From Salarchaeum japonicum (GTDB lineage Archaea; Halobacteriota; Halobacteria; Halobacteriales; Halobacteriaceae), in assembly GCF_020614395.1 (NCBI RefSeq), contig NZ_CP085324.1, positions 1,245,564-1,309,563 of the forward strand: DNA of 64,000 bases, in the 5' to 3' direction. Numbering within the stretch: the first letter of the stretch is position 1; the number at the start of each line of letters is the position of its first letter. Below the pieces are notes generated by a model. That model made no database searches and was not told the origin of the DNA. It saw nothing but the letters and a program-made list of their open reading frames with translations. The position numbers and the translations under genes were made by a program. This document shows, one piece after another, positions 1-64,000 of this stretch.

Positions 1-908
1 ACACCGTCGTGGACGGTGATCCGGGACGTGACACCCTTCGCGTCGCTGTCGTCGTGCAGGAGCACGGTCTCCAACTGCTGGGTGCCGCGCTCGCGGACTG
101 GATAGTAGAGCTGGTCGCCGTCCGGCGCCCAGAGCGGACTCTGGACGTTGTACTGATGGCTCGCCTCTACCTCGTACACCTCGCGGTTGCCGGTGTCGAG
201 GTCGACGACATGGATGTCCTCGGAGTGCCGGTACCAGGGTTCCGCGACGCGCTTCGCGAAGAACGCGACGCGGTCGCCGTCCGGGCCGAACGACGGGACG
301 CTCGTGACGGAGAGGCCCGTGGTGAGTTTCTCGTCGGTGCCGTCCGTGAGGTTCACCACGTGCGCTTCGTCCGCCCAGTCGCGACCGTCCCAGTCGTCCG
401 CGGAGACGTACGCGATGCGTTCGCCCTCCGGCCCCCAGGTCGGCGACCAGCGCTTGTCGTCGTGGGGGTTCATGCCCGTGGTGACGCGTTCGATGTTCGC
501 GCCGTCGGCGTCCACCGTCCAGATGTCGTTGTACGCGCCGCGTCCGGAGATGAACGCGAGGCGGTCGGTGTCGGGCGCGAACCGCGGTTCGGCGTCGAAC
601 GCGTCGCTCGGCGCGGGCGCGGACTCCTCGCCGGTCTCGGTGTCGTAGACGCGAACCTCGCCGTCGCGGGTGTACGTGAGTTTCGTGCCGTCAGCGTTCC
701 AGTCAATGCGGCCCCAGCGTCCCGAGATTCGGTCGTCGAACGCGACGACACGTTCGGAGGCGTCGATGTCGTCGCGGTACTCCCAGACGGTGTCGGAGCC
801 GGTCTCGCGCTCCACGTAGGTCAGGCGCTCGCCGTCCGGAGCGGGTCGCCACGAGACGCTGACGGCGTCCGCGATGTTCATCACGTCAGGGTCGGCTGTG
901 TCCGTCAT
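1..908 (-). CDS. S9-type peptidase, N-terminal beta-propeller part (3' end outside window)
   Basis: The minus strand is open from an ATG at 906-908 to the window edge, giving about 302 residues with no stop. The protein is a run of WD40/TolB-like blades: repeated W-x-PDG and FxPDGDRVAF-type strands, each followed by polar turns such as TVDADG and DTETGE. This is the propeller that gates S9 (prolyl oligopeptidase or acylaminoacyl-peptidase) enzymes; the catalytic alpha/beta-hydrolase domain would lie beyond base 1, so a TolB-only protein remains possible. There is no signal peptide, so it is probably cytoplasmic. Its ATG overlaps the TGA of the upstream iminopeptidase (908-910), so the two form an operon for peptide breakdown. 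Family assignment is firm for the propeller and inferred for the peptidase half. Confidence 0.75.
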   Translation of the reverse strand, partial: MTDTADPDVMNIADAVSVSWRPAPDGERLTYVERETGSDTVWEYRDDIDASERVVAFDDRISGRWGRIDWNADGTKLTYTRDGEVRVYDTETGEESAPAPSDAFDAEPRFAPDTDRLAFISGRGAYNDIWTVDADGANIERVTTGMNPHDDKRWSPTWGPEGERIAYVSADDWDGRDWADEAHVVNLTDGTDEKLTTGLSVTSVPSFGPDGDRVAFFAKRVAEPWYRHSEDIHVVDLDTGNREVYEVEASHQYNVQSPLWAPDGDQLYYPVRERGTQQLETVLLHDDSDAKGVTSRITVHDG

Positions 909-1807
909 CAGTTTTCACCTCCGTCGGCCGCGGGCCCGAACCCGATTTCGGCGAAGAACTCGCGGACGCGAGCGATGTACTGGTCGTGCTGGTCGAGGTT
1001 CGGGGAGTGCCCCGAGTTCTCGAAGACGACGAGACGGGAGTCCGGGAAGAGGTCGGCTATCTCGACGCTCGCTTCGGGCGGCGTGATCCAGTCGTGGCGG
1101 CCGACGGTGACGAGCGCCGGCGTCTCGACGTCGGGCAGACCGTCCGTGTAGTCCATGGTGGGGTACTCTTCGGTGAACATGACGTTGTGCGTCTCGTGGT
1201 GGAAGTCGAGGGAGTCGACACCCTCGCGGGCGGCGTCCGCGTCGAACTGACTCATATCGGGTTCGTAGAGCGGGAGCATCCCGAGCCAGACGCGCTCGAA
1301 CTCCTCGTCGGATCGGACGTCCCCGTCCATCACGCGAGAGAACTCGTCCCACGTGATGTCGGGGATGTCGAAGGCGTGTGCTTTGAGTTCATCCCAGGAT
1401 TCGCGGGCGTTCTCCCAGGCGTTCTCCTCGTATTCGCCGGTCGGGGCGGTGTCGCGGAGGACAAACCCGGCGAGGTCGTCGCCGTACGTGGTCGCGTACT
1501 CCTGAGTGATGAATCCGCCGTAGGATCCGCCGATAATGGCGATTTCGCCGAGGTCGAGTTCCTCGCGCAGTCCCTCTACGTCGGCGGCGTACTGTTCGTT
1601 TGAGTAGGGTTTCGTGAGGCTGGACTGACCGCAGCCGCGGTGATCATACACGACGACTTCGTAGTCGTCGGCGAGCGCTTCGTAGGCCTGTTTTCCTTTC
1701 TGGTGGTCGCTGATTCCGGGGCCGCCATGGAGGATGACAATGGCGTCGTCGTTCTCCTCACCGAGGACCTCGTAGTACAGCTCCGCGCCGTTGACATCTG
1801 CATACAT
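908..1807 (-). CDS. pip: Proline iminopeptidase-type alpha/beta hydrolase
   Basis: This 299-residue alpha/beta hydrolase of peptidase family S33 releases N-terminal proline or other residues from small peptides in the cytoplasm. Visible motifs are the oxyanion-hole HGGPG near residue 27, the DHRGCGQS strand, the nucleophile elbow GGSYGG near residue 93 (Ser nucleophile), an Asp in the VGRHDWITPP segment and the catalytic His in NSGHSPNLDQ near the C-terminus. The cap domain lies between about residues 115 and 205. Length is normal for the family. The stop overlaps the start of the propeller peptidase downstream, which supports a shared role in peptide use. An AT-rich stretch at about 1846-1856 is a candidate TATA element. 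Some S33 members hydrolyse other amides or esters, so the exact substrate is not certain. Confidence 0.82.
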   Translation of the reverse strand: MYADVNGAELYYEVLGEENDDAIVILHGGPGISDHQKGKQAYEALADDYEVVVYDHRGCGQSSLTKPYSNEQYAADVEGLREELDLGEIAIIGGSYGGFITQEYATTYGDDLAGFVLRDTAPTGEYEENAWENARESWDELKAHAFDIPDITWDEFSRVMDGDVRSDEEFERVWLGMLPLYEPDMSQFDADAAREGVDSLDFHHETHNVMFTEEYPTMDYTDGLPDVETPALVTVGRHDWITPPEASVEIADLFPDSRLVVFENSGHSPNLDQHDQYIARVREFFAEIGFGPAADGGEN

Positions 1808-2070
1808 GAGCTATCTATCGCGTCCGTGAGTGCGTGAATCACTGGCAAAATAGTTGCGGACGCGGACGTCTGGGAGTGGAGGAGGTTTGTCGGTCGGTGG
1901 GGACAGAACGCGTTCTGTGATTTGCGGGGTGAGCGCAGAATTTTCCACATAGAATAACACCCTTAGTGCGTTATTATCTCGGTGAGTGTGCGTGGATTTC
2001 ACAAACAGAATCGTAAACCATGTGAAGGGTTGTCACTGGCTGCGGGGTGAACACGAAGAAGAACGCAGAC

Positions 2071-3906
2071 CTACGCCGACAGCGCGTCCCGGATCTCCGT
2101 CACGGAGAACTCGAGCGCCGACGCCCGATCCGGATGCATCGCCACGAGCAGATGATCCACGCGATCCCCCACGTACTCCACGAGCCGCTGCGCGCGAACC
2201 ACGTCGAACGCACCCATCGAATCGACAGCCACCACCGGAACCGCCTCCGGCACGTCGTACGTCAGACACCCCGCGAGACACAGCACCAGCCCGATGAGTT
2301 CACGTTCGGACTCCGCGAGATGCCGCACGCTCTCCTGCTGGACGGCACCCTCGACCTCCCGCGCGATGACCAACTCGAAGTCGCCGTCCAACCACACGCG
2401 CTGCACGCGCTCAAACTCCAGCACGGACACCAGGTCGTCCATCGCCTCGTTGAACGACTCGCGCAACTCCGCCTCGGCGTTCTCGATGCGGTCGGTCAAC
2501 GCCGTGATATCCGACGAGAGCTCCGCGATTCGCTTCTCCAACTCCTCGTACTCCGCGACCGCCGACTCCAGACGTCTACGGCGGTCTTCGAGCCGCCCTA
2601 CCGTCGAACGCGCGTCCCGGAGCGCGGCCCGCGTCTCCTCGATCTCCGCCACCACGCCGTCCGCCTCCGCGGCGCGCTCGTGCTCTCGCGCCGCGATTCG
2701 CTCGTCGAGGTCGTCGAGGTCTCCTTCGAGTTCCTCCAGCCGCTCGCGCTGGGTGGCGAGCGACGACCGCCGTTCCCGCAGCGACTCCACGACCTCGCGG
2801 CGGTCTGCCTCCAGGTCGCGGACGCGCGCCGCCGCGTCCTCCGCTGCCGCCAAGTCCTCCGACACCGCCTCGATACGCGGGCGGTGGTCTTCCAGTCGCT
2901 CGCGGTCGCGTTCGACGAGGTCGACGAGGTCGTCGAGCGTCCCCTCGAACGCGGACTCGGGCGCGTTCTGCCCGCACGCCCAGCACGCGTACTCGTCCCC
3001 GGTGAGGCCCGCGTCCTGCCCGAGCGCGCCCGTAAAGTCGCCATTCAGCATTTCTCGATTCGCGGTCAGTACCGACTGCAACACGTCCAGGCGGTTCTCG
3101 CGCTCCGCCACCCGTCGCTCCAGGCGCTCCTTCTCCGCCCGTAACTCCGCGGCGTCGTGCTCGTCGGCCGTCGACCGCGCGTCCGCGAGGTCGGCTTCGA
3201 CGGTTTCCAGCCGGTTCTCGAGGCGCTCGATGGCGTCCTCCGTGTTCTCGACGCGCCGCCGCTGCTCGTCACGTTCGGCCGCGAGGTCGGTGCGGCGGTC
3301 GCGGAGCGCCGCCAGTTCGTCGTCCTCGTCGGCGGTCGTGCGCGCGAGCAAGTCGTCGAGGTCGTCCTCCAGCGACGCGACCCGCTCGCGCGCCTCCGAG
3401 AGGGACGCCTCCACGTCCGCGAGGTCGTCCGCCGCACCTTCGAGGTCGTCGCGGTCGTCCTCCAGGGACTGCTTCTCGGCTATCTTCGCCGCGCGCTCCG
3501 CCTCCAGCGACGACACTTCGAGCGGCGCTTTCAGCGTCTCCTCGAAGGAGTCGCCGTTCCGCACCGCCGCGCGGAGGTCGTTGAACTCGAGGAACGTGGC
3601 GAACGAGACGAGGTCGTCCGCGTTGTCCGCGTCGCCCAACCACGATTCGCCCGAAACGGAGAGTCCCGTCCCCGCGCGTTCCGCGGTTCGCGTCACCGAC
3701 CGGTCGCCGTTCGACAGCGTCACCTCCGCGCGCGACGTGCCGCTCCGCAACGGGACGTCGTCGCTTCCCAGCGCGAACGTGAGCGCGTGCAAGAGCGAAG
3801 TCTTGTTCGACGCGTTCGGCCCCGAGAGCAACGTCACGCCGTCGCCGAAAGTCGTTTCGAGTTCGTCGATACCGCCAACGTTCCGGACTGTGAGTTCGAA
3901 CGTCAT
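2071..3906 (-). CDS. Archaeal SMC/Rad50-related ATPase (Sph3-like partner of RdfA)
   Basis: The protein has 611 residues. The N-terminus carries a Walker A-like loop GPNASNKTSL at about 29-38. A very long coiled coil rich in Arg, Glu, Asp and Leu runs from about 130 to 520, interrupted near residue 308 by a CWACG motif that resembles half of a Rad50 zinc hook. The C-terminal part has an SERELIGLVLCLAG signature-like segment and a Walker B-like strand VPVVAVDSMGAFD. Canonical Rad50 has GxNGxGKS; here the P-loop is GPNASNKT, as in the halophile-restricted SMC-like family. It overlaps the 3' end of rdfA by four bases, so the two are co-translated. In Haloferax an SMC-like gene (sph3) sits beside rdfA, and cell shape is the suggested context; that role is transferred here by synteny. 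Confidence 0.78.
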   Translation of the reverse strand: MTFELTVRNVGGIDELETTFGDGVTLLSGPNASNKTSLLHALTFALGSDDVPLRSGTSRAEVTLSNGDRSVTRTAERAGTGLSVSGESWLGDADNADDLVSFATFLEFNDLRAAVRNGDSFEETLKAPLEVSSLEAERAAKIAEKQSLEDDRDDLEGAADDLADVEASLSEARERVASLEDDLDDLLARTTADEDDELAALRDRRTDLAAERDEQRRRVENTEDAIERLENRLETVEADLADARSTADEHDAAELRAEKERLERRVAERENRLDVLQSVLTANREMLNGDFTGALGQDAGLTGDEYACWACGQNAPESAFEGTLDDLVDLVERDRERLEDHRPRIEAVSEDLAAAEDAAARVRDLEADRREVVESLRERRSSLATQRERLEELEGDLDDLDERIAAREHERAAEADGVVAEIEETRAALRDARSTVGRLEDRRRRLESAVAEYEELEKRIAELSSDITALTDRIENAEAELRESFNEAMDDLVSVLEFERVQRVWLDGDFELVIAREVEGAVQQESVRHLAESERELIGLVLCLAGCLTYDVPEAVPVVAVDSMGAFDVVRAQRLVEYVGDRVDHLLVAMHPDRASALEFSVTEIRDALSA

Positions 3907-4496
3907 GAGTTACACTGGCAGACGTAGCCGCGGTGGAGCGCGCGCTCGACGGGGACACGGGTTCGGCAGTTCTCGCACTCGACTTCGACGGTCGCGTGCA
4001 CCGCGAGGTCGCCGCCCGCGCTGAGGCGGTTCTTGGTCGTGAGCGAGGAGACGGCCTCGCTCGCCTTCGACTCGGCGTGGCTCGCCGCGATGTCGAGGGC
4101 GTCCTCCTCCCAGTTGCTGTCGGTCGTCGAGGTGTCGGTTCGTTCGACGCCGAGGCAGTCTTTGAGGTGGGTTCTGACGACGGCGTACGAGACGAAGTCG
4201 GACTCGAGGTCGTCGATGGGGACGCCCTCCTCGCGGAGGACGTTCCGCACCTCGGCCGCGGTCGCGTCGTCCCCCTGGAGGCGCTCGTACTTCGATTCGG
4301 CCTCGTCGCCGAGCGTCTGGAGGCCGGCGCGATCCATCGTGTTCCGGAGGAGCGCGACGTTCAACCAGTCGGCGAGCGACCGATAGCCCTTCCGGCGCGA
4401 CCCGTCGGCCGTCCACTGGTCGACGAGCCGTTCCTCGTATCCCGTGAGGTCGTACTCGTCGAATAGTCGACACACCTTGCAGCCGTACGTCGTCAT
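3903..4496 (-). CDS. rdfA: Rod-determining factor RdfA family protein
   Basis: The protein has 197 residues. It starts with a zinc-knuckle-like CKVC pair (about residues 6-9), followed by a helical module with LADWLNVALL that is typical of RdfA. The C-terminus has a second cluster, CENC then CQC, in the last 25 residues. Between them is an acidic linker. RdfA was described in Haloferax volcanii as needed for rod shape, upstream of an SMC-like gene, and the same gene pair with an ATGA overlap is seen here. A TATA-like AT-rich element about 27 bases upstream of the ATG suggests a leaderless transcript. The name rests on remembered family features and synteny, not on an alignment. If it is not RdfA, it is a small zinc-binding regulator. 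Confidence 0.7.
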   Translation of the reverse strand: MTTYGCKVCRLFDEYDLTGYEERLVDQWTADGSRRKGYRSLADWLNVALLRNTMDRAGLQTLGDEAESKYERLQGDDATAAEVRNVLREEGVPIDDLESDFVSYAVVRTHLKDCLGVERTDTSTTDSNWEEDALDIAASHAESKASEAVSSLTTKNRLSAGGDLAVHATVEVECENCRTRVPVERALHRGYVCQCNS

Positions 4497-4546
4497 GCGC
4501 GTTCTCTACCCAGCGAACCCGTATGAATCTTGAGGTCTCCCGGGAT

Positions 4547-5032
4547 TCATTCGTATTCGGGAGCCATGTAGTAATCGTCCATGTTGCTCTCGCGATCCGT
4601 CACGACGATGTGGTCGACGCGCTCGACCATCTCGTACTCCTCGATAGCCGTCACGAGCTCGTCAATTTCGCGGAGCGTCGGCGCCATCCCGACCGCGTAC
4701 ACGTCGTACGTCCCGATACCGCGGACGACATGCCAGAACCGCATTTCCGCGAGCCGGTCGAACGTAGCGTCCTTCGCACCCGGTTCGTCCACCGCCTCCA
4801 CGGCGATACGAACGATCTCCCAGCTCACGTTCTCCGGGTCGAGGAGGAAGAACACCGTCGTCATCTCCAGGAGGTTCGACACCCGATAGCGGATTCCCTC
4901 GGTCGACATCTCGTAGCCGGCCTCCTCCAACTGCGCCGCTATCTCCGAGTAGGGCGCACGCGGATCCGCCGCGAGAATCTGGAGGATGCGGCTGTCGATG
5001 TCGTCGACGTTGTCGAATCGTGAGCTATCCAT
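4547..5032 (-). CDS. Lrp/AsnC-type transcriptional regulator
   Basis: The protein has 161 residues from an ATG at 5030-5032. An N-terminal winged helix-turn-helix (DSRILQILAADPRAPYSEIA, then EGIRYRVSNL) is followed by a RAM/AsnC-like ligand-binding fold (residues about 75-145: EIVRIAVEA, FWHVVRGIGTYDVYAVG, VERVDHIVV). This is the feast/famine regulator layout. I chose this start because the open frame upstream loses haloarchaeal codon bias and is Arg/Ser-rich. It is divergent from the M19 dipeptidase gene, with 138 bases between the two starts, so it may control that gene in response to an amino acid or peptide. A 16-bp inverted repeat lies in the shared promoter. The ligand is unknown. Confidence 0.8.
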   Translation of the reverse strand: MDSSRFDNVDDIDSRILQILAADPRAPYSEIAAQLEEAGYEMSTEGIRYRVSNLLEMTTVFFLLDPENVSWEIVRIAVEAVDEPGAKDATFDRLAEMRFWHVVRGIGTYDVYAVGMAPTLREIDELVTAIEEYEMVERVDHIVVTDRESNMDDYYMAPEYE

Positions 5033-5133
5033 ACCGGCGCGTACTCGCGCGACGCTCTTGAAACGGCGGGTTGCGGAGGAAGTCGAGTGACCTCCCGTTC
5101 GAGTGAACCACCCGCTAAAGGCTGCCACAATGC

Positions 5134-5149
5134 GAGGGTTTTAACCCTC
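5134..5149. promoter_or_regulatory. Inverted repeat overlapping the M19 dipeptidase promoter
   Basis: GAGGGTT-TT-AACCCTC is a 7-bp inverted repeat with a 2-base spacer. Its TTTTAA centre lies 22-37 bases before the ATG at 5171, exactly where the TATA box of a leaderless gene belongs. It is a plausible operator for the divergent Lrp-type regulator; the link is inferred from position only. Confidence 0.45.
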
Positions 5150-5170
5150 ACTTTCCTACCGTGCAGGTGT

Positions 5171-6343
5171 ATGGGACGCGATAAGCGGTACGACCAGTAC
5201 GAGTCGTACGACTATCTCGACGACGACGCCTACGAACAGTTCGACCTTCCCGCCGTTCACGCCGGTTTCGACCCCTACGAGGTTCCCCTGAGCGACGACG
5301 AGGAAGCCCGCCTCAACGCCGTTCTCGACGACACCGTTATCTCCCTCCACGACCACCCATTCTACTTCCCCGAACACCTCTCCGAGGACATCCAGGACTA
5401 CATTCGCGCCGGCCGCGCGCGCACCGCGTTCGAAGCGCTCTCCGAGACGCCGCTCGACGCCGTGTTCGACATGCACCTCGACGGGCTCTCGCACATCCAC
5501 TCCCACCACGGTTGGAAGTGGAGCGAGATCGTCCACGACGTGACGATGCGCGCCGCCGACATCCAGCACTCTGACTACGGGATTCGCGCGAGCGGCGTCG
5601 AGGACATCGAACGCGCCCGCGAGAACGGCCAACTCGCGTTCGTTCCCGCTCTCGAATCGGCGGCGATGATAGAGAACGAACTCGACCGCCTCGACCAGCT
5701 CTACGGCATGGGCATCCGGTCTATCGGCGTGACGTACGACGCCTCGAACAGCCTCGGCGCCGGGAAGGGTGGCGTCTACGAGGTAGACGGCGGTCTTACG
5801 ACGTTCGGCGTCGACGCCATCGCGCGCATGAACGACCTCGGTCTCGCGGTGAGCACCAGTCACGCGAGCAAGCAGACCACGCTCGACGTGTGCGACGTGA
5901 CGGTCAAACCGATATTCGACACGCACGCACTCGCGCAGGGCGCGGGCATGGGCAAACGCGGCACGAGCGACGAGGAACTCGAAGCCATCGCGGCGACCGG
6001 CGGCGTCATCGGCCTGCTCTCCTCCGCCCACCTCCCGTCCATCGACGAGTACATGGAGCACTTCGAGTACCTCGTCGACCTCGTGGGCATCGACCACGTC
6101 GCGTTCGGCCCGGACGTCCTGTACGGCGACCACACAGAGTTGCTCCGCGTGCTCGCCGCCGACCAGGGCGTCGAACTCCCCGAGTCTACCCTCCAGACCG
6201 AGTACGTTCGCGGGCTGGAGAACCCGACGGAGGCCTGGCAGAACATCCCGCGCTGGCTCGTCAAGGAGGGCTACTCGGACCGCGACATCGAGAAAATCCT
6301 CGGCGAGAACATCCTCCGCGTCCTCGACGAGACGTGGGCGTGA
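5171..6343 (+). CDS. Membrane dipeptidase-like metallopeptidase (family M19)
   Basis: The protein has 390 residues. The M19 fold is recognised from a metal-binding start SLHDHPFYFP (about residue 59), a central GIRSIGVTYDASN strand, an STSHASKQT segment with the conserved His, the KPIFDTHA strand that replaces the usual SHS of bacterial enzymes, and GIDHVAFGPDVLYGD near residue 310. Family members hydrolyse dipeptides with a zinc pair; archaeal members are cytoplasmic and poorly characterised. The ATG at 5171 was chosen because a TATA element lies about 27 bases upstream and the acidic, Tyr-rich N-terminus begins there. The C-terminal helix (EGYSDRDIEKILGENILRVL) is the usual family ending. 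It faces an Lrp-type regulator, which fits control by amino acids or peptides. Confidence 0.83.
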   Translation: MGRDKRYDQYESYDYLDDDAYEQFDLPAVHAGFDPYEVPLSDDEEARLNAVLDDTVISLHDHPFYFPEHLSEDIQDYIRAGRARTAFEALSETPLDAVFDMHLDGLSHIHSHHGWKWSEIVHDVTMRAADIQHSDYGIRASGVEDIERARENGQLAFVPALESAAMIENELDRLDQLYGMGIRSIGVTYDASNSLGAGKGGVYEVDGGLTTFGVDAIARMNDLGLAVSTSHASKQTTLDVCDVTVKPIFDTHALAQGAGMGKRGTSDEELEAIAATGGVIGLLSSAHLPSIDEYMEHFEYLVDLVGIDHVAFGPDVLYGDHTELLRVLAADQGVELPESTLQTEYVRGLENPTEAWQNIPRWLVKEGYSDRDIEKILGENILRVLDETWA

Positions 6344-6554
6344 CGACACACTGACCCGCCGACCGCGCGCCGCGGAGCGGGTAGCCGCCGGCTCGCCGAC
6401 CGCGGATGCCGACACACCAACCACTAAGTAGGTCTTTATTCTATTTTCGTTGGATAGAGGTATTGCTATTCAACTGATTAGTGTGAGATCGTCGGTCTCC
6501 GCTGCGCTGTGGCGGTCGCGGATCACTGTGAACGCGTAACGCAGAACGTTTTTG

Positions 6555-6568
6555 ACTGACCAGTCAGT
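6555..6568. promoter_or_regulatory. TetR-like operator before the MATE exporter
   Basis: ACTGAC-CA-GTCAGT is a 6-bp inverted repeat with a 2-base centre. It follows a T-rich TATA-like stretch (6548-6553) and lies 16-29 bases before an ATG at 6584. Drug-exporter genes of halophiles are often controlled by TetR-family repressors at such sites; no tetR gene is adjacent here. The rest of 6344-6583 shows AT-rich promoter-like sequence near 6430-6480 but no gene. Confidence 0.5.
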
Positions 6569-6583
6569 AAGTACGGGTAACGA

Positions 6584-6658
6584 ATGACGCACACCCACCG
6601 ATTGAGCAGACACCCGTCACGTGCGAACCGAACGACGACCCGCGGGGTGGCCGCCTGA
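6584..6658 (+). CDS. Possible 24-codon upstream ORF coupled to the MATE gene
   Basis: An ATG at 6584, placed where a leaderless start would fall relative to the T-rich element at 6548-6553, opens a 24-residue frame. Its TGA (6656-6658) overlaps the MATE ATG at 6658. The peptide is rich in His, Arg and Thr, unlike the acidic proteins of this genome, so it may be a translation-coupling leader and not a stable protein. It could also be chance in an 80-base leader. It is listed because the same TGATG arrangement occurs at 38470-38559. Confidence 0.3.
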   Translation: MTHTHRLSRHPSRANRTTTRGVAA

Positions 6659-8130
6659 TGGGCGTCCGCCGGCAGATAGAACGCGTCTTCAAGGGCCCCG
6701 AGGAGTTCGACCTCACGTCCGGCAGCATCGGCAAACCCCTGTTCTACCTCTCGCTGCCCATCGTCATCACGAACCTCTTCCAGACCGCGTACAACCTCGC
6801 GGACACCTTCTGGCTCGGCCAGTACAACACCGACGCCCTCGCCGCCATCAGCTTCGCGTTCCCGATGGTGTTCCTCCTCATCTCCCTCGGCATGGGCGTC
6901 TCCGTCGCCGGAAGCGTCCTCGTCGCCCAGTTCACGGGCGCGGGCGAGGAACGCGAAGCCGAGTACGCCGCCTCCCAGACCATCACGTTCGCCGTCATCA
7001 TCTCCGTCGTGCTCGGCGGCGTCGGGTACTTCTTCGTCAGCGACTTCCTCTCCCTGATGGGCGCGTCCGCCGACGTGCTCCCGCTCGCCACCAGCTACAT
7101 GGAAGTCATCTCGCTCGGCCTCCTCTTCATGTTCGGGTTCGCCGTCTTCATCTCCCTCATGCGGGGGTACGGCGACACCATCACGCCGATGGTCGTCATG
7201 TTCGGCTCCGTCGTCCTCAACATCGTCCTCGACCCCTTCCTCATCTTCGGCTGGACGGTCGTCGAGAACGCCCCCGTCGTCGGCACGATAGCGTTCCCCG
7301 AACTCGGCATCCAGGGCGCGGCCATCGCCACCGTGTTCTCGCGGGCGCTCGCGCTCGTCGTCGGCCTCGCCATCATGTTCGGCGGCCGCCGCGGCGTCCA
7401 GATACACCTCCGCGACATGGCTCCCGACATCGACTACCTCCGCCGCCTCGTCCGCATCGGCGGCCCGGCGTCCGTCGAGGGGAGCGGGCGCGCCATCTCG
7501 ATGAACCTCCTCCTGTTCATCGTCGCGTTCTTCCCCGACGCGGTCGTCGCCGCGTACGGCGTCGGCACGCGCGTGTTCTCCGTCGTTTTCCTCCCCGCAA
7601 TCGCCATCTCCCGGGGCGTCGAGACGATGACCGGCCAGAACATGGGCGCGGGCCAACCCGACCGCGCCGCCGCGGCCGCCACCCTCGCGAGCAAAGTGCT
7701 GTTCGTCGTGCTCGCGCTCACCGGTCTCCTCGTGTTCGCGTTCCCCGAACCGATCATCTCCGCGTTCGTCGGGGCCGACCAGGCGAACGCCGACCAGGTC
7801 GTCTCCGTCGGCGCGGAGTTCCTCCGGTACGTCGCGCTCACGTTCGGGTTCATCGGCGTGACGCAGGCCTTCGTCGGGAGTTTCCGCGGCGCGGGGAAGA
7901 CGCTCACCGCGGCCGTCATCTCCGTCGTCATCCTCGGGTTCGTCCGGTTCCCCATCGCGTGGTTCGCGTCCGGCCCGCTCGACGAGACCGGTATCTGGGT
8001 GGCGTTCGCCGTCTCGAACGTCCTCGGCGGCGTGCTCGCCTACGCGTGGTACAAGCGCGGCACCTGGCGGGACGCCGACCTCACGGAAGACCGGGTCGAC
8101 GCGGAAGAAGTAGCCGCGACGGACGACTAG
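6658..8130 (+). CDS. MATE family multidrug/cation antiporter
   Basis: The protein has 490 residues and about 12 membrane helices in two homologous halves. The first half begins LTSGSIGKPLFYLSLPIVITNLFQTAYNLAD at about residues 20-50, the characteristic MATE helix 1, with WLGQYNTDALAAIS following. The second half starts near residue 260 with RIGGPASVEGSGRAISMN. MATE proteins export cationic drugs or metabolites in exchange for Na+ or H+. The start at 6658 overlaps the stop of a tiny upstream frame, and a TetR-like inverted repeat precedes it, which suggests drug-induced expression. The stop overlaps the stop of the convergent TRAM gene by two bases. Substrate unknown. Confidence 0.88.
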   Translation: MGVRRQIERVFKGPEEFDLTSGSIGKPLFYLSLPIVITNLFQTAYNLADTFWLGQYNTDALAAISFAFPMVFLLISLGMGVSVAGSVLVAQFTGAGEEREAEYAASQTITFAVIISVVLGGVGYFFVSDFLSLMGASADVLPLATSYMEVISLGLLFMFGFAVFISLMRGYGDTITPMVVMFGSVVLNIVLDPFLIFGWTVVENAPVVGTIAFPELGIQGAAIATVFSRALALVVGLAIMFGGRRGVQIHLRDMAPDIDYLRRLVRIGGPASVEGSGRAISMNLLLFIVAFFPDAVVAAYGVGTRVFSVVFLPAIAISRGVETMTGQNMGAGQPDRAAAAATLASKVLFVVLALTGLLVFAFPEPIISAFVGADQANADQVVSVGAEFLRYVALTFGFIGVTQAFVGSFRGAGKTLTAAVISVVILGFVRFPIAWFASGPLDETGIWVAFAVSNVLGGVLAYAWYKRGTWRDADLTEDRVDAEEVAATDD

Positions 8131-8483
8131 GCGGTCTCGACGAACGTCGCGTCCGCCGACGTCTTCCCCTGATTGAAGGAGAGGATTTTCGCGCGAATCA
8201 CGTCGCCCTCGCGCACGGAGTCCGGAACGTCCTCGGTGAAGACGACGAACCCCTCGACCTTCCCGACGGCGACGCGCTCGCCGGAGTGGTGGTCGGTGAA
8301 CTCCGTGACGCCGAACTCGTACGTCTCTCCGAGTTCGACGGGCGGTTCGCGTTCCTGCGCGGCCTCGTGCGCGCGCCGGGATTCGCGCTCGTCGGCGGAC
8401 GACCGCCGCCACAGGAAGACCGCCGCGCCACCGACCAACACCACGGCGACAGCGCCGAGCGTGATGAGCGTCGTCGTGTCCAT
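8127..8483 (-). CDS. Membrane-anchored TRAM domain protein
   Basis: The protein has 118 residues. One N-terminal membrane helix (about residues 6-25, ending WRR) is followed by a charged linker and a TRAM domain from about residue 50 to the end (GETYEFGVTEFTDHHSGERV, VEGFVVFTEDVPD, VIRAKILSFNQGKTSADATF). TRAM is a small OB-like RNA-binding fold; free TRAM proteins of archaea act as RNA chaperones. A membrane-tethered form is common in halophiles, but its role is not established. The gene converges on the MATE gene with overlapping stop codons. Confidence 0.82.
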   Translation of the reverse strand: MDTTTLITLGAVAVVLVGGAAVFLWRRSSADERESRRAHEAAQEREPPVELGETYEFGVTEFTDHHSGERVAVGKVEGFVVFTEDVPDSVREGDVIRAKILSFNQGKTSADATFVETA

Positions 8484-8526
8484 ACGCCCGCAAGAAACCG
8501 CGCCACGATAACTCCGGCGACCGACC

Positions 8527-8700
8527 CTACTCGGCCGCGGCCTTCAGGAACTGGGGGACGATGAGGAGTTCCACGACCGCGACCGCGAACAGCATCGTCT
8601 GCATGATGCCCTCCGTGAACGTGAACGCGATGGCGAAGATGATGATTGCTGAACTCGCACCCATGCCGTAGCGGACGACCGGACTTCGGAGGGCTGGCAT
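8527..8700 (-). CDS. Small membrane protein, 57 residues
   Basis: An ATG at 8698-8700 opens 57 codons to a TAG at 8527-8529. The peptide has a short basic N-terminus, a hydrophobic helix with GASSAIIIFAIAFTF (about 14-29) and a second one with MLFAVAVVELLIVPQFL (about 36-52). Codon choice matches neighbouring genes. It lies between the TRAM gene and the divergent histidine kinase. Family and function are not recognised; small two-helix proteins of this kind are common in halophiles. Confidence 0.6.
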   Translation of the reverse strand: MPALRSPVVRYGMGASSAIIIFAIAFTFTEGIMQTMLFAVAVVELLIVPQFLKAAAE

Positions 8701-8818
8701 ACGCGAATCACGCGACGGCGTCGAAAAGAACGTTCCGGAACGTCACGGCTTGGTTTCGCCGCGGGTTCGGGCGGCGGTATCCCGAGACGTTATGGCGAAG
8801 CCACCGAAACCAACCCGT

Positions 8819-10468
8819 ATGGACGGTCTCCTCCTCGCGCACGTCGCGGTGTTCGCGGTGTCCGCGGTTCTCTGCGCGGTGAGCATTCCGCGCGCGCTCG
8901 CCATCCAGCACGCAGACACTCGCTGGGGGCTCGTGGGACTGCTGGGGTCTGTGGGACTGTGGGCCGCGGGCTACGTCGGCTACCTGGTCGCACCGACGAA
9001 CGCCCTCCGGGAGGCGTTCTACATCCTCGGGTTCAGTTTCGCGTTCGTCGCGGTCGGCGCGTTCCTCTACTTCTGCGCGGCGTACACGGGCCGGCCGCCG
9101 CGGCGCGTGCCCTATCGGAAGACCGCGCTCGCGGCGTTCGCGGTCGTCGTCGGCCTGAAAGTGACGAACCCCCTCCACGAGTTCTACTTCACGACCGAGT
9201 GGACGACCACGCCGTTCCCCCACCTCGCCGTCGTCCACCAGCCCGCGTACTGGCTCATCCTCGGCCTCTCGTACGCGCTCACCGCTGTCGGCTTCTTCAT
9301 GTTGCTCGAACGGTTCTACCGCACCGGCACCGACAGCCGACCGCTCGTCGTCCTGCTCGTCCTGACGGGCGTGCCCGCGCTCGCGACGACGCTCGGCGAG
9401 GAAATCGACTGGCTCCTCCCACTGATGTACGAACCGCCCGGGGTCGCGCTGTTCGCGGTCGGCGTCCTGTTCGTGTACGCCCGCCGGTTCGAGGCGATTC
9501 GCCTCACGAGCAACGCCACCGACCCCGCCGTGTTCCTCGACGCGGACGGCCGCGTCCGCGACTACAACACCGCCGCGCTCGCCATCCTCCCGAGCCTGGA
9601 CGGGTCGGTCGGCGCGCCGATAGACCGCGTGAACGACCTGCTCGCCGCCGAACTCGACGACCCCGGCGTCGTCGCCGTCGAGGACGACACCACGCGGTAC
9701 TACCAGGTGTCCACGGCCCCGTTCACCGCGGGGGACGCCCGGATGGGCCAGCTCGTCACGCTCACCGACGTGACCGACCGTGAGACCTACCGCCGCCAAC
9801 TGGAGTCGAAGACCGAACAGCTCGAAGCCCTCACGCGGGTCGTCCGCCACGACATCCGCAACGACATGACCGTCATCACCGGCTGGGGCGAAACCCTCCG
9901 CGACCACGTGGACGACGACGGCCGGGACGCCCTCGACCGCGTGCTCCGGACGGCAGACCACGTCGTGGACGTGACGGACACCGTCGGCGAGTTCCTCGAC
10001 GCGCTCTCCGGCGCGGCCAGCCTCGACCTCCGCCCCGTCTCCCTCCACCGAACCCTCACCGCGGAACTCGCCGCCGTCCGCGAATCCCACCCCGACGCCG
10101 ACTACGCCGTCGAGGGCGCGATTCCGGACGTGGACGTGCGCGCGACCGGCCTCCTCTCCTCGGTGTTCCGGAACCTCCTCGAAAACGCCGCCCGCCACTC
10201 GGACCGCGACACCCCGTCCGTCACCGTCTCCTGCACCGAACGCGACGACACCGTCGAAATCCGGGTCGCCGACGACGGCCCCGGCATCCCCGACGCCCAG
10301 AAATCCCGGCTGTTCGACCGCGGCGAGAAAGGCGCGGCCAGCCCCGGTTCCGGCATCGGCCTCTACCTCGTCCAGACGCTCGTCGAACAGTTCGACGGCA
10401 CCGTCCACGTCGAGGACAACGACCCACGGGGCGCGGTGTTCGTCGTCGAACTGGAACGCGCGGTGTAG
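8819..10468 (+). CDS. Histidine kinase with 7TM N-terminal sensor region
   Basis: The protein has 549 residues from the ATG at 8819; a TATA-like CGTTATGG about 29 bases upstream supports this leaderless start over earlier GTG/TTG codons. Residues 1-215 hold seven hydrophobic helices (histidine-kinase 7TM N-terminal type). A PAS-like segment follows (about 225-320, DPAVFLDADGRVRDYN), then the dimerisation helix with VVRHDIRNDM (phosphoacceptor His near 345), and an ATPase domain with N-box NLLENAARHS, G1 DDGPGIP and G2 GSGIGLYLV. It should sense a membrane-related signal and phosphorylate an unknown receiver; no response regulator is adjacent. It converges on the GT2 gene, with two bases between the stops. 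Confidence 0.87.
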   Translation: MDGLLLAHVAVFAVSAVLCAVSIPRALAIQHADTRWGLVGLLGSVGLWAAGYVGYLVAPTNALREAFYILGFSFAFVAVGAFLYFCAAYTGRPPRRVPYRKTALAAFAVVVGLKVTNPLHEFYFTTEWTTTPFPHLAVVHQPAYWLILGLSYALTAVGFFMLLERFYRTGTDSRPLVVLLVLTGVPALATTLGEEIDWLLPLMYEPPGVALFAVGVLFVYARRFEAIRLTSNATDPAVFLDADGRVRDYNTAALAILPSLDGSVGAPIDRVNDLLAAELDDPGVVAVEDDTTRYYQVSTAPFTAGDARMGQLVTLTDVTDRETYRRQLESKTEQLEALTRVVRHDIRNDMTVITGWGETLRDHVDDDGRDALDRVLRTADHVVDVTDTVGEFLDALSGAASLDLRPVSLHRTLTAELAAVRESHPDADYAVEGAIPDVDVRATGLLSSVFRNLLENAARHSDRDTPSVTVSCTERDDTVEIRVADDGPGIPDAQKSRLFDRGEKGAASPGSGIGLYLVQTLVEQFDGTVHVEDNDPRGAVFVVELERAV

Positions 10469-10470
10469 TG

Positions 10471-11160
10471 TCAGCGGTGTCGTTCCTCGACGCCGACGGT
10501 GAGGATTGATTTTGCGATCGCGAGGCCGCCCGTGAGGGGGTCGAGCGTCGTCTCACCGGCGCGTTCGCGGTAGTCGATGGGGAGTTCGCGAACCCGATAC
10601 CCGCGGGCGAGCGGGCGGAGGAGGAGTTCGGCGGAGAGTCCGGTGTTTTCCGTCCACGTGATGTCCTCGATGACGCGACGGCGATACGCGCGCATACCGG
10701 TGGTGGTGTCGTGGACGCGCTCCCCGAGGAGGAGCGATGCGAGGAGGGCGAACGCGATGTTCCCGTACCGGTTGGTGTCGGGCATCGCGTCCGCGCCGTG
10801 GTAGAGGCGGTCGCCGCTGACGACGTCGTAGCCGTCGTTGATCGCGTCGAGGAAGTCGGGGAGTCGTTCCATCGGGTAGGTGTCGTCGCAGTCGGTGGTG
10901 ACGACGACGGGTCGGTCGGGCGTGGTGATGGCTTCGTGCACGGCGACGCCGTACCCCTGCGGGGGTTGTTCGACGACGGTCGCGCCGTGTTCGCGTGCTA
11001 TCTCGGGCGTTCGATCCTGTGAGCTATCGACGCAGACGACGTTCGCTCGGTCGTCGGTGACCGCGGCGATGTCGGTGAGAACCGTGTCGATGGCTGCTTC
11101 TTCGTTGTACGTCCCCATGACGACGCTGACGTCGTCGAAGGTGTACGTGTCGTCGGGCAC
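10471..11160 (-). CDS. GT2 glycosyltransferase, Dol-P-sugar synthase-like
   Basis: The GT-A domain of about 229 residues belongs to family GT2: VVMGTYNEEAAIDTVL at the N-terminus, the nucleotide-binding VVCVDSS, an acidic TTDCDDTYPM motif, SGDRLYHGADAMP, and TTTGMRAYRR as in dolichyl-phosphate mannose/glucose synthases (DPM1 type). It has no C-terminal membrane helices, unlike the longer AglD-type enzymes. It probably loads a sugar from UDP or GDP onto dolichol phosphate. GTG codons at 11181, 11172 and 11160 are possible starts; I prefer 11160 because the promoter and iron-box-like palindrome at 11185-11200 leave no room for a transcript to include 11181. A substrate for the GT39-like enzyme at 13387-15399 would be a logical product. 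Confidence 0.8.
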   Translation of the reverse strand: MPDDTYTFDDVSVVMGTYNEEAAIDTVLTDIAAVTDDRANVVCVDSSQDRTPEIAREHGATVVEQPPQGYGVAVHEAITTPDRPVVVTTDCDDTYPMERLPDFLDAINDGYDVVSGDRLYHGADAMPDTNRYGNIAFALLASLLLGERVHDTTTGMRAYRRRVIEDITWTENTGLSAELLLRPLARGYRVRELPIDYRERAGETTLDPLTGGLAIAKSILTVGVEERHR

Positions 11161-11184
11161 ACGTGCCCACACACCCGCCACATT

Positions 11185-11200
11185 TTTAGGCTTACCTAAA
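11185..11200 (-). promoter_or_regulatory. Iron-box-like palindrome 1 (before GT2)
   Basis: TTTAGG-CTTA-CCTAAA: two perfect 6-bp arms with a 4-base spacer. It covers the core promoter of the GT2 gene and also contains the TAG stop of the GMC oxidoreductase (11196-11198). The same palindrome precedes three other units at 13370, 19276 and 20497. It resembles the sites of DtxR-family regulators (Idr/SirR) of halophiles, which respond to Fe(II) or Mn(II). Confidence 0.75.
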
Positions 11201-12842
11201 CACTCGCGAGGGTGTCGTGCAGGTGGTCGGCCGCCTTCAGGGAGAGCGCCGCGAGCGTCAACGTCGGATTCATCGCGCCGCCCGTCACGAACACGCTACT
11301 CCCCGCAATCCAGAGGTTGTCGAGGTCGTGCGTCCGCATCTCCGGCGTCACCACACTCTCGGCCGGGTCGTAGCCCATCCGCGTCGTCCCCATATGGTGA
11401 AAGGCCGGCCCGGTGTTCTCCGGCCCGACCTGCCACGTCACCTCCGCGCCCAGCTCGTCCAGGACGCGCTCCTGAATCTCGTTCGCTCGCTCCAGCGTCC
11501 GCCGCGTCACGTCGTCGATACCCCAGTGAACGTCCGGCACCGGGTTCCCGTGGTCGTCCGTCCGCGATTCGTCCAACCCCACGTAGTTGCTCGCGCGCGG
11601 CCGCTGTTCGACCAATCCCCCCATCGCGATGTGGTTACCGTACGACTGCCGGAGCGACCCGAGCAGGGCGTCCCCCCACTCCTCGCTCCCGAGCGCCTCC
11701 ATCACCGGCGACGGCCCCGCGTAGTTCAGGAATTCGAGTTTCAGCCGCGCGTAGTCGCTCGCGTCGCCCTCCGCGTCCGGCACGCCCTGCTCGGTTCCGC
11801 GCCGGGGGTCGTCGTAGAACTGGTGGCACTCGCTCGTCAGGAACCCGACGTGGTTCTGCCGCGTCTCCGCGTCCAGCACGCCCCCGGTTCCCGCGAACAC
11901 GTGATCCATGAAGTACCGGCCGACCGCGCCGCTCGTGTTCGCGAGGCCGTCCGGGTAGGCGTCGGACGCGGAGAGCAGGAGGAGGCGCGGCGTCTCCACC
12001 CCGCCGCACGCGACCACGAACTGACTGGCCTGCTGGCGGTGCGTCTCGCCGTCCGGCGTCGCGTACACCGCCGCCGTCACGCGGTCGCCCGACGCGTCGT
12101 GTTCGAGTCGCTGCACCGCCGCCCGGTCGATGACGCGTGCGCCGTCGGCTTCCGCCGACGAGACGTGTCGGGTCGCGTCGTACTTCGCGCCCGACGGACA
12201 CACCGGCTTGCAGGTGCCGTACCCGATGCACGGCGACTCGTCCGCGTACGCCTCCGAGTTCCGCGCGTTCGGCACGGAGTGAGTGGCGATGCCGAGTCGC
12301 TCGCAGGCGTCCGCGAACAGCGAGTCGCTGTACGACGGCTCGAACGCCGGCATCGGATACGGTTCGTCGCGTGGCGGCGCGAACGGATTGTCGTCCGCGC
12401 CCGCGACGCCGAGCGCGCGCTCCGCCGCGGCGTAGTACGGCCGGAGGTCGTCGTAGTCGAGCGGCCAGTCCGCGGCGACGCCGTGCCGGGACGCCTGCTC
12501 GAAGTCGAGTTCGTGTAACCGCATCACCATCCCCTGCCAGTGGAGCGTCGACCCCCCGACGCCCTTCACGCGCGCCCGGTTCAGCGGGTATCCGCGGTCG
12601 CCCGACGACGTGTACGCGTCGCGCTCCCCGCCCATGTCCCAGACGGAGAGCGGGCCGTGGCCCGGCCGAATGTGGCGTTCCATGCGCTCGCGTCGGCTGT
12701 CGTCGTCGAACCGCTCGCCGGCTTCGAGCACGACGACGTCGTGGCCGCGCGCCGCGAGCCTGTCCGCGACGAGCGCCCCCGCCGGCCCCGCGCCGACGAT
12801 GCACACGTCCGCCGACCCGGACGGCGTTCGGTTCGCGCTCAT
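11196..12842 (-). CDS. GMC family oxidoreductase (gluconate/sugar dehydrogenase large subunit type)
   Basis: The FAD enzyme has 548 residues. The N-terminal dinucleotide fold is DVCIVGAGPAGALVADRL (about 11-28), followed by GGSTLHWQGM. A four-Cys type segment CIGYGTCKPVCPSGAKYDA (about 210) is typical of the gluconate 2-dehydrogenase branch of the family. The C-terminus has HHMGTTRMG and LWIAGSSVFVTGGAMNPTLT, with the active-site His and Asn. It should oxidise a sugar or polyol hydroxyl and pass electrons on. It has no signal peptide, and its ATG overlaps the stop of the small subunit gene, which carries a twin-arginine signal, so the complex is probably exported folded by hitch-hiking. It is transcribed from iron-box-like palindrome 2. 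Confidence 0.85.
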   Translation of the reverse strand: MSANRTPSGSADVCIVGAGPAGALVADRLAARGHDVVVLEAGERFDDDSRRERMERHIRPGHGPLSVWDMGGERDAYTSSGDRGYPLNRARVKGVGGSTLHWQGMVMRLHELDFEQASRHGVAADWPLDYDDLRPYYAAAERALGVAGADDNPFAPPRDEPYPMPAFEPSYSDSLFADACERLGIATHSVPNARNSEAYADESPCIGYGTCKPVCPSGAKYDATRHVSSAEADGARVIDRAAVQRLEHDASGDRVTAAVYATPDGETHRQQASQFVVACGGVETPRLLLLSASDAYPDGLANTSGAVGRYFMDHVFAGTGGVLDAETRQNHVGFLTSECHQFYDDPRRGTEQGVPDAEGDASDYARLKLEFLNYAGPSPVMEALGSEEWGDALLGSLRQSYGNHIAMGGLVEQRPRASNYVGLDESRTDDHGNPVPDVHWGIDDVTRRTLERANEIQERVLDELGAEVTWQVGPENTGPAFHHMGTTRMGYDPAESVVTPEMRTHDLDNLWIAGSSVFVTGGAMNPTLTLAALSLKAADHLHDTLASV

Positions 12843-13360
12843 GGCGGTCGCTGGTAGCTCCCCGCGCCACCCGGGTGACCGATGGGGTTCTCGATGCCGA
12901 CGAGTTCCCCGCCGGTGGGCGACGCGTAGAGCGCGTACAGGAGTTCGTTCACGACGTAGTACCGAACGCGCTCGACGTCGCTCCCGTCGGGGTCGGGGTC
13001 GGCGGTGTCCGCGTTCATCGCGTGGAGCGCGTCCGACCGCGTCAACCGGTGGAGGTCGGCGAAGGACTCGTCGTGCCAGGAGCGAGCGTAGTCGTCGAGG
13101 TAGTCGGTCGCGGCCGCGATGCCCGCCGCGTGGTCGGGGTGGTCGCGGACGCGGCCGTCGAGGAAGGTTTCGACGAAGGACGCGACGTTCTCGACCGGCG
13201 TCGGGTAGAGGGTGTGGGCGGCGGCGACCATCGTCGTTCGGCTGTCGGCGTCGAGCGGTCGGTCGTCCGCCCCGTCGTCGCCGGTGAGGACGACCGCCCC
13301 ACCGACGGTCACGCCGGTGGCGGCGAGCGCGGCGAGCGCGTCGCGGCGACTCAGCTTCAT
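12839..13360 (-). CDS. Gluconate 2-dehydrogenase subunit 3-like protein with Tat signal
   Basis: The protein has 173 residues from the ATG at 13358-13360. The N-terminus, KLSRRDALAALAATGVTVGG, is a twin-arginine signal followed by a hydrophobic stretch without a lipobox Cys. The mature part has the subunit-3 pattern: AAHTLYPT, FVETFLDGR, a helical middle and VRYYVVNELLYALYASPTGG with GIENPIGHPGG at the end. Subunit 3 is the small partner of membrane gluconate or sugar dehydrogenases and carries the flavoprotein through Tat. The gene is coupled to the GMC gene by ATGA. Iron-box-like palindrome 2 lies 10-25 bases upstream, with a TATA-like CTAAGTTTA about 27 bases before the ATG. Confidence 0.82.
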   Translation of the reverse strand: MKLSRRDALAALAATGVTVGGAVVLTGDDGADDRPLDADSRTTMVAAAHTLYPTPVENVASFVETFLDGRVRDHPDHAAGIAAATDYLDDYARSWHDESFADLHRLTRSDALHAMNADTADPDPDGSDVERVRYYVVNELLYALYASPTGGELVGIENPIGHPGGAGSYQRPP

Positions 13361-13369
13361 CCACCCATG

Positions 13370-13385
13370 TTTAGGTGTGCCTAAA
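13370..13385 (-). promoter_or_regulatory. Iron-box-like palindrome 2 (before subunit 3/GMC operon)
   Basis: TTTAGG-TGTG-CCTAAA. It lies one base away from the TAA of the GT39-like gene (13387-13389) and overlaps the TATA region of the leaderless gene starting at 13360. A bound regulator here would block transcription-factor access, as expected for repression under iron-replete conditions (inferred). Confidence 0.75.
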
Positions 13386-13386
13386 C

Positions 13387-15399
13387 TTAGTGGTTGTGTT
13401 CGGCGACCGTCATCGACACGTTCACGAACACGCTCGGCCGCGACGGCGACGGCACGTACGCCGCGGCACCGCCGCACGCCCGGACGTTCGCGCACCGCTC
13501 GACCCGCGGTGACAGCGCGCGCACGTCGCCCCCGGTGGCATCGACCGGCAGGGACAGCCGGTACGTGAACCCGTCCCCGCCGCCGTACTGGACGAACGCC
13601 GACACCCGCACCGTCCCCCGTCCGGCGACGGTCAGCGAGTCGTTCCCCGTGGCGGACACGTCGCCCGCGACGGACACGCGACCGTCACGCACGGACACGT
13701 TCAGGCCGACCGCGCCGTCCGTCGGCTCGGCCGTGTAGTACGCGCTCTCAGCGTCCGTCGCGACGCGAATCGTGGTCGCGGTCGCGGCCGACGGCACGCC
13801 CAACCGGGCCTCAAGCGTCACGGCCGCCCCGGACACGTCCTCGACGCGCTGGAGGCGTGCGGCGGACGGCGACCCCGCCGCGGGGTTCCAGACGCCCCGG
13901 TAGACGTACCGGTAGAGCGACCGGTTCGGGAACGCGTCCGCGACCGCGAACGGCCGGTCGTCGATGGCGTACACCGCCCGTCCGTCGAACCCGGGGTCGT
14001 TCCGCAACGGCTGGAACGGGTGGTTCAGCCAGTCGCCGTACGGATCCGGAAGCAACACTACCGATTCGGCGGGCGCGCCGTCCTCGAACGGCGCGTACGC
14101 CGTTTCGTACGTCTCGGTCACGTCGAGGTTCGTCTGCACGGGGTCGGCCGCGTTCCCCGCGGTTACGACCGCGCCGCCCGTCAGGCCGACCACGAGCACG
14201 GCGGCGACCGCGACGCGCGCGACCCGCGGGTCGAACCGCTCGCGCGCCGCCGTCCGCAGGCGCGTACCGCCGCGGACGGCCGCGAACGCCGCGAACACCG
14301 CCGTCGGAACGAGGAGGTCGAAGTGGTAGTAGGGGCCGAGAACGGACACCAGTCCGTCGCCCGCCCTCGACACGTCACCGAGGATGTTGAACGTCCCCCA
14401 GAAGTAGACGTTGCCGGCGGCGACCGTGACGAACACGCCGGCCACCGCCGCGGCGCGCGCCGACCACTCGCGGCGGCCCGCCCACACGACGCCCGCGGCG
14501 GCGAGGAGGCTTCCGAACGCGCCGCCCGCCACCCACTTCGTGAAGAACAGGTCGAGGACGATGCGGTTCACGCGCACGGCGAGTTCCGGCGTGTACACGA
14601 CCTCGTGGCCGAGCAGGCGGCGTTGCCCGAACCCGAGTCCGTCCAGCGGCGCGAACGCCTGATAGGGGAAGACGAACGCGTCCCCGGTCACCAGCGCGTT
14701 GTAGCCGAGGGTGACGCCGACGCCGGCCAGGCCGAGCGCCGCGGTCACCGCCTGCCGGGGGAGCGCCGCCCGCCAGTCCGCGTAGAGCGTCCAGAGCGCG
14801 TGCGCCACGAACGGGGTCGCGAACAGGACGGCGGTGTACGGCCGGGAGAAGAACGCTACCCCGACCGCGCCGCCGGCGACGGCCGCCCACCGGCGGCTCC
14901 CGGTTCGGTCGGCCCGCAGGTAGGCGTACGCGAACGCGAGGTTCAGCAGGGTCGTCGGCGCGTACGGCAGGAACACGCCCGACTCGACGACGAACAGGGG
15001 GGACGCGAGCACGAACGCGCCGGCGAGCAGGCCGACGCGGGAATCGAACACCTCGCGCCCGACGAGCGCGGTGAGCGCGACGACCCCGGCGGCGATACCG
15101 GGGAGCGCGAGCCGGTACGCGCCGAACAGCTCGCCGAGCGCGAAGAAGAACGCCGGAACCGGCGCGTACTTCGCGTACAGCCGGTCGCCCGTGTCCACGA
15201 AGAACCACGGCCGGAACGCGTCCTCCATCGGCGGCCGGAGGAACACCTGGCCGTCGAGTAACATCGCGGCCTGCTGGAGGTAGACGCCCTCGTCGTGGTT
15301 CAGGGAGTGATAGGGGAACACCGTCGTCGATACCAGCCACGCGACCACGGCCGCGACACCGACGAGCGCGAGCACGCCCCAGTGCCAGCGCCGAGTCAT
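13387..15399 (-). CDS. GT39/ArnT-like polytopic glycosyltransferase
   Basis: The protein has 670 residues. About 11 membrane helices fill residues 1-430. The first loop has the acidic motif YHSLNHDEGVYLQQA (about 30-44), matching the catalytic Asp/Glu loop of ArnT/PMT enzymes, and AFRPWFFVDTGDRLYAKYAP follows. The C-terminal 230 residues form a soluble, Asn-x-Ser/Thr-rich domain, probably outside the cell. Such enzymes move a sugar from a polyprenyl phosphate onto a lipid, glycan or protein at the outer membrane face. Its ATG overlaps the stop of the iron-transport ATPase, so it is the fourth gene of that operon, which is unusual. Its donor could be made by the GT2 at 10471-11160. Acceptor unknown. 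Confidence 0.78.
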   Translation of the reverse strand: MTRRWHWGVLALVGVAAVVAWLVSTTVFPYHSLNHDEGVYLQQAAMLLDGQVFLRPPMEDAFRPWFFVDTGDRLYAKYAPVPAFFFALGELFGAYRLALPGIAAGVVALTALVGREVFDSRVGLLAGAFVLASPLFVVESGVFLPYAPTTLLNLAFAYAYLRADRTGSRRWAAVAGGAVGVAFFSRPYTAVLFATPFVAHALWTLYADWRAALPRQAVTAALGLAGVGVTLGYNALVTGDAFVFPYQAFAPLDGLGFGQRRLLGHEVVYTPELAVRVNRIVLDLFFTKWVAGGAFGSLLAAAGVVWAGRREWSARAAAVAGVFVTVAAGNVYFWGTFNILGDVSRAGDGLVSVLGPYYHFDLLVPTAVFAAFAAVRGGTRLRTAARERFDPRVARVAVAAVLVVGLTGGAVVTAGNAADPVQTNLDVTETYETAYAPFEDGAPAESVVLLPDPYGDWLNHPFQPLRNDPGFDGRAVYAIDDRPFAVADAFPNRSLYRYVYRGVWNPAAGSPSAARLQRVEDVSGAAVTLEARLGVPSAATATTIRVATDAESAYYTAEPTDGAVGLNVSVRDGRVSVAGDVSATGNDSLTVAGRGTVRVSAFVQYGGGDGFTYRLSLPVDATGGDVRALSPRVERCANVRACGGAAAYVPSPSRPSVFVNVSMTVAEHNH

Positions 15400-16499
15400 T
15401 CCTCGGTCGGGAACCAGGCGAGCCTGTGGTCGATGTCGAGGTCGACGCGGACTCGCCGGTCGAGGGAGAGTTGGTCGGCGTGGTTGTGCTCGCAGTACAC
15501 GAGTCCGCCGGTGTCGAGTTCCACGCGGTAGACGAACGCCGGTCCCGTGTACTGGCGGTGGACGACGCGGCCGTTCCCGTCGTCGGTGGGAACCGCTCGC
15601 AGGTCGTCGGGGCGGACGAGCACGTCGATGTCCGCGCCCTCGTACTCCGCGTCGAGGCCCGCGATGGCGTCCGCCGGCACGTCTCCCACGGGCGTCTCCA
15701 CCCGTCCGTCGGCGAATCGGCCGGAGACGAACCCGGCCTCGCCGATGAACTCCGCGACGAACCGGGACGTCGGCTGCTCGAAGACCGTCTCGGGCCGCCC
15801 GACCTGTTCGAGGTGGCCGTCGTTCATCACCGCGACGCGGTCGCTGATGGACAACGCCTCCTCCTGGTCGTGCGTCACCGAAATCGCCGTGACGCCGGTT
15901 TCCTTGAGGATTCGACGCACCTCCTCGCGCATCTCGCGTCGTAGCGACACGTCGAGGTTGGAGAACGGTTCGTCGAGCAGGATGACGTCGGGTTCCGGCG
16001 CGAGCGACCGCGCGAGCGCGACGCGCTGTTTCTGGCCGCCCGAGAGCGTGTCCGGCGCGGCGTCCGCGTAGTCCGCCAGTCCGACGAGGTCGAGGAGGTC
16101 GCTCACGCGGCGCTCGACCGCCTCGTCGGGCCGGTTCGCGATACCGTACGCGACGTTCTCCCCGACCGACAGGTGGGGGAACAGCGCGAAGTCCTGGAAC
16201 AGCAGTCCGATGTCCCGGTTCTCGGGGCGGACGAACGTCCCGTCGTCCGCGACGACGTCCCCGCGGACGCGAACGCGGCCGTCGTCGGGGCGTTCGAGAC
16301 CCGCTATCAGGCGGAGCGTGGTCGACTTCCCACAGCCGGACGGGCCGAGCAGTGTCAGGAGTTCGCCGTCGCGAACGTCGAAAGAGAGCGAATCGACGGC
16401 GGTTTCGGGGCCGAACGACCGCGTCACCCCGTCGAGTTCGAGGATTGGTGGTCGGTCGTGCTCGTCCGCGTCCGGTCGTGTCTGGCGTGTCTCACTCAT
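15396..16499 (-). CDS. Ferric-iron-type ABC transporter ATP-binding protein
   Basis: The protein has 367 residues from the ATG at 16497-16499. Motifs are Walker A GPSGCGKST (about 52), Q-loop LLFQDFALFPH, signature LSGGQKQRVALARSL, Walker B VILLDEPFSNLD, and the switch His in SVTHDQEEAL. A TOBE-type domain occupies about 245-367. The FbpC/PotA-like layout with QDFALFPHLS and the FSNLD loop fits iron(III) importers. It overlaps the permease stop by eight bases and the next gene by ATGA, so translation is coupled along the operon. It powers import of iron presented by the lipoprotein encoded first in the operon. Spermidine or thiamine transport is possible from the ATPase alone; the partners favour iron. 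Confidence 0.86.
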   Translation of the reverse strand: MSETRQTRPDADEHDRPPILELDGVTRSFGPETAVDSLSFDVRDGELLTLLGPSGCGKSTTLRLIAGLERPDDGRVRVRGDVVADDGTFVRPENRDIGLLFQDFALFPHLSVGENVAYGIANRPDEAVERRVSDLLDLVGLADYADAAPDTLSGGQKQRVALARSLAPEPDVILLDEPFSNLDVSLRREMREEVRRILKETGVTAISVTHDQEEALSISDRVAVMNDGHLEQVGRPETVFEQPTSRFVAEFIGEAGFVSGRFADGRVETPVGDVPADAIAGLDAEYEGADIDVLVRPDDLRAVPTDDGNGRVVHRQYTGPAFVYRVELDTGGLVYCEHNHADQLSLDRRVRVDLDIDHRLAWFPTEE

Positions 16500-18120
16500 T
16501 CGTGTCACCGTCGCCCGTGTCTTCCTGCGCGAGGATGACGGCCATCGAGAGGCCGGAGACGACCACGAGGACGAGCGCCGGGAGCGCCGCCCGCCCGTAC
16601 AGCCCCGCTTCCTCTACTCGCCAGATGTACGTGACGAGCGTATCAAAGCCTAACGGACGAAGGATGAGCGTGGCGGGGAGTTCCTTCATCGTCGTGAGGA
16701 ACACGAGCGCCGCACCGGTGACGATGCCGGGCGCGATGAGCGGGAGGGTGACGGAGCGGAACGCGCCGAATCGAGACCGGCCGAGCGTGCGCGCGGCCTC
16801 GACGAGCGTCCTGTCCACCTGGAGCGCCGAGGTTCGCATCGACCCGATGGCCTGCGGGACGAACCTGACGACGTACGCGAACACGAGCAGGGGCAGGGTC
16901 TTGTAGAACGCGGGCGCGGCGTCGAGGCTGAAGCTCACGAGCGCGATGGCGAGCACGATACCGGGCGCGGCGTAGCCTGCGTACGGCGCGCGGTCGGCGA
17001 GCGCGGCCAGCCGCGAGTCGGACGCGGCCGACCGGAGCGCGATCGGGAGCGCGACGAGCACGGACGCGACGGCCGCGAGGAACGCGACGTAGAGCGAGTT
17101 CCAGCCGTACGTCCACGAGAACGCCATCGACCCGCCCGCGTAGCCGGGGCCGCCGCTCGTGAGCCAGAGCGCGAACACGACGACCGGGAGGAGAATCGCG
17201 GTCGCGCCGACGAGGAGCGGGAGGAGGAGGAGCGGGTAGCGGAGGCGGCCGAGGCGGATGGAGAGCGCGCCGCGATTGCCGCTGCTCGCGTACGCGCCGG
17301 AGTCGTCCGCGCCGATGCGGGATTCGACGGCGAGGATGACCGCGGTGACCGCGAGTAACTGGAGGGAGAGCAGGGCCGCGTAGTCCCGCATGAACCCGGT
17401 GTAGCGCGCGTAGATGAACTGCGTGAACACTTCGACGTGCATGATGTTCGGCGTGCCGAAGTCGGAGAGCGTGTAGAGCGCGACGAGGAGCGCGCCGGCG
17501 GCGACGCCCGGCAGTATCTGGGGGAGGGTGACGCGGCGGAACGCCTCCCAGCGGCCCGAGTTCAGCGTGCGCGCGGCCTCGACGAGGGACGCGTCGAGCG
17601 AGAGGAGGGAGGCGCGCGTCGTCAGGAACACGTACGGGTACGTGTAGACGGTGAGGACGAGCGCGGCCCCGGTGAAGCCGTCTATCGTGGGTATCGTCTC
17701 GACGCCGAGCGGCCGGAGCGCGTTCACGAGCACGCCGTCCTGGCCCGTGGCCGAGACGACGGCGAACGCGCCGAGGTAGCTCGGGACGGCGAGCGGGAGC
17801 GCCGCGAGCACGGTCCAGAACCGCTTGAAGGGGATGTCGGCTTGCACGGTCAACACCGCGAGCGGAACGCCGACGAGGACGCTGCCGGCGGTGACGACCG
17901 CGACGAGCGCGACGCTGCGCGCGAGCACGGCGAGCGTTGTCGCGGACGTGGCGAGGTCGATGGCGCGACCGCCGAGGCCGAGCACGTCGACGAACAGCCA
18001 TCCGAGCGGAACGACGAGCGCGGCGGCGAGCGCGGCGGCGAGCAGTGTCAGTCCGGTGCCGACCGCCGTGTCGTCGGCGACCCGGTCGGGGAGGCTGGTC
18101 AGTCGGTCGCCGACGCTCAT
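16492..18120 (-). CDS. Ferric-iron-type ABC transporter permease (fused, FbpB-like)
   Basis: The permease has 542 residues and 12 membrane helices in two fused halves. Each half has an EAA loop: EAARTLNSGRWEAFRRVTLP near residue 180 and EAARTLGRSRFGAFRSVTLP near 445. The C-terminal MKELPATLILRPLGFDTLVT segment is characteristic of FbpB/SfuB iron(III) permeases. It transports iron across the cytoplasmic membrane, driven by the ATPase encoded next. The start overlaps the stop of the binding-protein gene (ATGA). Confidence 0.87.
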   Translation of the reverse strand: MSVGDRLTSLPDRVADDTAVGTGLTLLAAALAAALVVPLGWLFVDVLGLGGRAIDLATSATTLAVLARSVALVAVVTAGSVLVGVPLAVLTVQADIPFKRFWTVLAALPLAVPSYLGAFAVVSATGQDGVLVNALRPLGVETIPTIDGFTGAALVLTVYTYPYVFLTTRASLLSLDASLVEAARTLNSGRWEAFRRVTLPQILPGVAAGALLVALYTLSDFGTPNIMHVEVFTQFIYARYTGFMRDYAALLSLQLLAVTAVILAVESRIGADDSGAYASSGNRGALSIRLGRLRYPLLLLPLLVGATAILLPVVVFALWLTSGGPGYAGGSMAFSWTYGWNSLYVAFLAAVASVLVALPIALRSAASDSRLAALADRAPYAGYAAPGIVLAIALVSFSLDAAPAFYKTLPLLVFAYVVRFVPQAIGSMRTSALQVDRTLVEAARTLGRSRFGAFRSVTLPLIAPGIVTGAALVFLTTMKELPATLILRPLGFDTLVTYIWRVEEAGLYGRAALPALVLVVVSGLSMAVILAQEDTGDGDTNE

Positions 18121-19271
18121 CCAGGAACGCCGGCCTCTCGCATGATTTCGAGCGTTTCTTCGAGGTTCGAGAGCGCGGAGAGGTCGATGTCCGGGGGGCT
18201 CAGTTCGTCGATGGTCGGCAGGTCGCCAACGGGTTCGACGCCCGGAATCATCGGGTACGCGAAACTCACGGTCGCGAAGAACTCCTGGGCTTCCGCGGAG
18301 AGCAGGTGGCGGACGAACAGGTCGACCAGGTCGGACTTCTGGGTGCCCTGTATCTTGAGCGCGCCCGCGACGTTCACGAGCGCGCCGGCGTCCCCGCTCG
18401 TGAACGCGAGGTCGAGGGGGGCGTCGGGGCGCTGGTTCTTCACGCGGAGCGCGTAGTAGTGGTTCGCGAACCCGACCGGGATGGTTCCGTCGGCGACGCG
18501 TTGGGAGACGACGAACTCGTCGGGGAAGCGCTGCGCGCCGTTCTCGCGCATCGCGACGAGCCAGTCGCGGGTCGGGTCGGGGCCGCGGAGCAACCGCATC
18601 GCGGTGACGAACGACTTGAACGCGCCGTACGTTGGGGCCCAGCCGACCGTGTTCGGGAACGAGGCGGTGGTCGGGAACTCCCGAACGGTCGCCGGGACGT
18701 CGCTCTCGTCGAGCTGGTCGGTGTTGTACGGGACGCTCCGCGCGCGGCCGGCGACGCCGACCCAGGCGTTGTCGTCACCCTGGAAGCCGCTCGGGACGGG
18801 TTCGACCACGGTATCGCCGAGCGGGTCGTAGGCGTCGTTGTCGGCGACGTACCCGAGCGAACTGGCGTCTATCGACCAGAACACGTCCGCCTGTGGCGCG
18901 CCCGATTCGACTTCTTCGACGATGTTCTGCGCGAGCGAGGAGGACGCGGCGCTGCTCTCGTAGACGGTGAAGTCGGGGTATATCTCCTGGAGCATCTCGA
19001 CGAAGCGGTAGTAGATTCCGCCTTCGCCGCCGCCGATGTAGAGGTTGAGTTCGCCGGAGAGGTCGGGGAGGTCTTCGATGGACGTGCCGCCGGGCGCGGG
19101 GCGGCCCTCGATGATGGCTCCGGAGCCGCGGAACGTGGCGAGTTCGGGGATTGTTACGCTTTCGTCGTCCGAGTTGCCGCCGATGAGTCCCTGGCAGCCG
19201 GCGAGGCCGGCGAGCGACCCGGCGGCCGCTGTCTGGAGAACGCGTCGGCGGGTTCGACGTGAGTCGCGCAT
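18117..19271 (-). CDS. Iron(III) ABC transporter substrate-binding lipoprotein
   Basis: The protein has 384 residues. The N-terminus is a twin-arginine lipoprotein signal: RRTRRRVLQTAAAGSLAGLA with lipobox LAGC (Cys about 27). The mature part is a class of FbpA-like binding proteins: ELNLYIGGGEGGIYYRFVEM, QADVFWSIDASSLGYV, SVPYNTDQLDESDVP and a closing domain with VGFANHYYALRV, whose paired tyrosines are the usual Fe(III) ligands in FbpA proteins. It captures iron outside the cell. It is first gene of a four-gene operon and has iron-box-like palindrome 3 five bases upstream of its ATG, overlapping the promoter. Iron specificity is inferred from family and box; other metals or phosphonate-like ligands are less likely. 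Confidence 0.86.
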   Translation of the reverse strand: MRDSRRTRRRVLQTAAAGSLAGLAGCQGLIGGNSDDESVTIPELATFRGSGAIIEGRPAPGGTSIEDLPDLSGELNLYIGGGEGGIYYRFVEMLQEIYPDFTVYESSAASSSLAQNIVEEVESGAPQADVFWSIDASSLGYVADNDAYDPLGDTVVEPVPSGFQGDDNAWVGVAGRARSVPYNTDQLDESDVPATVREFPTTASFPNTVGWAPTYGAFKSFVTAMRLLRGPDPTRDWLVAMRENGAQRFPDEFVVSQRVADGTIPVGFANHYYALRVKNQRPDAPLDLAFTSGDAGALVNVAGALKIQGTQKSDLVDLFVRHLLSAEAQEFFATVSFAYPMIPGVEPVGDLPTIDELSPPDIDLSALSNLEETLEIMREAGVPG

Positions 19272-19275
19272 ATGA

Positions 19276-19291
19276 TTTAGGCGAACCTAAA
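19276..19291 (-). promoter_or_regulatory. Iron-box-like palindrome 3 (before iron ABC operon)
   Basis: TTTAGG-CGAA-CCTAAA, followed at 19294-19300 by an extra half-site ACCTAAG. The TATA-like stretch AGGTTATTT lies at about 19289-19297, so a bound protein would cover the promoter of the leaderless gene starting at 19271. Because this copy sits before the iron transporter, it gives the best clue to what the shared palindrome senses. Confidence 0.8.
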
Positions 19292-19314
19292 TAACCTAAG
19301 TGTTTGTGGTTTCG

Positions 19315-20481
19315 TCAGTCCAGCGCGGCCGCCGTCGCGGGGTCGGTCTCCCGGGACTCGATGGCGTCCAGACAGTCGAGCCACGCCCGCATCGCCTCTC
19401 CGCACTCGTTCAGGAATCCGCCGTTGTTCCAGTCGCTCCAGTCACCCGTCGCGAGTTCGTCCGCGATAGCGCGGAACACGCCAGCGTACGAGTCTGCGTC
19501 CCCGCCGACGCGGTCTGCGACCTTCCAGACGTGTTCGTTCAGTTCGAGACCGGCGACCTCGTTCTGGAGGTCGTCGAAGGTCGACCGCGGGGCCTTGTTG
19601 TGCTCGCAGAGCGGGTCGCCGTTGTATATCTGGGTGTCGAGCACGTCGCACGCGCGCTTCAGGAACACGCCCGACCAGATGTCGTCGAACCGCCCGACCT
19701 CCCAGTCGTTGTCGTCCATCGGCAACTGGTAGAACGCGGGCACGACCTCCCGGCGGAACGCGAGGTTCATCGAACACACCGTGAGGTACTGGCCGGACGC
19801 GGCGACGAAATCCGTCTCGAAGTCCTCGCGGGCGGTTCGCGTCTGCGCCTGCCCCCGGAGGTCGCCGTCCATCAGGATGCGTACGGCGTCGAGGTCGGGG
19901 ACGTTCGTCCAGAGGCCCTGCGAGGCGACCACGGAGTCCACGTGCTCGGTCTCCGCGGTCACGGATTCGTCCATCGCCGCGTACGGGTATCCGCGCGGGT
20001 AGAGGTCGTTGTCGCCCTCGTGGAGGACGTTCACCCACTGCTCGTCGGAACGCATCGACCGCACCTCGCCCTCGTAGTGGAGGTTGGTCATGTGCGTCCC
20101 GAAGAAGTCCACGTCGTCGTGCGGCCGCGTGTCGTCGTCGATGAACACGCCGTACTCGAATCCCGGGTCGTCCCAGAGGTAGAGCAGGCCGAACGAGGTC
20201 TGCGCGTGGCTGGCCGCGGGAATCAGGTCGGCGTACTCGGAGAGGCCGCGGTCGTCGAACCACGCGTCGCGGCCGGTGCCGTCGAACACCGCGCCCGCGA
20301 CGTCGAGGTCGTCGAGCATGCGTTCCATCGCGGCGGTGTCGCAGAAGTCCTCGGTGACGAGGACGAAGAACAGCCGGTCGGTGTCGAAGCCGTGGCGGCG
20401 GGCGTTCTCGACGTAACTCCGCACGCAGTCGTACTCGCGTATCGTCGGGACGACGACGCAGATGTCCGGGCGGTCGCTCAT
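19315..20481 (-). CDS. Reversibly glycosylated polypeptide (UDP-arabinopyranose mutase)-like protein
   Basis: The soluble protein has 388 residues. The N-terminal strand is DICVVVPTIREYDCVRSYVE. An acidic FIDDDTRPHDD motif (about 118) corresponds to the DxD of the RGP family. PRGYPY, SGQYLTVCSMNLAFRREVVP, FYQLPMDDNDW and RFDDIWSGVFLKR match the conserved core of plant reversibly glycosylated polypeptides, which autoglycosylate and interconvert UDP-arabinose ring forms. The archaeal reaction is unknown. Its ATG is preceded by a strong Shine-Dalgarno GGAGGTG, unlike the leaderless neighbours, and by iron-box-like palindrome 4. It heads the iron-linked glycan locus and could supply an activated sugar. 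Confidence 0.78.
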   Translation of the reverse strand: MSDRPDICVVVPTIREYDCVRSYVENARRHGFDTDRLFFVLVTEDFCDTAAMERMLDDLDVAGAVFDGTGRDAWFDDRGLSEYADLIPAASHAQTSFGLLYLWDDPGFEYGVFIDDDTRPHDDVDFFGTHMTNLHYEGEVRSMRSDEQWVNVLHEGDNDLYPRGYPYAAMDESVTAETEHVDSVVASQGLWTNVPDLDAVRILMDGDLRGQAQTRTAREDFETDFVAASGQYLTVCSMNLAFRREVVPAFYQLPMDDNDWEVGRFDDIWSGVFLKRACDVLDTQIYNGDPLCEHNKAPRSTFDDLQNEVAGLELNEHVWKVADRVGGDADSYAGVFRAIADELATGDWSDWNNGGFLNECGEAMRAWLDCLDAIESRETDPATAAALD

Positions 20482-20496
20482 TCACCTCCACCGAGG

Positions 20497-20512
20497 TTTA
20501 GGCAATCCTAAA
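20497..20512 (-). promoter_or_regulatory. Iron-box-like palindrome 4 (before RGP-like gene)
   Basis: TTTAGG-CAAT-CCTAAA, 15 bases before the ATG at 20481. Between them is the Shine-Dalgarno sequence, so this transcript has a short leader. This is the fourth copy of the palindrome within 9.4 kb, all on minus-strand promoters. Confidence 0.75.
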
Positions 20513-20567
20513 AACTATCGGGATAGGATGGTCGCGACCGGACACCGGAAGCGACGGACGCTCTGAG

Positions 20568-21329
20568 CTACCGTTCGCCAGAGGCGTCGTCGGCGTCACC
20601 GCGGGTTTCGTAGCGGTCGACGAGCGCGCCGACGAGCACGGCCTGGACGGTGCCGACGACCGCCGTGCTGAGGAAGCCGCCGGCGACCGGGACGCGGGCG
20701 AGCAGCCACGCGCCCAATCCGAGAACGACCGCGGTGACGACGAACGGGAGCCTGCGCCCGTGGGAGGCGTCGCCGCTCCGGCGGAGCGCGCGGTCGAACC
20801 GGTAGCCGGCGGCGAGGAACCCGGGGAGAAGGAAGACGTACGCGACGACGAACGCGACGACGACGAGCACGGCGAGTCCGAGCGGGAGCAGGCCCACCGA
20901 ACCCTCTAGGCTGACGAGTCCCGGGAGGACGGCGAGCGCGACCATCCAGCCGGCGTACCCGGCGAGGGAGTCGGGGTCGGCGGTCAGGCATCGCGTGATG
21001 GTGTACCAGCCGGCGGCGGCGACCGCGAGCGCGGCGAGCGCTTCGAGCGCGACGGCCCAGGCGAGCGCGGGGAGTTCGAGGTGGACGAACGCGCCGAGCT
21101 GGCGGGTGGTTCGCGCGACGCCGGCGGGGAAGACGTTGTACTGGACGCTGACCGTGTCGTACATCCAGACGGGGTCGCCTGCGGGGAGCGGGTCGGCGCG
21201 CCGGAGCCAATCGACGGCGGCGACGACGACGCCGGCGGCGACGAACGGGACGACGAGCCGGGGGTCGGCGCGCACCCGCGCCAGCACGAGGCCGCCGAAC
21301 GTCGCGGGTTGTCGGTCGTCCCCGGTCAT
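20568..21329 (-). CDS. Polytopic membrane protein of unknown function
   Basis: The protein has 253 residues. After a short polar N-terminus it has about six membrane helices (around residues 25-45, 75-110, 125-165, 175-205 and 210-240), with an RFDRALRRSGD loop. I do not recognise the family; it resembles halophile proteins with repeated four-helix modules. Its ATG overlaps the stop of the Tat-exported propeller protein upstream, so the two are probably made together and may interact at the membrane. No iron-box-like palindrome precedes this pair. Confidence 0.7.
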   Translation of the reverse strand: MTGDDRQPATFGGLVLARVRADPRLVVPFVAAGVVVAAVDWLRRADPLPAGDPVWMYDTVSVQYNVFPAGVARTTRQLGAFVHLELPALAWAVALEALAALAVAAAGWYTITRCLTADPDSLAGYAGWMVALAVLPGLVSLEGSVGLLPLGLAVLVVVAFVVAYVFLLPGFLAAGYRFDRALRRSGDASHGRRLPFVVTAVVLGLGAWLLARVPVAGGFLSTAVVGTVQAVLVGALVDRYETRGDADDASGER

Positions 21330-22561
21330 GGTTCCGCGAGCGCGAGGACGCGGTGTCGGTTCGCGGCGTACAGCCGGCCGCCGGACACGATCGGCGTCGA
21401 GAGCGGAACGCGTTCGGGCGTGAACGAGAACCGGCGGCGGCCGGTCGCGGCGTCGAACGCGCGCAACTCGTACCCGTCCCCGACGACGTACACGACGCCG
21501 TCCGCGACGACGGGCGACCCCCGTCCGGAGAACCCGGCCGTCCACGCGGGTTCGCCGGTGTCGAGGCGGAGCGCGTGCAGGGACTCCGTGCCGTCCGCGA
21601 CGAACGCGAGACCGTCGGCGACCGCCGGTTCGCTCTCGACGGCGTTCCCGTCGTGGTCGTACTCCCAGGCGGTCGCGCCGTCCGCGGACGCGAGCAGTCG
21701 CGCGGTCTCCCGGGTGAGAGCGAGGACACCCGTGTCGGTCGCGGCCACGACGTGCACGCGGTCGTCCAGCCGTCGATGCCAGCGCCGGTCGCCCGTCGCC
21801 AGGTCGTACGCGTTGACGCGATACGGGTAGTTCGCGACGTACACCACGCCGTCCCGGACGACGACGTCGTTGACAACCGTGTCGCCGTAGTCGCCGGCGT
21901 CCGGTTCGACCGACCACGCGGTGTCGCCGGTGTCGCCGTCGAGCACGACGACCCGCCCCCGTTCGGGGACGGCGGCGACGACGCGGCCGTCCACGCTCAC
22001 CGGGGACGGCCCCCGGAACGACCGCGGGCCGAACGAGTACGTTCCGAGGGTGTCCGGCGCGCGCGGGCCGCGCCAGCGTTCGGTGCCGACGCGCCAGCCG
22101 ACGACCGGGAGTTCGACGCCGCCCGCCGCGTCCCAGCCGCTGAGCCCGCCGGTGCCCGTGGTCGCGAGCGTCGGCGTCGTGTAGTGGTCGGCGGCCGTGT
22201 GCGCGGGGGTCGCCTGCGCGGTTCCCTCGACCGCGAACCGCCGGTCGCCCGTCGCGGCGTCCACCGCGACGACGCCACCGCCGGCGGCGTAGACGATTCC
22301 GTCCACGAGTATCGGTTCGCTCGCGCCGACGAACCACCCCGGCATGTTCGCCGTCCACGCGAGTTCCACGTCGTCCGTCGGCCCGCTCGCGTCGGGGCTG
22401 TGCGCGGTGCCGGCGGGGTCGTGGCGCGCCATCGGCCACCGCTCGCCGTCGGTCTGTGCGTTCGGTTCGCGCGTCGAGAGCGCGGCCGCGCCGGCCGCAC
22501 CCGCCGTCGTGGCGGCGAGACCGCCGGCGGCCGCCCGCAACACGCGTCGTCTGGAGGGCAT
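21326..22561 (-). CDS. Tat-exported PQQ-like beta-propeller protein
   Basis: The protein has 411 residues from the ATG at 22559-22561. A twin-arginine signal (PSRRRVLRAAAGGLAATTAG) leads into an outer-surface propeller: repeats of the type VDGIVYAAGGGVVAVDAATGDRRF, VVLDGDTGDTAWSVEPD, VYVANYPYRVNAYDLATGDRRW and GVVYVVGDGYELRAFDAATGRRRF, about seven to eight blades. These match PQQ-enzyme and BamB-like blades. No catalytic residues of alcohol dehydrogenases are obvious, so a binding or scaffold role is more likely than a quinoprotein enzyme. It is coupled to a membrane protein gene. A TATA-like CTATTACG lies about 30 bases upstream. Confidence 0.8.
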   Translation of the reverse strand: MPSRRRVLRAAAGGLAATTAGAAGAAALSTREPNAQTDGERWPMARHDPAGTAHSPDASGPTDDVELAWTANMPGWFVGASEPILVDGIVYAAGGGVVAVDAATGDRRFAVEGTAQATPAHTAADHYTTPTLATTGTGGLSGWDAAGGVELPVVGWRVGTERWRGPRAPDTLGTYSFGPRSFRGPSPVSVDGRVVAAVPERGRVVVLDGDTGDTAWSVEPDAGDYGDTVVNDVVVRDGVVYVANYPYRVNAYDLATGDRRWHRRLDDRVHVVAATDTGVLALTRETARLLASADGATAWEYDHDGNAVESEPAVADGLAFVADGTESLHALRLDTGEPAWTAGFSGRGSPVVADGVVYVVGDGYELRAFDAATGRRRFSFTPERVPLSTPIVSGGRLYAANRHRVLALAEP

Positions 22562-22634
22562 CACGTCACTCTGCCCGCGCTGAACACGTAATAGTTTTGA
22601 CGAGGGTGTCGCGGTCGAAAGAAGGCGGACTGGA

Positions 22635-24986
22635 TTACTCGGCGGTGATGCGGGAGAGCCGCATCGCGTTGGCGGTGACGCCGACGGTCATGCCGGCGTC
22701 GCCGGCGAGGACGGCGAGCCAGATGGGGACGTAACCGAAGGGGACGGCGAGCGCGAGGCCGGCCTTGACGGCGAGGCTCGCGCCGACGTTCTGCCGGATG
22801 ACGGTGTTCGCGCGGATGGCGAGCGTGTGGAGGTAGGGGAGGCGGGAGAGGTCGTCCCCCATGAGGGCGATGTCGGCGGTTTCGAGCGCGGTGTCGGTGC
22901 CGGCCGCGCCCATCGCGACGCCGACGGTCGCGGTCGCCATCGCGGGCGCGTCGTTGATGCCGTCCCCGACCATCGCGACGGTCTCGTACTCGTCAACGAG
23001 GGCTTCGACGGCGGCGACTTTCTGCTCGGGGAGGAGTTCGGCGCGCACGTCGTCGATACCGACCTGGTCGGCGATGGCGCGCGCGGTGCGTTCGTTGTCC
23101 CCGGTGAGCATCACGGTGTGTTCGACGCCCTGCGCGTGCAACTGCGAGACCGCGCGCTCGGCTTCCGGGCGTACTTCGTCCGCGACGGCGATGACGCCCT
23201 CCAGTTCGTCCGCCGTGCCGACGAGAACGACGGTCTTCCCCTCGGACTGGAGTTCGGGGACGGTGTCGGAGAGGAGGTCGAGGCAGTTGTGGCGCTCGCA
23301 CAACGCCTGGGACGTTTTCGTTACGACGCCGCCGTCCGTGGTCGCGTGGACGTGCGAGAGGTCGAACCCGAGTTCCTCGAACAGGCCGGGTTTGCCCGCG
23401 TAGTGCCGGGTGCCGTCGAGGTCGGCGCGCACGCCCTTCCCCGTGATGCTCTGGAAGTCGGACACGTCGTTACGCTGGACGGACTCCGCGTCGGCGCGCT
23501 CGACGATGGCGTCCCCGATCGGGTGTTCGCTGCGGCGTTCGAGGCCGCGCGCGCACCGGAGCACGTCCGCTTCGGTGTTCCCGTTCAGGGGAACCACGTC
23601 GGTGACGGTGAGTTCGCCCTTCGTGAGCGTGCCGGTCTTGTCGAACGCGACGGCGTCCACGTCCGCGACGGCTTCGAGGTGCGGGCCGCCCTTCACGAGC
23701 ACGCCGTTCTTCGCGGCGCTCGTCAGTCCGGAGACGACGGAGACGGGCGTGGAGATGACGAACGCGCAGGGGCAGGCGAGCACGAGGAGGGTGAGGCCGT
23801 TCACGAACGCGTCCGTCCACGAGGTTCCGAGGACGAACGGACTCCCGAGCACGACGAGCACGGCGAACGCGACGACGGCTGGCGTGTAGTAGGCGGCGAA
23901 CCGCTCCACGAACTGCTCGCGCTCGGTCTGTTCGGACTGCGCGTCCTCGATGAGGTCGACGACCCGGGAGAGCGTGTTCTCGTCCGCGGCCGCGGTGACT
24001 TCGATTTCGAGGTAGCCCTCCTCGTTGATGGTGCCGGCGTACACCTCGTCGCCCTCGGTCTTGTCCACGGGCACGCTCTCGCCCGTGATGGGGGCCTGAT
24101 TCACGGCGCTCCCGCCCTCTACCACGACGCCGTCCATCGGTATCTTCTCTCCCGGACGCACCACGACCACGTCGCCGACCTCGACGGCTTCGACGGGGAC
24201 GGTTTCGGTCGTGTCGCCGCGCTTCACCGTGGCCTCGTCCGGCGAGAGATCCATCAGTTCCTGGAGGCTGCTCCGCGCGCGATCCATCGACGCGCGTTCG
24301 AGGAGTTCCGCGACGCTGAACAGCACCGCGAGCGTCGCCGCCTCGAAGTAGAGCGACTCCCCGAACCCGACGCTCGCGGCGAGCGCGCCCGTGATGGCGA
24401 GCGTCATCAGGAAGTCGATGTCGAGGCTGTAGTTCCGCGCGGAGTAGTAGCCGTTGCGCACGATCTCCTGGCCGCCGAGACCGACCGCGACCAGGAAGAG
24501 CGCGTCCGCGAGGTGAATGGGTTCGCCGAGCACCGCCGCGACCTGCGGGTTCGACGCGACGACGAACTCGAACACCAGGCCGATCGCGAGGAGGACGCCG
24601 CTCGCGGCGGTCTTCTTCGCGCGCGTGCTCCGCCACACGCCCGCCTCGCCGCCGTGGTCGTGTCCCTCCGCCTCGTCGTGGTCGCCGCTCGACTCGCTGT
24701 CGCGGCCGCCGTCGACGCCGACGACCTCGTAGCCCGCGCCCTCGACGGCCGCGACAACCTCGTCTTCGTCGGCGTCGGCGGGGTCGAACGTCGCGACGAC
24801 CCGGCCCGTGGTCGGGTGCGTCTCGTACGACTGGAGGCCGGGGACGCCGCTGAGGCCGTTCTCGACCTTGCCGGCGCAGGACGCGCAGTCCATGCTCGGC
24901 ACCGCGAGTTCGAGCGTCACCCCGGTGGGTGCGTCGGCGTCCGCGGGCGCGCGCTCGGCGTCCCCGCGGTCTTCGGAGGGAGTCAT
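22635..24986 (-). CDS. Heavy-metal P1B-type ATPase (Zn/Cd exporter type)
   Basis: The protein has 783 residues. An N-terminal metal-binding domain has SMDCASCAGKVE (about 30-42), then a His/Asp-rich linker. Eight helices surround the usual domains: actuator TGES (about 300), metal site ACPCAFVISTPVSVVSG, phosphorylation DKTGTLTKGEL and hinge GDGINDAPAM. The last helices carry NVGASLAVKAGLAL and WLAVLAGDAGM; a Lys and an Asp at these places are the Zn/Cd/Pb selectivity residues of P1B-2 pumps. It should expel divalent metals. The upstream region has two inverted repeats fit for a metal repressor. Confidence 0.88.
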   Translation of the reverse strand: MTPSEDRGDAERAPADADAPTGVTLELAVPSMDCASCAGKVENGLSGVPGLQSYETHPTTGRVVATFDPADADEDEVVAAVEGAGYEVVGVDGGRDSESSGDHDEAEGHDHGGEAGVWRSTRAKKTAASGVLLAIGLVFEFVVASNPQVAAVLGEPIHLADALFLVAVGLGGQEIVRNGYYSARNYSLDIDFLMTLAITGALAASVGFGESLYFEAATLAVLFSVAELLERASMDRARSSLQELMDLSPDEATVKRGDTTETVPVEAVEVGDVVVVRPGEKIPMDGVVVEGGSAVNQAPITGESVPVDKTEGDEVYAGTINEEGYLEIEVTAAADENTLSRVVDLIEDAQSEQTEREQFVERFAAYYTPAVVAFAVLVVLGSPFVLGTSWTDAFVNGLTLLVLACPCAFVISTPVSVVSGLTSAAKNGVLVKGGPHLEAVADVDAVAFDKTGTLTKGELTVTDVVPLNGNTEADVLRCARGLERRSEHPIGDAIVERADAESVQRNDVSDFQSITGKGVRADLDGTRHYAGKPGLFEELGFDLSHVHATTDGGVVTKTSQALCERHNCLDLLSDTVPELQSEGKTVVLVGTADELEGVIAVADEVRPEAERAVSQLHAQGVEHTVMLTGDNERTARAIADQVGIDDVRAELLPEQKVAAVEALVDEYETVAMVGDGINDAPAMATATVGVAMGAAGTDTALETADIALMGDDLSRLPYLHTLAIRANTVIRQNVGASLAVKAGLALAVPFGYVPIWLAVLAGDAGMTVGVTANAMRLSRITAE

Positions 24987-25009
24987 TACTCGACCCTACC
25001 CGCCGGAAA

Positions 25010-25061
25010 AGTATTAATTTACCTGCTATGAACACGGCGTGTTCTACCAGAAGTTAATACT
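25010..25061 (-). promoter_or_regulatory. Nested inverted repeats in the Zn/Cd ATPase promoter
   Basis: GAACAC-GGC-GTGTTC (25030-25044) is a perfect 6-bp palindrome pair. It is nested inside a wider inverted repeat, AGTATTAA at 25010-25017 with TTAATACT at 25054-25061. The inner site resembles the TGAACA-N6-TGTTC operators of ArsR/SmtB metal sensors. The outer arms are AT-rich and could include the TATA box for the ATPase gene starting at 24986. No arsR gene is in the window nearby. Confidence 0.5.
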
Positions 25062-25112
25062 AGAATGGAGATGAGTTAATAATTCGCGGTGGGGTGCTTG
25101 TTCGCCGAGCGG

Positions 25113-33452: not shown

Positions 33453-34448
33453 TTAGGTGCCGACGAGCCGGCACCACGTCCCGGAGCCGTCGCCCCGCAA
33501 CTGGCAGATGGCGGCGAGGACGACGGCGGCGCTGACGAGGAACGCGGAGCCGAAGATGAGCGCGGTACTCAGCGTGTTGAGCAGTTCGACGCCGTAGACC
33601 GACCCGAGCTTGTTCGACGCGACGGCGAGACTCCCCGCGAGCAGCATCGCGGCGAAGTAGCCCTTGATGTCGTCCTCGTCCACGAGGTTCGTCGCGCCGG
33701 CTCCGACGCGCGCGCCGAGCGCGCTCCCGAGGAGGAGGAACGCGACCACGGGAAGCGCGACCGACCCGGACTGCGCGTACGTGAACGCGCCGAACGCGCC
33801 CGAAATCGTGATCTGGAGGATGTCGGTTCCGACGGCGATGGCCGCGGGAACGCCGAGGCCGTACATCATCGCGGGCATCAGGAGGAACCCGCCGCCCACG
33901 CCGAGGAAGCCCGAGAGGACGCCGATGACGAGACCGACCGCGAAGACGATGACGCCGGAGACGCGAACGTCCCCGCGGAACGTCACCATCGGCGGGATGT
34001 GGACGGACTGCACGCGGTCTGCGAGCGCGTGTCCGTCGTCGTCGGTCGCGGACGAGCGCGCGTCGCGGAGCGTGAACGCGCCCACGGTCGCGAGCAGGCC
34101 GACGTACGCGACGTTGATGATGAGGTCGGCCCTGCCGGTGGCTTCGAGGAAGAACACGACGCTCTTCCCGGCTTCGATGCCGATGGTCATCGCGGCGGTC
34201 ATGATGGCCGCGAGCTTGTAGTCCACCTGGCCGTGGTCGCGGTGGCGGAGCGCGCCGATGACGCTCGTCCCGAACACGAACGCGAGGCCGCTTCCGACGG
34301 CGACCGTCGAGGGGTAGCCCATCACGAGCAGCGCGGGCGTGACGAGGAACGACCCGCCCATGCCGAAGAACCCGAAGAGGGTGCCGATGAGCAGGCCGAA
34401 CCCGACGAACACGGCGACCATCGCGAGGCTCATTCCGAGAATCGCCAT
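33453..34448 (-). CDS. TauE/SafE family sulfite/sulfur-anion transporter
   Basis: The protein has 331 residues and about eight to nine membrane helices in two halves, each with the family glycine motif: GLLIGTLFGFFGMGGSFLVTPAL near residue 20 and GVLSGFLGVGGGFLLMPAM near 170. TauE/SafE proteins export sulfite or sulfonates or import sulfur oxyanions. The ATG lies just past the stop of a 49-residue DUF7512-like gene, typical of halophiles. The sulfur context supports handling of sulfite or thiosulfate made by the rhodanese-MBL enzyme. Direction of transport unknown. Confidence 0.86.
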   Translation of the reverse strand: MAILGMSLAMVAVFVGFGLLIGTLFGFFGMGGSFLVTPALLVMGYPSTVAVGSGLAFVFGTSVIGALRHRDHGQVDYKLAAIMTAAMTIGIEAGKSVVFFLEATGRADLIINVAYVGLLATVGAFTLRDARSSATDDDGHALADRVQSVHIPPMVTFRGDVRVSGVIVFAVGLVIGVLSGFLGVGGGFLLMPAMMYGLGVPAAIAVGTDILQITISGAFGAFTYAQSGSVALPVVAFLLLGSALGARVGAGATNLVDEDDIKGYFAAMLLAGSLAVASNKLGSVYGVELLNTLSTALIFGSAFLVSAAVVLAAICQLRGDGSGTWCRLVGT

Positions 34449-34450
34449 CG

Positions 34451-34600
34451 TCAGTCACCTCCGAGGGCGTCGAGGACGCTCGCGCCGACGGTTTCGCTGA
34501 GCGCGCCGTACGCGAGGTAGAGTGCGATGGCTTCCGCGAGGACGGTGCCGACGGTGAGTCCGGCCTGCACCGACCCGCTCACGGATTCGAGGCCGACCAT
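34451..34600 (-). CDS. DUF7512-like small membrane protein
   Basis: The protein has 49 residues, from the ATG at 34598-34600 to a TGA at 34451-34453, two bases before the TauE/SafE start. It has one membrane helix (about residues 12-32, QAGLTVGTVLAEAIALYLAY) and an Ala/Gly/Val-rich tail. A tiny protein of this kind regularly precedes TauE/SafE genes in halophiles, and may be a subunit or stabiliser. The upstream in-frame ATG at 34615 runs straight into a stop, so this start is certain for the frame. Confidence 0.7.
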   Translation of the reverse strand: MVGLESVSGSVQAGLTVGTVLAEAIALYLAYGALSETVGASVLDALGGD

Positions 34601-34643
34601 CTCACGCACCCCCCATACTCGTGTCCTGGTGTGCTAATACTAT

Positions 34644-34653
34644 ACAATACTGT
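34644..34653 (-). promoter_or_regulatory. ACAATACTGT element upstream of DUF7512/TauE
   Basis: ACAATACTGT, identical to the copy before the HTH regulator, starting 44 bases before the ATG at 34600. A TATA-like TAGTATTAGC lies between. Confidence 0.6.
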
Positions 34654-34693
34654 CGGCGGTTCCGTGTTCCGAGTGGGTTCGAAGACATGACGG

Positions 34694-35146
34694 TTAGTTC
34701 CCCTCCGTGGTGCTGGCGAGGCGTGACCGGGCGTACCCCTGGGCGTACGCGCCGACGAACATCCCGGCGATGGCCCAGAGGATGACGTAGTTTCCGACGC
34801 CGAAGCTCGCGTACGCCGCGCCGGGGCAGATGCCGGAGATTCCCCAGCCGACGCCGAATATCGCGCCGCCCACGACGACGTTGCGGTCGAACTCCTTCAC
34901 GCGGCGCGTGTACTCGGTCGCGGTGAGCGGCGCGCGGTCGAGGTATCGGGTCGCCACGGCGAACGTGACGCCGGTGACGACGGCGGCCCCGCCCATCACG
35001 AACAGGAGGCCGAAGTCCTCGAACTGGAGGAAGTCGAGGACGACTTCCGGGCGCGCCATCCCGCTGACGGCGAGTCCGAGCCCGAACACCAGCCCGCCGA
35101 CGAAGATGACGGGGAGGAACAGCGGGCTCTGCGCGTCGTCGCTCAC
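34694..35146 (-). CDS. YeeE/YedE family sulfur transporter, second half (DUF6691 type)
   Basis: The protein has 150 residues from a GTG at 35144-35146 that overlaps the preceding stop (GTGA). It has four to five membrane helices; FGVGWGISGICPGAAYAS (about 95-112) holds the family's conserved Cys in a glycine-rich loop. With the gene before it, it forms a split YeeE/YedE (thiosulfate-uptake TsuA-like) transporter. Last gene of a three-gene operon with the rhodanese-MBL enzyme. Confidence 0.82.
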   Translation of the reverse strand: MSDDAQSPLFLPVIFVGGLVFGLGLAVSGMARPEVVLDFLQFEDFGLLFVMGGAAVVTGVTFAVATRYLDRAPLTATEYTRRVKEFDRNVVVGGAIFGVGWGISGICPGAAYASFGVGNYVILWAIAGMFVGAYAQGYARSRLASTTEGN

Positions 35147-35643
35147 GGCGACACCCCCACGGCCTGCACGAGCTGTGCGGTGCCGATGGCGAAGGTCATG
35201 AACGTCGCGACGTTCGCGAGCGAGGTGTTCGAGAGCGAGCCGACGCCGCAGACGCCGTGCCCTGACGTGCAGCCCTTCCCGAGACGGGTGCCGATACCCA
35301 CCAGAACGCCGCCGCCGAGCAGCCGCCACCACTGGACGTCCGTCGTCCAGATGCCGGGGTCGGGCGCGAGCGCGAACCCCCAGACGGCCGCGCCGGCGAC
35401 GATGCCGAGCGTGAACACGACCCGCCAGTCGCGCGACTGGACGTACGTGAAGCGGTTGAACCGCTCGACGCGAGAGACGTAGGAGAGCGTGGATTCGAGG
35501 AACGTGCTCGCGCCCGCGATGATGCCAGTCGCGAGGTAGATGACTGCCGCGCCGAGGCCGACGAGGAGGCCGCCGACGAGGTACGGGAGTACCCCGCGCG
35601 GGAAGAGCGAGTCGGCCGCGAGCAGGGGTGTGAGGGCGTCCAT
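35143..35643 (-). CDS. YeeE/YedE family sulfur transporter, first half
   Basis: The protein has 166 residues with about four helices. GIGTRLGKGCTSGHGVCGVGSLS (about 113-135) is the signature of YeeE/YedE/TsuA proteins; the Cys relays thiosulfate or sulfane sulfur through the membrane. It follows the rhodanese-MBL stop by two bases and overlaps the next half-transporter gene, so the three are one operon. Together they could import thiosulfate or persulfide for the sulfur enzymes. Confidence 0.84.
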   Translation of the reverse strand: MDALTPLLAADSLFPRGVLPYLVGGLLVGLGAAVIYLATGIIAGASTFLESTLSYVSRVERFNRFTYVQSRDWRVVFTLGIVAGAAVWGFALAPDPGIWTTDVQWWRLLGGGVLVGIGTRLGKGCTSGHGVCGVGSLSNTSLANVATFMTFAIGTAQLVQAVGVSP

Positions 35644-35645
35644 CG

Positions 35646-36815
35646 TCAGTTAGTCAGCGCCTCCTCGCTCGCGGCGCAGTTGTTCGGGCCGAGTTCGAGT
35701 TCGAACGCCTCCTCGTCGTCGGGCGACTGCTGGCCGAGGTTCGCGGCGATGATGTCCTCGTAGTTCGCCGGCTGTGGCGGCATGTCCGAAACGATGAACT
35801 CGACGAACTCGTCTTCGGCCATCGTGAGCGCGTCCATGCGCTCGGTGAGGTCGCCGAGGGTCGCGGTGTAGGTGCCGTCGTCGTTCGTGCTCGCGGCGTC
35901 GCTGAAGTGCGCGGGCGCGACGACCGTGTCGCCGGGCCGCGAGAGCACCGACGCGTGGAGGCTGTCGTGGAGGGTGCGCGCGGCGTCCCGCGCGGCCTCG
36001 GGGTCTTCGAGGTCGGGGCGCGCGACGCTCTCCGTGAACAGGCCGTCACCCGTGAACAGCACCGAATCGACCGCGTACGCGGTCATGCCGGTGGTGTGTC
36101 CGGGCGTGGCGACGACGTCGAGTGCGGTGTTCCCGAGGGAGAGGCTGTCGCCGTCCGCGACTGTCTCGTAGGGCTGGTCGTACTTCACGCCGCGCTCGAC
36201 GGCCGCCGCGGGGAGGATGGCCGTCGCGTCGGTGTCGGCGGCGAGGTCGCGGAGGCCGGAGACGTGGTCGGCGTGGATGTGCGTGTCGAGGACGTACTCG
36301 ATGTCCGCGCCGAACGCGCGTGCGTCCTGCACGTACTGCTCGGTGAACGCGCGGAGCGGGTCGATGACCGCCGCGTCGCCGTCGGAGACGACGAGGTAGG
36401 CGAGACAGCCGCTGGACGGCCGCTGGTACTGGACGACGGTCGTGTCGGCGTCCAGGTCGAGTTCCCGGTACTCGTAGATGCGCGCCCAGCCGTTCATGCC
36501 GCGTTCGAGGTGTTCGACGTCGTATCCCTCGTCTTCGAGGTTCTCGGCGACGAGTTCGCTCGACCCGCCCTTCGCGCAGAGCGCGGTGATGCGGCGGTCG
36601 TCGGGAAGCTGGTCGTGGAGGGCGTCCGGGATGCCGTCGAGCAGTTCGAAGTAGGGGTAGTTGACGATATCGACGTTCTCGCCGTCGATGTGCCACTCCT
36701 CGAAGTCGCCCTCGGCGCGTGCGTCGAGGATGAACACGTCCTCGCCGTCGTCGATGCGCGCTTTCAGGTCGGTCGGCGTGACTGCGTCGATCGCTCCGTC
36801 GTCGTTCTCGGTCAT
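35646..36815 (-). CDS. Rhodanese-metallo-beta-lactamase fusion (persulfide dioxygenase-like)
   Basis: The protein has 389 residues from the ATG at 36813-36815. Residues 10-110 are a rhodanese domain: VFILDARAEGDFEEWHIDGE and the active-site loop ALCAKGGSSELVA with catalytic Cys near 80. Residues 125-375 are an MBL domain with TAYLVV-type start, metal motif THIHADH near 195, ATPGHTTGM, FTGDGLF and a terminal APAHF. This matches ETHE1/CstB-type persulfide dioxygenases, which oxidise sulfane sulfur to sulfite or thiosulfate, but here rhodanese comes first, whereas CstB and Blr types carry it at the C-terminus. A TATA-like CTTATTTGC sits about 28 bases upstream. Confidence 0.83.
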   Translation of the reverse strand: MTENDDGAIDAVTPTDLKARIDDGEDVFILDARAEGDFEEWHIDGENVDIVNYPYFELLDGIPDALHDQLPDDRRITALCAKGGSSELVAENLEDEGYDVEHLERGMNGWARIYEYRELDLDADTTVVQYQRPSSGCLAYLVVSDGDAAVIDPLRAFTEQYVQDARAFGADIEYVLDTHIHADHVSGLRDLAADTDATAILPAAAVERGVKYDQPYETVADGDSLSLGNTALDVVATPGHTTGMTAYAVDSVLFTGDGLFTESVARPDLEDPEAARDAARTLHDSLHASVLSRPGDTVVAPAHFSDAASTNDDGTYTATLGDLTERMDALTMAEDEFVEFIVSDMPPQPANYEDIIAANLGQQSPDDEEAFELELGPNNCAASEEALTN

Positions 36816-36840
36816 CTTCACGCTCCCCTATCGACTGCTC

Positions 36841-37004
36841 GCAAATAAGACTTTGTATAGTAATTCATCTTCTGCACAACATTGTTCTGCCGTAATACGC
36901 TTTAATGCGGCCGTTAGACGTATCCATCGCCATGGATGCAAGTAGTGTATTGTCCTATACGTGGATTACTACCGGTACGTTTTTCTAAGGCCGCACAATA
37001 TTGG
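36841..37004. promoter_or_regulatory. Divergent promoter region of rhodanese-MBL and tusA units
   Basis: This region holds the TATA of the minus-strand operon (CTTATTTGC, about 36841-36850) and several copies of the sulfur-cluster element: GCACAACATTGTTC at 36874-36887, GTATTGTCC at 36947-36955, and GCACAATATTGG at 36993-37004. The last overlaps the position of the tusA TATA box (18-29 bases before its ATG), so binding there would block transcription. No gene is seen in it. Confidence 0.55.
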
Positions 37005-37021
37005 GGAGTGAAGTCAAAACC

Positions 37022-37264
37022 ATGACGCAGTACGAAGTCACAGAGACGCTCGACGTGAAAGGACAGAACTGCCCCATGCCCGTCGTCAAGACGAAGCAGG
37101 CTACCGACCAGCTGGCCGAGGGGGACGTGCTCGAAGTACTCGCCACCGACCCGGGGAGCATGAGCGACCTCGGCGGCTGGGCCGACACGACCGACGGCGT
37201 CGAACTCCTCGACCAGCAAGCGGGCGACGACGTGTACACGCACTACGTCCGCAAGACGGAGTGA
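37022..37264 (+). CDS. tusA: TusA family sulfurtransferase
   Basis: The protein has 80 residues from the ATG at 37022. The sulfur-carrying motif is GQNCPMPVVKTKQA (Cys near residue 15, CPxP), then the beta-alpha fold EVLATDPGSMSDLGGWADTT. TusA proteins shuttle persulfide sulfur. The DsrE-like gene begins two bases after its TGA, matching the tusA-dsrE pairs of sulfur-oxidising organisms. Its promoter carries an ACAATATT element. Confidence 0.9.
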   Translation: MTQYEVTETLDVKGQNCPMPVVKTKQATDQLAEGDVLEVLATDPGSMSDLGGWADTTDGVELLDQQAGDDVYTHYVRKTE

Positions 37265-37266
37265 CG

Positions 37267-37833
37267 ATGAGCACGGACACGCCCGACACGCCGGCGGACG
37301 ACGCGCCCTCGCGTGCGGAACTCGCCGCGCGCATCGACGAACTCGAACGACAACTCGCGGCGACAGACGACGGCCAGCGGAAGATGAGCATCATCGCGAC
37401 GAAGGGCACGCTCGACATGGCGTACCCGCCGCTCATCCTCGCCAGCACCGCCGCCGCGTTCGGCTACGAGGTCACGGTGTTCCACACGTTCTGGGGGCTC
37501 GACATCCTCCACGAGGAGCGCTCGAAAGACCTCAAGCTCAGCTCGGTCGGCAACCCCAACATGCCGGTTCCGAACGCGGTCGGCGCGCTCCCCGGGATGG
37601 ATCGCGTCACCACGAAGATGATGGAGCGACGCATCGCCGACAACGACACCGCCACCATCGAGGAACTCATCGACACCTCCCTCGACATGGGCGTCGAATT
37701 CCAGGCGTGCCAGATGACCATCGACCTCATGGACTACGACGAGGACGACTTCTACGACGGCGTGACGACCGGCGTCGGCGCTGCCACGGCCATCCAGGAC
37801 ATGGCCGACGCCGACATCCAGCTCCTGATATAG
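37267..37833 (+). CDS. DsrE/DsrF-like sulfur-relay protein
   Basis: The protein has 188 residues from the ATG at 37267. A helical N-terminus (coiled-coil-like, 10-40) precedes a DsrE fold: MSIIATKGTLDMAYPPLILASTA, GYEVTVFHTFWGLDIL, and the C-terminal EFQACQMTIDLM with the conserved Cys (about residue 149). This is the DsrE2-type membrane-associated branch seen beside TusA; it accepts and passes sulfane sulfur. Translationally linked to tusA. Confidence 0.86.
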   Translation: MSTDTPDTPADDAPSRAELAARIDELERQLAATDDGQRKMSIIATKGTLDMAYPPLILASTAAAFGYEVTVFHTFWGLDILHEERSKDLKLSSVGNPNMPVPNAVGALPGMDRVTTKMMERRIADNDTATIEELIDTSLDMGVEFQACQMTIDLMDYDEDDFYDGVTTGVGAATAIQDMADADIQLLI

Positions 37834-37906
37834 CCGCCGGACTTCCGCGACGCGTTCCATCCCGCCGGTCGCGCACCATCACGCACGACCCTTCGACCGA
37901 ACAGCG

Positions 37907-37941
37907 GCACAATACCTATTACCGATGCAGTTGTATTGTGC
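37907..37941 (+). promoter_or_regulatory. Operator of the DUF302 gene: 9-bp inverted repeats around the TATA box
   Basis: GCACAATAC (37907-37915) and GTATTGTGC (37933-37941) are perfect 9-bp inverted repeats with 17 bases between. The centre contains the TATA-like CCTATTAC about 26 bases before the ATG at 37945. A dimer or tetramer bound here would cover the whole core promoter, as expected for a repressor. The left arm is identical to the element before trxA. Confidence 0.72.
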
Positions 37942-37944
37942 AGT

Positions 37945-38340
37945 ATGTCCTATACTCTGGACAAACGTGTCGGCGGTGCGTTCGACGAAGTCGTCGAACA
38001 GACGATGGACGCCCTGTCCGAAGAGGAATTCGGCGTCCTCTGCGACATCGACGTCCAACAGACGTTCGCGGAGAAACTGGACGCCGAGTTCCGCCAGTAC
38101 CGAATCCTCGGTGCCTGCAACCCGCCGCTCGCCCGGGACGCCCTCGGCGAAGAACCGCAGGTCGGCGCGCTCCTCCCGTGTAACGTCGTCGTCTACGAGA
38201 CGGACGACGGCGACATCGGCGTGAGCGCCGTCGACCCCGAAGTCATGCTCTCCGTCGTCGACAACCCCGACCTGGACGGAATTGCGGCGGACGTGCGCGA
38301 ACGGTTCGAACGCGTCCTCGACGCGCTCCCCGACGCCTGA
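37945..38340 (+). CDS. DUF302 domain protein
   Basis: The protein has 131 residues from the ATG at 37945. The DUF302 fold is seen from YTLDKRVGGAFDEVVEQTMDAL, FGVLCDIDVQQTFAEKL, YRILGACNPPLARDAL and VGALLPCNVVVYE. Three Cys (about residues 35, 60 and 81) are well placed for metal or sulfur binding. DUF302 proteins are often encoded with thiosulfate, rhodanese or sulfur-oxidation genes, and one proposal is a sulfur-compound or haem-type sensor role; function is not settled. Its promoter has the clearest operator of this cluster. Confidence 0.85.
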   Translation: MSYTLDKRVGGAFDEVVEQTMDALSEEEFGVLCDIDVQQTFAEKLDAEFRQYRILGACNPPLARDALGEEPQVGALLPCNVVVYETDDGDIGVSAVDPEVMLSVVDNPDLDGIAADVRERFERVLDALPDA

Positions 38341-38469
38341 CCCCGCGACGACGCGCTCGACGCCGGTCTGCGTGTGGGATAGGTATTTACCGCCGCGGCG
38401 GCTACCTATCGTATCATCTGTTGGGTGCGTCCGCGGTTCGCTCGCGGCGCATCACCAGCGTGTCACACT

Positions 38470-38559
38470 ATGAGGTACGCGTCACTCGGTCAGTTCGTCC
38501 GCGGGTACGCCGCCGGTGTCGTCGAGAGCGGTGTCGTCGGTTCCGGGGCGTGCGCGTGA
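38470..38559 (+). CDS. Possible 29-codon upstream ORF coupled to the REC-PAS kinase
   Basis: ATG at 38470 opens 29 codons ending in a TGA (38557-38559) that overlaps the kinase ATG by one base (TGATG). The peptide has Gly/Val-rich sequence and one Cys. It may be a translational leader or chance; the region 38341-38469 otherwise shows no gene. A TATA-like TATCGTATCATC lies at about 38407-38418. Confidence 0.25.
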   Translation: MRYASLGQFVRGYAAGVVESGVVGSGACA

Positions 38560-40730
38560 TGTCCGAGTTGACGGCGTCCGCGGAGTCCACGTCCGAGATT
38601 CGAGTGTTGCACGTGGACGACGACCCGGCGCTCACCGACCTGGTCGCGACGGCGTTGGAGCGCGTGAACGACCGATTGGCGGTCACGACCGCGAACAGCG
38701 TCGATGCGGCGCTCGCGCTCGTGCGGGACGAACCGTTCGATTGCGTGGTGTCGGATTACGAGATGCCGGGGCGTACCGGCGTCGAGTTCCTCCGGACGCT
38801 CCGCGAGACGCATCCCCACGTGCCGTTCATCCTCTACACGGGAAAGGGGTCGGAGGAGGTCGCGAGCGACGCGATTACGGCGGGTGCGAGCGATTACATG
38901 CAGAAGGAAGCGGGTATCGACCACTACGGCGTGCTCGCGAACCGCATCGTGACGCTCGTGGAGCACGACCGCGCGGAAGCGACGATGAACGACGTCCAGC
39001 GATTGTTCTCCGAACTCGCGGACCGAACGACGGACGTGCTCTGGCTGTTCACGGCGGACTGGGCGGAGCTCGTGTTCGTCAACGACGCCTACGAGGACGT
39101 GTTCGGGCAGCCGACCGACGGTCTCGACGACGACGCGATGGGGTTCCTGGACGCGGTTCGGGAGCGCGACCGGCCGCGGCTCGAAGACGCGATGACGGCG
39201 CTCTCCGACGGCGTCTCGGTGGACATCGAGGTCGGCGTGGAGACGACGGACGAGGGGACGCGCGACCTCTGGATCAAGGGCGAGCCGATAACGGACGACG
39301 CGGGCACCGTGACGCACGTCGGCGGGTTCACGCGCGACATCACCGAGCGGAAGACGCGGGAGCGCGAACTCGAACGCTACGAGGCCTACCTCGAACGCTC
39401 CACGGACATCATCACCGTCCTCAACGCGGACGGCACCCTCAAGTACCAGAGTCCGTCCGTCACGCGCACCCTCGGGTACGAACCCGGCGAACTCGTCGGA
39501 CAGAACGGGTTCGACATCGTCCACCCCAACGACCGCCCCGGCCTCTTCGAGACCTTCCTCCAGCTCGTCGAAACCCCCGAGGACTCCGTCACCGCCGAGG
39601 GACGGTTCCGGACGGCGGACGGCGAGTGGCGGTGGCTGGAAGTCCGCGGCCGCAACCACCTCGACCATCCCGTCATCGAGGGCGTCATCACGAACAACCG
39701 CGACATCACCGAGCGCAAGCGACGCGAACGCGAACTCGCGCGGATGCGCGGCCTCCTCGAAAAAACCGAACACATCGCGGACGTCGCCGGCTGGGAGGTC
39801 GACGCCGAGACGATGGAGGTGTTCTGGACCGACCACCTCTTCGACCTCATCCGCGCCGACTACGACGACGAACCGACGATTGACGAAGCGCTCTCCATCT
39901 ACCACGAGGACGACCGTCCCGTCGTCGAGAACGCCATCGAGACCGCGCTCGCGGACGGCGAGCCCTTCGACGTCGAAGCCCGCTTCCACACTCCCTGCGG
40001 AGAACTCCGATGGCTCCGCATCCAGGGCGTCCCGATAGTCGAGGACGGCGCGGTCACCACCCTCCGCGGCGCGGTGCAGGACGTCACGGCGCAGAAGGAG
40101 AGCGAGCGCGAACTCACCCGGCAGAACGACCGCCTGGAGGAGTTCGCGAGCGTCGTCAGCCACGACCTCCGCAACCCCCTGACGGTCGCGGACGGCTACC
40201 TCGACCTCGCGCGCGAAACCGGCGACCCGGACGCCCTCGACAAGGTCGCTCACGCGCACGAACGCATGCACGACCTCATCGAGGACATCCTCGCGCTCGC
40301 CCGACAGGGCGACCGCGTGGACGCCGACACGCCCCTCGACCTCGCCGCCGTCATCGAGGACGCCTGGCGGAACGTCCCCACCGACGGCGCGACGCTCGAC
40401 ATCGCGACCACCGCGACGGTGTACGCCAACCGCGGCGTCCTCCAGCAACTCCTCGAAAACCTCTTCCGGAACGCCGTCGAGCACGGCGGCGACACAGTCA
40501 CCGTCAACGCCCACGACGCCACCATCACTATCGCGGACGACGGCCCCGGCATCCCCGAACACGAACGCGACCGCGTCTTCGAAACCGGCTACACCACCAC
40601 CGACACCGGCACCGGCTTCGGCCTCGCAATCGCCAGCCAGTGCGCGGACGCACACGGCTGGACGATTCGCGCCACCGAAAGCCCGGACGGCGGCGCGCAG
40701 TTCGAACTCACCAACGTCCACCTCGAATAA
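38559..40730 (+). CDS. REC-PAS3 hybrid histidine kinase
   Basis: The protein has 723 residues. Residues 15-135 are a receiver: RVLHVDDDPALTDLV, phospho-acceptor CVVSDYEMPGRTG, and ILYTGKGSEEVA with the conserved Lys. Three PAS domains follow (about 155-275, 285-400 and 410-525), each ending in DITERK or VQDVTAQK. The transmitter has the H-box FASVVSHDLRNPL (His about 540), N-box NLFRNAVEHG, DDGPGIP and GTGFGLAIA. It is a soluble, haloarchaeal-type kinase whose receiver may be input. Partners are unknown. Two relatives with the same layout occur at 45822 and 59402. Confidence 0.86.
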   Translation: MSELTASAESTSEIRVLHVDDDPALTDLVATALERVNDRLAVTTANSVDAALALVRDEPFDCVVSDYEMPGRTGVEFLRTLRETHPHVPFILYTGKGSEEVASDAITAGASDYMQKEAGIDHYGVLANRIVTLVEHDRAEATMNDVQRLFSELADRTTDVLWLFTADWAELVFVNDAYEDVFGQPTDGLDDDAMGFLDAVRERDRPRLEDAMTALSDGVSVDIEVGVETTDEGTRDLWIKGEPITDDAGTVTHVGGFTRDITERKTRERELERYEAYLERSTDIITVLNADGTLKYQSPSVTRTLGYEPGELVGQNGFDIVHPNDRPGLFETFLQLVETPEDSVTAEGRFRTADGEWRWLEVRGRNHLDHPVIEGVITNNRDITERKRRERELARMRGLLEKTEHIADVAGWEVDAETMEVFWTDHLFDLIRADYDDEPTIDEALSIYHEDDRPVVENAIETALADGEPFDVEARFHTPCGELRWLRIQGVPIVEDGAVTTLRGAVQDVTAQKESERELTRQNDRLEEFASVVSHDLRNPLTVADGYLDLARETGDPDALDKVAHAHERMHDLIEDILALARQGDRVDADTPLDLAAVIEDAWRNVPTDGATLDIATTATVYANRGVLQQLLENLFRNAVEHGGDTVTVNAHDATITIADDGPGIPEHERDRVFETGYTTTDTGTGFGLAIASQCADAHGWTIRATESPDGGAQFELTNVHLE

Positions 40731-40805
40731 CGCCCGCGCGCCGACACGCCTCCGGAACAGTTCACCGAGCGAGGGCTTTTGCGGGTGGCGCTCACATGGC
40801 CGCGC

Positions 40806-41219
40806 ATGGCCTTCACGTCGTTACGCGCGCTCCTCTTCGGGCCGACACCCGAACGGACGCGGCGGTGGAGTCTGCTCGTCGCGCTCGTGTTCGCCGGGTC
40901 GCTCCTCTACTTCGCGGCCGTGAACGCGTTCACCGGCTACGAGTGGCCCGTCCACCTCGCGCTCGTCGTCGCGCAAGCCTACGCCACGGGGGCGCTCGTC
41001 GTGAGCTGGGGCGTGGCGTTCGCGGCCGTCTGCGGCCTCGTACTGAACTACGGCGGCATCGGCGTTACTGGCGCGCTACCGAGCCTCCCGCGGCTTCTCG
41101 GCCTGGCTCTCGTCGCCGGCTGTCTCGCCGCGCTCACCGTCGGCACCCTCGGGTTCGCAGTCGGCGCGACACTCCGACGTGTCTCTGGATACCGCTTCGA
41201 ACCTCTTAGCCCTCGTTGA
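40806..41219 (+). CDS. Small integral membrane protein
   Basis: The protein has 137 residues and four hydrophobic helices (about 22-42, 48-68, 73-90 and 104-128). An SLRALLFGPTPERTRRW start and a basic C-terminal tail put both ends inside. I do not recognise the family. It lies 37 bases before a lipoprotein gene and could be co-transcribed. Confidence 0.65.
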   Translation: MAFTSLRALLFGPTPERTRRWSLLVALVFAGSLLYFAAVNAFTGYEWPVHLALVVAQAYATGALVVSWGVAFAAVCGLVLNYGGIGVTGALPSLPRLLGLALVAGCLAALTVGTLGFAVGATLRRVSGYRFEPLSPR

Positions 41220-41256
41220 TGTGACTTTTATCACGTTCCAGATACGACGGCCGGTA

Positions 41257-41679
41257 ATGGAGAGACGGGACTTCGTGTGCGCTCTCGGGAGCGGTGGCGT
41301 GCTCGGACTCGCGGGGTGTTCGCGGCTTCGGAGCGCGCCCGAGGAGGTTCGGATTCGCCGTATCGGCGTCTACAATTTCCGGCCGGACGCGCAGACCGTC
41401 ACCGTCGTGGTTTCCGCGGACGACGCCGTGGCGTGCTGGAAGACGGTTTCAGTGCCTGGGGACGCAGAACGCGTACTCGAAGACGTGACCGTGGAACCGA
41501 ACCGGTACACTGTCCTCGCTCACGGCCCCGTCGGAACCGACCGCGTTCTCGACACACCGGAGATTCTCGACCGGGGCACGCCGCCCGGGGACGCGCCCCA
41601 CGATATCGCGCTGGCCGTGGCGCTCCGCGCTGACGGCGCGTTCAGCGTCTCCGTCGAATTCGACGGCGCGCGCGAGTAG
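41257..41679 (+). CDS. Small lipoprotein of unknown function
   Basis: The protein has 140 residues from the ATG at 41257. The signal MERRDFVCALGSGGVLGLAG is followed by the lipobox Cys (about 21). The mature part is a single beta-rich domain: RIRRIGVYNFRPDAQTVTVVVSADD, VEPNRYTVLAHGP and a last strand ALRADGAFSVSVEFD. Similar immunoglobulin-like lipoproteins are widespread in halophiles. TATA-like CTTTTATCAC lies about 28 bases upstream, so the gene has its own promoter. Confidence 0.7.
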   Translation: MERRDFVCALGSGGVLGLAGCSRLRSAPEEVRIRRIGVYNFRPDAQTVTVVVSADDAVACWKTVSVPGDAERVLEDVTVEPNRYTVLAHGPVGTDRVLDTPEILDRGTPPGDAPHDIALAVALRADGAFSVSVEFDGARE

Positions 41680-41745
41680 TCGGGAGGGTCGCTGTCTGAA
41701 CTCGACCCCGGAGCGTTTTTGCACGTCGTCCGCGGACTGGCGGAC

Positions 41746-42768
41746 GTGCGTCGCTCACTCCGGTTCCTGGTCGGGGCGCTCCTCGGACTGGGGGTTCTCG
41801 CGGGCTACGTGTACGCGGTCGGCGCGGACGCCGTGCTCGCGCGCGCCACCCGACTCGACCTCGGCCTGTTCGCCGTCGTCGTCGCGCTCGTCGTGGTCGA
41901 GGGCGTCGTGGACGGCGTCGGCGTCTGGGCGTCCGTTCGGCCCCTGAACGGCGGTCTCTCCCCGCCGGAGAGCGTGCGGTTCGCGCTCGCCGGCGACTTC
42001 TTCGACATCGTGAGTCCCGCCGGCCCCGTCACCTCGGAGCCGATTATGGCGCGCTTCATCGGCGTCGCGACCGACACCGGGTACTCTGACGCGCTCGGCG
42101 TGCGGTCGGTCGCGAAGTACGTCAAGTCGGGCGCGCAGGTCGCGTTCGCCGCCGTGCTCGGTGTGCTCGTGCTCTTCGACGCGCCGGACGCCAGCGGCGT
42201 TCTCACCGTGCTCGGCGTCGCCGTCGGCGGCCTCCTGCTCGTGGGCGCGCTCGCGCTCGCGTCCCGCGACCTCCTCTCCCGCCTGCTCGTCGCCGTCTTG
42301 ACGCCGCTCGTGGTTCGGGTGTCCGCGCTCTATCGCGACCGCCCGCACGACCGCGCGACCGTCCGGCGTGCGGTCGAACGGTTCTGGGAGCGCGTCCTCG
42401 CGTTCCGCGGAACACCTGGGCTCCTCGCGCTCGTCGCGCTCGGGGGCGTGCTCGAACAGTTCGCCACCGCGCTCGCGCTCTGGGTCGCCCTCCACGGCGT
42501 CGGCCACCCCGTCGCCCTTCTCCCGATTCTCGTCGTCGTCCCGCTCCCGCAGGTCGCGAGCGCCGTCCCGATTCCGGGGAGTCTCGGCGCGTACGACCTC
42601 CTCCTCGGCGGCGCGCTCGTGCTCGTGACCGCCGCGCCGAGCGCGCCCGCGGCCGCCGCCGTGCTCGTCCTCCGCACCACCACGCTCGTCTTCGGCGCGA
42701 CCGTCGGCGGAGTCTGCGTCGCCTTCCTCCGCGGCTGGCGGCCCAGCGAGTCCGAGCACCGGAACTGA
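41746..42768 (+). CDS. Flippase-like membrane protein (lysylphosphatidylglycerol synthase TM region family)
   Basis: The protein has 340 residues and seven to eight membrane helices. The UPF0104/LPG synthase TM motif appears as SVRFALAGDFFDIVSPAGPVTSEPIMARFIG (first part, about 75-95), and a later helix has VVPLPQVASAVPIPGSLGAYDLLLGGAL (about 265-290). The family includes lipid-linked-sugar flippase candidates in archaea (AglR-like). I chose the GTG at 41746, as TATA-like GCGTTTTT lies about 28 bases upstream. Substrate unknown. Confidence 0.78.
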   Translation: MRRSLRFLVGALLGLGVLAGYVYAVGADAVLARATRLDLGLFAVVVALVVVEGVVDGVGVWASVRPLNGGLSPPESVRFALAGDFFDIVSPAGPVTSEPIMARFIGVATDTGYSDALGVRSVAKYVKSGAQVAFAAVLGVLVLFDAPDASGVLTVLGVAVGGLLLVGALALASRDLLSRLLVAVLTPLVVRVSALYRDRPHDRATVRRAVERFWERVLAFRGTPGLLALVALGGVLEQFATALALWVALHGVGHPVALLPILVVVPLPQVASAVPIPGSLGAYDLLLGGALVLVTAAPSAPAAAAVLVLRTTTLVFGATVGGVCVAFLRGWRPSESEHRN

Positions 42769-42841
42769 CACCACGCCGCCGCGCGACCCGCCCGGTGGGG
42801 GAATCGAAAGGCCGAGGGCGTTCGACGCCGAGGGTTCCGAT

Positions 42842-43204
42842 ATGGATTTGTCGTCGCTTCCGTCGCGACCGCTGACGGGACGGGAAGTCGCGGCGCTCGA
42901 CGAGTCGGGTACGTTCGTCGCGGTGCGGCCCGTCGAGCGGTTCGAGTTCGAGGCCGTCGAGGAGACGCTCGTCGTCGCCGTCGTCCTTATCACGACCCAG
43001 GGCGTTCGCGGCGTCGCGTTCGACCCCGAGCGCGGGTGGCGGGTCGTCCATCGCGCCGACCGCGACGACATCGAGGAACTCGCGGACGTCCCCGAATCCG
43101 CCATCGACGACGCGCAGCGCGCGCTCCGCGCCGAAATCACCGACCTCGAACGCGAACGCGGCTTCGGGAGCCGGCTCGTCGACGCCTACGAGACGCACTC
43201 GTAG
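42842..43204 (+). CDS. Hypothetical acidic protein
   Basis: The protein has 120 residues. It has no membrane helix or signal. The centre, VEETLVVAVVLITTQGVRGVAF, followed by DPERGWRVVHRAD, is a beta-hairpin; the C-terminal half is a helix rich in Asp, Glu and Arg. Strong haloarchaeal codon bias supports that it is real. I do not recognise it. It converges on cydB, 15 bases away. Confidence 0.62.
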   Translation: MDLSSLPSRPLTGREVAALDESGTFVAVRPVERFEFEAVEETLVVAVVLITTQGVRGVAFDPERGWRVVHRADRDDIEELADVPESAIDDAQRALRAEITDLERERGFGSRLVDAYETHS

Positions 43205-43219
43205 CCCGAACGAACGGGA

Positions 43220-44218
43220 TTATTCGCCGTAGCCGTCTGCCTCTATCGGCCCGCTGAACACGCCGTAGAGGAATTTGAAGTACCAGAGCACCAGCAGGAG
43301 CACGGGGAACCCGAGGACGGTGGTGAGGTTGAGCGCCAGCGGCGAGACGACGGCCTCCCTGACGGTCAGCCCGGTCGCCGGATAGACCGTCGGATAGAGC
43401 AGGACGGCGACGAGCACGGTCAACAGCGCGGGCATGGTGAGCGCGCTCGCCAGCCACGCGCGGTACCGGCCGCGCAGGGCGAACACGCTCCCGGCGACGC
43501 CGCTCAGGACGGAGGCGGCGACCAGCGCGGCGACCGGCCACGACAGAATCACGTCGGCGGCTCCGCCCGCGTCGGTGAGGACGACGACCGCAAGCAACGC
43601 CACCACGCCGCCCAGGTACGCGGCGGTCGCACCGATGCCGTACCGGCGGAGCGGCCGGGCGAGGCCGGGGTCGGTCTTCGCCGCGAGGAACGCCGCGCCC
43701 GTGACGACCGAAACCGCGACCAGCCCGACCCCGGTCAACACGGCGGGGAGCGAGAGCGTGGGGGCGTCGAACACCCAGCGTCCGGCGAGCACGCCGAACA
43801 GGAGCGGCGCGAGCGCGCTCCCCGCGACGAACGAGAGGTCGCAGTAGCGCTTCCAGCGGTCGTCGTCGCGTTGCTCGCGGAGTTCCGGGCCGAGGCCGCG
43901 GAACAGCAACGCGAGGACGAACCCGATGGCGAGCAGGTAGTGGTCGGCGAGCAACCGCGAGTACACGCGGGGGAACGCCGCGAGGAGCATGGTGCCGAAC
44001 GCGACGAGCCAGACTTCATTGGCGTCCCACACCGGCCCGAACGCCGCGAGGAAGGTCTCCCGGTCGTGTTCGTCGTCGAGGGTCGCGTACAGGATGCCGA
44101 TGCCGAAGTCGAAGCCGTCGAGCACGAGGTACATCCCGAGCGCGAACATGACCGCGCCGAACCAGACTTCGGGGAGCGATTCGACGAGGTAGGCGTCGAC
44201 GGGGAGCCAGTCAGTCAT
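43220..44218 (-). CDS. cydB: Cytochrome bd oxidase subunit II
   Basis: The protein has 332 residues and eight to nine helices. Family motifs are MYLVLDGFDFGIGILYA (about 29-45), FGPVWDANEVWLVAFGTMLLAAFP (about 60-83) and FRGLGPELREQ. CydB pairs with CydA to reduce oxygen to water using quinol, with high oxygen affinity, in the cytoplasmic membrane. Its ATG overlaps the stop of cydA by eight bases. No cydX-like small subunit is seen. Confidence 0.92.
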   Translation of the reverse strand: MTDWLPVDAYLVESLPEVWFGAVMFALGMYLVLDGFDFGIGILYATLDDEHDRETFLAAFGPVWDANEVWLVAFGTMLLAAFPRVYSRLLADHYLLAIGFVLALLFRGLGPELREQRDDDRWKRYCDLSFVAGSALAPLLFGVLAGRWVFDAPTLSLPAVLTGVGLVAVSVVTGAAFLAAKTDPGLARPLRRYGIGATAAYLGGVVALLAVVVLTDAGGAADVILSWPVAALVAASVLSGVAGSVFALRGRYRAWLASALTMPALLTVLVAVLLYPTVYPATGLTVREAVVSPLALNLTTVLGFPVLLLVLWYFKFLYGVFSGPIEADGYGE

Positions 44219-45653
44219 TCTCGTTCACCTCCGGGAGTGGGCCGCGCCAGCCGTCGTCGGCGTCGTCGGTCGCGCCGAGGTCGCGGAGTTCCCCGCGAAT
44301 CAGCCACTTCAACACGTAGAGCGCGGTCGCGATGAGCGCGACATAGACGACGACGAACGCGGCGAGCGTCAGGGTGGCGTCGGTGCCGGAGAGCGCCGCG
44401 GACACCGCGTCGTTCGTCTTGAGTTCGCCCTGAATCACCCAGGGCTGGCGGCCGATTTCGGCGACGTACCAGCCGGTGAGCAGGGCGGCGTACCCGAGCG
44501 GTGACGCGACGACCATCGCCTTCAGGTAGCGGTCGCTCTCGGATAGCCGGCCGCGGTAGAGGAGGAACGCCCCCCAGAGCGCGAGCGCGATGAACAGGAA
44601 CCCGAGCCCGACCATCACGCGGAACGACCAGAAGACGAGCGCGACCGGCGGGTTCTCCTCGTACTCGTTCAGTCCGAGGACGGTGGCGTCGAAGTCGCCG
44701 CCGCTGGCGAGGAACGACCCGACCCCGGGGAGGCTCACGGTGAAGAGGTTCTCGGCGCGCGGGTCAGAGATGGCGTCGATGGAGGTCGGGAACGCGAGCA
44801 AGTGGAGGTCTGCCTGCCCGGTCTCGTAGTGGGCTTCCATCGCGGCGAACTTCTGCGGCTGGGTGTCCTCGACGTGCCGGCCGTACGCGTCGCCGTGCAG
44901 CGCCTGGAACGGCGCGGAGACGAGTAACACCACGACCGCCACTTTCAACGCCGTGTTCCACGCGGCGGCGTCGCGTTTCTTCCAGACGATGTACGCGGAG
45001 ACGCCCGCGACCAAGAGCGCGACCGAGATGACGGAGGCGTTTATCATGTGGACGTACATCCACGGCAGCCGCGGCGTGAAGAACGCCGCAATCGGGTCGG
45101 TGAGCTGTGCGATTTCGAGGCCGTTGCGGACGACCATCTCGTAGCCCTGCGGCGTCTGCATCCACGCGTTGACGACGAGAATCCAGAACCCCGACAGCCA
45201 CGCGCCGAACCCCACGAGCACCGAGGAGAGGACGTACGTCCGGTCGCCGACGCGGTCGCGGCCGTACAGGAGGACGCCGAGGAAGACGGCTTCGAGGAAG
45301 AACGCCATCTTCGCCTCGAAGGCGAGCGGGCCGCCGATGAGTTCGCCGGCCACCTCGGCGAACCGCGGGAAGTTCGTGCCGAACTGGAAGCTCATCGGAA
45401 TCCCGGTGACGGTACCCATGACGAACCCGGCGGCGAACACTTTCACCCAGAACGACCGCAGGCGCGCGAACCGCTCGTCGCCCGTTCGCACGTCCTTCCA
45501 CGTGAAGTAGACGATGAAGGGCGCGAGTCCGACGGAGAGCGCGGCGAACAGGATGTGGACGGATATCGTCCAGCCGAACTGCGCGCGGCTCGCGAGTTCC
45601 GGCGAGAGGAACGCGAGCCATCCCGGGTCGAGGACGGTCACGGGCGTGAACAT
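44211..45653 (-). CDS. cydA: Cytochrome bd oxidase subunit I
   Basis: The protein has 480 residues and about nine helices. The axial-ligand His of haem b595 lies in ASRAQFGWTISVHILFAALS (about 20-40). GTVTGIPMSFQFGTNFPRFAEVAGELIGGPLAFEAKMAFFLEAVFLG carries the conserved Glu pair. Haem b558 His is in PRLPWMYVHMINAS and a Met in the following Q-loop. The short Q-loop is typical of archaeal and Gram-positive enzymes. TATA-like TTAATACC lies about 27 bases upstream. A REC-PAS kinase ends 168 bases upstream on the same strand. Confidence 0.92.
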   Translation of the reverse strand: MFTPVTVLDPGWLAFLSPELASRAQFGWTISVHILFAALSVGLAPFIVYFTWKDVRTGDERFARLRSFWVKVFAAGFVMGTVTGIPMSFQFGTNFPRFAEVAGELIGGPLAFEAKMAFFLEAVFLGVLLYGRDRVGDRTYVLSSVLVGFGAWLSGFWILVVNAWMQTPQGYEMVVRNGLEIAQLTDPIAAFFTPRLPWMYVHMINASVISVALLVAGVSAYIVWKKRDAAAWNTALKVAVVVLLVSAPFQALHGDAYGRHVEDTQPQKFAAMEAHYETGQADLHLLAFPTSIDAISDPRAENLFTVSLPGVGSFLASGGDFDATVLGLNEYEENPPVALVFWSFRVMVGLGFLFIALALWGAFLLYRGRLSESDRYLKAMVVASPLGYAALLTGWYVAEIGRQPWVIQGELKTNDAVSAALSGTDATLTLAAFVVVYVALIATALYVLKWLIRGELRDLGATDDADDGWRGPLPEVNEND

Positions 45654-45821
45654 GCGTCAGCGTTCGCGGGCCGCGGTATTAATTGCTGAGCCGGTTCCCA
45701 GGTTCGAGTACCCGACGCGGGCGTTTAAGCGCCAGTACGCACTAGCTCTCGTACGCGCACGTCCCCGAACGACCACGCGGGTTCGACCGCCCGACCGAAG
45801 AACCGGTGGTCTCGCGACGCG

Positions 45822-47984
45822 CTATCGTGGCGGGTCGTCGGTGCGGATTTCGAACCGCGCCCCGCCATCCGCGCCGTTCGTCGCCGTGATCTCCCAGTCG
45901 TGTCGGTCGACGACTTCCGCGACGATGCTGAGCCCGAACCCGGTTCCCGCGTCGGCGGTCGTGTACCCCGCCTCGAACAGCCTCGATTGCGCGGCGTCCG
46001 GGAACCCGCGTCCGTCGTCGGCGACGTAGAACCCCGCCTCCGTCTCCCCGACCGTCACCGACACGTCCGCGCCGCCGTGGTCGACCGCGTTCTGCAGGAG
46101 GTTCGTGAGGAGTTGCTGGAGCTGGTCGCGGTCCGCCTCGACGGTGCGCGCGGTCTCGACGGAGAGCGACGCGTCCGGCGCTGAAATCGCCTCCCAGCAC
46201 GCCCGCGCCATCGCCGCCAGCGAAACCGGCTCCGTCTCCATCGCGTCCTCGCCGGCGCGCGCGAGCGCCAGCAAGTCGTCTATCAGCGCGTCCATCCGCC
46301 CCAACGCGTCCGAGATCTTCTCGATGTGCTCGCTCTCGCACTCGTCGCGTAGCAACTCCACGTGGCCGTCCGCGACCTGGAGCGGGTTCCGCAGGTCGTG
46401 ACTCACGACGCTCGTGAACCGCTCCAGGCGCTCGTTGTGCTGGACGAGTTCGCGCTCACGCCGCTTCTGCTCGCTGATGTCGCGGTCCATCGCCACGAAC
46501 CGGTCTTTTCCCTCCAGGTTGAGGCGGATGAGATGGACTTCGACCGGGAGCGTCGTTCCGTCGCGCCGTTCGAGTTCGCCCTCGAACCGGCGCGGCGTGT
46601 TCGGCGTCATCGACTTCCAGAACGCCGTCGCCCGGTCGCGGTCGGCGGACTGGTCGAGGTTCCAGACCGTCCGCCCGAGGAGTTCGTCCTCGCTGTACCC
46701 GAGTTCGTCACAGAATCGCTGGTTCACGTCCCGGATGACGCCGTTGATGTCGTGCACGGCGAACATGTCCGGGGAGTGTTCGAACAGCGCCTCCAGTCGC
46801 GCGGTCTGCGTCTGCAACTGCCGTTCGTACTGTTTTTGCTCCGTTACGTCGTCCTGGAACCCGACGAACAGTTCGAGGTCGCCGGCGTCGTCGAACAAGG
46901 GAGCGATGCGGACGCGGTTCCAGAACGCCGTCCCGTCCGCCCGGTAGTTCCGCAACTCGACCGTCGTCGCCTCCCTGTTTTCGACGGCTTCGCGGAGTGC
47001 GGCGACCGGTTCGTCAGCCGTGTCCTCGCCCTGGAGGAACCGACAGTTCCGGCCGAGAACCTCGGCTCGCTCGTAGCCCGTGAGTCCGGTGAACGCCTCG
47101 TTCGCGTACACGACCGGGTTATCGTCCTGATGGGGGTCGGTCAGCAGGATGCCGAGTGGCGCTTCGTCCATCGCGCGTTCCTTCAGGGACGCGTTCCCGG
47201 CGTCCGTCTTACTCGGCAGAGGTGAGAGCGTGCAGATCAACGAGCCGTCGTCCGTATACGAGAGCGTGTGTTCGGCAGTGATCTCGTCGCCGTTCTTCCG
47301 GACGAACGAGGTCGTGCCGCGCCACCGGCCCTGCCGCGCTTCCGGCAGTAGCACGTCGTAGACCTGCTGGATGTCCTCCTCGCGATAGAAGGCCTCCCAG
47401 TGCGTGCCGAGCAACTCGTCGCGGTCGTAGCCGAGGATGTCCGCCCACGCGGAATTGACGTACTCGATTGCGCCCGTCTCGTCGAGGATGGCGATTCCGT
47501 CGCGTGCCGTTTCGATGGCTTCGAGTCCGCGGTTCAGGTAGCGTTCCGCCCGGACGCCGTCGACGGCGTTCTGAATCCGGTTCGCGAGGACGCTGTACTG
47601 TTCCGTGCCACCCGCCTTCTGGAGGTAGTCCGTCACGCCGGCCGTGATCGCCTCGCTCGCGATTTCCTCGCTCCCCTTGCCCGTGAAGAGGATGAACGGA
47701 AGCTCGGGGTGCGTATCACGAACGCGCTTGAGGAGCGTGAGTCCGTCCAAGTCGGGCATGTCGTAGTCGCTCACGATACAGTCCACGGATAGCTCGCCGT
47801 CAGCGAGCCGCTCCAACGCCGCCCGAGGCTCGGTCGCAGAATGGACGGTGAAGTGCTCGCGTTCGCGTTCGAGGAACGCGGCAACGAGCTCGCAGAAACC
47901 GGCGTCGTCGTCGATATGGAGGATGTCGATCGTCTGTGCCCTTGGGAGAGCGCTCGATTCAGGAAGGGCATCCCGGTCGGTCAT
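45822..47984 (-). CDS. REC-PAS hybrid histidine kinase
   Basis: The protein has 720 residues from the ATG at 47982-47984. The receiver (about 18-135) has DILHIDDDAGFCEL, CIVSDYDMPDLDG and ILFTGKGSEEIA. PAS domains lie at about 150-260, 275-385 and 395-505; the second has GRNCRFLQGEDTADEP, the LOV-type flavin-binding motif (NCRFLQ), so it may sense blue light or redox. The kinase core has FTSVVSHDLRNPLQVADG, NLLQNAVDHG, DDGRGFP and GTGFGLSIV. It is transcribed toward cydAB, which it could influence. Confidence 0.86.
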   Translation of the reverse strand: MTDRDALPESSALPRAQTIDILHIDDDAGFCELVAAFLEREREHFTVHSATEPRAALERLADGELSVDCIVSDYDMPDLDGLTLLKRVRDTHPELPFILFTGKGSEEIASEAITAGVTDYLQKAGGTEQYSVLANRIQNAVDGVRAERYLNRGLEAIETARDGIAILDETGAIEYVNSAWADILGYDRDELLGTHWEAFYREEDIQQVYDVLLPEARQGRWRGTTSFVRKNGDEITAEHTLSYTDDGSLICTLSPLPSKTDAGNASLKERAMDEAPLGILLTDPHQDDNPVVYANEAFTGLTGYERAEVLGRNCRFLQGEDTADEPVAALREAVENREATTVELRNYRADGTAFWNRVRIAPLFDDAGDLELFVGFQDDVTEQKQYERQLQTQTARLEALFEHSPDMFAVHDINGVIRDVNQRFCDELGYSEDELLGRTVWNLDQSADRDRATAFWKSMTPNTPRRFEGELERRDGTTLPVEVHLIRLNLEGKDRFVAMDRDISEQKRRERELVQHNERLERFTSVVSHDLRNPLQVADGHVELLRDECESEHIEKISDALGRMDALIDDLLALARAGEDAMETEPVSLAAMARACWEAISAPDASLSVETARTVEADRDQLQQLLTNLLQNAVDHGGADVSVTVGETEAGFYVADDGRGFPDAAQSRLFEAGYTTADAGTGFGLSIVAEVVDRHDWEITATNGADGGARFEIRTDDPPR

Positions 47985-48102
47985 ACGCACTCAAGGGGCC
48001 GACACGGTAATGGTCTGCTGATTGCGCGCCACCGCCGCCCGTGACGCCCGCTATGGCTGCGACCATCGAACGGGCCGGAGACCAGAACTCACTCTGGCTA
48101 GC

Positions 48103-48858
48103 TTACAGTTCGCGTTCGATGTAGCGGTTGAGCTGTTGAACGGTGTCCGTGTCGTACGTCCAGAGTCCGTCCCAGGTGCCCGACTCGACTTCGATTGCGA
48201 CGAGTGCGGCGTGGGGGCGGGAGCTATCCGCTGGGACGTGGACGACGAACCAGGACGTTCGGAAGTCCTCGTTCCAGCCGCCGTGCATCGTCACGTCGAA
48301 TTCCGGCGGCGGTGTCCAGTCCGGCATTCCGTACACGTGCGTCTCTGTGTCGGTGTCAGCCAGCCGTTCGTACACTGCTCTGGTTCCCTGTTCGTCGTTG
48401 ATGCGTGAGAGGCGCTGGAACGACGCTCGATGCGTCCCACCGTCGGTCTCCAGCGCCAGTCGTTCGATGTATCGGGAGACGGTGATGAGAAGGAGTTTTT
48501 CTTTGTCCGACGTGGGGTGGCCTCGCAAGCGAAACGGTGTGTTTGCCAGCCCGTCGATGACGGCCGGCAACTCGACGTCCTCAGGCTTCCGCGTCCCGGT
48601 CTTGTAGAGGTCTGAGTTCACCACCAGAATCGAGTCTTGCACCGCGCCCAACGGGGACTTGGCGACGACATCCCCCTCGTCGAGGAGATACACCACGTCC
48701 TCGTTCGCGTCTTCGAGGGTTCGCTCTTGAACAGTCACCTCCTGCCCGACGAACATCCGTTCTAATAGTTGTTGAACCGGACGCGGTGCCTGCCTGTTCA
48801 CCACCGCAAGCGACAGGTCGCTCTCCCCCGGTTCATCGACAAATTCGCGCAGACCCAT
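48103..48858 (-). CDS. DICT sensory domain protein
   Basis: The protein has 251 residues. An N-terminal segment with NRQAPRPVQQLLERMF precedes the DICT-like region: VYLLDEGDVVAKSPLGAVQDSILVVNSDLY, YIERLALETDGG, THVYGMPDW, and the C-terminal WFVVHVPADSSRPHAALVAIE with GLWTYDTDTVQQLNRYIE. DICT domains accompany kinases, cyclases and GGDEF/EAL enzymes and are proposed sensors. Here the domain forms the whole protein, as in other halophiles. Ligand unknown. Confidence 0.75.
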   Translation of the reverse strand: MGLREFVDEPGESDLSLAVVNRQAPRPVQQLLERMFVGQEVTVQERTLEDANEDVVYLLDEGDVVAKSPLGAVQDSILVVNSDLYKTGTRKPEDVELPAVIDGLANTPFRLRGHPTSDKEKLLLITVSRYIERLALETDGGTHRASFQRLSRINDEQGTRAVYERLADTDTETHVYGMPDWTPPPEFDVTMHGGWNEDFRTSWFVVHVPADSSRPHAALVAIEVESGTWDGLWTYDTDTVQQLNRYIEREL

Positions 48859-49045
48859 TGTTGTCGTTCTCTAGTGCGTTACGAAGTCACGGGGATAAGA
48901 CTGTTCGCTATACGCACCCGCAAAGTCAGACGACGCCCCAGAACGAATGGACGGCCGGCCGAGCGGCCGTTCGCTCGCGTCAGCGACACCCGCGCTCTGC
49001 ACACGCGTCGGAGGGAACGCCACGTGCTGGCGTCTATCCCCGGTT

Positions 49046-50653
49046 CTACGGGTCTGTGAGGTGTTCGCGCGCGCCGGCTTGGAGGACGTCTTCGGGGCCG
49101 ACGACGCAGTCGCGGCGCATGTCGGGGAAGTCGCCGTCGAGGAGGGCGTCGACGGTTCCGGAGAGGTCGGTGAGGTCGCGGACGTGCGCGCCGGTGAGGT
49201 GGTCGGCGAGGAGGCTGGCGACGGCCTGACTGACGGCGCAGGAGTCGCTCCGGAAGCCCATCGCCTCGATACGCCCCGACTCGTCTATCCGGACGTGGAA
49301 CTCGCCTTCGTCACCACAACTCGTTTCCGCGGAGTGCTTTCTGAACGTCGGGTTCTCGATTCCGTCCGGGTTCGTCGGATTATGGTAGTACTCGGCGATT
49401 AGGTCGTGGTAGCGGTCGGTGAGGAGGTGGTCGCGTTTCCGCTGGGCGTCTTCGAGTGCGTCGAGGAGGGTGTCGATTTCGCTGCGGGTGTTGTAGACGT
49501 AGAAGGACGCGCGGACGGAGCCGGGGACGTCGAGGATGTCGTGGAGTGGTTGGGTGCAGTGGTCGCCGGCGCGAACGGCGATACCGTGGCCGTCGAGGAG
49601 TTCGGAGAGGTCGTGGCCGTGGACGCCATCGACGTTGAACGACACCAAGCCGCTTCGCTCGACAGCCCCGGGTGGCCCGTAGTACTCGATGTCGTCGCGG
49701 GCGTCGAGTTCGTCGATGAGATATCGGGCGAGGGCGGCTTCGTGTTCGCGGACGGCGTCCATGCCGATGTCGTCGAGGTAGTCCGCGGCGGCGGCGAGCG
49801 CGATGCCTTCCGCGATTGGCGGGGTGCCGGCTTCGAATTTCCAGGGGAGGTCGTTCCACGAGGCGTCGTCGAACGTGACGTGACTGATCATCTCGCCGCC
49901 GAAGAGGAACGGCTCCATCGCTTCGAGCCGGTGGCGCTTCCCGTAGAGACAGCCGATGCCCGTCGGGCCGGCCATCTTGTGCCCGCTGAACGCGAGGAAG
50001 TCCGCGTCCAGCGTTTCGACGTCGACGGGGCGGGTGGGGACGGATTGCGCGCCGTCGACGAGGATGACGCCGCCGTGGTCGTGGGTGAGCGCGGCGAGGT
50101 CGCGGACGGGGTTGACCGTGCCGAGGACGTTCGAGACGTGCGCGACCGACACGAGTTCGACATCGTCGTCGATGAGCTCGCGGGCGTGCTCCATGTCGAG
50201 GGTGCCGTCGGCGGTCACGCGGATGTAGCGGAGGTCGGCTCCGGTTTTCTCGGCGATTTGCTGCCAGGTGACGAGGGAGGCGTGGTGCTCCATCTCCGTG
50301 GTGACGATGGCGTCACCTGGGTCGAGGCGGTTGACGCCCCAGCCGTAGGCGACGAGGTTCATCGCCTCCGTGGTGTTCTTCGTGAACACGATCTCCTCGC
50401 GGCCGTCGGCTCCGACGAACTCCGCGAGCCGGTCGTGTGCGGCTTCGTAGGCCCGGGATGCCTCGTGGCTGAGCGTGTGGATGCCGCGGTGGACGTTCGC
50501 GTTGTACCGGCTGTAGTAGTCCTCGTAGGTGTCGTAGACCTGGGCTGGCGTGTGGGTGGTGGCGGCGTTGTCGAGGTAGACGAGCGGCGTGTCGTTGACG
50601 CTGCGGTCGAGAATCGGGAAGTCACGCCGAATCGTGTCAGTATCCAATCCCAT
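49046..50653 (-). CDS. SufS-SufU fusion: cysteine desulfurase with Fe-S scaffold/sulfur acceptor domain
   Basis: The protein has 535 residues. Residues 1-400 are a group II cysteine desulfurase: LVYLDNAATTHTP, TEMEHHASLVTWQ, VDGAQSVPTRPVD, PLP Lys in FSGHKMAGPTGIG (K226) and catalytic Cys366 in RAGDHCTQPL. The residue before HC, usually His in RAGHHC, is Asp here. Residues 413-535 are SufU/IscU-like: DLIAEYYHNPTNPDG, SCGDEGEF (C446, D448), GFRSDSCAVSQAVASLL (C472) and MRRDCVVG (C516), the usual Zn or cluster ligands. It releases sulfur from cysteine and could hand it over within one chain. A short hairpin follows the stop. Confidence 0.85.
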   Translation of the reverse strand: MGLDTDTIRRDFPILDRSVNDTPLVYLDNAATTHTPAQVYDTYEDYYSRYNANVHRGIHTLSHEASRAYEAAHDRLAEFVGADGREEIVFTKNTTEAMNLVAYGWGVNRLDPGDAIVTTEMEHHASLVTWQQIAEKTGADLRYIRVTADGTLDMEHARELIDDDVELVSVAHVSNVLGTVNPVRDLAALTHDHGGVILVDGAQSVPTRPVDVETLDADFLAFSGHKMAGPTGIGCLYGKRHRLEAMEPFLFGGEMISHVTFDDASWNDLPWKFEAGTPPIAEGIALAAAADYLDDIGMDAVREHEAALARYLIDELDARDDIEYYGPPGAVERSGLVSFNVDGVHGHDLSELLDGHGIAVRAGDHCTQPLHDILDVPGSVRASFYVYNTRSEIDTLLDALEDAQRKRDHLLTDRYHDLIAEYYHNPTNPDGIENPTFRKHSAETSCGDEGEFHVRIDESGRIEAMGFRSDSCAVSQAVASLLADHLTGAHVRDLTDLSGTVDALLDGDFPDMRRDCVVGPEDVLQAGAREHLTDP

Positions 50654-50801
50654 ACGCGTGAGGGTTTTCCAGACGCCGTGAAAAAGTGTGGTGTCGGCTC
50701 ACACGATGTGGGTGTGTCGAGCGGCCCCGCGCACCGAGTTCGATTAAATCGCTGTTTGACCGTCCGTCGGGTACATGCTGGCGTCGGTCGTCGGGGTTCG
50801 T

Positions 50802-51524
50802 ATGGAGCGACGTGCCCTCCTCGCGCTCGGCGGTAGCGCCCTCGCAACGACCCTCGCTGGCTGTAGTTCACTCGGTGATGCAGACTCCACGACACCACGT
50901 GGGTCAACGACGAACTCCGAGCAGACGACGCCCCGGACGCCGTCCGCGTCGCTTCGAAACGGGAGTTTCGAGTCGGACTGGCAGGGCTGGACGGTCGGCC
51001 GCCGGCTTCCCGACGACCCGAACGAACCGGGGACGCGGCCGGTCGCCTCCGAGGCGGGGGTGAGCACTCGGTACGCGAGTGACGGCGAGACGAGCCTCCG
51101 GGTGTTCATCGACGGAAGCCAGGACGACGGTACCGTCTGGGTGGAACAACCCGTTGACCTCTCCCAGTACGACTACCTCGCCGTCGATTACCAGGTGTCC
51201 ACGTCGTTCAACGAAATCCTGCAAGCCGCCGTCTACACCGGCCCCGAACCCGAAAGCGGTCTCGAAGAACGGCAGTTCGACCGGTCTCACTCGCTGGCGG
51301 GCCACGACGCCGCTGGCTGGAAAACCTTCGTCTACGACGTCACTCACGACGCGGACGGTATCGTCGCGGTCGGATTCAATATCGTCTGGGAAACCGGTGC
51401 CGTCGGCTTCCTCGATAACGTCCGGCTCACCAACGCCACGCCGACGACCGTCAGTCCGACGACCACACCTACCACGGAGTCCTCCGGCACCCGCAGTGAA
51501 ACGTCGATGGAGCGAACCCGCTAG
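50802..51524 (+). CDS. Lipoprotein with carbohydrate-binding-like beta-sandwich
   Basis: The protein has 240 residues from the ATG at 50802. A signal MERRALLALGGSALATTLAG with the lipobox Cys (about 21) is followed by a Ser/Thr/Pro linker, then a jelly-roll-like domain (about 55-215): SLRNGSFESDWQGWTVG, SLRVFIDGSQDD, YDYLAVDYQVST, GWKTFVYDVTHDADGIVAVGF and VGFLDNVRLTN. This pattern resembles carbohydrate-binding modules. The C-terminal tail is Thr/Ser-rich, a likely O-glycosylation region. Its stop is one base before the 29-bp repeat that bounds the metal island. Confidence 0.7.
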   Translation: MERRALLALGGSALATTLAGCSSLGDADSTTPRGSTTNSEQTTPRTPSASLRNGSFESDWQGWTVGRRLPDDPNEPGTRPVASEAGVSTRYASDGETSLRVFIDGSQDDGTVWVEQPVDLSQYDYLAVDYQVSTSFNEILQAAVYTGPEPESGLEERQFDRSHSLAGHDAAGWKTFVYDVTHDADGIVAVGFNIVWETGAVGFLDNVRLTNATPTTVSPTTTPTTESSGTRSETSMERTR

Positions 51525-51525
51525 C

Positions 51526-51554
51526 GGCCGCCAGAACTGTTTTCGGGTCGGCGT
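51526..51554 (+). repeat. 29-bp direct repeat, left copy
   Basis: This copy is identical in all 29 bases to 57224-57252. It starts GGCCGCCAGAACTG and ends GGGTCGGCGT. At the right copy the same sequence lies in the promoter of the SpoIIAA-like gene, 14 bases before the ATG; here no such gene follows. The following 9-12 bases also show weaker similarity (TTTCGG versus CCTCGT). Confidence 0.85.
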
Positions 51555-51703
51555 TTTCGGCGTCGCGTATCGATCGGCGTCCCGGACGGGCCGAGGATTC
51601 GATGAGTTTGTCGGGCGACCGATAGTTCCACACGCGGAACGAAACGCGACCAGTGCGTGCGTGTGTACTGGATTCGCTCGAAAGCGTCGCAACCGCAGGC
51701 GTG

Positions 51704-53974
51704 TCAGTCCGCAGCCTGCGTGTCTGTGCCGGACGGATCCCCTGCGTGCGTGGGGATGGACAGGTCGATGCGGCGAAGCAACTGGGCGTTGATAGCGACG
51801 ATAACCGTGCTCAACGACATCAGAAGCGCGCCCACAGCAGGGGATAACAGAATCCCGACCGGCGCTAACACGCCTGCTGCGAGCGGAAGTGCGAACACGT
51901 TGTATCCGGCCGCCCAGACGATGTTCTCCTGCATCTTCCGATAGCTCGCCTTGCTCAGCGTGACCAGTCGAACGACATCCAGTGGATTGTTCTGCACGAG
52001 GATGATGTCTGCTGACTGCACGGCGACGTCGGTTCCGCTTCCGATGGCGATGCCGACATCGGCGCGTGCCAGCGCTGGCGCGTCGTTTACGCCGTCGCCG
52101 ACCATTCCCACCAGTTTCCCCTGATTCTGGAGTTCCTGGACTTTCTTGTCCTTGTCTTCGGGGAGAACTTCCGCGAACACGGTGTCGATGCCGAGTTCAC
52201 TGGCGACGGCGTCAGCGACGTCCTGCGAGTCGCCGGTCAGCATCGCGACCTCGATACCCAGATTGTGGAGCGCGTTGACGACGCGGTAACTCTCCTCGCG
52301 AATCACGTCGGCCATCGCGAACGCGGCGATCAGCTCTCCGTCGCGGCTCGCGGCTTCGCCGCTCGCTCTGTCCGAGGGCTCGCTTCGCTCGCCCTCGCGA
52401 ACGAGATACACCACAGTCTGGGCGTTCTGTCCGGCCTCGTCAGCGAAGCGCTGGAGATGGTCGGGGATCTCGCTATCCAGCTGGGTCAACAGGTTCGGCC
52501 CACCAACGTACACCTCGTTTCCGTCGACCTTCGCGCGAACCCCCCGTCCTTTGATCGCCTCGAAGGCGGTCGCATCAGGGGCGCTGAGGTCTCGCTCGTC
52601 GGCGGCCTCGCGGATCGCTCGGGCGATCATGTGTTCGGAGTCGCTCTCGACAGCCGCCGCCAACCGAAGTGCGTCGTCCTCGTCGACGCCGTTGACGGTC
52701 GCCATATCCACGACGCCGTGTTCGCCTTCGGTGAGCGTCCCTGTCTTGTCGAAGATAATCGCGTCAAGGTTCCGCGCGTCCTCCATCGCGATGCGGTCGC
52801 GAACGAGCATCCCGTTGCGCGCCGCGAGCGAGGTGTTTATCGCGACAACGAGTGGAATGGCGAGACCGAGCGCGTGTGGGCAGGCGATGACGAGCACGGT
52901 AACGACGCGCTCGATGACGGTCGCATCGAACGAGACCGCGACCGTCCACGCGATTGCGGTGACGAGTGCAGCGCCGAGCGCGGCGTAGAACAGCCAGCCG
53001 GCCGCGCGGTCAGCCAGTACTTGCGTTTTGGACGTGCTCTGCTGGGCGTCCTCGACGAGCCGCATGATACCGGCGAGCGTCGTCTCCTCGCCCGTTGCGC
53101 CGACGCGCACCCGGAGGCTGCCGTCGCCGTTAATCGTCCCGCCGATGACCTCGTCACCGGGTTCTTTCGAGACCGGCTGTGACTCGCCCGTGATCATCGA
53201 CTCGTTGACCTCGGAGTCCCCCTCCTCGATCGTTCCGTCGGCAGGAATGCTCGCGCCCGGTCGGACGAGTACGAGGTCGCCCTCGGAGAGGTCGCTCACT
53301 GGCACGGACTCGGTGTCGCCGCCATCGGTGATGCGTTCGGCGGTATCGGGCATCAGCTTCGCCAGTTCGTCAAGTGCGCTGGAGGCTCGCCGGACCGACC
53401 GCATCTCGATCCAGTGGCCCAACAGCATGATGTCGATGAGCGTCACGAGCTCCCAGAAGAACGCCGACTGCGCCGGGAAGACCACGCTCGCCAAACTGTA
53501 GACGAACGCGACGGAGATCGCCATGGAGATGAGCGTCATCATCCCCGGCGCACGGTCTTTCAGCTCGGGGATAGCCATCTTCAGGAAGGGGATGCCACCG
53601 TAGGCGAATACGATCACTGCGAAAACGGGGTTGACCCATTCACTGCCAGGAAACGCCGGAACGGAGAAGCTAAGCCACTCCTGAAGCGTTGGGCTGTAGA
53701 GGAGGACGGGGATTGAGAGGAGTGTCGAGACGAAGAAACGCCGGCGGAACATCTGCTCGTGGCCTTCGTGCATCCCACCGTGACCGTCATGGCCACCGTG
53801 CTGGCTGTGTGTGTCGTGATCTTCTTCGTGGGGAGGCTGGGGCTCAGCCTCTGTTTCGAGGAGCGACTGTTCACTCCGCCCCTCAGTATGCGACTCGTCG
53901 TGGCCACTATGTGTGTCTTCGCCGTGATACGTATGGTCAGTCCCGTCAGTCGCGCGTTGGGAGTCGTCGTCCAT
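51704..53974 (-). CDS. copB: Copper-type P1B ATPase (CopB-like)
   Basis: The protein has 756 residues. The N-terminus is a His/Asp/Glu-rich tail of about 75 residues with many HxxH groups, in place of a CxxC metal-binding domain. Then follow actuator TGES (about 270), the membrane site [13 protein letters not shown] with CPH, phosphorylation [12 protein letters not shown], hinge [10 protein letters not shown] and [14 protein letters not shown] motif and His-rich N-terminus are marks of P1B-3 CopB pumps that export Cu(I)/Cu(II) or Ag. It has an in-frame insertion of about 20 residues in the nucleotide domain, coded by palindromic DNA at 52341-52400. Main gene of the island. Confidence 0.88.
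52341..52400. repeat. Palindromic in-frame insertion inside copB
   Basis: Two hairpins in about 60 bases: GCGGC-TTC-GCCGC (52350-52362) and GAGGGC...GCCCTC (52374-52396, with CGCTTCG in the loop). On the protein it adds a Ser/Glu/Arg/Ala-rich loop (about residues 525-545, [18 protein letters not shown]) in the nucleotide-binding domain. The CGAAGCGAGC-type sequence resembles small repeated elements common in halophile genomes; other copies in this window were not found. Confidence 0.5.
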
Positions 53975-54300
53975 TACTCGATAATTGGCTCCGTGGGGGT
54001 TTCAACGTGGAGGTCACTTCGAACTGACATAGTCGCTGAACGGGCGTCAATCGGGGCGGCTCCGAGACTGATGTGGTCGGAGAGCGTCCTCTGCCACTCT
54101 CCGACGTCACTGTCCGCCTTCCCGTCAAAACGACGTAGAGCATCCCGGTACCCCTCCAGAACTGACGAAGCGCTCTCCACCGACGGGCACCGTTTTGGAG
54201 CAGGGATTGGGGGCGTAGAGGGCGTACAGGATGGATGGCATCCCCGCTGCCGTGACAAGTGCCGCAACGAAACCCGTCTGGAAGATCGATACTTGGAGTG
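53975..54300. other. Gene-free stretch between copB and the DoxX remnant
   Basis: About 326 bases. It has the copB promoter at its left edge (TATA-like GGTTGAAAC region about 54000) and no intact gene. Frames on both strands are open for some distance but lack haloarchaeal codon bias and are Arg/Ser-rich. It may be decayed sequence, in keeping with the broken gene that follows. Confidence 0.4.
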
Positions 54301-54540
54301 TCTCGAAACGAACTCTTTCCAGAAGTCCGCCTCGCGGCGTTCTTCGGCGCGCTCATGATGCTGTTGTTCTACTTCGGGAAATGGGATGTGGGTCACGGGT
54401 TCATCAACGGGGACTTCGCGTACATGCTCGTGTTCCTCGCGGTCGCCGCGTTCGCCGCGGGCCGCATCCTGGGCCTCGACCAGTACATCGAGAACTACGA
54501 TGTCGGTGGCGAGACGCTCGTCGAGCGCTACCCCGGCCCT
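54301..54540 (+). pseudogene. DoxX family membrane protein, truncated remnant
   Basis: The readable part begins SRNELFPEVRLAAFFGALMM and continues with LFYFGKWDVGHGFINGDFAY, a helix, and AAGRILGLDQYIENYDVGGETLVERYP. In intact halophile DoxX proteins this is the C-terminal half, which ends in WLEYLLG-type sequence. Here the N-terminal half is missing (no plausible start; unrelated sequence before) and the last residues are replaced by foreign sequence after YP. So both ends are broken. DoxX proteins link to thiosulfate:quinone oxidation or oxidative stress. Confidence 0.65.
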
Positions 54541-54644
54541 TTGGAGGGACTCACCACGTGTGAGATGCGCTGGGAATCGGTGGAGCCGAAATGAGAACCC
54601 CGGATAATACTCTGTACAGCGAGGAATCTTCGACGAAACAGACG

Positions 54645-56030
54645 TTAGTGGTCGTGGCCCTCCATCACCATCGGATGCCCGGTGGCGTATTCGTCCGGGT
54701 CCTCCTCGAACGTCTCCTTGCAGGTCTGCGAGCAGAAGTAGTACGTCTCACCGTCGTGGGTCGCCGATGGCTCGCTGTCGTCAGTCCGCATCCCACAGAC
54801 GGGGTCACGGTACTGGCCAGGCGCACCGAGGCCGCGACGATACACGTACAGGAGAAAGCCGGAAAGCGCGAACGCAATGAGGTTGAGGTAGAACGTGTAG
54901 TTGAGCTCGAAGTACGTTTGCTCGGTCGCAGTCTCGCCGCCCGCCAGATCAGGGACGATGTTGAGGGCGTCGAACAGCAGTTCCATGAGGAAGCCGGTGA
55001 ACGCCATCGTGACGAAGAAGACGCCGAGAATGTACAGCATCACCTTCCAGCCGTAGTACTTCCGGTAGACGTTCAGCACGGGAATCGTGATGAGGTCGGC
55101 GTAGACGAACGCGATGACGCCAGCGAAGCTGATGCCGCCGCCCCAGAGTGCGACGGCGAACGGGACATTACCCATGCTACCGACGAAGCTGAGGACGGCG
55201 ATGGCGACGCCCATAATCGCGTTCTCGGCGGTCACGAGCAGCCCGTCGCCCTGGATGAACAGGGTGTTCCAGACCGACTGGGGGACGAAGACGATGACGA
55301 ACCCCGAGATGAGGAAGCCGGCGATGACGTCCTTCCAAATCATCGACCACTCGTTGCGGTACTGGTTCCCGACTTTGTACCAGCCGCCCCACGACAGTAA
55401 CTCGTCACGCCACCCGCCGCGGCTCGACATCTCCTGGCGGTAGGTCTCCATACACCCCTCCGAGCAGAACTTGAGCGTCTCACCGCCGTCAGTCGTGAGC
55501 GTGTACTCGTCTTTGCCTTCCATCCCGCAGGTCGGATCCTCGGTGACGCCCGCCCCGTGATCGCGCTCGTTGAGGGTCTCTCGCACCTCCTCGAAGAGAT
55601 TCTCGGGGAGCGTGAGATGAACGATGACGGCCATCACGGCAATGAGGATGAGTCCGCCGAGTAACTCTGCGACGAGGAACTCCCAGCCGAGCAGAATCAG
55701 GATCATCAATCCGAGTTCGACGATGAGATTCGTTGACGCGAACATGAACGCGAGGAAGTTCACCGCGTGGGCTCCCTTCTTGAACAAGCCCTTCCCGATG
55801 GCGACAGCGCCGAAACTACAGCCACTACTGGCCGCGCCGAACGCAGTCGCCTTGGTGAGCCCGCTCAGATCACCGTCGCCGAGGACCTGGGCCATCCGCT
55901 CCTTCGAGACGTAGACCTGGACGAGGCTCGTGATCGTGAGGCCCATAATGATCGCCCACGCCGCCGTCCAGAGGAAGCCCACACCGATACGTAGCGCTTC
56001 GAGGATGCCATCAATCATCGTCGCTACCAT
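54645..56030 (-). CDS. Permease with two YHS metal-binding domains
   Basis: The protein has 461 residues. About nine to ten membrane helices belong to the DUF318/ArsP_1 permease type: LGDGDLSGLTKATAFGAASSGCSFGAVAIGKGLFKKGAH (about 50-90) holds the conserved Gly-Cys turn; the second half has GSMGNVPFAVALWGGG. Two YHS (TRASH-like) domains are inserted: DPTCGMEGKDEYTL with FCSEGCMETY (about 164-200) between the halves, and DPVCGMRTDD with FCSQTCKETF at the C-terminus. A final HPMVMEGHDH tail is His/Met-rich. Such proteins export copper, zinc or arsenic-type metals; with copB next door copper is most likely. Confidence 0.8.
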   Translation of the reverse strand: MVATMIDGILEALRIGVGFLWTAAWAIIMGLTITSLVQVYVSKERMAQVLGDGDLSGLTKATAFGAASSGCSFGAVAIGKGLFKKGAHAVNFLAFMFASTNLIVELGLMILILLGWEFLVAELLGGLILIAVMAVIVHLTLPENLFEEVRETLNERDHGAGVTEDPTCGMEGKDEYTLTTDGGETLKFCSEGCMETYRQEMSSRGGWRDELLSWGGWYKVGNQYRNEWSMIWKDVIAGFLISGFVIVFVPQSVWNTLFIQGDGLLVTAENAIMGVAIAVLSFVGSMGNVPFAVALWGGGISFAGVIAFVYADLITIPVLNVYRKYYGWKVMLYILGVFFVTMAFTGFLMELLFDALNIVPDLAGGETATEQTYFELNYTFYLNLIAFALSGFLLYVYRRGLGAPGQYRDPVCGMRTDDSEPSATHDGETYYFCSQTCKETFEEDPDEYATGHPMVMEGHDH

Positions 56031-56212
56031 AGGTATCAGTTCGAAGGGATCATCTATTGCAGTTTTCCTTCAGATAATTCGGGCCAGGGCCGTAGTGAGT
56101 AGGTATTCAAAAGAATAGTGGTGGGTAGAACACGTAAATCAAAGGCGCAACCGCATTGAATAGGTAGTGCGTAGTATAATCTGAGAACCCAAACTCACGG
56201 AGGGATCACAAT

Positions 56213-56584
56213 ATGCCCACAAATTCAGACGATACGCGACTTGTTACGCTCCTCCTCATTATCATCGGTGCCGTATTCATCGTCCCGTTGTTCCTCATGG
56301 GCTTCGGGATGATGGGGGTCGGTCCGATGATGGGCGGTATGTGGGGTGGTCACATGTGGGACGACGGAACGATGCCGGGCTGGGTGCTCATCGTTGGATT
56401 CGTGATGCAGCTCCTCTTCCTGGCCGCTCTCGTCGGTGGTGGCTACCTCCTCTATCGGACACTAACCGGAGACGGGGAGGAGTCAGACCAGGCGCTCGAA
56501 GAACTCCGACTCGCCTACGCACGCGGCGAACTAACCGACGAGGAGTACGAACAGCGACGAGAAAACCTCCAACGAGACCCTTGA
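56213..56584 (+). CDS. SHOCT domain membrane protein with Met-rich loop
   Basis: The protein has 123 residues. Two membrane helices (about 10-30 and 57-80) flank a loop rich in Met, Gly, His and Trp (GFGMMGVGPMMGGMWGGHMW). The C-terminal SHOCT motif ALEELRLAYARGELTDEEYEQRRENL is at about 94-119. Met/His-rich loops bind copper, which fits the island. A strong Shine-Dalgarno (GGAGGG) lies nine bases before the ATG and a TATA-like TAGTATAATC about 42 bases upstream. Confidence 0.8.
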   Translation: MPTNSDDTRLVTLLLIIIGAVFIVPLFLMGFGMMGVGPMMGGMWGGHMWDDGTMPGWVLIVGFVMQLLFLAALVGGGYLLYRTLTGDGEESDQALEELRLAYARGELTDEEYEQRRENLQRDP

Positions 56585-56604
56585 GCACACATCACCTCCG
56601 AGCG

Positions 56605-57010
56605 ATGACTGAACGCACTCATCGTCGCAACGAGCGACACACCCCACCTCTCGCGTAGCTTGAGTCCTATACGACGCTGAGACTGCGAACCACGCCCTGA
56701 GAACTCCGGGGAGCTTCCATCTTGCTGTGGATGCACGTATTGCAAGCACGCTTAGTCGCTGGTACGAAGCTGGCGGCGTGGGAGTCGGATGTCGAGGAGG
56801 CAGCCGTCCACGAGACGGTTCGCGACCGCGTGTATCTCTCACTCTACCACGCACAATCCCGAAGCTCGGCGAGCACGAAGTGATTCGTTTCGACGAGGAA
56901 ACCGAGACCAGTACGTGGGCGATCCACGCAGAACAGGTCTTCGCGGTTCTCGAACGCGCAGGAACCGCGTTGGACAGCCAGCAGGAACAACACGCTAGCC
57001 GAGACTACTG
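56605..57010 (+). pseudogene. DUF7344-type regulator, decayed
   Basis: ATG at 56605 opens MTERTHRRNERHTPPLA and meets a TAG at 56656. Beyond it the frame LESYTTLRLRTTP, a TGA at 56698-56700, then LAAWESDVEEAAVHETVRDRVYLSLYHAQ can be read; near 56856 the frame shifts to PKLGEHEVIRFDEETE and HAEQVFAVLERAGTALDSQ. Joined, these match the DUF7344 winged-helix layout (xAAWE, RVYxxLYHxHLPKLxEHxVIxFD). At least two stops and one frameshift make it inactive. Confidence 0.6.
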
Positions 57011-57025
57011 TGATACCAACAATAT

Positions 57026-57166
57026 ATGGCAGAACGTAGTGATGTGTCGAACACGGACGGGGGCGACGAGTGGGTGGTCGTATCGTAGCGAGTCTACGAA
57101 CCCGATAGTCCGGACGACCTGACGACGATAATCATCGAGGCGATCGCCGAACCAACTACGTCATAG
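57026..57166 (+). pseudogene. HalOD1 output-domain protein, truncated with early stop
   Basis: ATG at 57026 starts MAERSDVSNTDGGDEWVVVS, then an in-frame TAG (57086-57088), then RVYEPDSPDDLTTIIIEAIA and a second stop at 57164-57166. The part after the first stop is the typical start of a HalOD1 domain (VYEPD..DDLxTxIxEAIAE). The rest of the ~90-residue domain is missing. HalOD1 and DUF7344 genes are usual neighbours in halophiles, so the two remnants are probably an old pair. Confidence 0.55.
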
Positions 57167-57223
57167 CATCCGCTCGCTCCGACCCACAATAATGCCTCGC
57201 CCTCGACCGTGCGGACCCGCAGG

Positions 57224-57252
57224 GGCCGCCAGAACTGTTTTCGGGTCGGCGT
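57224..57252 (+). repeat. 29-bp direct repeat, right copy
   Basis: This copy is identical to 51526-51554. It lies immediately upstream of the SpoIIAA-like gene (ATG at 57267) and includes an AGAACTGTTTTC stretch that could be its TATA/BRE region. This makes the right copy look like the native site and the left copy the duplicate. Confidence 0.85.
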
Positions 57253-57266
57253 CCTCGTCCTCACAT

Positions 57267-57623
57267 ATGTACGAGAAACTCGACCGAAGCCACGGGAACG
57301 TACTGGGGTACGAAGTCCGAGACGAACTCAACGAGGACGACCTGGACGCGATGCTTGCGGAGCTCGAAGAAACGATTCGAGCGGAGGGGTCGGTGCGGGT
57401 GCTCGTCGCGATGCCGTCGGTGCCGACGCCCGAACTCGACGCGCTCGACGAAGACCTCGGATTCTGGCTGGAGCACGGCGACGACATCGAGAAGTACGCG
57501 GTCGTCGGGGACAGCACGCTCGTCGAGTGGGCGACCGACGCCGGCGACCTCGTGTCTAGCATCGACATCGAGCACTTCGACGCAGACGATCGAGAGGCCG
57601 CCTGGGAGTGGCTAGAGAACTAG
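57267..57623 (+). CDS. SpoIIAA-like (STAS-type) protein
   Basis: The protein has 118 residues from the ATG at 57267. The pattern HGNVLGYEVRDELNEDDLDAMLAELEETI, VRVLVAMP, ALDEDLGFWLEHGDDIEKYAVVGD, WATDAGDLVSSIDIEHFDADDREAAWEWLEN is that of the SpoIIAA-like/STAS-like family, with the W-x2-W/L ending. Function is unknown in archaea; it may be an anti-sigma-like or lipid-binding module. The 29-bp repeat lies in its promoter. Confidence 0.78.
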   Translation: MYEKLDRSHGNVLGYEVRDELNEDDLDAMLAELEETIRAEGSVRVLVAMPSVPTPELDALDEDLGFWLEHGDDIEKYAVVGDSTLVEWATDAGDLVSSIDIEHFDADDREAAWEWLEN

Positions 57624-57649
57624 TTCCGACGACTCACCAGACCACCGGG

Positions 57650-57967
57650 TTAGGATTCGCGCCATTTGGTGCCGCACTCGACGCACGTGAACAGGCGAAC
57701 CTCGTAGGAGCCGCCCGGCTTCGGCATAATCTCGTAGTAGGCCTGGTCGCTGTCGCAATCGTCAGCCGGACACGCCTCCTCTACCGTCTCCGAGTCGTTC
57801 TGAGTCGCGTCGGCGACCGCGGGCGCACCGTCGTCCCGTTGCCCGTCTTGGGTCGTCATCGCCGCCTCCGCCTGCGCGTCCCGCGACTCCTCGTGTCCGC
57901 AGGAGCGACACACCCACGTGTCGTCTTCAGTGTGCATTAGCGACCCACACGCATCACAGAAGTTCAT
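57650..57967 (-). CDS. TFS/RPB9-like zinc-ribbon protein without acidic hairpin
   Basis: The protein has 105 residues. The N-terminal zinc ribbon is CDACGS...WVCRSCGHEE (Cys 4, 7, 20, 23). After an acidic linker, the C-terminal ribbon is ACPADDCDSDQAYYEIMPKP and FTCVECGTKWRES. In TFS, the loop before the last Cys pair carries a Gln/Arg-x-Ala-Asp-Glu hairpin that drives RNA cleavage; here it is MPKPGGSYEVRLF with no Asp-Glu. So it should bind RNA polymerase but lack cleavage-stimulating activity, like inhibitory TFS4 of Sulfolobus or RPB9. The last residues KWRES are normal. Confidence 0.82.
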   Translation of the reverse strand: MNFCDACGSLMHTEDDTWVCRSCGHEESRDAQAEAAMTTQDGQRDDGAPAVADATQNDSETVEEACPADDCDSDQAYYEIMPKPGGSYEVRLFTCVECGTKWRES

Positions 57968-58138
57968 ATGACGTGACTATACACGACTGTCCGGGATAGG
58001 GTTAACGCGCTCGATTCACTCACTCGTATCAGCCCAGTCACCGAGCAACTCGTATTTTCTACGGCGTCCTGAAACGCCCGCACACCACTGGATATTCCCC
58101 AGCAACGGCTATTGTCTCAGAAGGTACCGTGAAAGGAG

Positions 58139-58213
58139 TGCTCCGTCAGGGATTTGAACCCTGGTCCTTGCCGTGAGAGGGCAAGATGATTGGCCGGACT
58201 ACACCAACAGAGC
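58139..58213 (-). tRNA. tRNA-Glu (anticodon CTC)
   Basis: On the minus strand the 75 bases fold as a tRNA: acceptor GCTCTGT/ACGGAGC (one T-G pair) with discriminator A, D-loop GGTGTAGTCCGGCC, anticodon stem CTTGC-CCTCTCA-GGCAAG with CTC at the tip, and T-arm CAGGGTTCAAATCCCTG. No intron and no encoded CCA. A TATA-like GTTTAAATATC at about 58268-58278 could serve it with a 5' leader. Confidence 0.93.
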
Positions 58214-58373
58214 ACTGGTGCGTTCGTCGGCGGGTCGCTCCCGCTTCACTCGATTCGAGGAGACGGCGATATTTAAACCTCACTTTTCGGGATGGGTCTG
58301 TGGGATGGTGGCATTCGGAGTGGGTGGCGGGTTTCGGTGGCTTGATTCGGGTGGGCGTGCGAGTTCGCGGGTG

Positions 58374-59405
58374 ATGGTCCTCTGGGGTCTGGTGCCGTCC
58401 TCGCCGGCGGCGAACGTGCTCGTTCTCATGGTCGCGACGGCGCTCGTCTGGGTGGGGAGCGGGTGGCTGGAGGAGTCCGCGGAGAACCTCGCGGCGTACT
58501 ACGGTCTGCCGGCGGTCGTGCAGGGGTCGGTGGTGGTCGCGGTCGGGTCGAGTTTCCCCGAGCTGGCGAGCGTGGTGTTCGCGGCGCTCGCGGGCGCGTT
58601 CGACATCGGTATCGGGGCGGTGGTCGGGTCCGCTATCTTCAACGTGCTCGTGATTCCGTCGCTCTCGGGGTTGGCGGCGGACGACGACCTGTCCGCGAGC
58701 CGCGCTATCGTGTACAAGGAAGCCCAGTTCTACATGCTCGCGGTGTCCGCGCTCGTCGTGACGCTCGCGCTCGCGGTCATCTACGCGCCCATTCCGGGCA
58801 CGACGCTGGACGGCGAGTTGACGCGGCCGCTCGCGATGATTCCCCTCCTCCTCTACGGGCTCTACCTCTTCATCCAGTGGCAGGACGTGAGCGACGCGAA
58901 CCAGCCCGGTGACGCCGATATTTCGGCGGCGCGGGCGTGGGGGACGCTCGCCGCGGGCTTGCTCGTCATCCTCGTCGCCGTCGAGCAACTCGTGCACTCC
59001 GTGGAGTCGCTCGGGCAGACGTTCGGCGTCCCCGAGTTCCTGCTCGGCGTGACGGTGGTCGCGGCGGCGACCAGCCTCCCGGACACGCTCGTGAGCGTGC
59101 AGTCCGCGCGCGAGGGGAACGGCGCGACCAGCCTCGGGAACGTCTTCGGGTCGAACACGTTCGACCTCCTCGTCGCCGTCCCCGTCGGCGTGCTCATCGT
59201 CGGCGCGGTGCCCGTGAACTTCGCGGTCGCCGTGCCGATGTTCGCGGTGCTCACGCTCGCCACGATAGCCCTGTTCACGGCGCTCCGCACCGACCTCTCC
59301 CTGACAACGATCGAATCGGTCGCCCTGCTCGCCGGCTACGCCCTGTTCGTCGTCTGGGTCGTCCTGGAGACCCTCGGCGTCACGGCCGTCATCAAGAGCG
59401 TCTAG
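58374..59405 (+). CDS. Sodium/calcium exchanger (CaCA family)
   Basis: The protein has 343 residues and ten helices in two inverted halves, each with an alpha repeat: VGSSFPELASVVFAALAGAF (about 64-83) with GSAIFNVLVIPSL, and AAATSLPDTLVSVQSAREG (about 230-248) with GNVFGSNTFDLLVAVPVG. The G-x-S/T-x-P-(E/D) and GSNxFN/D motifs bind Ca2+ and Na+. It exports calcium or swaps cations. I chose ATG 58374; an earlier ATG at 58305 would add 23 residues coded with poor codon bias. Its stop overlaps that of the convergent kinase gene. Confidence 0.86.
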   Translation: MVLWGLVPSSPAANVLVLMVATALVWVGSGWLEESAENLAAYYGLPAVVQGSVVVAVGSSFPELASVVFAALAGAFDIGIGAVVGSAIFNVLVIPSLSGLAADDDLSASRAIVYKEAQFYMLAVSALVVTLALAVIYAPIPGTTLDGELTRPLAMIPLLLYGLYLFIQWQDVSDANQPGDADISAARAWGTLAAGLLVILVAVEQLVHSVESLGQTFGVPEFLLGVTVVAAATSLPDTLVSVQSAREGNGATSLGNVFGSNTFDLLVAVPVGVLIVGAVPVNFAVAVPMFAVLTLATIALFTALRTDLSLTTIESVALLAGYALFVVWVVLETLGVTAVIKSV

Positions 59406-61189
59406 TCCTCGGGCGACTCGACGCCCGTGAACTCGAAGCGCGCGCCGCCGGAGTCGCTCTCCCCGATGGAGACCGTCCAGCCGTGCGCGAGCGCTATCTG
59501 TTTGATGCTCACCATCCCGAACCCGGTGCCGTCCTCCTTGGTGGTGTACCCGGGTTTGAACACGCGCTCGCGTTCCTCGACGGGGATGCCGGGGCCGTCG
59601 TCCTCGTAGTAGAAGCCGCCGGGGAGCGCGCCGACCCGCATCGCGGTGTCCGCGTCCGCGTGTTCGACCGTGTTCTTCACGAGGTTGTCCGCGAGTCGGA
59701 CGAGCGCGCGTTCGTCCGCCAGCACGCGCTTCGACTCCACGACCGTGAGGGACGCGGGTTCGGTCTCGAACGCGTCCCACGACCGGAACACGTTCGCGAT
59801 GTCCACGGGTTCCACGTCCGTCACGAGGTCGCCCTGCCGCATCACGTTCGAGAGGTCGCTGATGAGCGCGCTCAGCCTGTCGGCGGCGCGCCGCGCGTCG
59901 TCCAACCGGGATTCGTCGCCGTCGCGCGCCAGCTCGATGTTCCCCTTCAACACCGTGAGCGGCGTCTTCAGGTCGTGCGAGAGCACCTGCCCGAAGTCGT
60001 GCAGCCACTCCAGTTGCTCTTCGATGGCGATGGTGCGCTCCTTGCGCTTCGTTATCTGGCGCTGGAACCCGACGAAGTTCACCGTCTCGCCCGCGTCGTC
60101 CCGCACCGGCGACACCTCCACGAGGTTCCAGAACGGCTCGCCGGACTTCGTGTAGTTCAGAATCTCCGTCATCACCGTCTCCTCGTTCTCGACCGCCTCC
60201 CGGAGTTCGCGAACCGTCGAGGGGTCGGTCTCCGGGCCCTGGAGGAACCGACAGTTCCGACCCATCGCCTCCTCGCGCCCGTAGCCCGTCATCTCCGTGA
60301 ACCCCTCGTTCACGTACACGATGGGGTTGTCCTCCCGAGTGGGGTCGGTGATGACGACGCCGACGGACGTGGCGTCGAGCGCGCGGTCGCGAATCGCGAG
60401 GTCTTCGAGCAAGTCCTCCTCCTCGGTGAGGTCTTCGACGACGCAGACGTGCCCGCCGTCAGCCAACTGCGTCAACACGAGTCGCTCCGGAACGGTGCGG
60501 CCGGATTTCGTCACGCCTGTCGCGCGCCCCCGCCACGACCCCGTCGCTTCGAGTTCGGGCAGGATGTCGGTCTCGAACCGCGCGCGCTCCTCTCGGCTGT
60601 ACAGCGCAGACCAGTGCGTGCCGACGAGTTCCTCCCGCGTCCGCTCGTACACCTCGGCGTACGCCGGGTTCAGGTAGCGGTACGTGCCGTCCGCGTCGAT
60701 GATGCCGATGCCCTCCTGCGCGGACTCGATGGCGAGGAAGCCCTGTCGAACCTGGGACTCCGCCCAGTGCTTCTCGACGAGCGTCTCTATCTTGTTCGCG
60801 AGCACGGGGTAGACGTCCGCGCCGTCCTTCTGGAGGTACTCGTCCACGCCCGCGGAGATGGCGCGGCTCGCTATCTCCTCGTTGCCCTTCCCCGTGAACA
60901 GCACGAACGGAACCTGGCAGTCGTCCGCGCGGAGCGAGTGCAGGAGGTCGAGACCGTTCGACTCGGGCATGTCGTAGTCGCTCACGATGCAGTCGTACTC
61001 GCGTTCCTGAATGTGGTCGCGAACCTCACTGGGGTCGCTCACTCCCGTAATCGTCACGTCGTCGAGTTCGCGTTCGAGGAACCGCGTCGATAACTCCACG
61101 GTCGCCTCGTCGTCGTCGACGAGGAGCACGCGTATCGTGCGGTTGTCCGGGCTGAACGAGACGATGTCGTTCAGCGGCGACGAAGCCAT
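59402..61189 (-). CDS. REC-PAS hybrid histidine kinase
   Basis: The protein has 595 residues. The receiver (about 20-135) has RVLLVDDDEATVEL, CIVSDYDMPESNG, VLFTGKGNEEIA. Two PAS domains follow (about 150-255 and 270-385); the second has GRNCRFLQGPETDPST, the LOV flavin-cysteine motif, so light or redox sensing is possible. The kinase core is FGQVLSHDLKTPLTVLKGN (His about 400), NLVKNTVEHAD, DDGPGIP and GTGFGMVS. Third relative of the kinases at 38559 and 45822. Confidence 0.86.
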   Translation of the reverse strand: MASSPLNDIVSFSPDNRTIRVLLVDDDEATVELSTRFLERELDDVTITGVSDPSEVRDHIQEREYDCIVSDYDMPESNGLDLLHSLRADDCQVPFVLFTGKGNEEIASRAISAGVDEYLQKDGADVYPVLANKIETLVEKHWAESQVRQGFLAIESAQEGIGIIDADGTYRYLNPAYAEVYERTREELVGTHWSALYSREERARFETDILPELEATGSWRGRATGVTKSGRTVPERLVLTQLADGGHVCVVEDLTEEEDLLEDLAIRDRALDATSVGVVITDPTREDNPIVYVNEGFTEMTGYGREEAMGRNCRFLQGPETDPSTVRELREAVENEETVMTEILNYTKSGEPFWNLVEVSPVRDDAGETVNFVGFQRQITKRKERTIAIEEQLEWLHDFGQVLSHDLKTPLTVLKGNIELARDGDESRLDDARRAADRLSALISDLSNVMRQGDLVTDVEPVDIANVFRSWDAFETEPASLTVVESKRVLADERALVRLADNLVKNTVEHADADTAMRVGALPGGFYYEDDGPGIPVEERERVFKPGYTTKEDGTGFGMVSIKQIALAHGWTVSIGESDSGGARFEFTGVESPED

Positions 61190-61276
61190 ACCCCGTCACA
61201 GCACGCCCGCGTATATAGACTGACGGATGTCCTACACGCTTCCACGCGATTAAAATAAGGTTGGGGCGGGCGTGGG

Positions 61277-62398
61277 CTACTCGTCGCGGTCGCCGCCGGG
61301 TTCGTGGCCGGGGAGGCTGACGACGTTCTCGCGGCCGATGCGGATGCGGCTGAGTTCGCCCTCCTCCTCCATCTCGGAGAGCAACATGCTCACCTTGGAC
61401 TTCGACCAGTCCGTCTCCTCGACTATCTGCACCTGCCGCATGCGGCCGCCGTGGTCTTCGATCAGGCCGCGCACGCGGTCTTCGTCCGACTGCAGTTCCT
61501 CGTCCGGCACCGCGGGCTCCGTCGGTGCGCCGGTTCCGCCACCCGTCTCGTCGCCGCCGTCGGTCGAGTCGTCGCGCCGGGAGCGCCACCCGACGACGCC
61601 GGCGACGACGGCGAGCGCGAGCACGACGGCGAGCAGGGCGTAGAGCGCCCACGGGAACCCGCCGGACGACTCGGTCTCCGGCGGCCCGCCACCGGTGGTC
61701 GTGCCGTCGGTCGTCGCGGTCGTCGTGTTCGTCGGGAGCGGTGCGGTGGTGAACGTCGCTTGCGGGCGTTCGTCCGCGAACTCGGTCGGCCCGAACCACG
61801 TCACGGAGTCGCTCTCCGCGACCGTCTCGCCCGCCATCGAGTCCGGTTCCGGGCTGACGGACGCGAACCGCACGCCCTCGCCGGCTTCGAGGACGAGGCG
61901 CTGGCTCTCCCCGACGTACAGCCCGCCCTCGAACAGGTCGCCGACGACCACCCGGTCAGCCTGCACGCGAGCGAAGTTCGTCCACGTGAACGACATCTCG
62001 ACCACGCCGAGGTTGTCGTTCAGTCCCGTGACGCGCGCCGACCGCGAGAACGCCGTGGCGTTCATCGACCGCTCGGAGACGTTCTCCCCGTCCGCGACCA
62101 GCGCCCCCGCCCTGTCCTGGAAGTTCTCGTAGAGCGGGAGCGTCTCGTTCTCGAAGCGAGCCGCGAACTCGCGGAAGTCCGCGCGCTGGGAGTCGTTTTC
62201 GAGCGGCGTCCGGTACTGGAACGTCCACTGCGCCGACCCGTCCGCCGCGACGGTGATGGTGAAGTGAACGCTCGAAAACGAGGGGTCGTCGGCGGTGCCG
62301 ACGCTGTCCGCGTCCCCGAGGCCGCTCGCGGGCGTCACGCCGACGATCAGGGCGCTCGCGACGAGGAGCGCGCAGACCGCGGCGGTGACCCGAGACAT
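61277..62398 (-). CDS. Membrane-anchored winged-helix regulator (DUF7345/DUF7343 type)
   Basis: The protein has 373 residues. A signal peptide (residues 1-26), an extracellular beta-rich domain (about 40-215: SVHFTITVAADGSAQWTFQYRTPL, VVEMSFTWTNF), a Thr-rich stalk, one membrane helix (about 252-275, FPWALYALLAVVLALAVV) and a cytosolic winged helix (about 305-373: RVRGLIEDHGGRMRQVQIVEETDWSKSKVSMLLSEMEEEGEL). This is the haloarchaeal layout of surface sensors tied directly to a DNA-binding domain. Target genes unknown; the neighbours are a kinase and an ABC operon. Confidence 0.8.
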   Translation of the reverse strand: MSRVTAAVCALLVASALIVGVTPASGLGDADSVGTADDPSFSSVHFTITVAADGSAQWTFQYRTPLENDSQRADFREFAARFENETLPLYENFQDRAGALVADGENVSERSMNATAFSRSARVTGLNDNLGVVEMSFTWTNFARVQADRVVVGDLFEGGLYVGESQRLVLEAGEGVRFASVSPEPDSMAGETVAESDSVTWFGPTEFADERPQATFTTAPLPTNTTTATTDGTTTGGGPPETESSGGFPWALYALLAVVLALAVVAGVVGWRSRRDDSTDGGDETGGGTGAPTEPAVPDEELQSDEDRVRGLIEDHGGRMRQVQIVEETDWSKSKVSMLLSEMEEEGELSRIRIGRENVVSLPGHEPGGDRDE

Positions 62399-62630
62399 AC
62401 CCCGGACTCGGTGCCAGCGAACCAAATGTCTAGGGATTCTCGCGGACGGAACGGGGTCGTCCGGCAGGTATTGCAGGTGTCGCGTGCGCTCCGCGAGCGC
62501 CGGAACCGGGTCGTCCGGCGGGCTGTCGGGCGCGGGCGGACGGAACGGCCGTTCACGGGCGGAACGAGACCGGCGTAACGGCTGACGCGGTAGTTCGTGT
62601 TTTGACACCGCTAGCCGTACGGTGGGTACG

Positions 62631-63614
62631 ATGAATCGACGAGCGTTCCTCGGCGCGACGGGTGCGGCCGCCGCGTCGTTGACGGCTGGCTGCATCGGAA
62701 GCGGAATCGTCGGCGGGTCGCGCACCGTCACCCTCGACTACGCCTACTACAACCCCGTGAGCCTCGTGCTCCGGGAGAAGGGCTGGGTGGGCGAGGAGTT
62801 CGAAGACAGCGACGCGAGCGTCGAGTGGGTGTTGAGCCTCGGGAGCAACCAGGCGAACCAGTACTCCCAGAGCGGGGAGGCGCAGGCAGCATCCACTGCG
62901 GGCATCGCGGCGCTGATGGCGCGCTCGAACGGCGTCCCCATCCGCACGGGCTACATCTACTCGCGGCCCGAGTGGACCGCGCTCGTCGCGAAATCGAGCA
63001 GCGACATCTCGGAGGTCGCCGACCTCGAAGGGAAGTCCGTCGCCGCGACGCTCGGCACCGACCCCCACTTCTTCCTCCTGCAGGCGCTCGACACCGCGGG
63101 CCTCAGCGAGAGCGACGTGGACATCGTCGACCTCCAGCACCCCGAGGGCCAGGACGCCCTCCTCCAGGACGAAGTGGACGCGTGGGCGGGCCTCGACCCC
63201 CACATGGCCGAACTCCAGCTCGAACACGACGTGGAGCTGTTCTTCCGGCGGCCCGAGTTCAACACGAACGGCACCCTGAACTTCCTCGAAGGCTTCCTCC
63301 AGAACCACCCCGAGGACGTGAACCGCGTGCTCCGGGCGTACGAGCGCGGCCGGGAGTGGGCCATCGAGAACCCCGAGGAGACGGTGTCCATCCTCGCGAG
63401 CGCCTCGGAGATGTCGAAGCCGGTCGCGCGGAAGGTGTTCACCGACCGCACCGACCTCTCCGCGCCCATCCCGGGCGACCAGCACCGCTCCCTGCTCTCC
63501 GACCTCGCGCCCATCCTCCAGGAGAAGGGCTTCGTCGATTCGAGCGTCGACCTCCAGGCGGCCATCGACGAACTCGTCCGGCCGTCCATCTCCGAGTCGG
63601 TGGTGAACGGATGA
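62631..63614 (+). CDS. ABC transporter substrate-binding lipoprotein (nitrate/sulfonate/taurine type)
   Basis: The protein has 327 residues from the ATG at 62631. The signal is Tat-like (MNRRAFLGATGAAAASLTAG) with the lipobox Cys at about 21. The mature protein is of the SsuA/TauA/NrtA class: LDYAYYNPVSLVLREKGWVGEEF, SEVADLEGKSVAATLGTDPHFFLLQAL, DALLQDEVDAWAGLDPHMAELQ. It binds a sulfonate, nitrate, thiamine precursor or similar anion outside. Its TGA overlaps the start of the permease gene. In 62399-62630 I see no gene. Confidence 0.84.
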   Translation: MNRRAFLGATGAAAASLTAGCIGSGIVGGSRTVTLDYAYYNPVSLVLREKGWVGEEFEDSDASVEWVLSLGSNQANQYSQSGEAQAASTAGIAALMARSNGVPIRTGYIYSRPEWTALVAKSSSDISEVADLEGKSVAATLGTDPHFFLLQALDTAGLSESDVDIVDLQHPEGQDALLQDEVDAWAGLDPHMAELQLEHDVELFFRRPEFNTNGTLNFLEGFLQNHPEDVNRVLRAYERGREWAIENPEETVSILASASEMSKPVARKVFTDRTDLSAPIPGDQHRSLLSDLAPILQEKGFVDSSVDLQAAIDELVRPSISESVVNG

Positions 63615-64000
63615 GCACGCGGACGTACGGCCTCGCGGACGTGTCGCTCGACCGCGCGCGCTGGATACTCGGCCTCGTCGTGCCGGCGTTCCTCGTGGTC
63701 GGCTGGCACGTCGCGGTCGTGACGGGCGTCTTCCCGCCCTACCAGCTCCCGAAACCCCTGGCAGTGCTGGAGACGCTGTACTCGCTCGCGGCGTCGGGAC
63801 AGCTCGCCACGCACGTCTCCGTCACCGTCCAGCGCGTCTTCTTCGGGTGCGTCGTCGGGATGACGCTCGCCGTCCTCCTCGGCACGCTCACCGGCATCTC
63901 GCGGACGGCGAGCGCGCTCCTCGACCCGCTCTTCCAGAGCCTGAAGAACATCCCGTCGCTCGCGTGGGTGCCGCTGTTCCTGCTCTGGTTCGGCATCGGC
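63611..64000 (+). CDS. ABC transporter permease (SsuC type), 5' part
   Basis: ATG at 63611 overlaps the binding-protein stop (ATGA). The 130 residues in the window have two or three membrane helices (ILGLVVPAFLVVGWHVAVV near 20), THVSVTVQRVFFGCVVGMTLAVLLGTLTG and LLDPLFQSLKNIPSLAWVPLFLLWFGIG, which is the conserved SsuC/TauC/NrtB sequence just before the EAA loop. The gene continues past the window, where an ATPase gene is expected. Confidence 0.85.
   Translation, partial: MSTRTYGLADVSLDRARWILGLVVPAFLVVGWHVAVVTGVFPPYQLPKPLAVLETLYSLAASGQLATHVSVTVQRVFFGCVVGMTLAVLLGTLTGISRTASALLDPLFQSLKNIPSLAWVPLFLLWFGIG

Follow-up and report, generated by a model that had tools for sequence, protein, structure and literature searches.

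Several described systems resemble parts of the locus considered here. Ferric importers of the FbpABC/FutABC type combine a tandem-tyrosine substrate-binding protein, a permease and a TOBE-domain ATPase. In Haloferax N-glycosylation, the AglD-AglR-AglS route makes a Dol-P sugar inside the cell, flips it and transfers it outside (PMC5867893). AepG, a Dol-P glucuronosyltransferase of Haloarcula hispanica, likewise charges dolichyl phosphate and is described as serving an extracellular polysaccharide, not N-glycosylation (PMC9943897). The FAD-glucose dehydrogenase of Burkholderia cepacia and fructose dehydrogenase are GMC enzymes with 3Fe-4S cysteines and a Tat hitchhiker subunit, and the GT75 mutases include MtdL and plant UAM/RGP. 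Finally, DtxR/IdeR regulons, including those of haloarchaeal Idr1/Idr2 and the 'ferR regulon signal', are marked by a palindrome for which a 14-bp single-dimer consensus, TTAGGNNNNCCTAA, has been published (PMC8464063).

In Salarchaeum japonicum, counterparts of all these parts lie together within the window (the whole stretch of 64,000 nt that was analysed), under copies of one palindrome. The earlier note on this DNA had named no described system that joins them, and none turned up in the literature searched.

A conserved module with a shared iron box

Exact copies of TTTAGGNNNNCCTAAA occur at four places in the window, all of them on minus-strand promoters, so that the copies of TTTAGG-N4-CCTAAA listed in the earlier note are all real. 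Box 1 (20497..20512) precedes the RGP-like gene, box 2 (19276..19291) the importer operon, box 3 (13370..13385) the dehydrogenase genes, and box 4 (11185..11200), which overlaps the GMC stop codon, the GT2 gene. No other copy is present in the window, even when up to two mismatches are allowed, and the exact pattern appeared in 0 of 100 dinucleotide shuffles. All four boxes contain the 14-bp core TTAGGNNNNCCTAA. The distance from box end to start codon is 15 nt for the RGP-like gene, 4 nt for the substrate-binding protein (SBP), 9 nt for the small dehydrogenase subunit and 3 nt for GT2, the last figure depending on a GTG start that is less sure. At these promoters, the box fills the gap between a TATA-like stretch and the start, and the transcripts are probably leaderless.

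A scan of the whole genome (2.34 Mb, two contigs), which the earlier note had proposed, showed that the palindrome sites are non-random: 18 exact sites and 7 with one mismatch were found, 25 in all, versus 2 for a reversed control pattern. Outside the window lie 14 of the exact sites. Eight of these are followed by siderophore-type ABC or DtxR genes (six Peripla_BP_2 proteins, one of which scores just below the Pfam cut-off, one FecCD permease and one DtxR gene), and genes of unclear or other function lie downstream of the remaining six. The palindrome's sequence and these other, iron-related targets support its assignment as a putative DtxR/IdeR-type site, as had been suggested from the letters alone. 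Unlike the DtxR/IdeR regulons described so far, this one would also have glycan and sugar-dehydrogenase targets, which are not in the literature searched, although Leyn and Rodionov 2015 could list some. In genome G029, the reversed control pattern (four sites) outnumbers the box (three).

The genome holds at least five DtxR-domain genes that score over the cut-off. In G000, a box stands some 55 nt upstream of a short DtxR gene, and a comparison of coordinates places one within about 300 nt of it in G041, G097 and G039. As the regulator in all genomes, this candidate was rejected: among the matches listed, only about 50 reach 40% identity, and the others listed, at about 31-38%, look like another paralogue.

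The genes of these units are conserved together. Of 145 Halobacteria genomes, an identical set of 115 carries the RGP-like GT75 protein and GT2; the GMC protein is found in these 115 and as one extra weak match, and the GT-C transferase, after a recheck, in the same set of 115. In every one of 64 loci the SBP gene lies directly after the RGP-like gene with the GT-C gene behind it in the same direction, and this arrangement is kept even where the permease and ATPase have moved elsewhere; the gene order whose conservation in other Halobacteria had been in question is thus kept. The box recurs at the same promoters: upstream of the RGP-like gene in 64/64 loci (at most one mismatch), of the SBP gene in 56/64, of GT2 in 49 of 50 linked loci and of the GMC unit in 26 of 32 linked loci at up to one mismatch, or 29 of 32 at two. 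These counts use gene starts from tblastn, and some automatic ORF starts are wrong. At operon-internal positions, which served as negative controls, the box was found before the GT-C gene in 0/64 loci and before the ATPase gene in 1/41. Relocated copies of GMC and GT2 carry a box upstream in 43 of the 43 examined. What comparison of these sequences shows is the box at each promoter, a near-identical distribution of the genes and a box that stays with genes that have moved, which together delineate a conserved module with a shared box across most of the Halobacteria sampled, in keeping with the earlier view of four units under one palindrome.

Some neighbours were weighed separately. The PF03706 membrane protein was rejected as a core part, as it adjoins the RGP-like gene in only 18 loci; in 16 of these it comes with a box of 0-1 mismatch. 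An epimerase (f9) is without a box in 14 of 14. Anaerobic life was likewise discarded as an explanation for absence of the module: COX1 was searched in the 30 module-negative genomes and is lacking in only 4 of them. Pairwise-identity correlations between the module proteins (r 0.24-0.75) were not counted as evidence, and neither was a naive probability that takes no account of relatedness.

Proteins encoded by the module

The earlier note had read the four units as an RGP-like sugar-nucleotide protein, a Dol-P-sugar-synthase-like GT2, a GMC oxidoreductase with its Tat subunit and a ferric-iron-type ABC operon, and domain searches and alignments bear out each of these assignments. The RGP-like protein (388 aa, 19315-20481, minus strand) is of the GT75 NDP-pyranose-mutase type, matching PF03214 with 54.1 bits against a curated cut-off of 23.8, and MtdL with an E value of 1.5e-22. 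D115-D117 (DDD), R163, D267 and H294 are kept in 64/64 RGP-like sequences; R163 is equivalent to the autoglycosylated arginine, and D267 and H294 to MtdL Asp260 and His287. Together with D196, S237 and R264, these residues match MtdL residues that are needed for metal, substrate or catalysis. Compared with MtdL, the window protein has His at the position of D87 and Met at that of Gln229 (Met238 in 64/64 sequences), a position that is not known to define the family. Unlike the known GT75 mutases, it belongs to a putative archaeal iron regulon, not to an antibiotic or cell-wall pathway. The Gln229 mutant of MtdL is nearly inactive.

GT2 (236 aa, 10471-11181, minus strand), a relative of Dol-P-mannose synthase, is assigned as a dolichyl-phosphate hexose transferase by NCBIfam NF041391 (407.3 bits; equivalog cut-off 375). 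No 19-aa window in it rises above the hydropathy cut-off, in contrast to AepG, which is reported to have two C-terminal membrane helices and whose gene sits in an aglB cluster (PMC9943897). The second transferase, a 670-aa GT-C membrane glycosyltransferase with a C-terminal DUF7846 domain (13387-15399, minus strand; PMT_2 and DUF7846 matches), ends the importer operon and was passed over in the earlier note. A sequence search of it against solved structures returned nothing meaningful. Its predicted model, of moderate confidence (pLDDT 68.9), resembles the OST, AglB, ArnT and Emb folds, with Z scores of up to 24.7 to OST and 21.1 to ArnT, and D36-E37, an acidic pair in its first outer loop, is present in 64/64 sequences. 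The module differs from AglD-AglR-AglS in its GT2 family, in the DUF7846 domain of its GT-C protein, in its iron box and in its partners, an NDP-pyranose-mutase-type protein and a dehydrogenase.

The GMC sugar dehydrogenase (548 aa, 11196-12842, minus strand) matches FAD-glucose dehydrogenase over its full length (E 1.2e-79). C205, C211 and C215, corresponding to the 3Fe-4S ligands C212/C218/C222 of BcGDH, are found in 33/33 GMC sequences. Its gene is preceded by that of a small Tat-exported (hitchhiker) subunit of the Gluconate_2-dh3 family (173 aa, 12839-13360, minus strand; PF13618 over cut-off), in which the RR motif is kept in 24/24 sequences. In contrast to its bacterial relatives, the module enzyme is without the Cys213 partner for the inter-subunit disulfide, the position being Val in 29, Ile in 2 and Ser in 1 of 33 sequences; it stands under an iron box, and the families conserved in the loci include no tri-heme cytochrome subunit.

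The importer consists of an FbpA-type ferric substrate-binding lipoprotein (384 aa, 18117-19271; SBP_bac_6), an FbpB-type permease (16492-18120; PF00528 in two stretches) and an FbpC-type ATPase with a TOBE domain (15396-16499; PF00005 and PF08402), all on the minus strand. The SBP motif NHYY, with the tandem tyrosine iron ligands, is kept in 61/61 sequences and aligns with solved ferric binding proteins; these solved relatives bind Fe(III). Unlike FbpABC/FutABC, this importer has a GT-C gene following in the same direction and the RGP-like gene directly upstream.

Proposed roles of the module in iron acquisition

We consider it best to read these genes as an iron-starvation module and put the probability that steps 1 to 5 below serve iron acquisition at roughly 0.6. 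Under iron shortage, the cell would make, export and oxidise a glycan that serves Fe(III) uptake by the FbpABC-type importer. In step 1, an Fe-loaded DtxR-family protein would sit on the box and block transcription while iron is present, and iron shortage would lift this block. The GT75 protein might then turn an NDP-pyranose into an NDP-furanose (step 2), and GT2 could load a sugar, possibly the GT75 product, onto dolichyl phosphate in the cytoplasm (step 3). The PF03706 protein, which in some genomes stands under a similar box, or another protein might flip the Dol-P sugar, after which the GT-C/DUF7846 protein would transfer the sugar to an acceptor outside the membrane (step 4). The Tat-exported FAD/[3Fe-4S] dehydrogenase could then oxidise the exposed sugar (step 5). 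Steps 2 to 5 are proposed because the proteins belong to the respective families and keep their catalytic residues.

Least certain of all is step 6, in which the oxidised glycan would act as an extracytoplasmic Fe(III) ligand and hand its iron to the FbpA-type lipoprotein and the ABC importer; we infer this only tentatively. The full picture of a 'glycan siderophore', in which iron starvation leads to a dolichol-routed, probably furanose-containing glycan that is oxidised into a surface-bound Fe(III) ligand and loads the FbpA-type lipoprotein, is slightly more doubtful still. The earlier note holds up in its box type, module and domain assignments, and the remainder of its mechanism goes beyond what the comparison supports. 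Counting against our reading, ferric importers elsewhere work without such glycans, and an iron-sulfur enzyme made under iron shortage would be costly. The Met at the Gln229 position of the GT75 protein also weighs against it.

The same genes could instead remodel the envelope in response to iron, without any chelation. A surface, lipoprotein or lipid glycan would be altered in low iron, much as terminal mannose is added from Dol-P by AglD-AglR-AglS or lipid is decorated by ArnC-ArnT; the dehydrogenase would tailor the sugar or feed respiration, and the importer would merely share regulon and neighbourhood. The middle steps of the module do resemble these Dol-P routes. However, the RGP-SBP-GT-C tie in 64/64 loci, even with permease and ATPase moved, links the glycan genes to an Fe(III)-binding protein more tightly than would be expected of a glycan with a purely structural role, and we regard remodelling as rather unlikely. 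That unrelated genes beside an iron operon gained boxes by position is hardly credible: we found nothing in its favour, and the boxes on all relocated copies examined, their near absence at the internal control positions and the near-identical phyletic sets all speak against it.

Another possibility is that the glycan is not a chelator but a fuel or anchor for extracellular ferric reduction. Electrons from sugar, either from the module's glycan or from outside sugars, would pass through the 3Fe-4S cluster to Fe(III). Cellobiose dehydrogenase can pass electrons to Fe(III), the module enzyme belongs to a direct-electron-transfer type and has its 3Fe-4S cluster at the surface, and the conserved families of the loci include no partner cytochrome. 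The linked importer, however, is of the ferric and not the ferrous type, and the conserved set is without a ferrous transporter; we consider ferric reduction improbable.

Should the module serve iron uptake, it would rank with the most widespread iron systems of Halobacteria, being present in 115 of 145 genomes versus 38 of 145 for IucA/IucC synthetases, the only siderophore class searched. We rejected the idea that it substitutes for these NIS siderophores: IucA/IucC genes occur in 30 of 115 module genomes versus 8 of 30 others, so their presence is unrelated to the module, which is not a plain substitute for that class. The IucA/IucC search gave no match in genome G000. The best reading, if true, would link the synthesis of a glycan and redox chemistry outside the cell to metal uptake, a combination without precedent in the literature searched, and would give roles both to an archaeal GT75 protein and to a Dol-P hexose transferase family that so far is named but unplaced. 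A 'glycan siderophore', if real, would be an iron-acquisition strategy of most Halobacteria that is not known from any domain. In Haloferax volcanii, iron starvation altered 19 proteins by a factor of 10 or more; the main-text list of these proteins includes no core product of the module and so lends the reading no support. This genetic model organism does have an RGP-family gene, which makes the module testable.

Four iron boxes in the window and the regulon around them

Read on the minus strand from position 20512 down to 10471, the locus comprises an RGP-like gene, genes for an FbpA-type substrate-binding protein (SBP), a permease, an ATPase and a GT-C/DUF7846 protein, a Tat small subunit with a GMC dehydrogenase, and a GT2 gene. 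Four copies of the palindrome TTTAGGNNNNCCTAAA (the iron box) precede RGP (20497-20512), SBP (19276-19291), the small subunit (13370-13385) and GT2 (11185-11200). A pattern search found exactly these four copies in the window, where the earlier note had placed TTTAGG-N4-CCTAAA; a fifth was not found there even with up to two mismatches, and the exact pattern appeared in 0 of 100 shuffles of the window. Family matches bore out the reading of a ferric ABC operon, a Dol-P-type GT2, a GMC enzyme with its Tat subunit and an RGP-like protein, each behind a box. The GT-C/DUF7846 gene, which that note omitted, shares four bases with the end of the ATPase gene and lacks a box of its own, and is therefore probably co-transcribed with the importer.

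As had been anticipated, the palindrome is not randomly placed in the 2.34-Mb genome: it occurs at 18 exact and 7 one-mismatch places, compared with 2 for the reversed control pattern. The surroundings of the sites outside the window were examined in nine regions. Six of the 14 exact outside sites lie directly upstream of Peripla_BP_2 binding proteins (one just below the Pfam cut-off), one precedes a FecCD permease with ATPase, one lies about 55 nt upstream of a DtxR-type gene, and six precede genes of unclear or other function, including a pyridine-nucleotide-oxidoreductase-like gene, a DUF7551/7552 gene and two small ORFs; a ZIP transporter adjoins one of the one-mismatch boxes. These targets mark the palindrome as the signal of a regulon rich in iron-uptake genes.

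Several individual sites deserve mention. A ferritin-like gene (PF00210; L019:12950-13531, minus) has a one-mismatch box upstream (L019:13559-13574), and iron storage may thus also fall under the regulator. On the smaller contig of the genome (C2), a multicopper oxidase gene (L024:4964-6118) likewise follows a one-mismatch box (L024:4935-4950), and a DUF7551 + DUF7552 gene (L022:4933-5727) lies 4 nt downstream of an exact box (L022:4913-4928). Exact boxes at L018:4640-4655 and L019:11597-11612 precede small ORFs of about 54 and 63 codons, the latter at L019:11621-11812; their products have a (G/R)W(I/L)ATD-like stretch in common and are possibly small iron-regulated proteins.

Conservation of the module across Halobacteria

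The RGP-like protein was found in 115 of 145 Halobacteria genomes, with a single match in each except for two in G021. We fetched 60 RGP loci picked to span genera and five further ones, which, since L069 and L111 are the same, gave 64 loci. The expectation that gene order is kept in other Halobacteria held: SBP lies directly downstream of RGP, and GT-C further downstream in the same direction, in 64/64 loci; in many of these the permease and ATPase separate SBP from GT-C, and in others they are located away from this position. A box with at most one mismatch lies upstream of RGP in 64/64 loci, SBP in 56/64, GT2 in 49/50 and GMC in 26/32 (29/32 with two mismatches allowed), of the permease in 14/60, and of the internal controls GT-C and ATPase in 0/64 and 1/41. 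Six of the eight box-less SBP genes belong to loci with GMC upstream of RGP; one of the remaining two (L124) has a two-mismatch box. The box also accompanies genes that have moved, since GMC or GT2 is distant from RGP in many genomes. In 40 regions hand-picked for genus spread, all 43 GMC or GT2 copies separated from RGP by 40 kb or more, or placed on a different contig, had one upstream, with 0-1 mismatch for 19/19 GT2 and 0-2 mismatches for 24/24 GMC (0-1 in 17/24).

In plain counts, in which kinship of the genomes is not weighed, GT2 (E <= 1e-60) and RGP (E <= 1e-20) occupy exactly the same 115 genomes, and GMC (E <= 1e-150) these plus G104, where the match is weaker (57% identity). The GT-C protein (E <= 1e-70) was detected in 108 genomes, all within this set; of the seven misses, six have GT-C beside RGP in the retrieved sequence, where a contig end truncates one of them, and G142 carries it in region L127. 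Six genera (g8, g12, g18, g21, g30 and g54) mix module-positive and module-negative genomes, with RGP, GT2 and GMC absent together; within g18, G053 and G128 have GMC and RGP at unlinked places, and G031 has none of the three. Exact boxes persist, 2 to 17 each, in nine of ten module-negative genomes examined (none in G093; in G029 the reversed control, 4, exceeds the exact boxes, 3), suggesting that the module is one branch of a wider regulon. The distribution of IucA/IucC over the 145 genomes does not track the module. COX1 is absent, like the module, from G001, G007, G093 and G129, which may be anaerobes, and is present in the other 26 module-negative genomes.

Predicted enzymes and a proposed pathway

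Every part of the module belongs to a known family. The RGP-like protein matches PF03214, and its closest solved protein is MtdL (E 1.5e-22), a GT75 NDP-pyranose mutase (PMC9937993). Counterparts of MtdL D109-D111, R159, D195, S228, R257, D260 and H287 are kept in 64/64 sequences (window plus 63 loci), whereas D87, Q229, R289 and H292 correspond to His92, Met238, Lys296 and Arg299. GT2 scores above the cut-off of the NCBIfam equivalog 'dolichyl-phosphate hexose transferase' and has an archaeal Dol-P-mannose synthase and ArnC as solved relatives. For GT-C, six sequences gave an AlphaFold2 model (pLDDT 68.9) in which about residues 1-465 resemble oligosaccharyltransferases (Z up to 24.7), ArnT (21.1), Pmt and mycobacterial arabinosyltransferases; at the C terminus, DUF7846 is a distinct, beta-rich part that these matches barely touch. 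GMC matches Burkholderia FAD-glucose dehydrogenase (E 1.2e-79) and fructose dehydrogenase (about 1e-75) over its full length. Cysteines matching the 3Fe-4S ligands C212, C218 and C222 of the former (PMC6719666) are kept in 33/33 sequences, while C213 is not, and the likely catalytic His/Asn pair aligns with H482 and N525. The small subunit (PF13618) has a twin-arginine motif in 24/24 sequences. SBP has Fe(III)-binding relatives, with NHYY in 61/61 sequences and a lipobox-like motif in 52/61.

We propose that NDP-furanose supply would lead to a Dol-P sugar, which would be transferred on the outer side of the membrane and oxidised there, followed by Fe(III) import; for the middle steps, the closest precedent is the Haloferax scheme of AglD, AglR and AglS (PMC5867893). 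A PF03706 (LPG_synthase_TM) gene, f8, is the direct upstream neighbour of RGP, at about 1.2 kb, in 18 loci, including L096, L098 and L099, with a 0-1 mismatch box in 16/18, often the variant TTTAGGTGGGCTTAAA. PF03706 is presumably the Pfam domain of Agl-type flippases, and f8 is a candidate flippase. An NAD-dependent epimerase-family gene, f9, occurs near RGP in 14 loci, with a box in 0/14. Sugar acids are generally good chelators; from this and the module's link with an Fe(III) importer we hypothesize that the oxidized glycan binds iron.

Some points are neutral or count against the iron-starvation reading. Making an iron-sulfur dehydrogenase in low iron is a puzzle. Haloferax volcanii has an RGP-family gene, yet no core module product is among the 19 proteins that the main text on its iron-starvation proteome lists as altered 10-fold or more; the list does include the UPF0104 protein HVO_1859 (+11.6) and the GalE-family protein HVO_0655 (+12.7), which are similar to f8 and f9 in name (PMC11349517). 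The union of parts was not found described in the literature searched; a key regulon paper outside it, Leyn and Rodionov 2015, could still list single genes. Because the parts are conserved together, and with chelation as its hypothetical step, we rate the system as categorically new; should the glycan prove an ordinary envelope decoration, it would instead count as a variation on a known kind.

Promoter layout and a candidate regulator

At SBP promoters (n=56), a median of 4 nt separates the box from the first ATG/GTG downstream, and the stretch 6-10 nt upstream of the box is 83% A+T and shows a TATA-like consensus. RGP promoters (n=64) have a median gap of 12 nt and no comparably clear TATA-like element. 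A protein bound at this site would occlude the start region. DtxR proteins generally act in a way compatible with repression from such a box; this and its placement argue for repression. The 14-bp core TTAGGNNNNCCTAA is the redefined IdeR/DtxR consensus, bindable by one dimer (PMC8464063), and a 'ferR regulon signal' is mentioned upstream of the Haloferax volcanii fhu genes (PMC11349517).

At least five DtxR-domain genes exceed the cut-off in the genome and are candidates for the one whose product binds the box. A short DtxR-type gene (L016:7526-7897, minus) has its own exact box about 55 nt upstream (L016:7952-7967) and may encode an autoregulated second regulator. At 40% identity or more it occurs in part of the class only, and its matches in G041, G097 and G039 have a box within about 300 nt.
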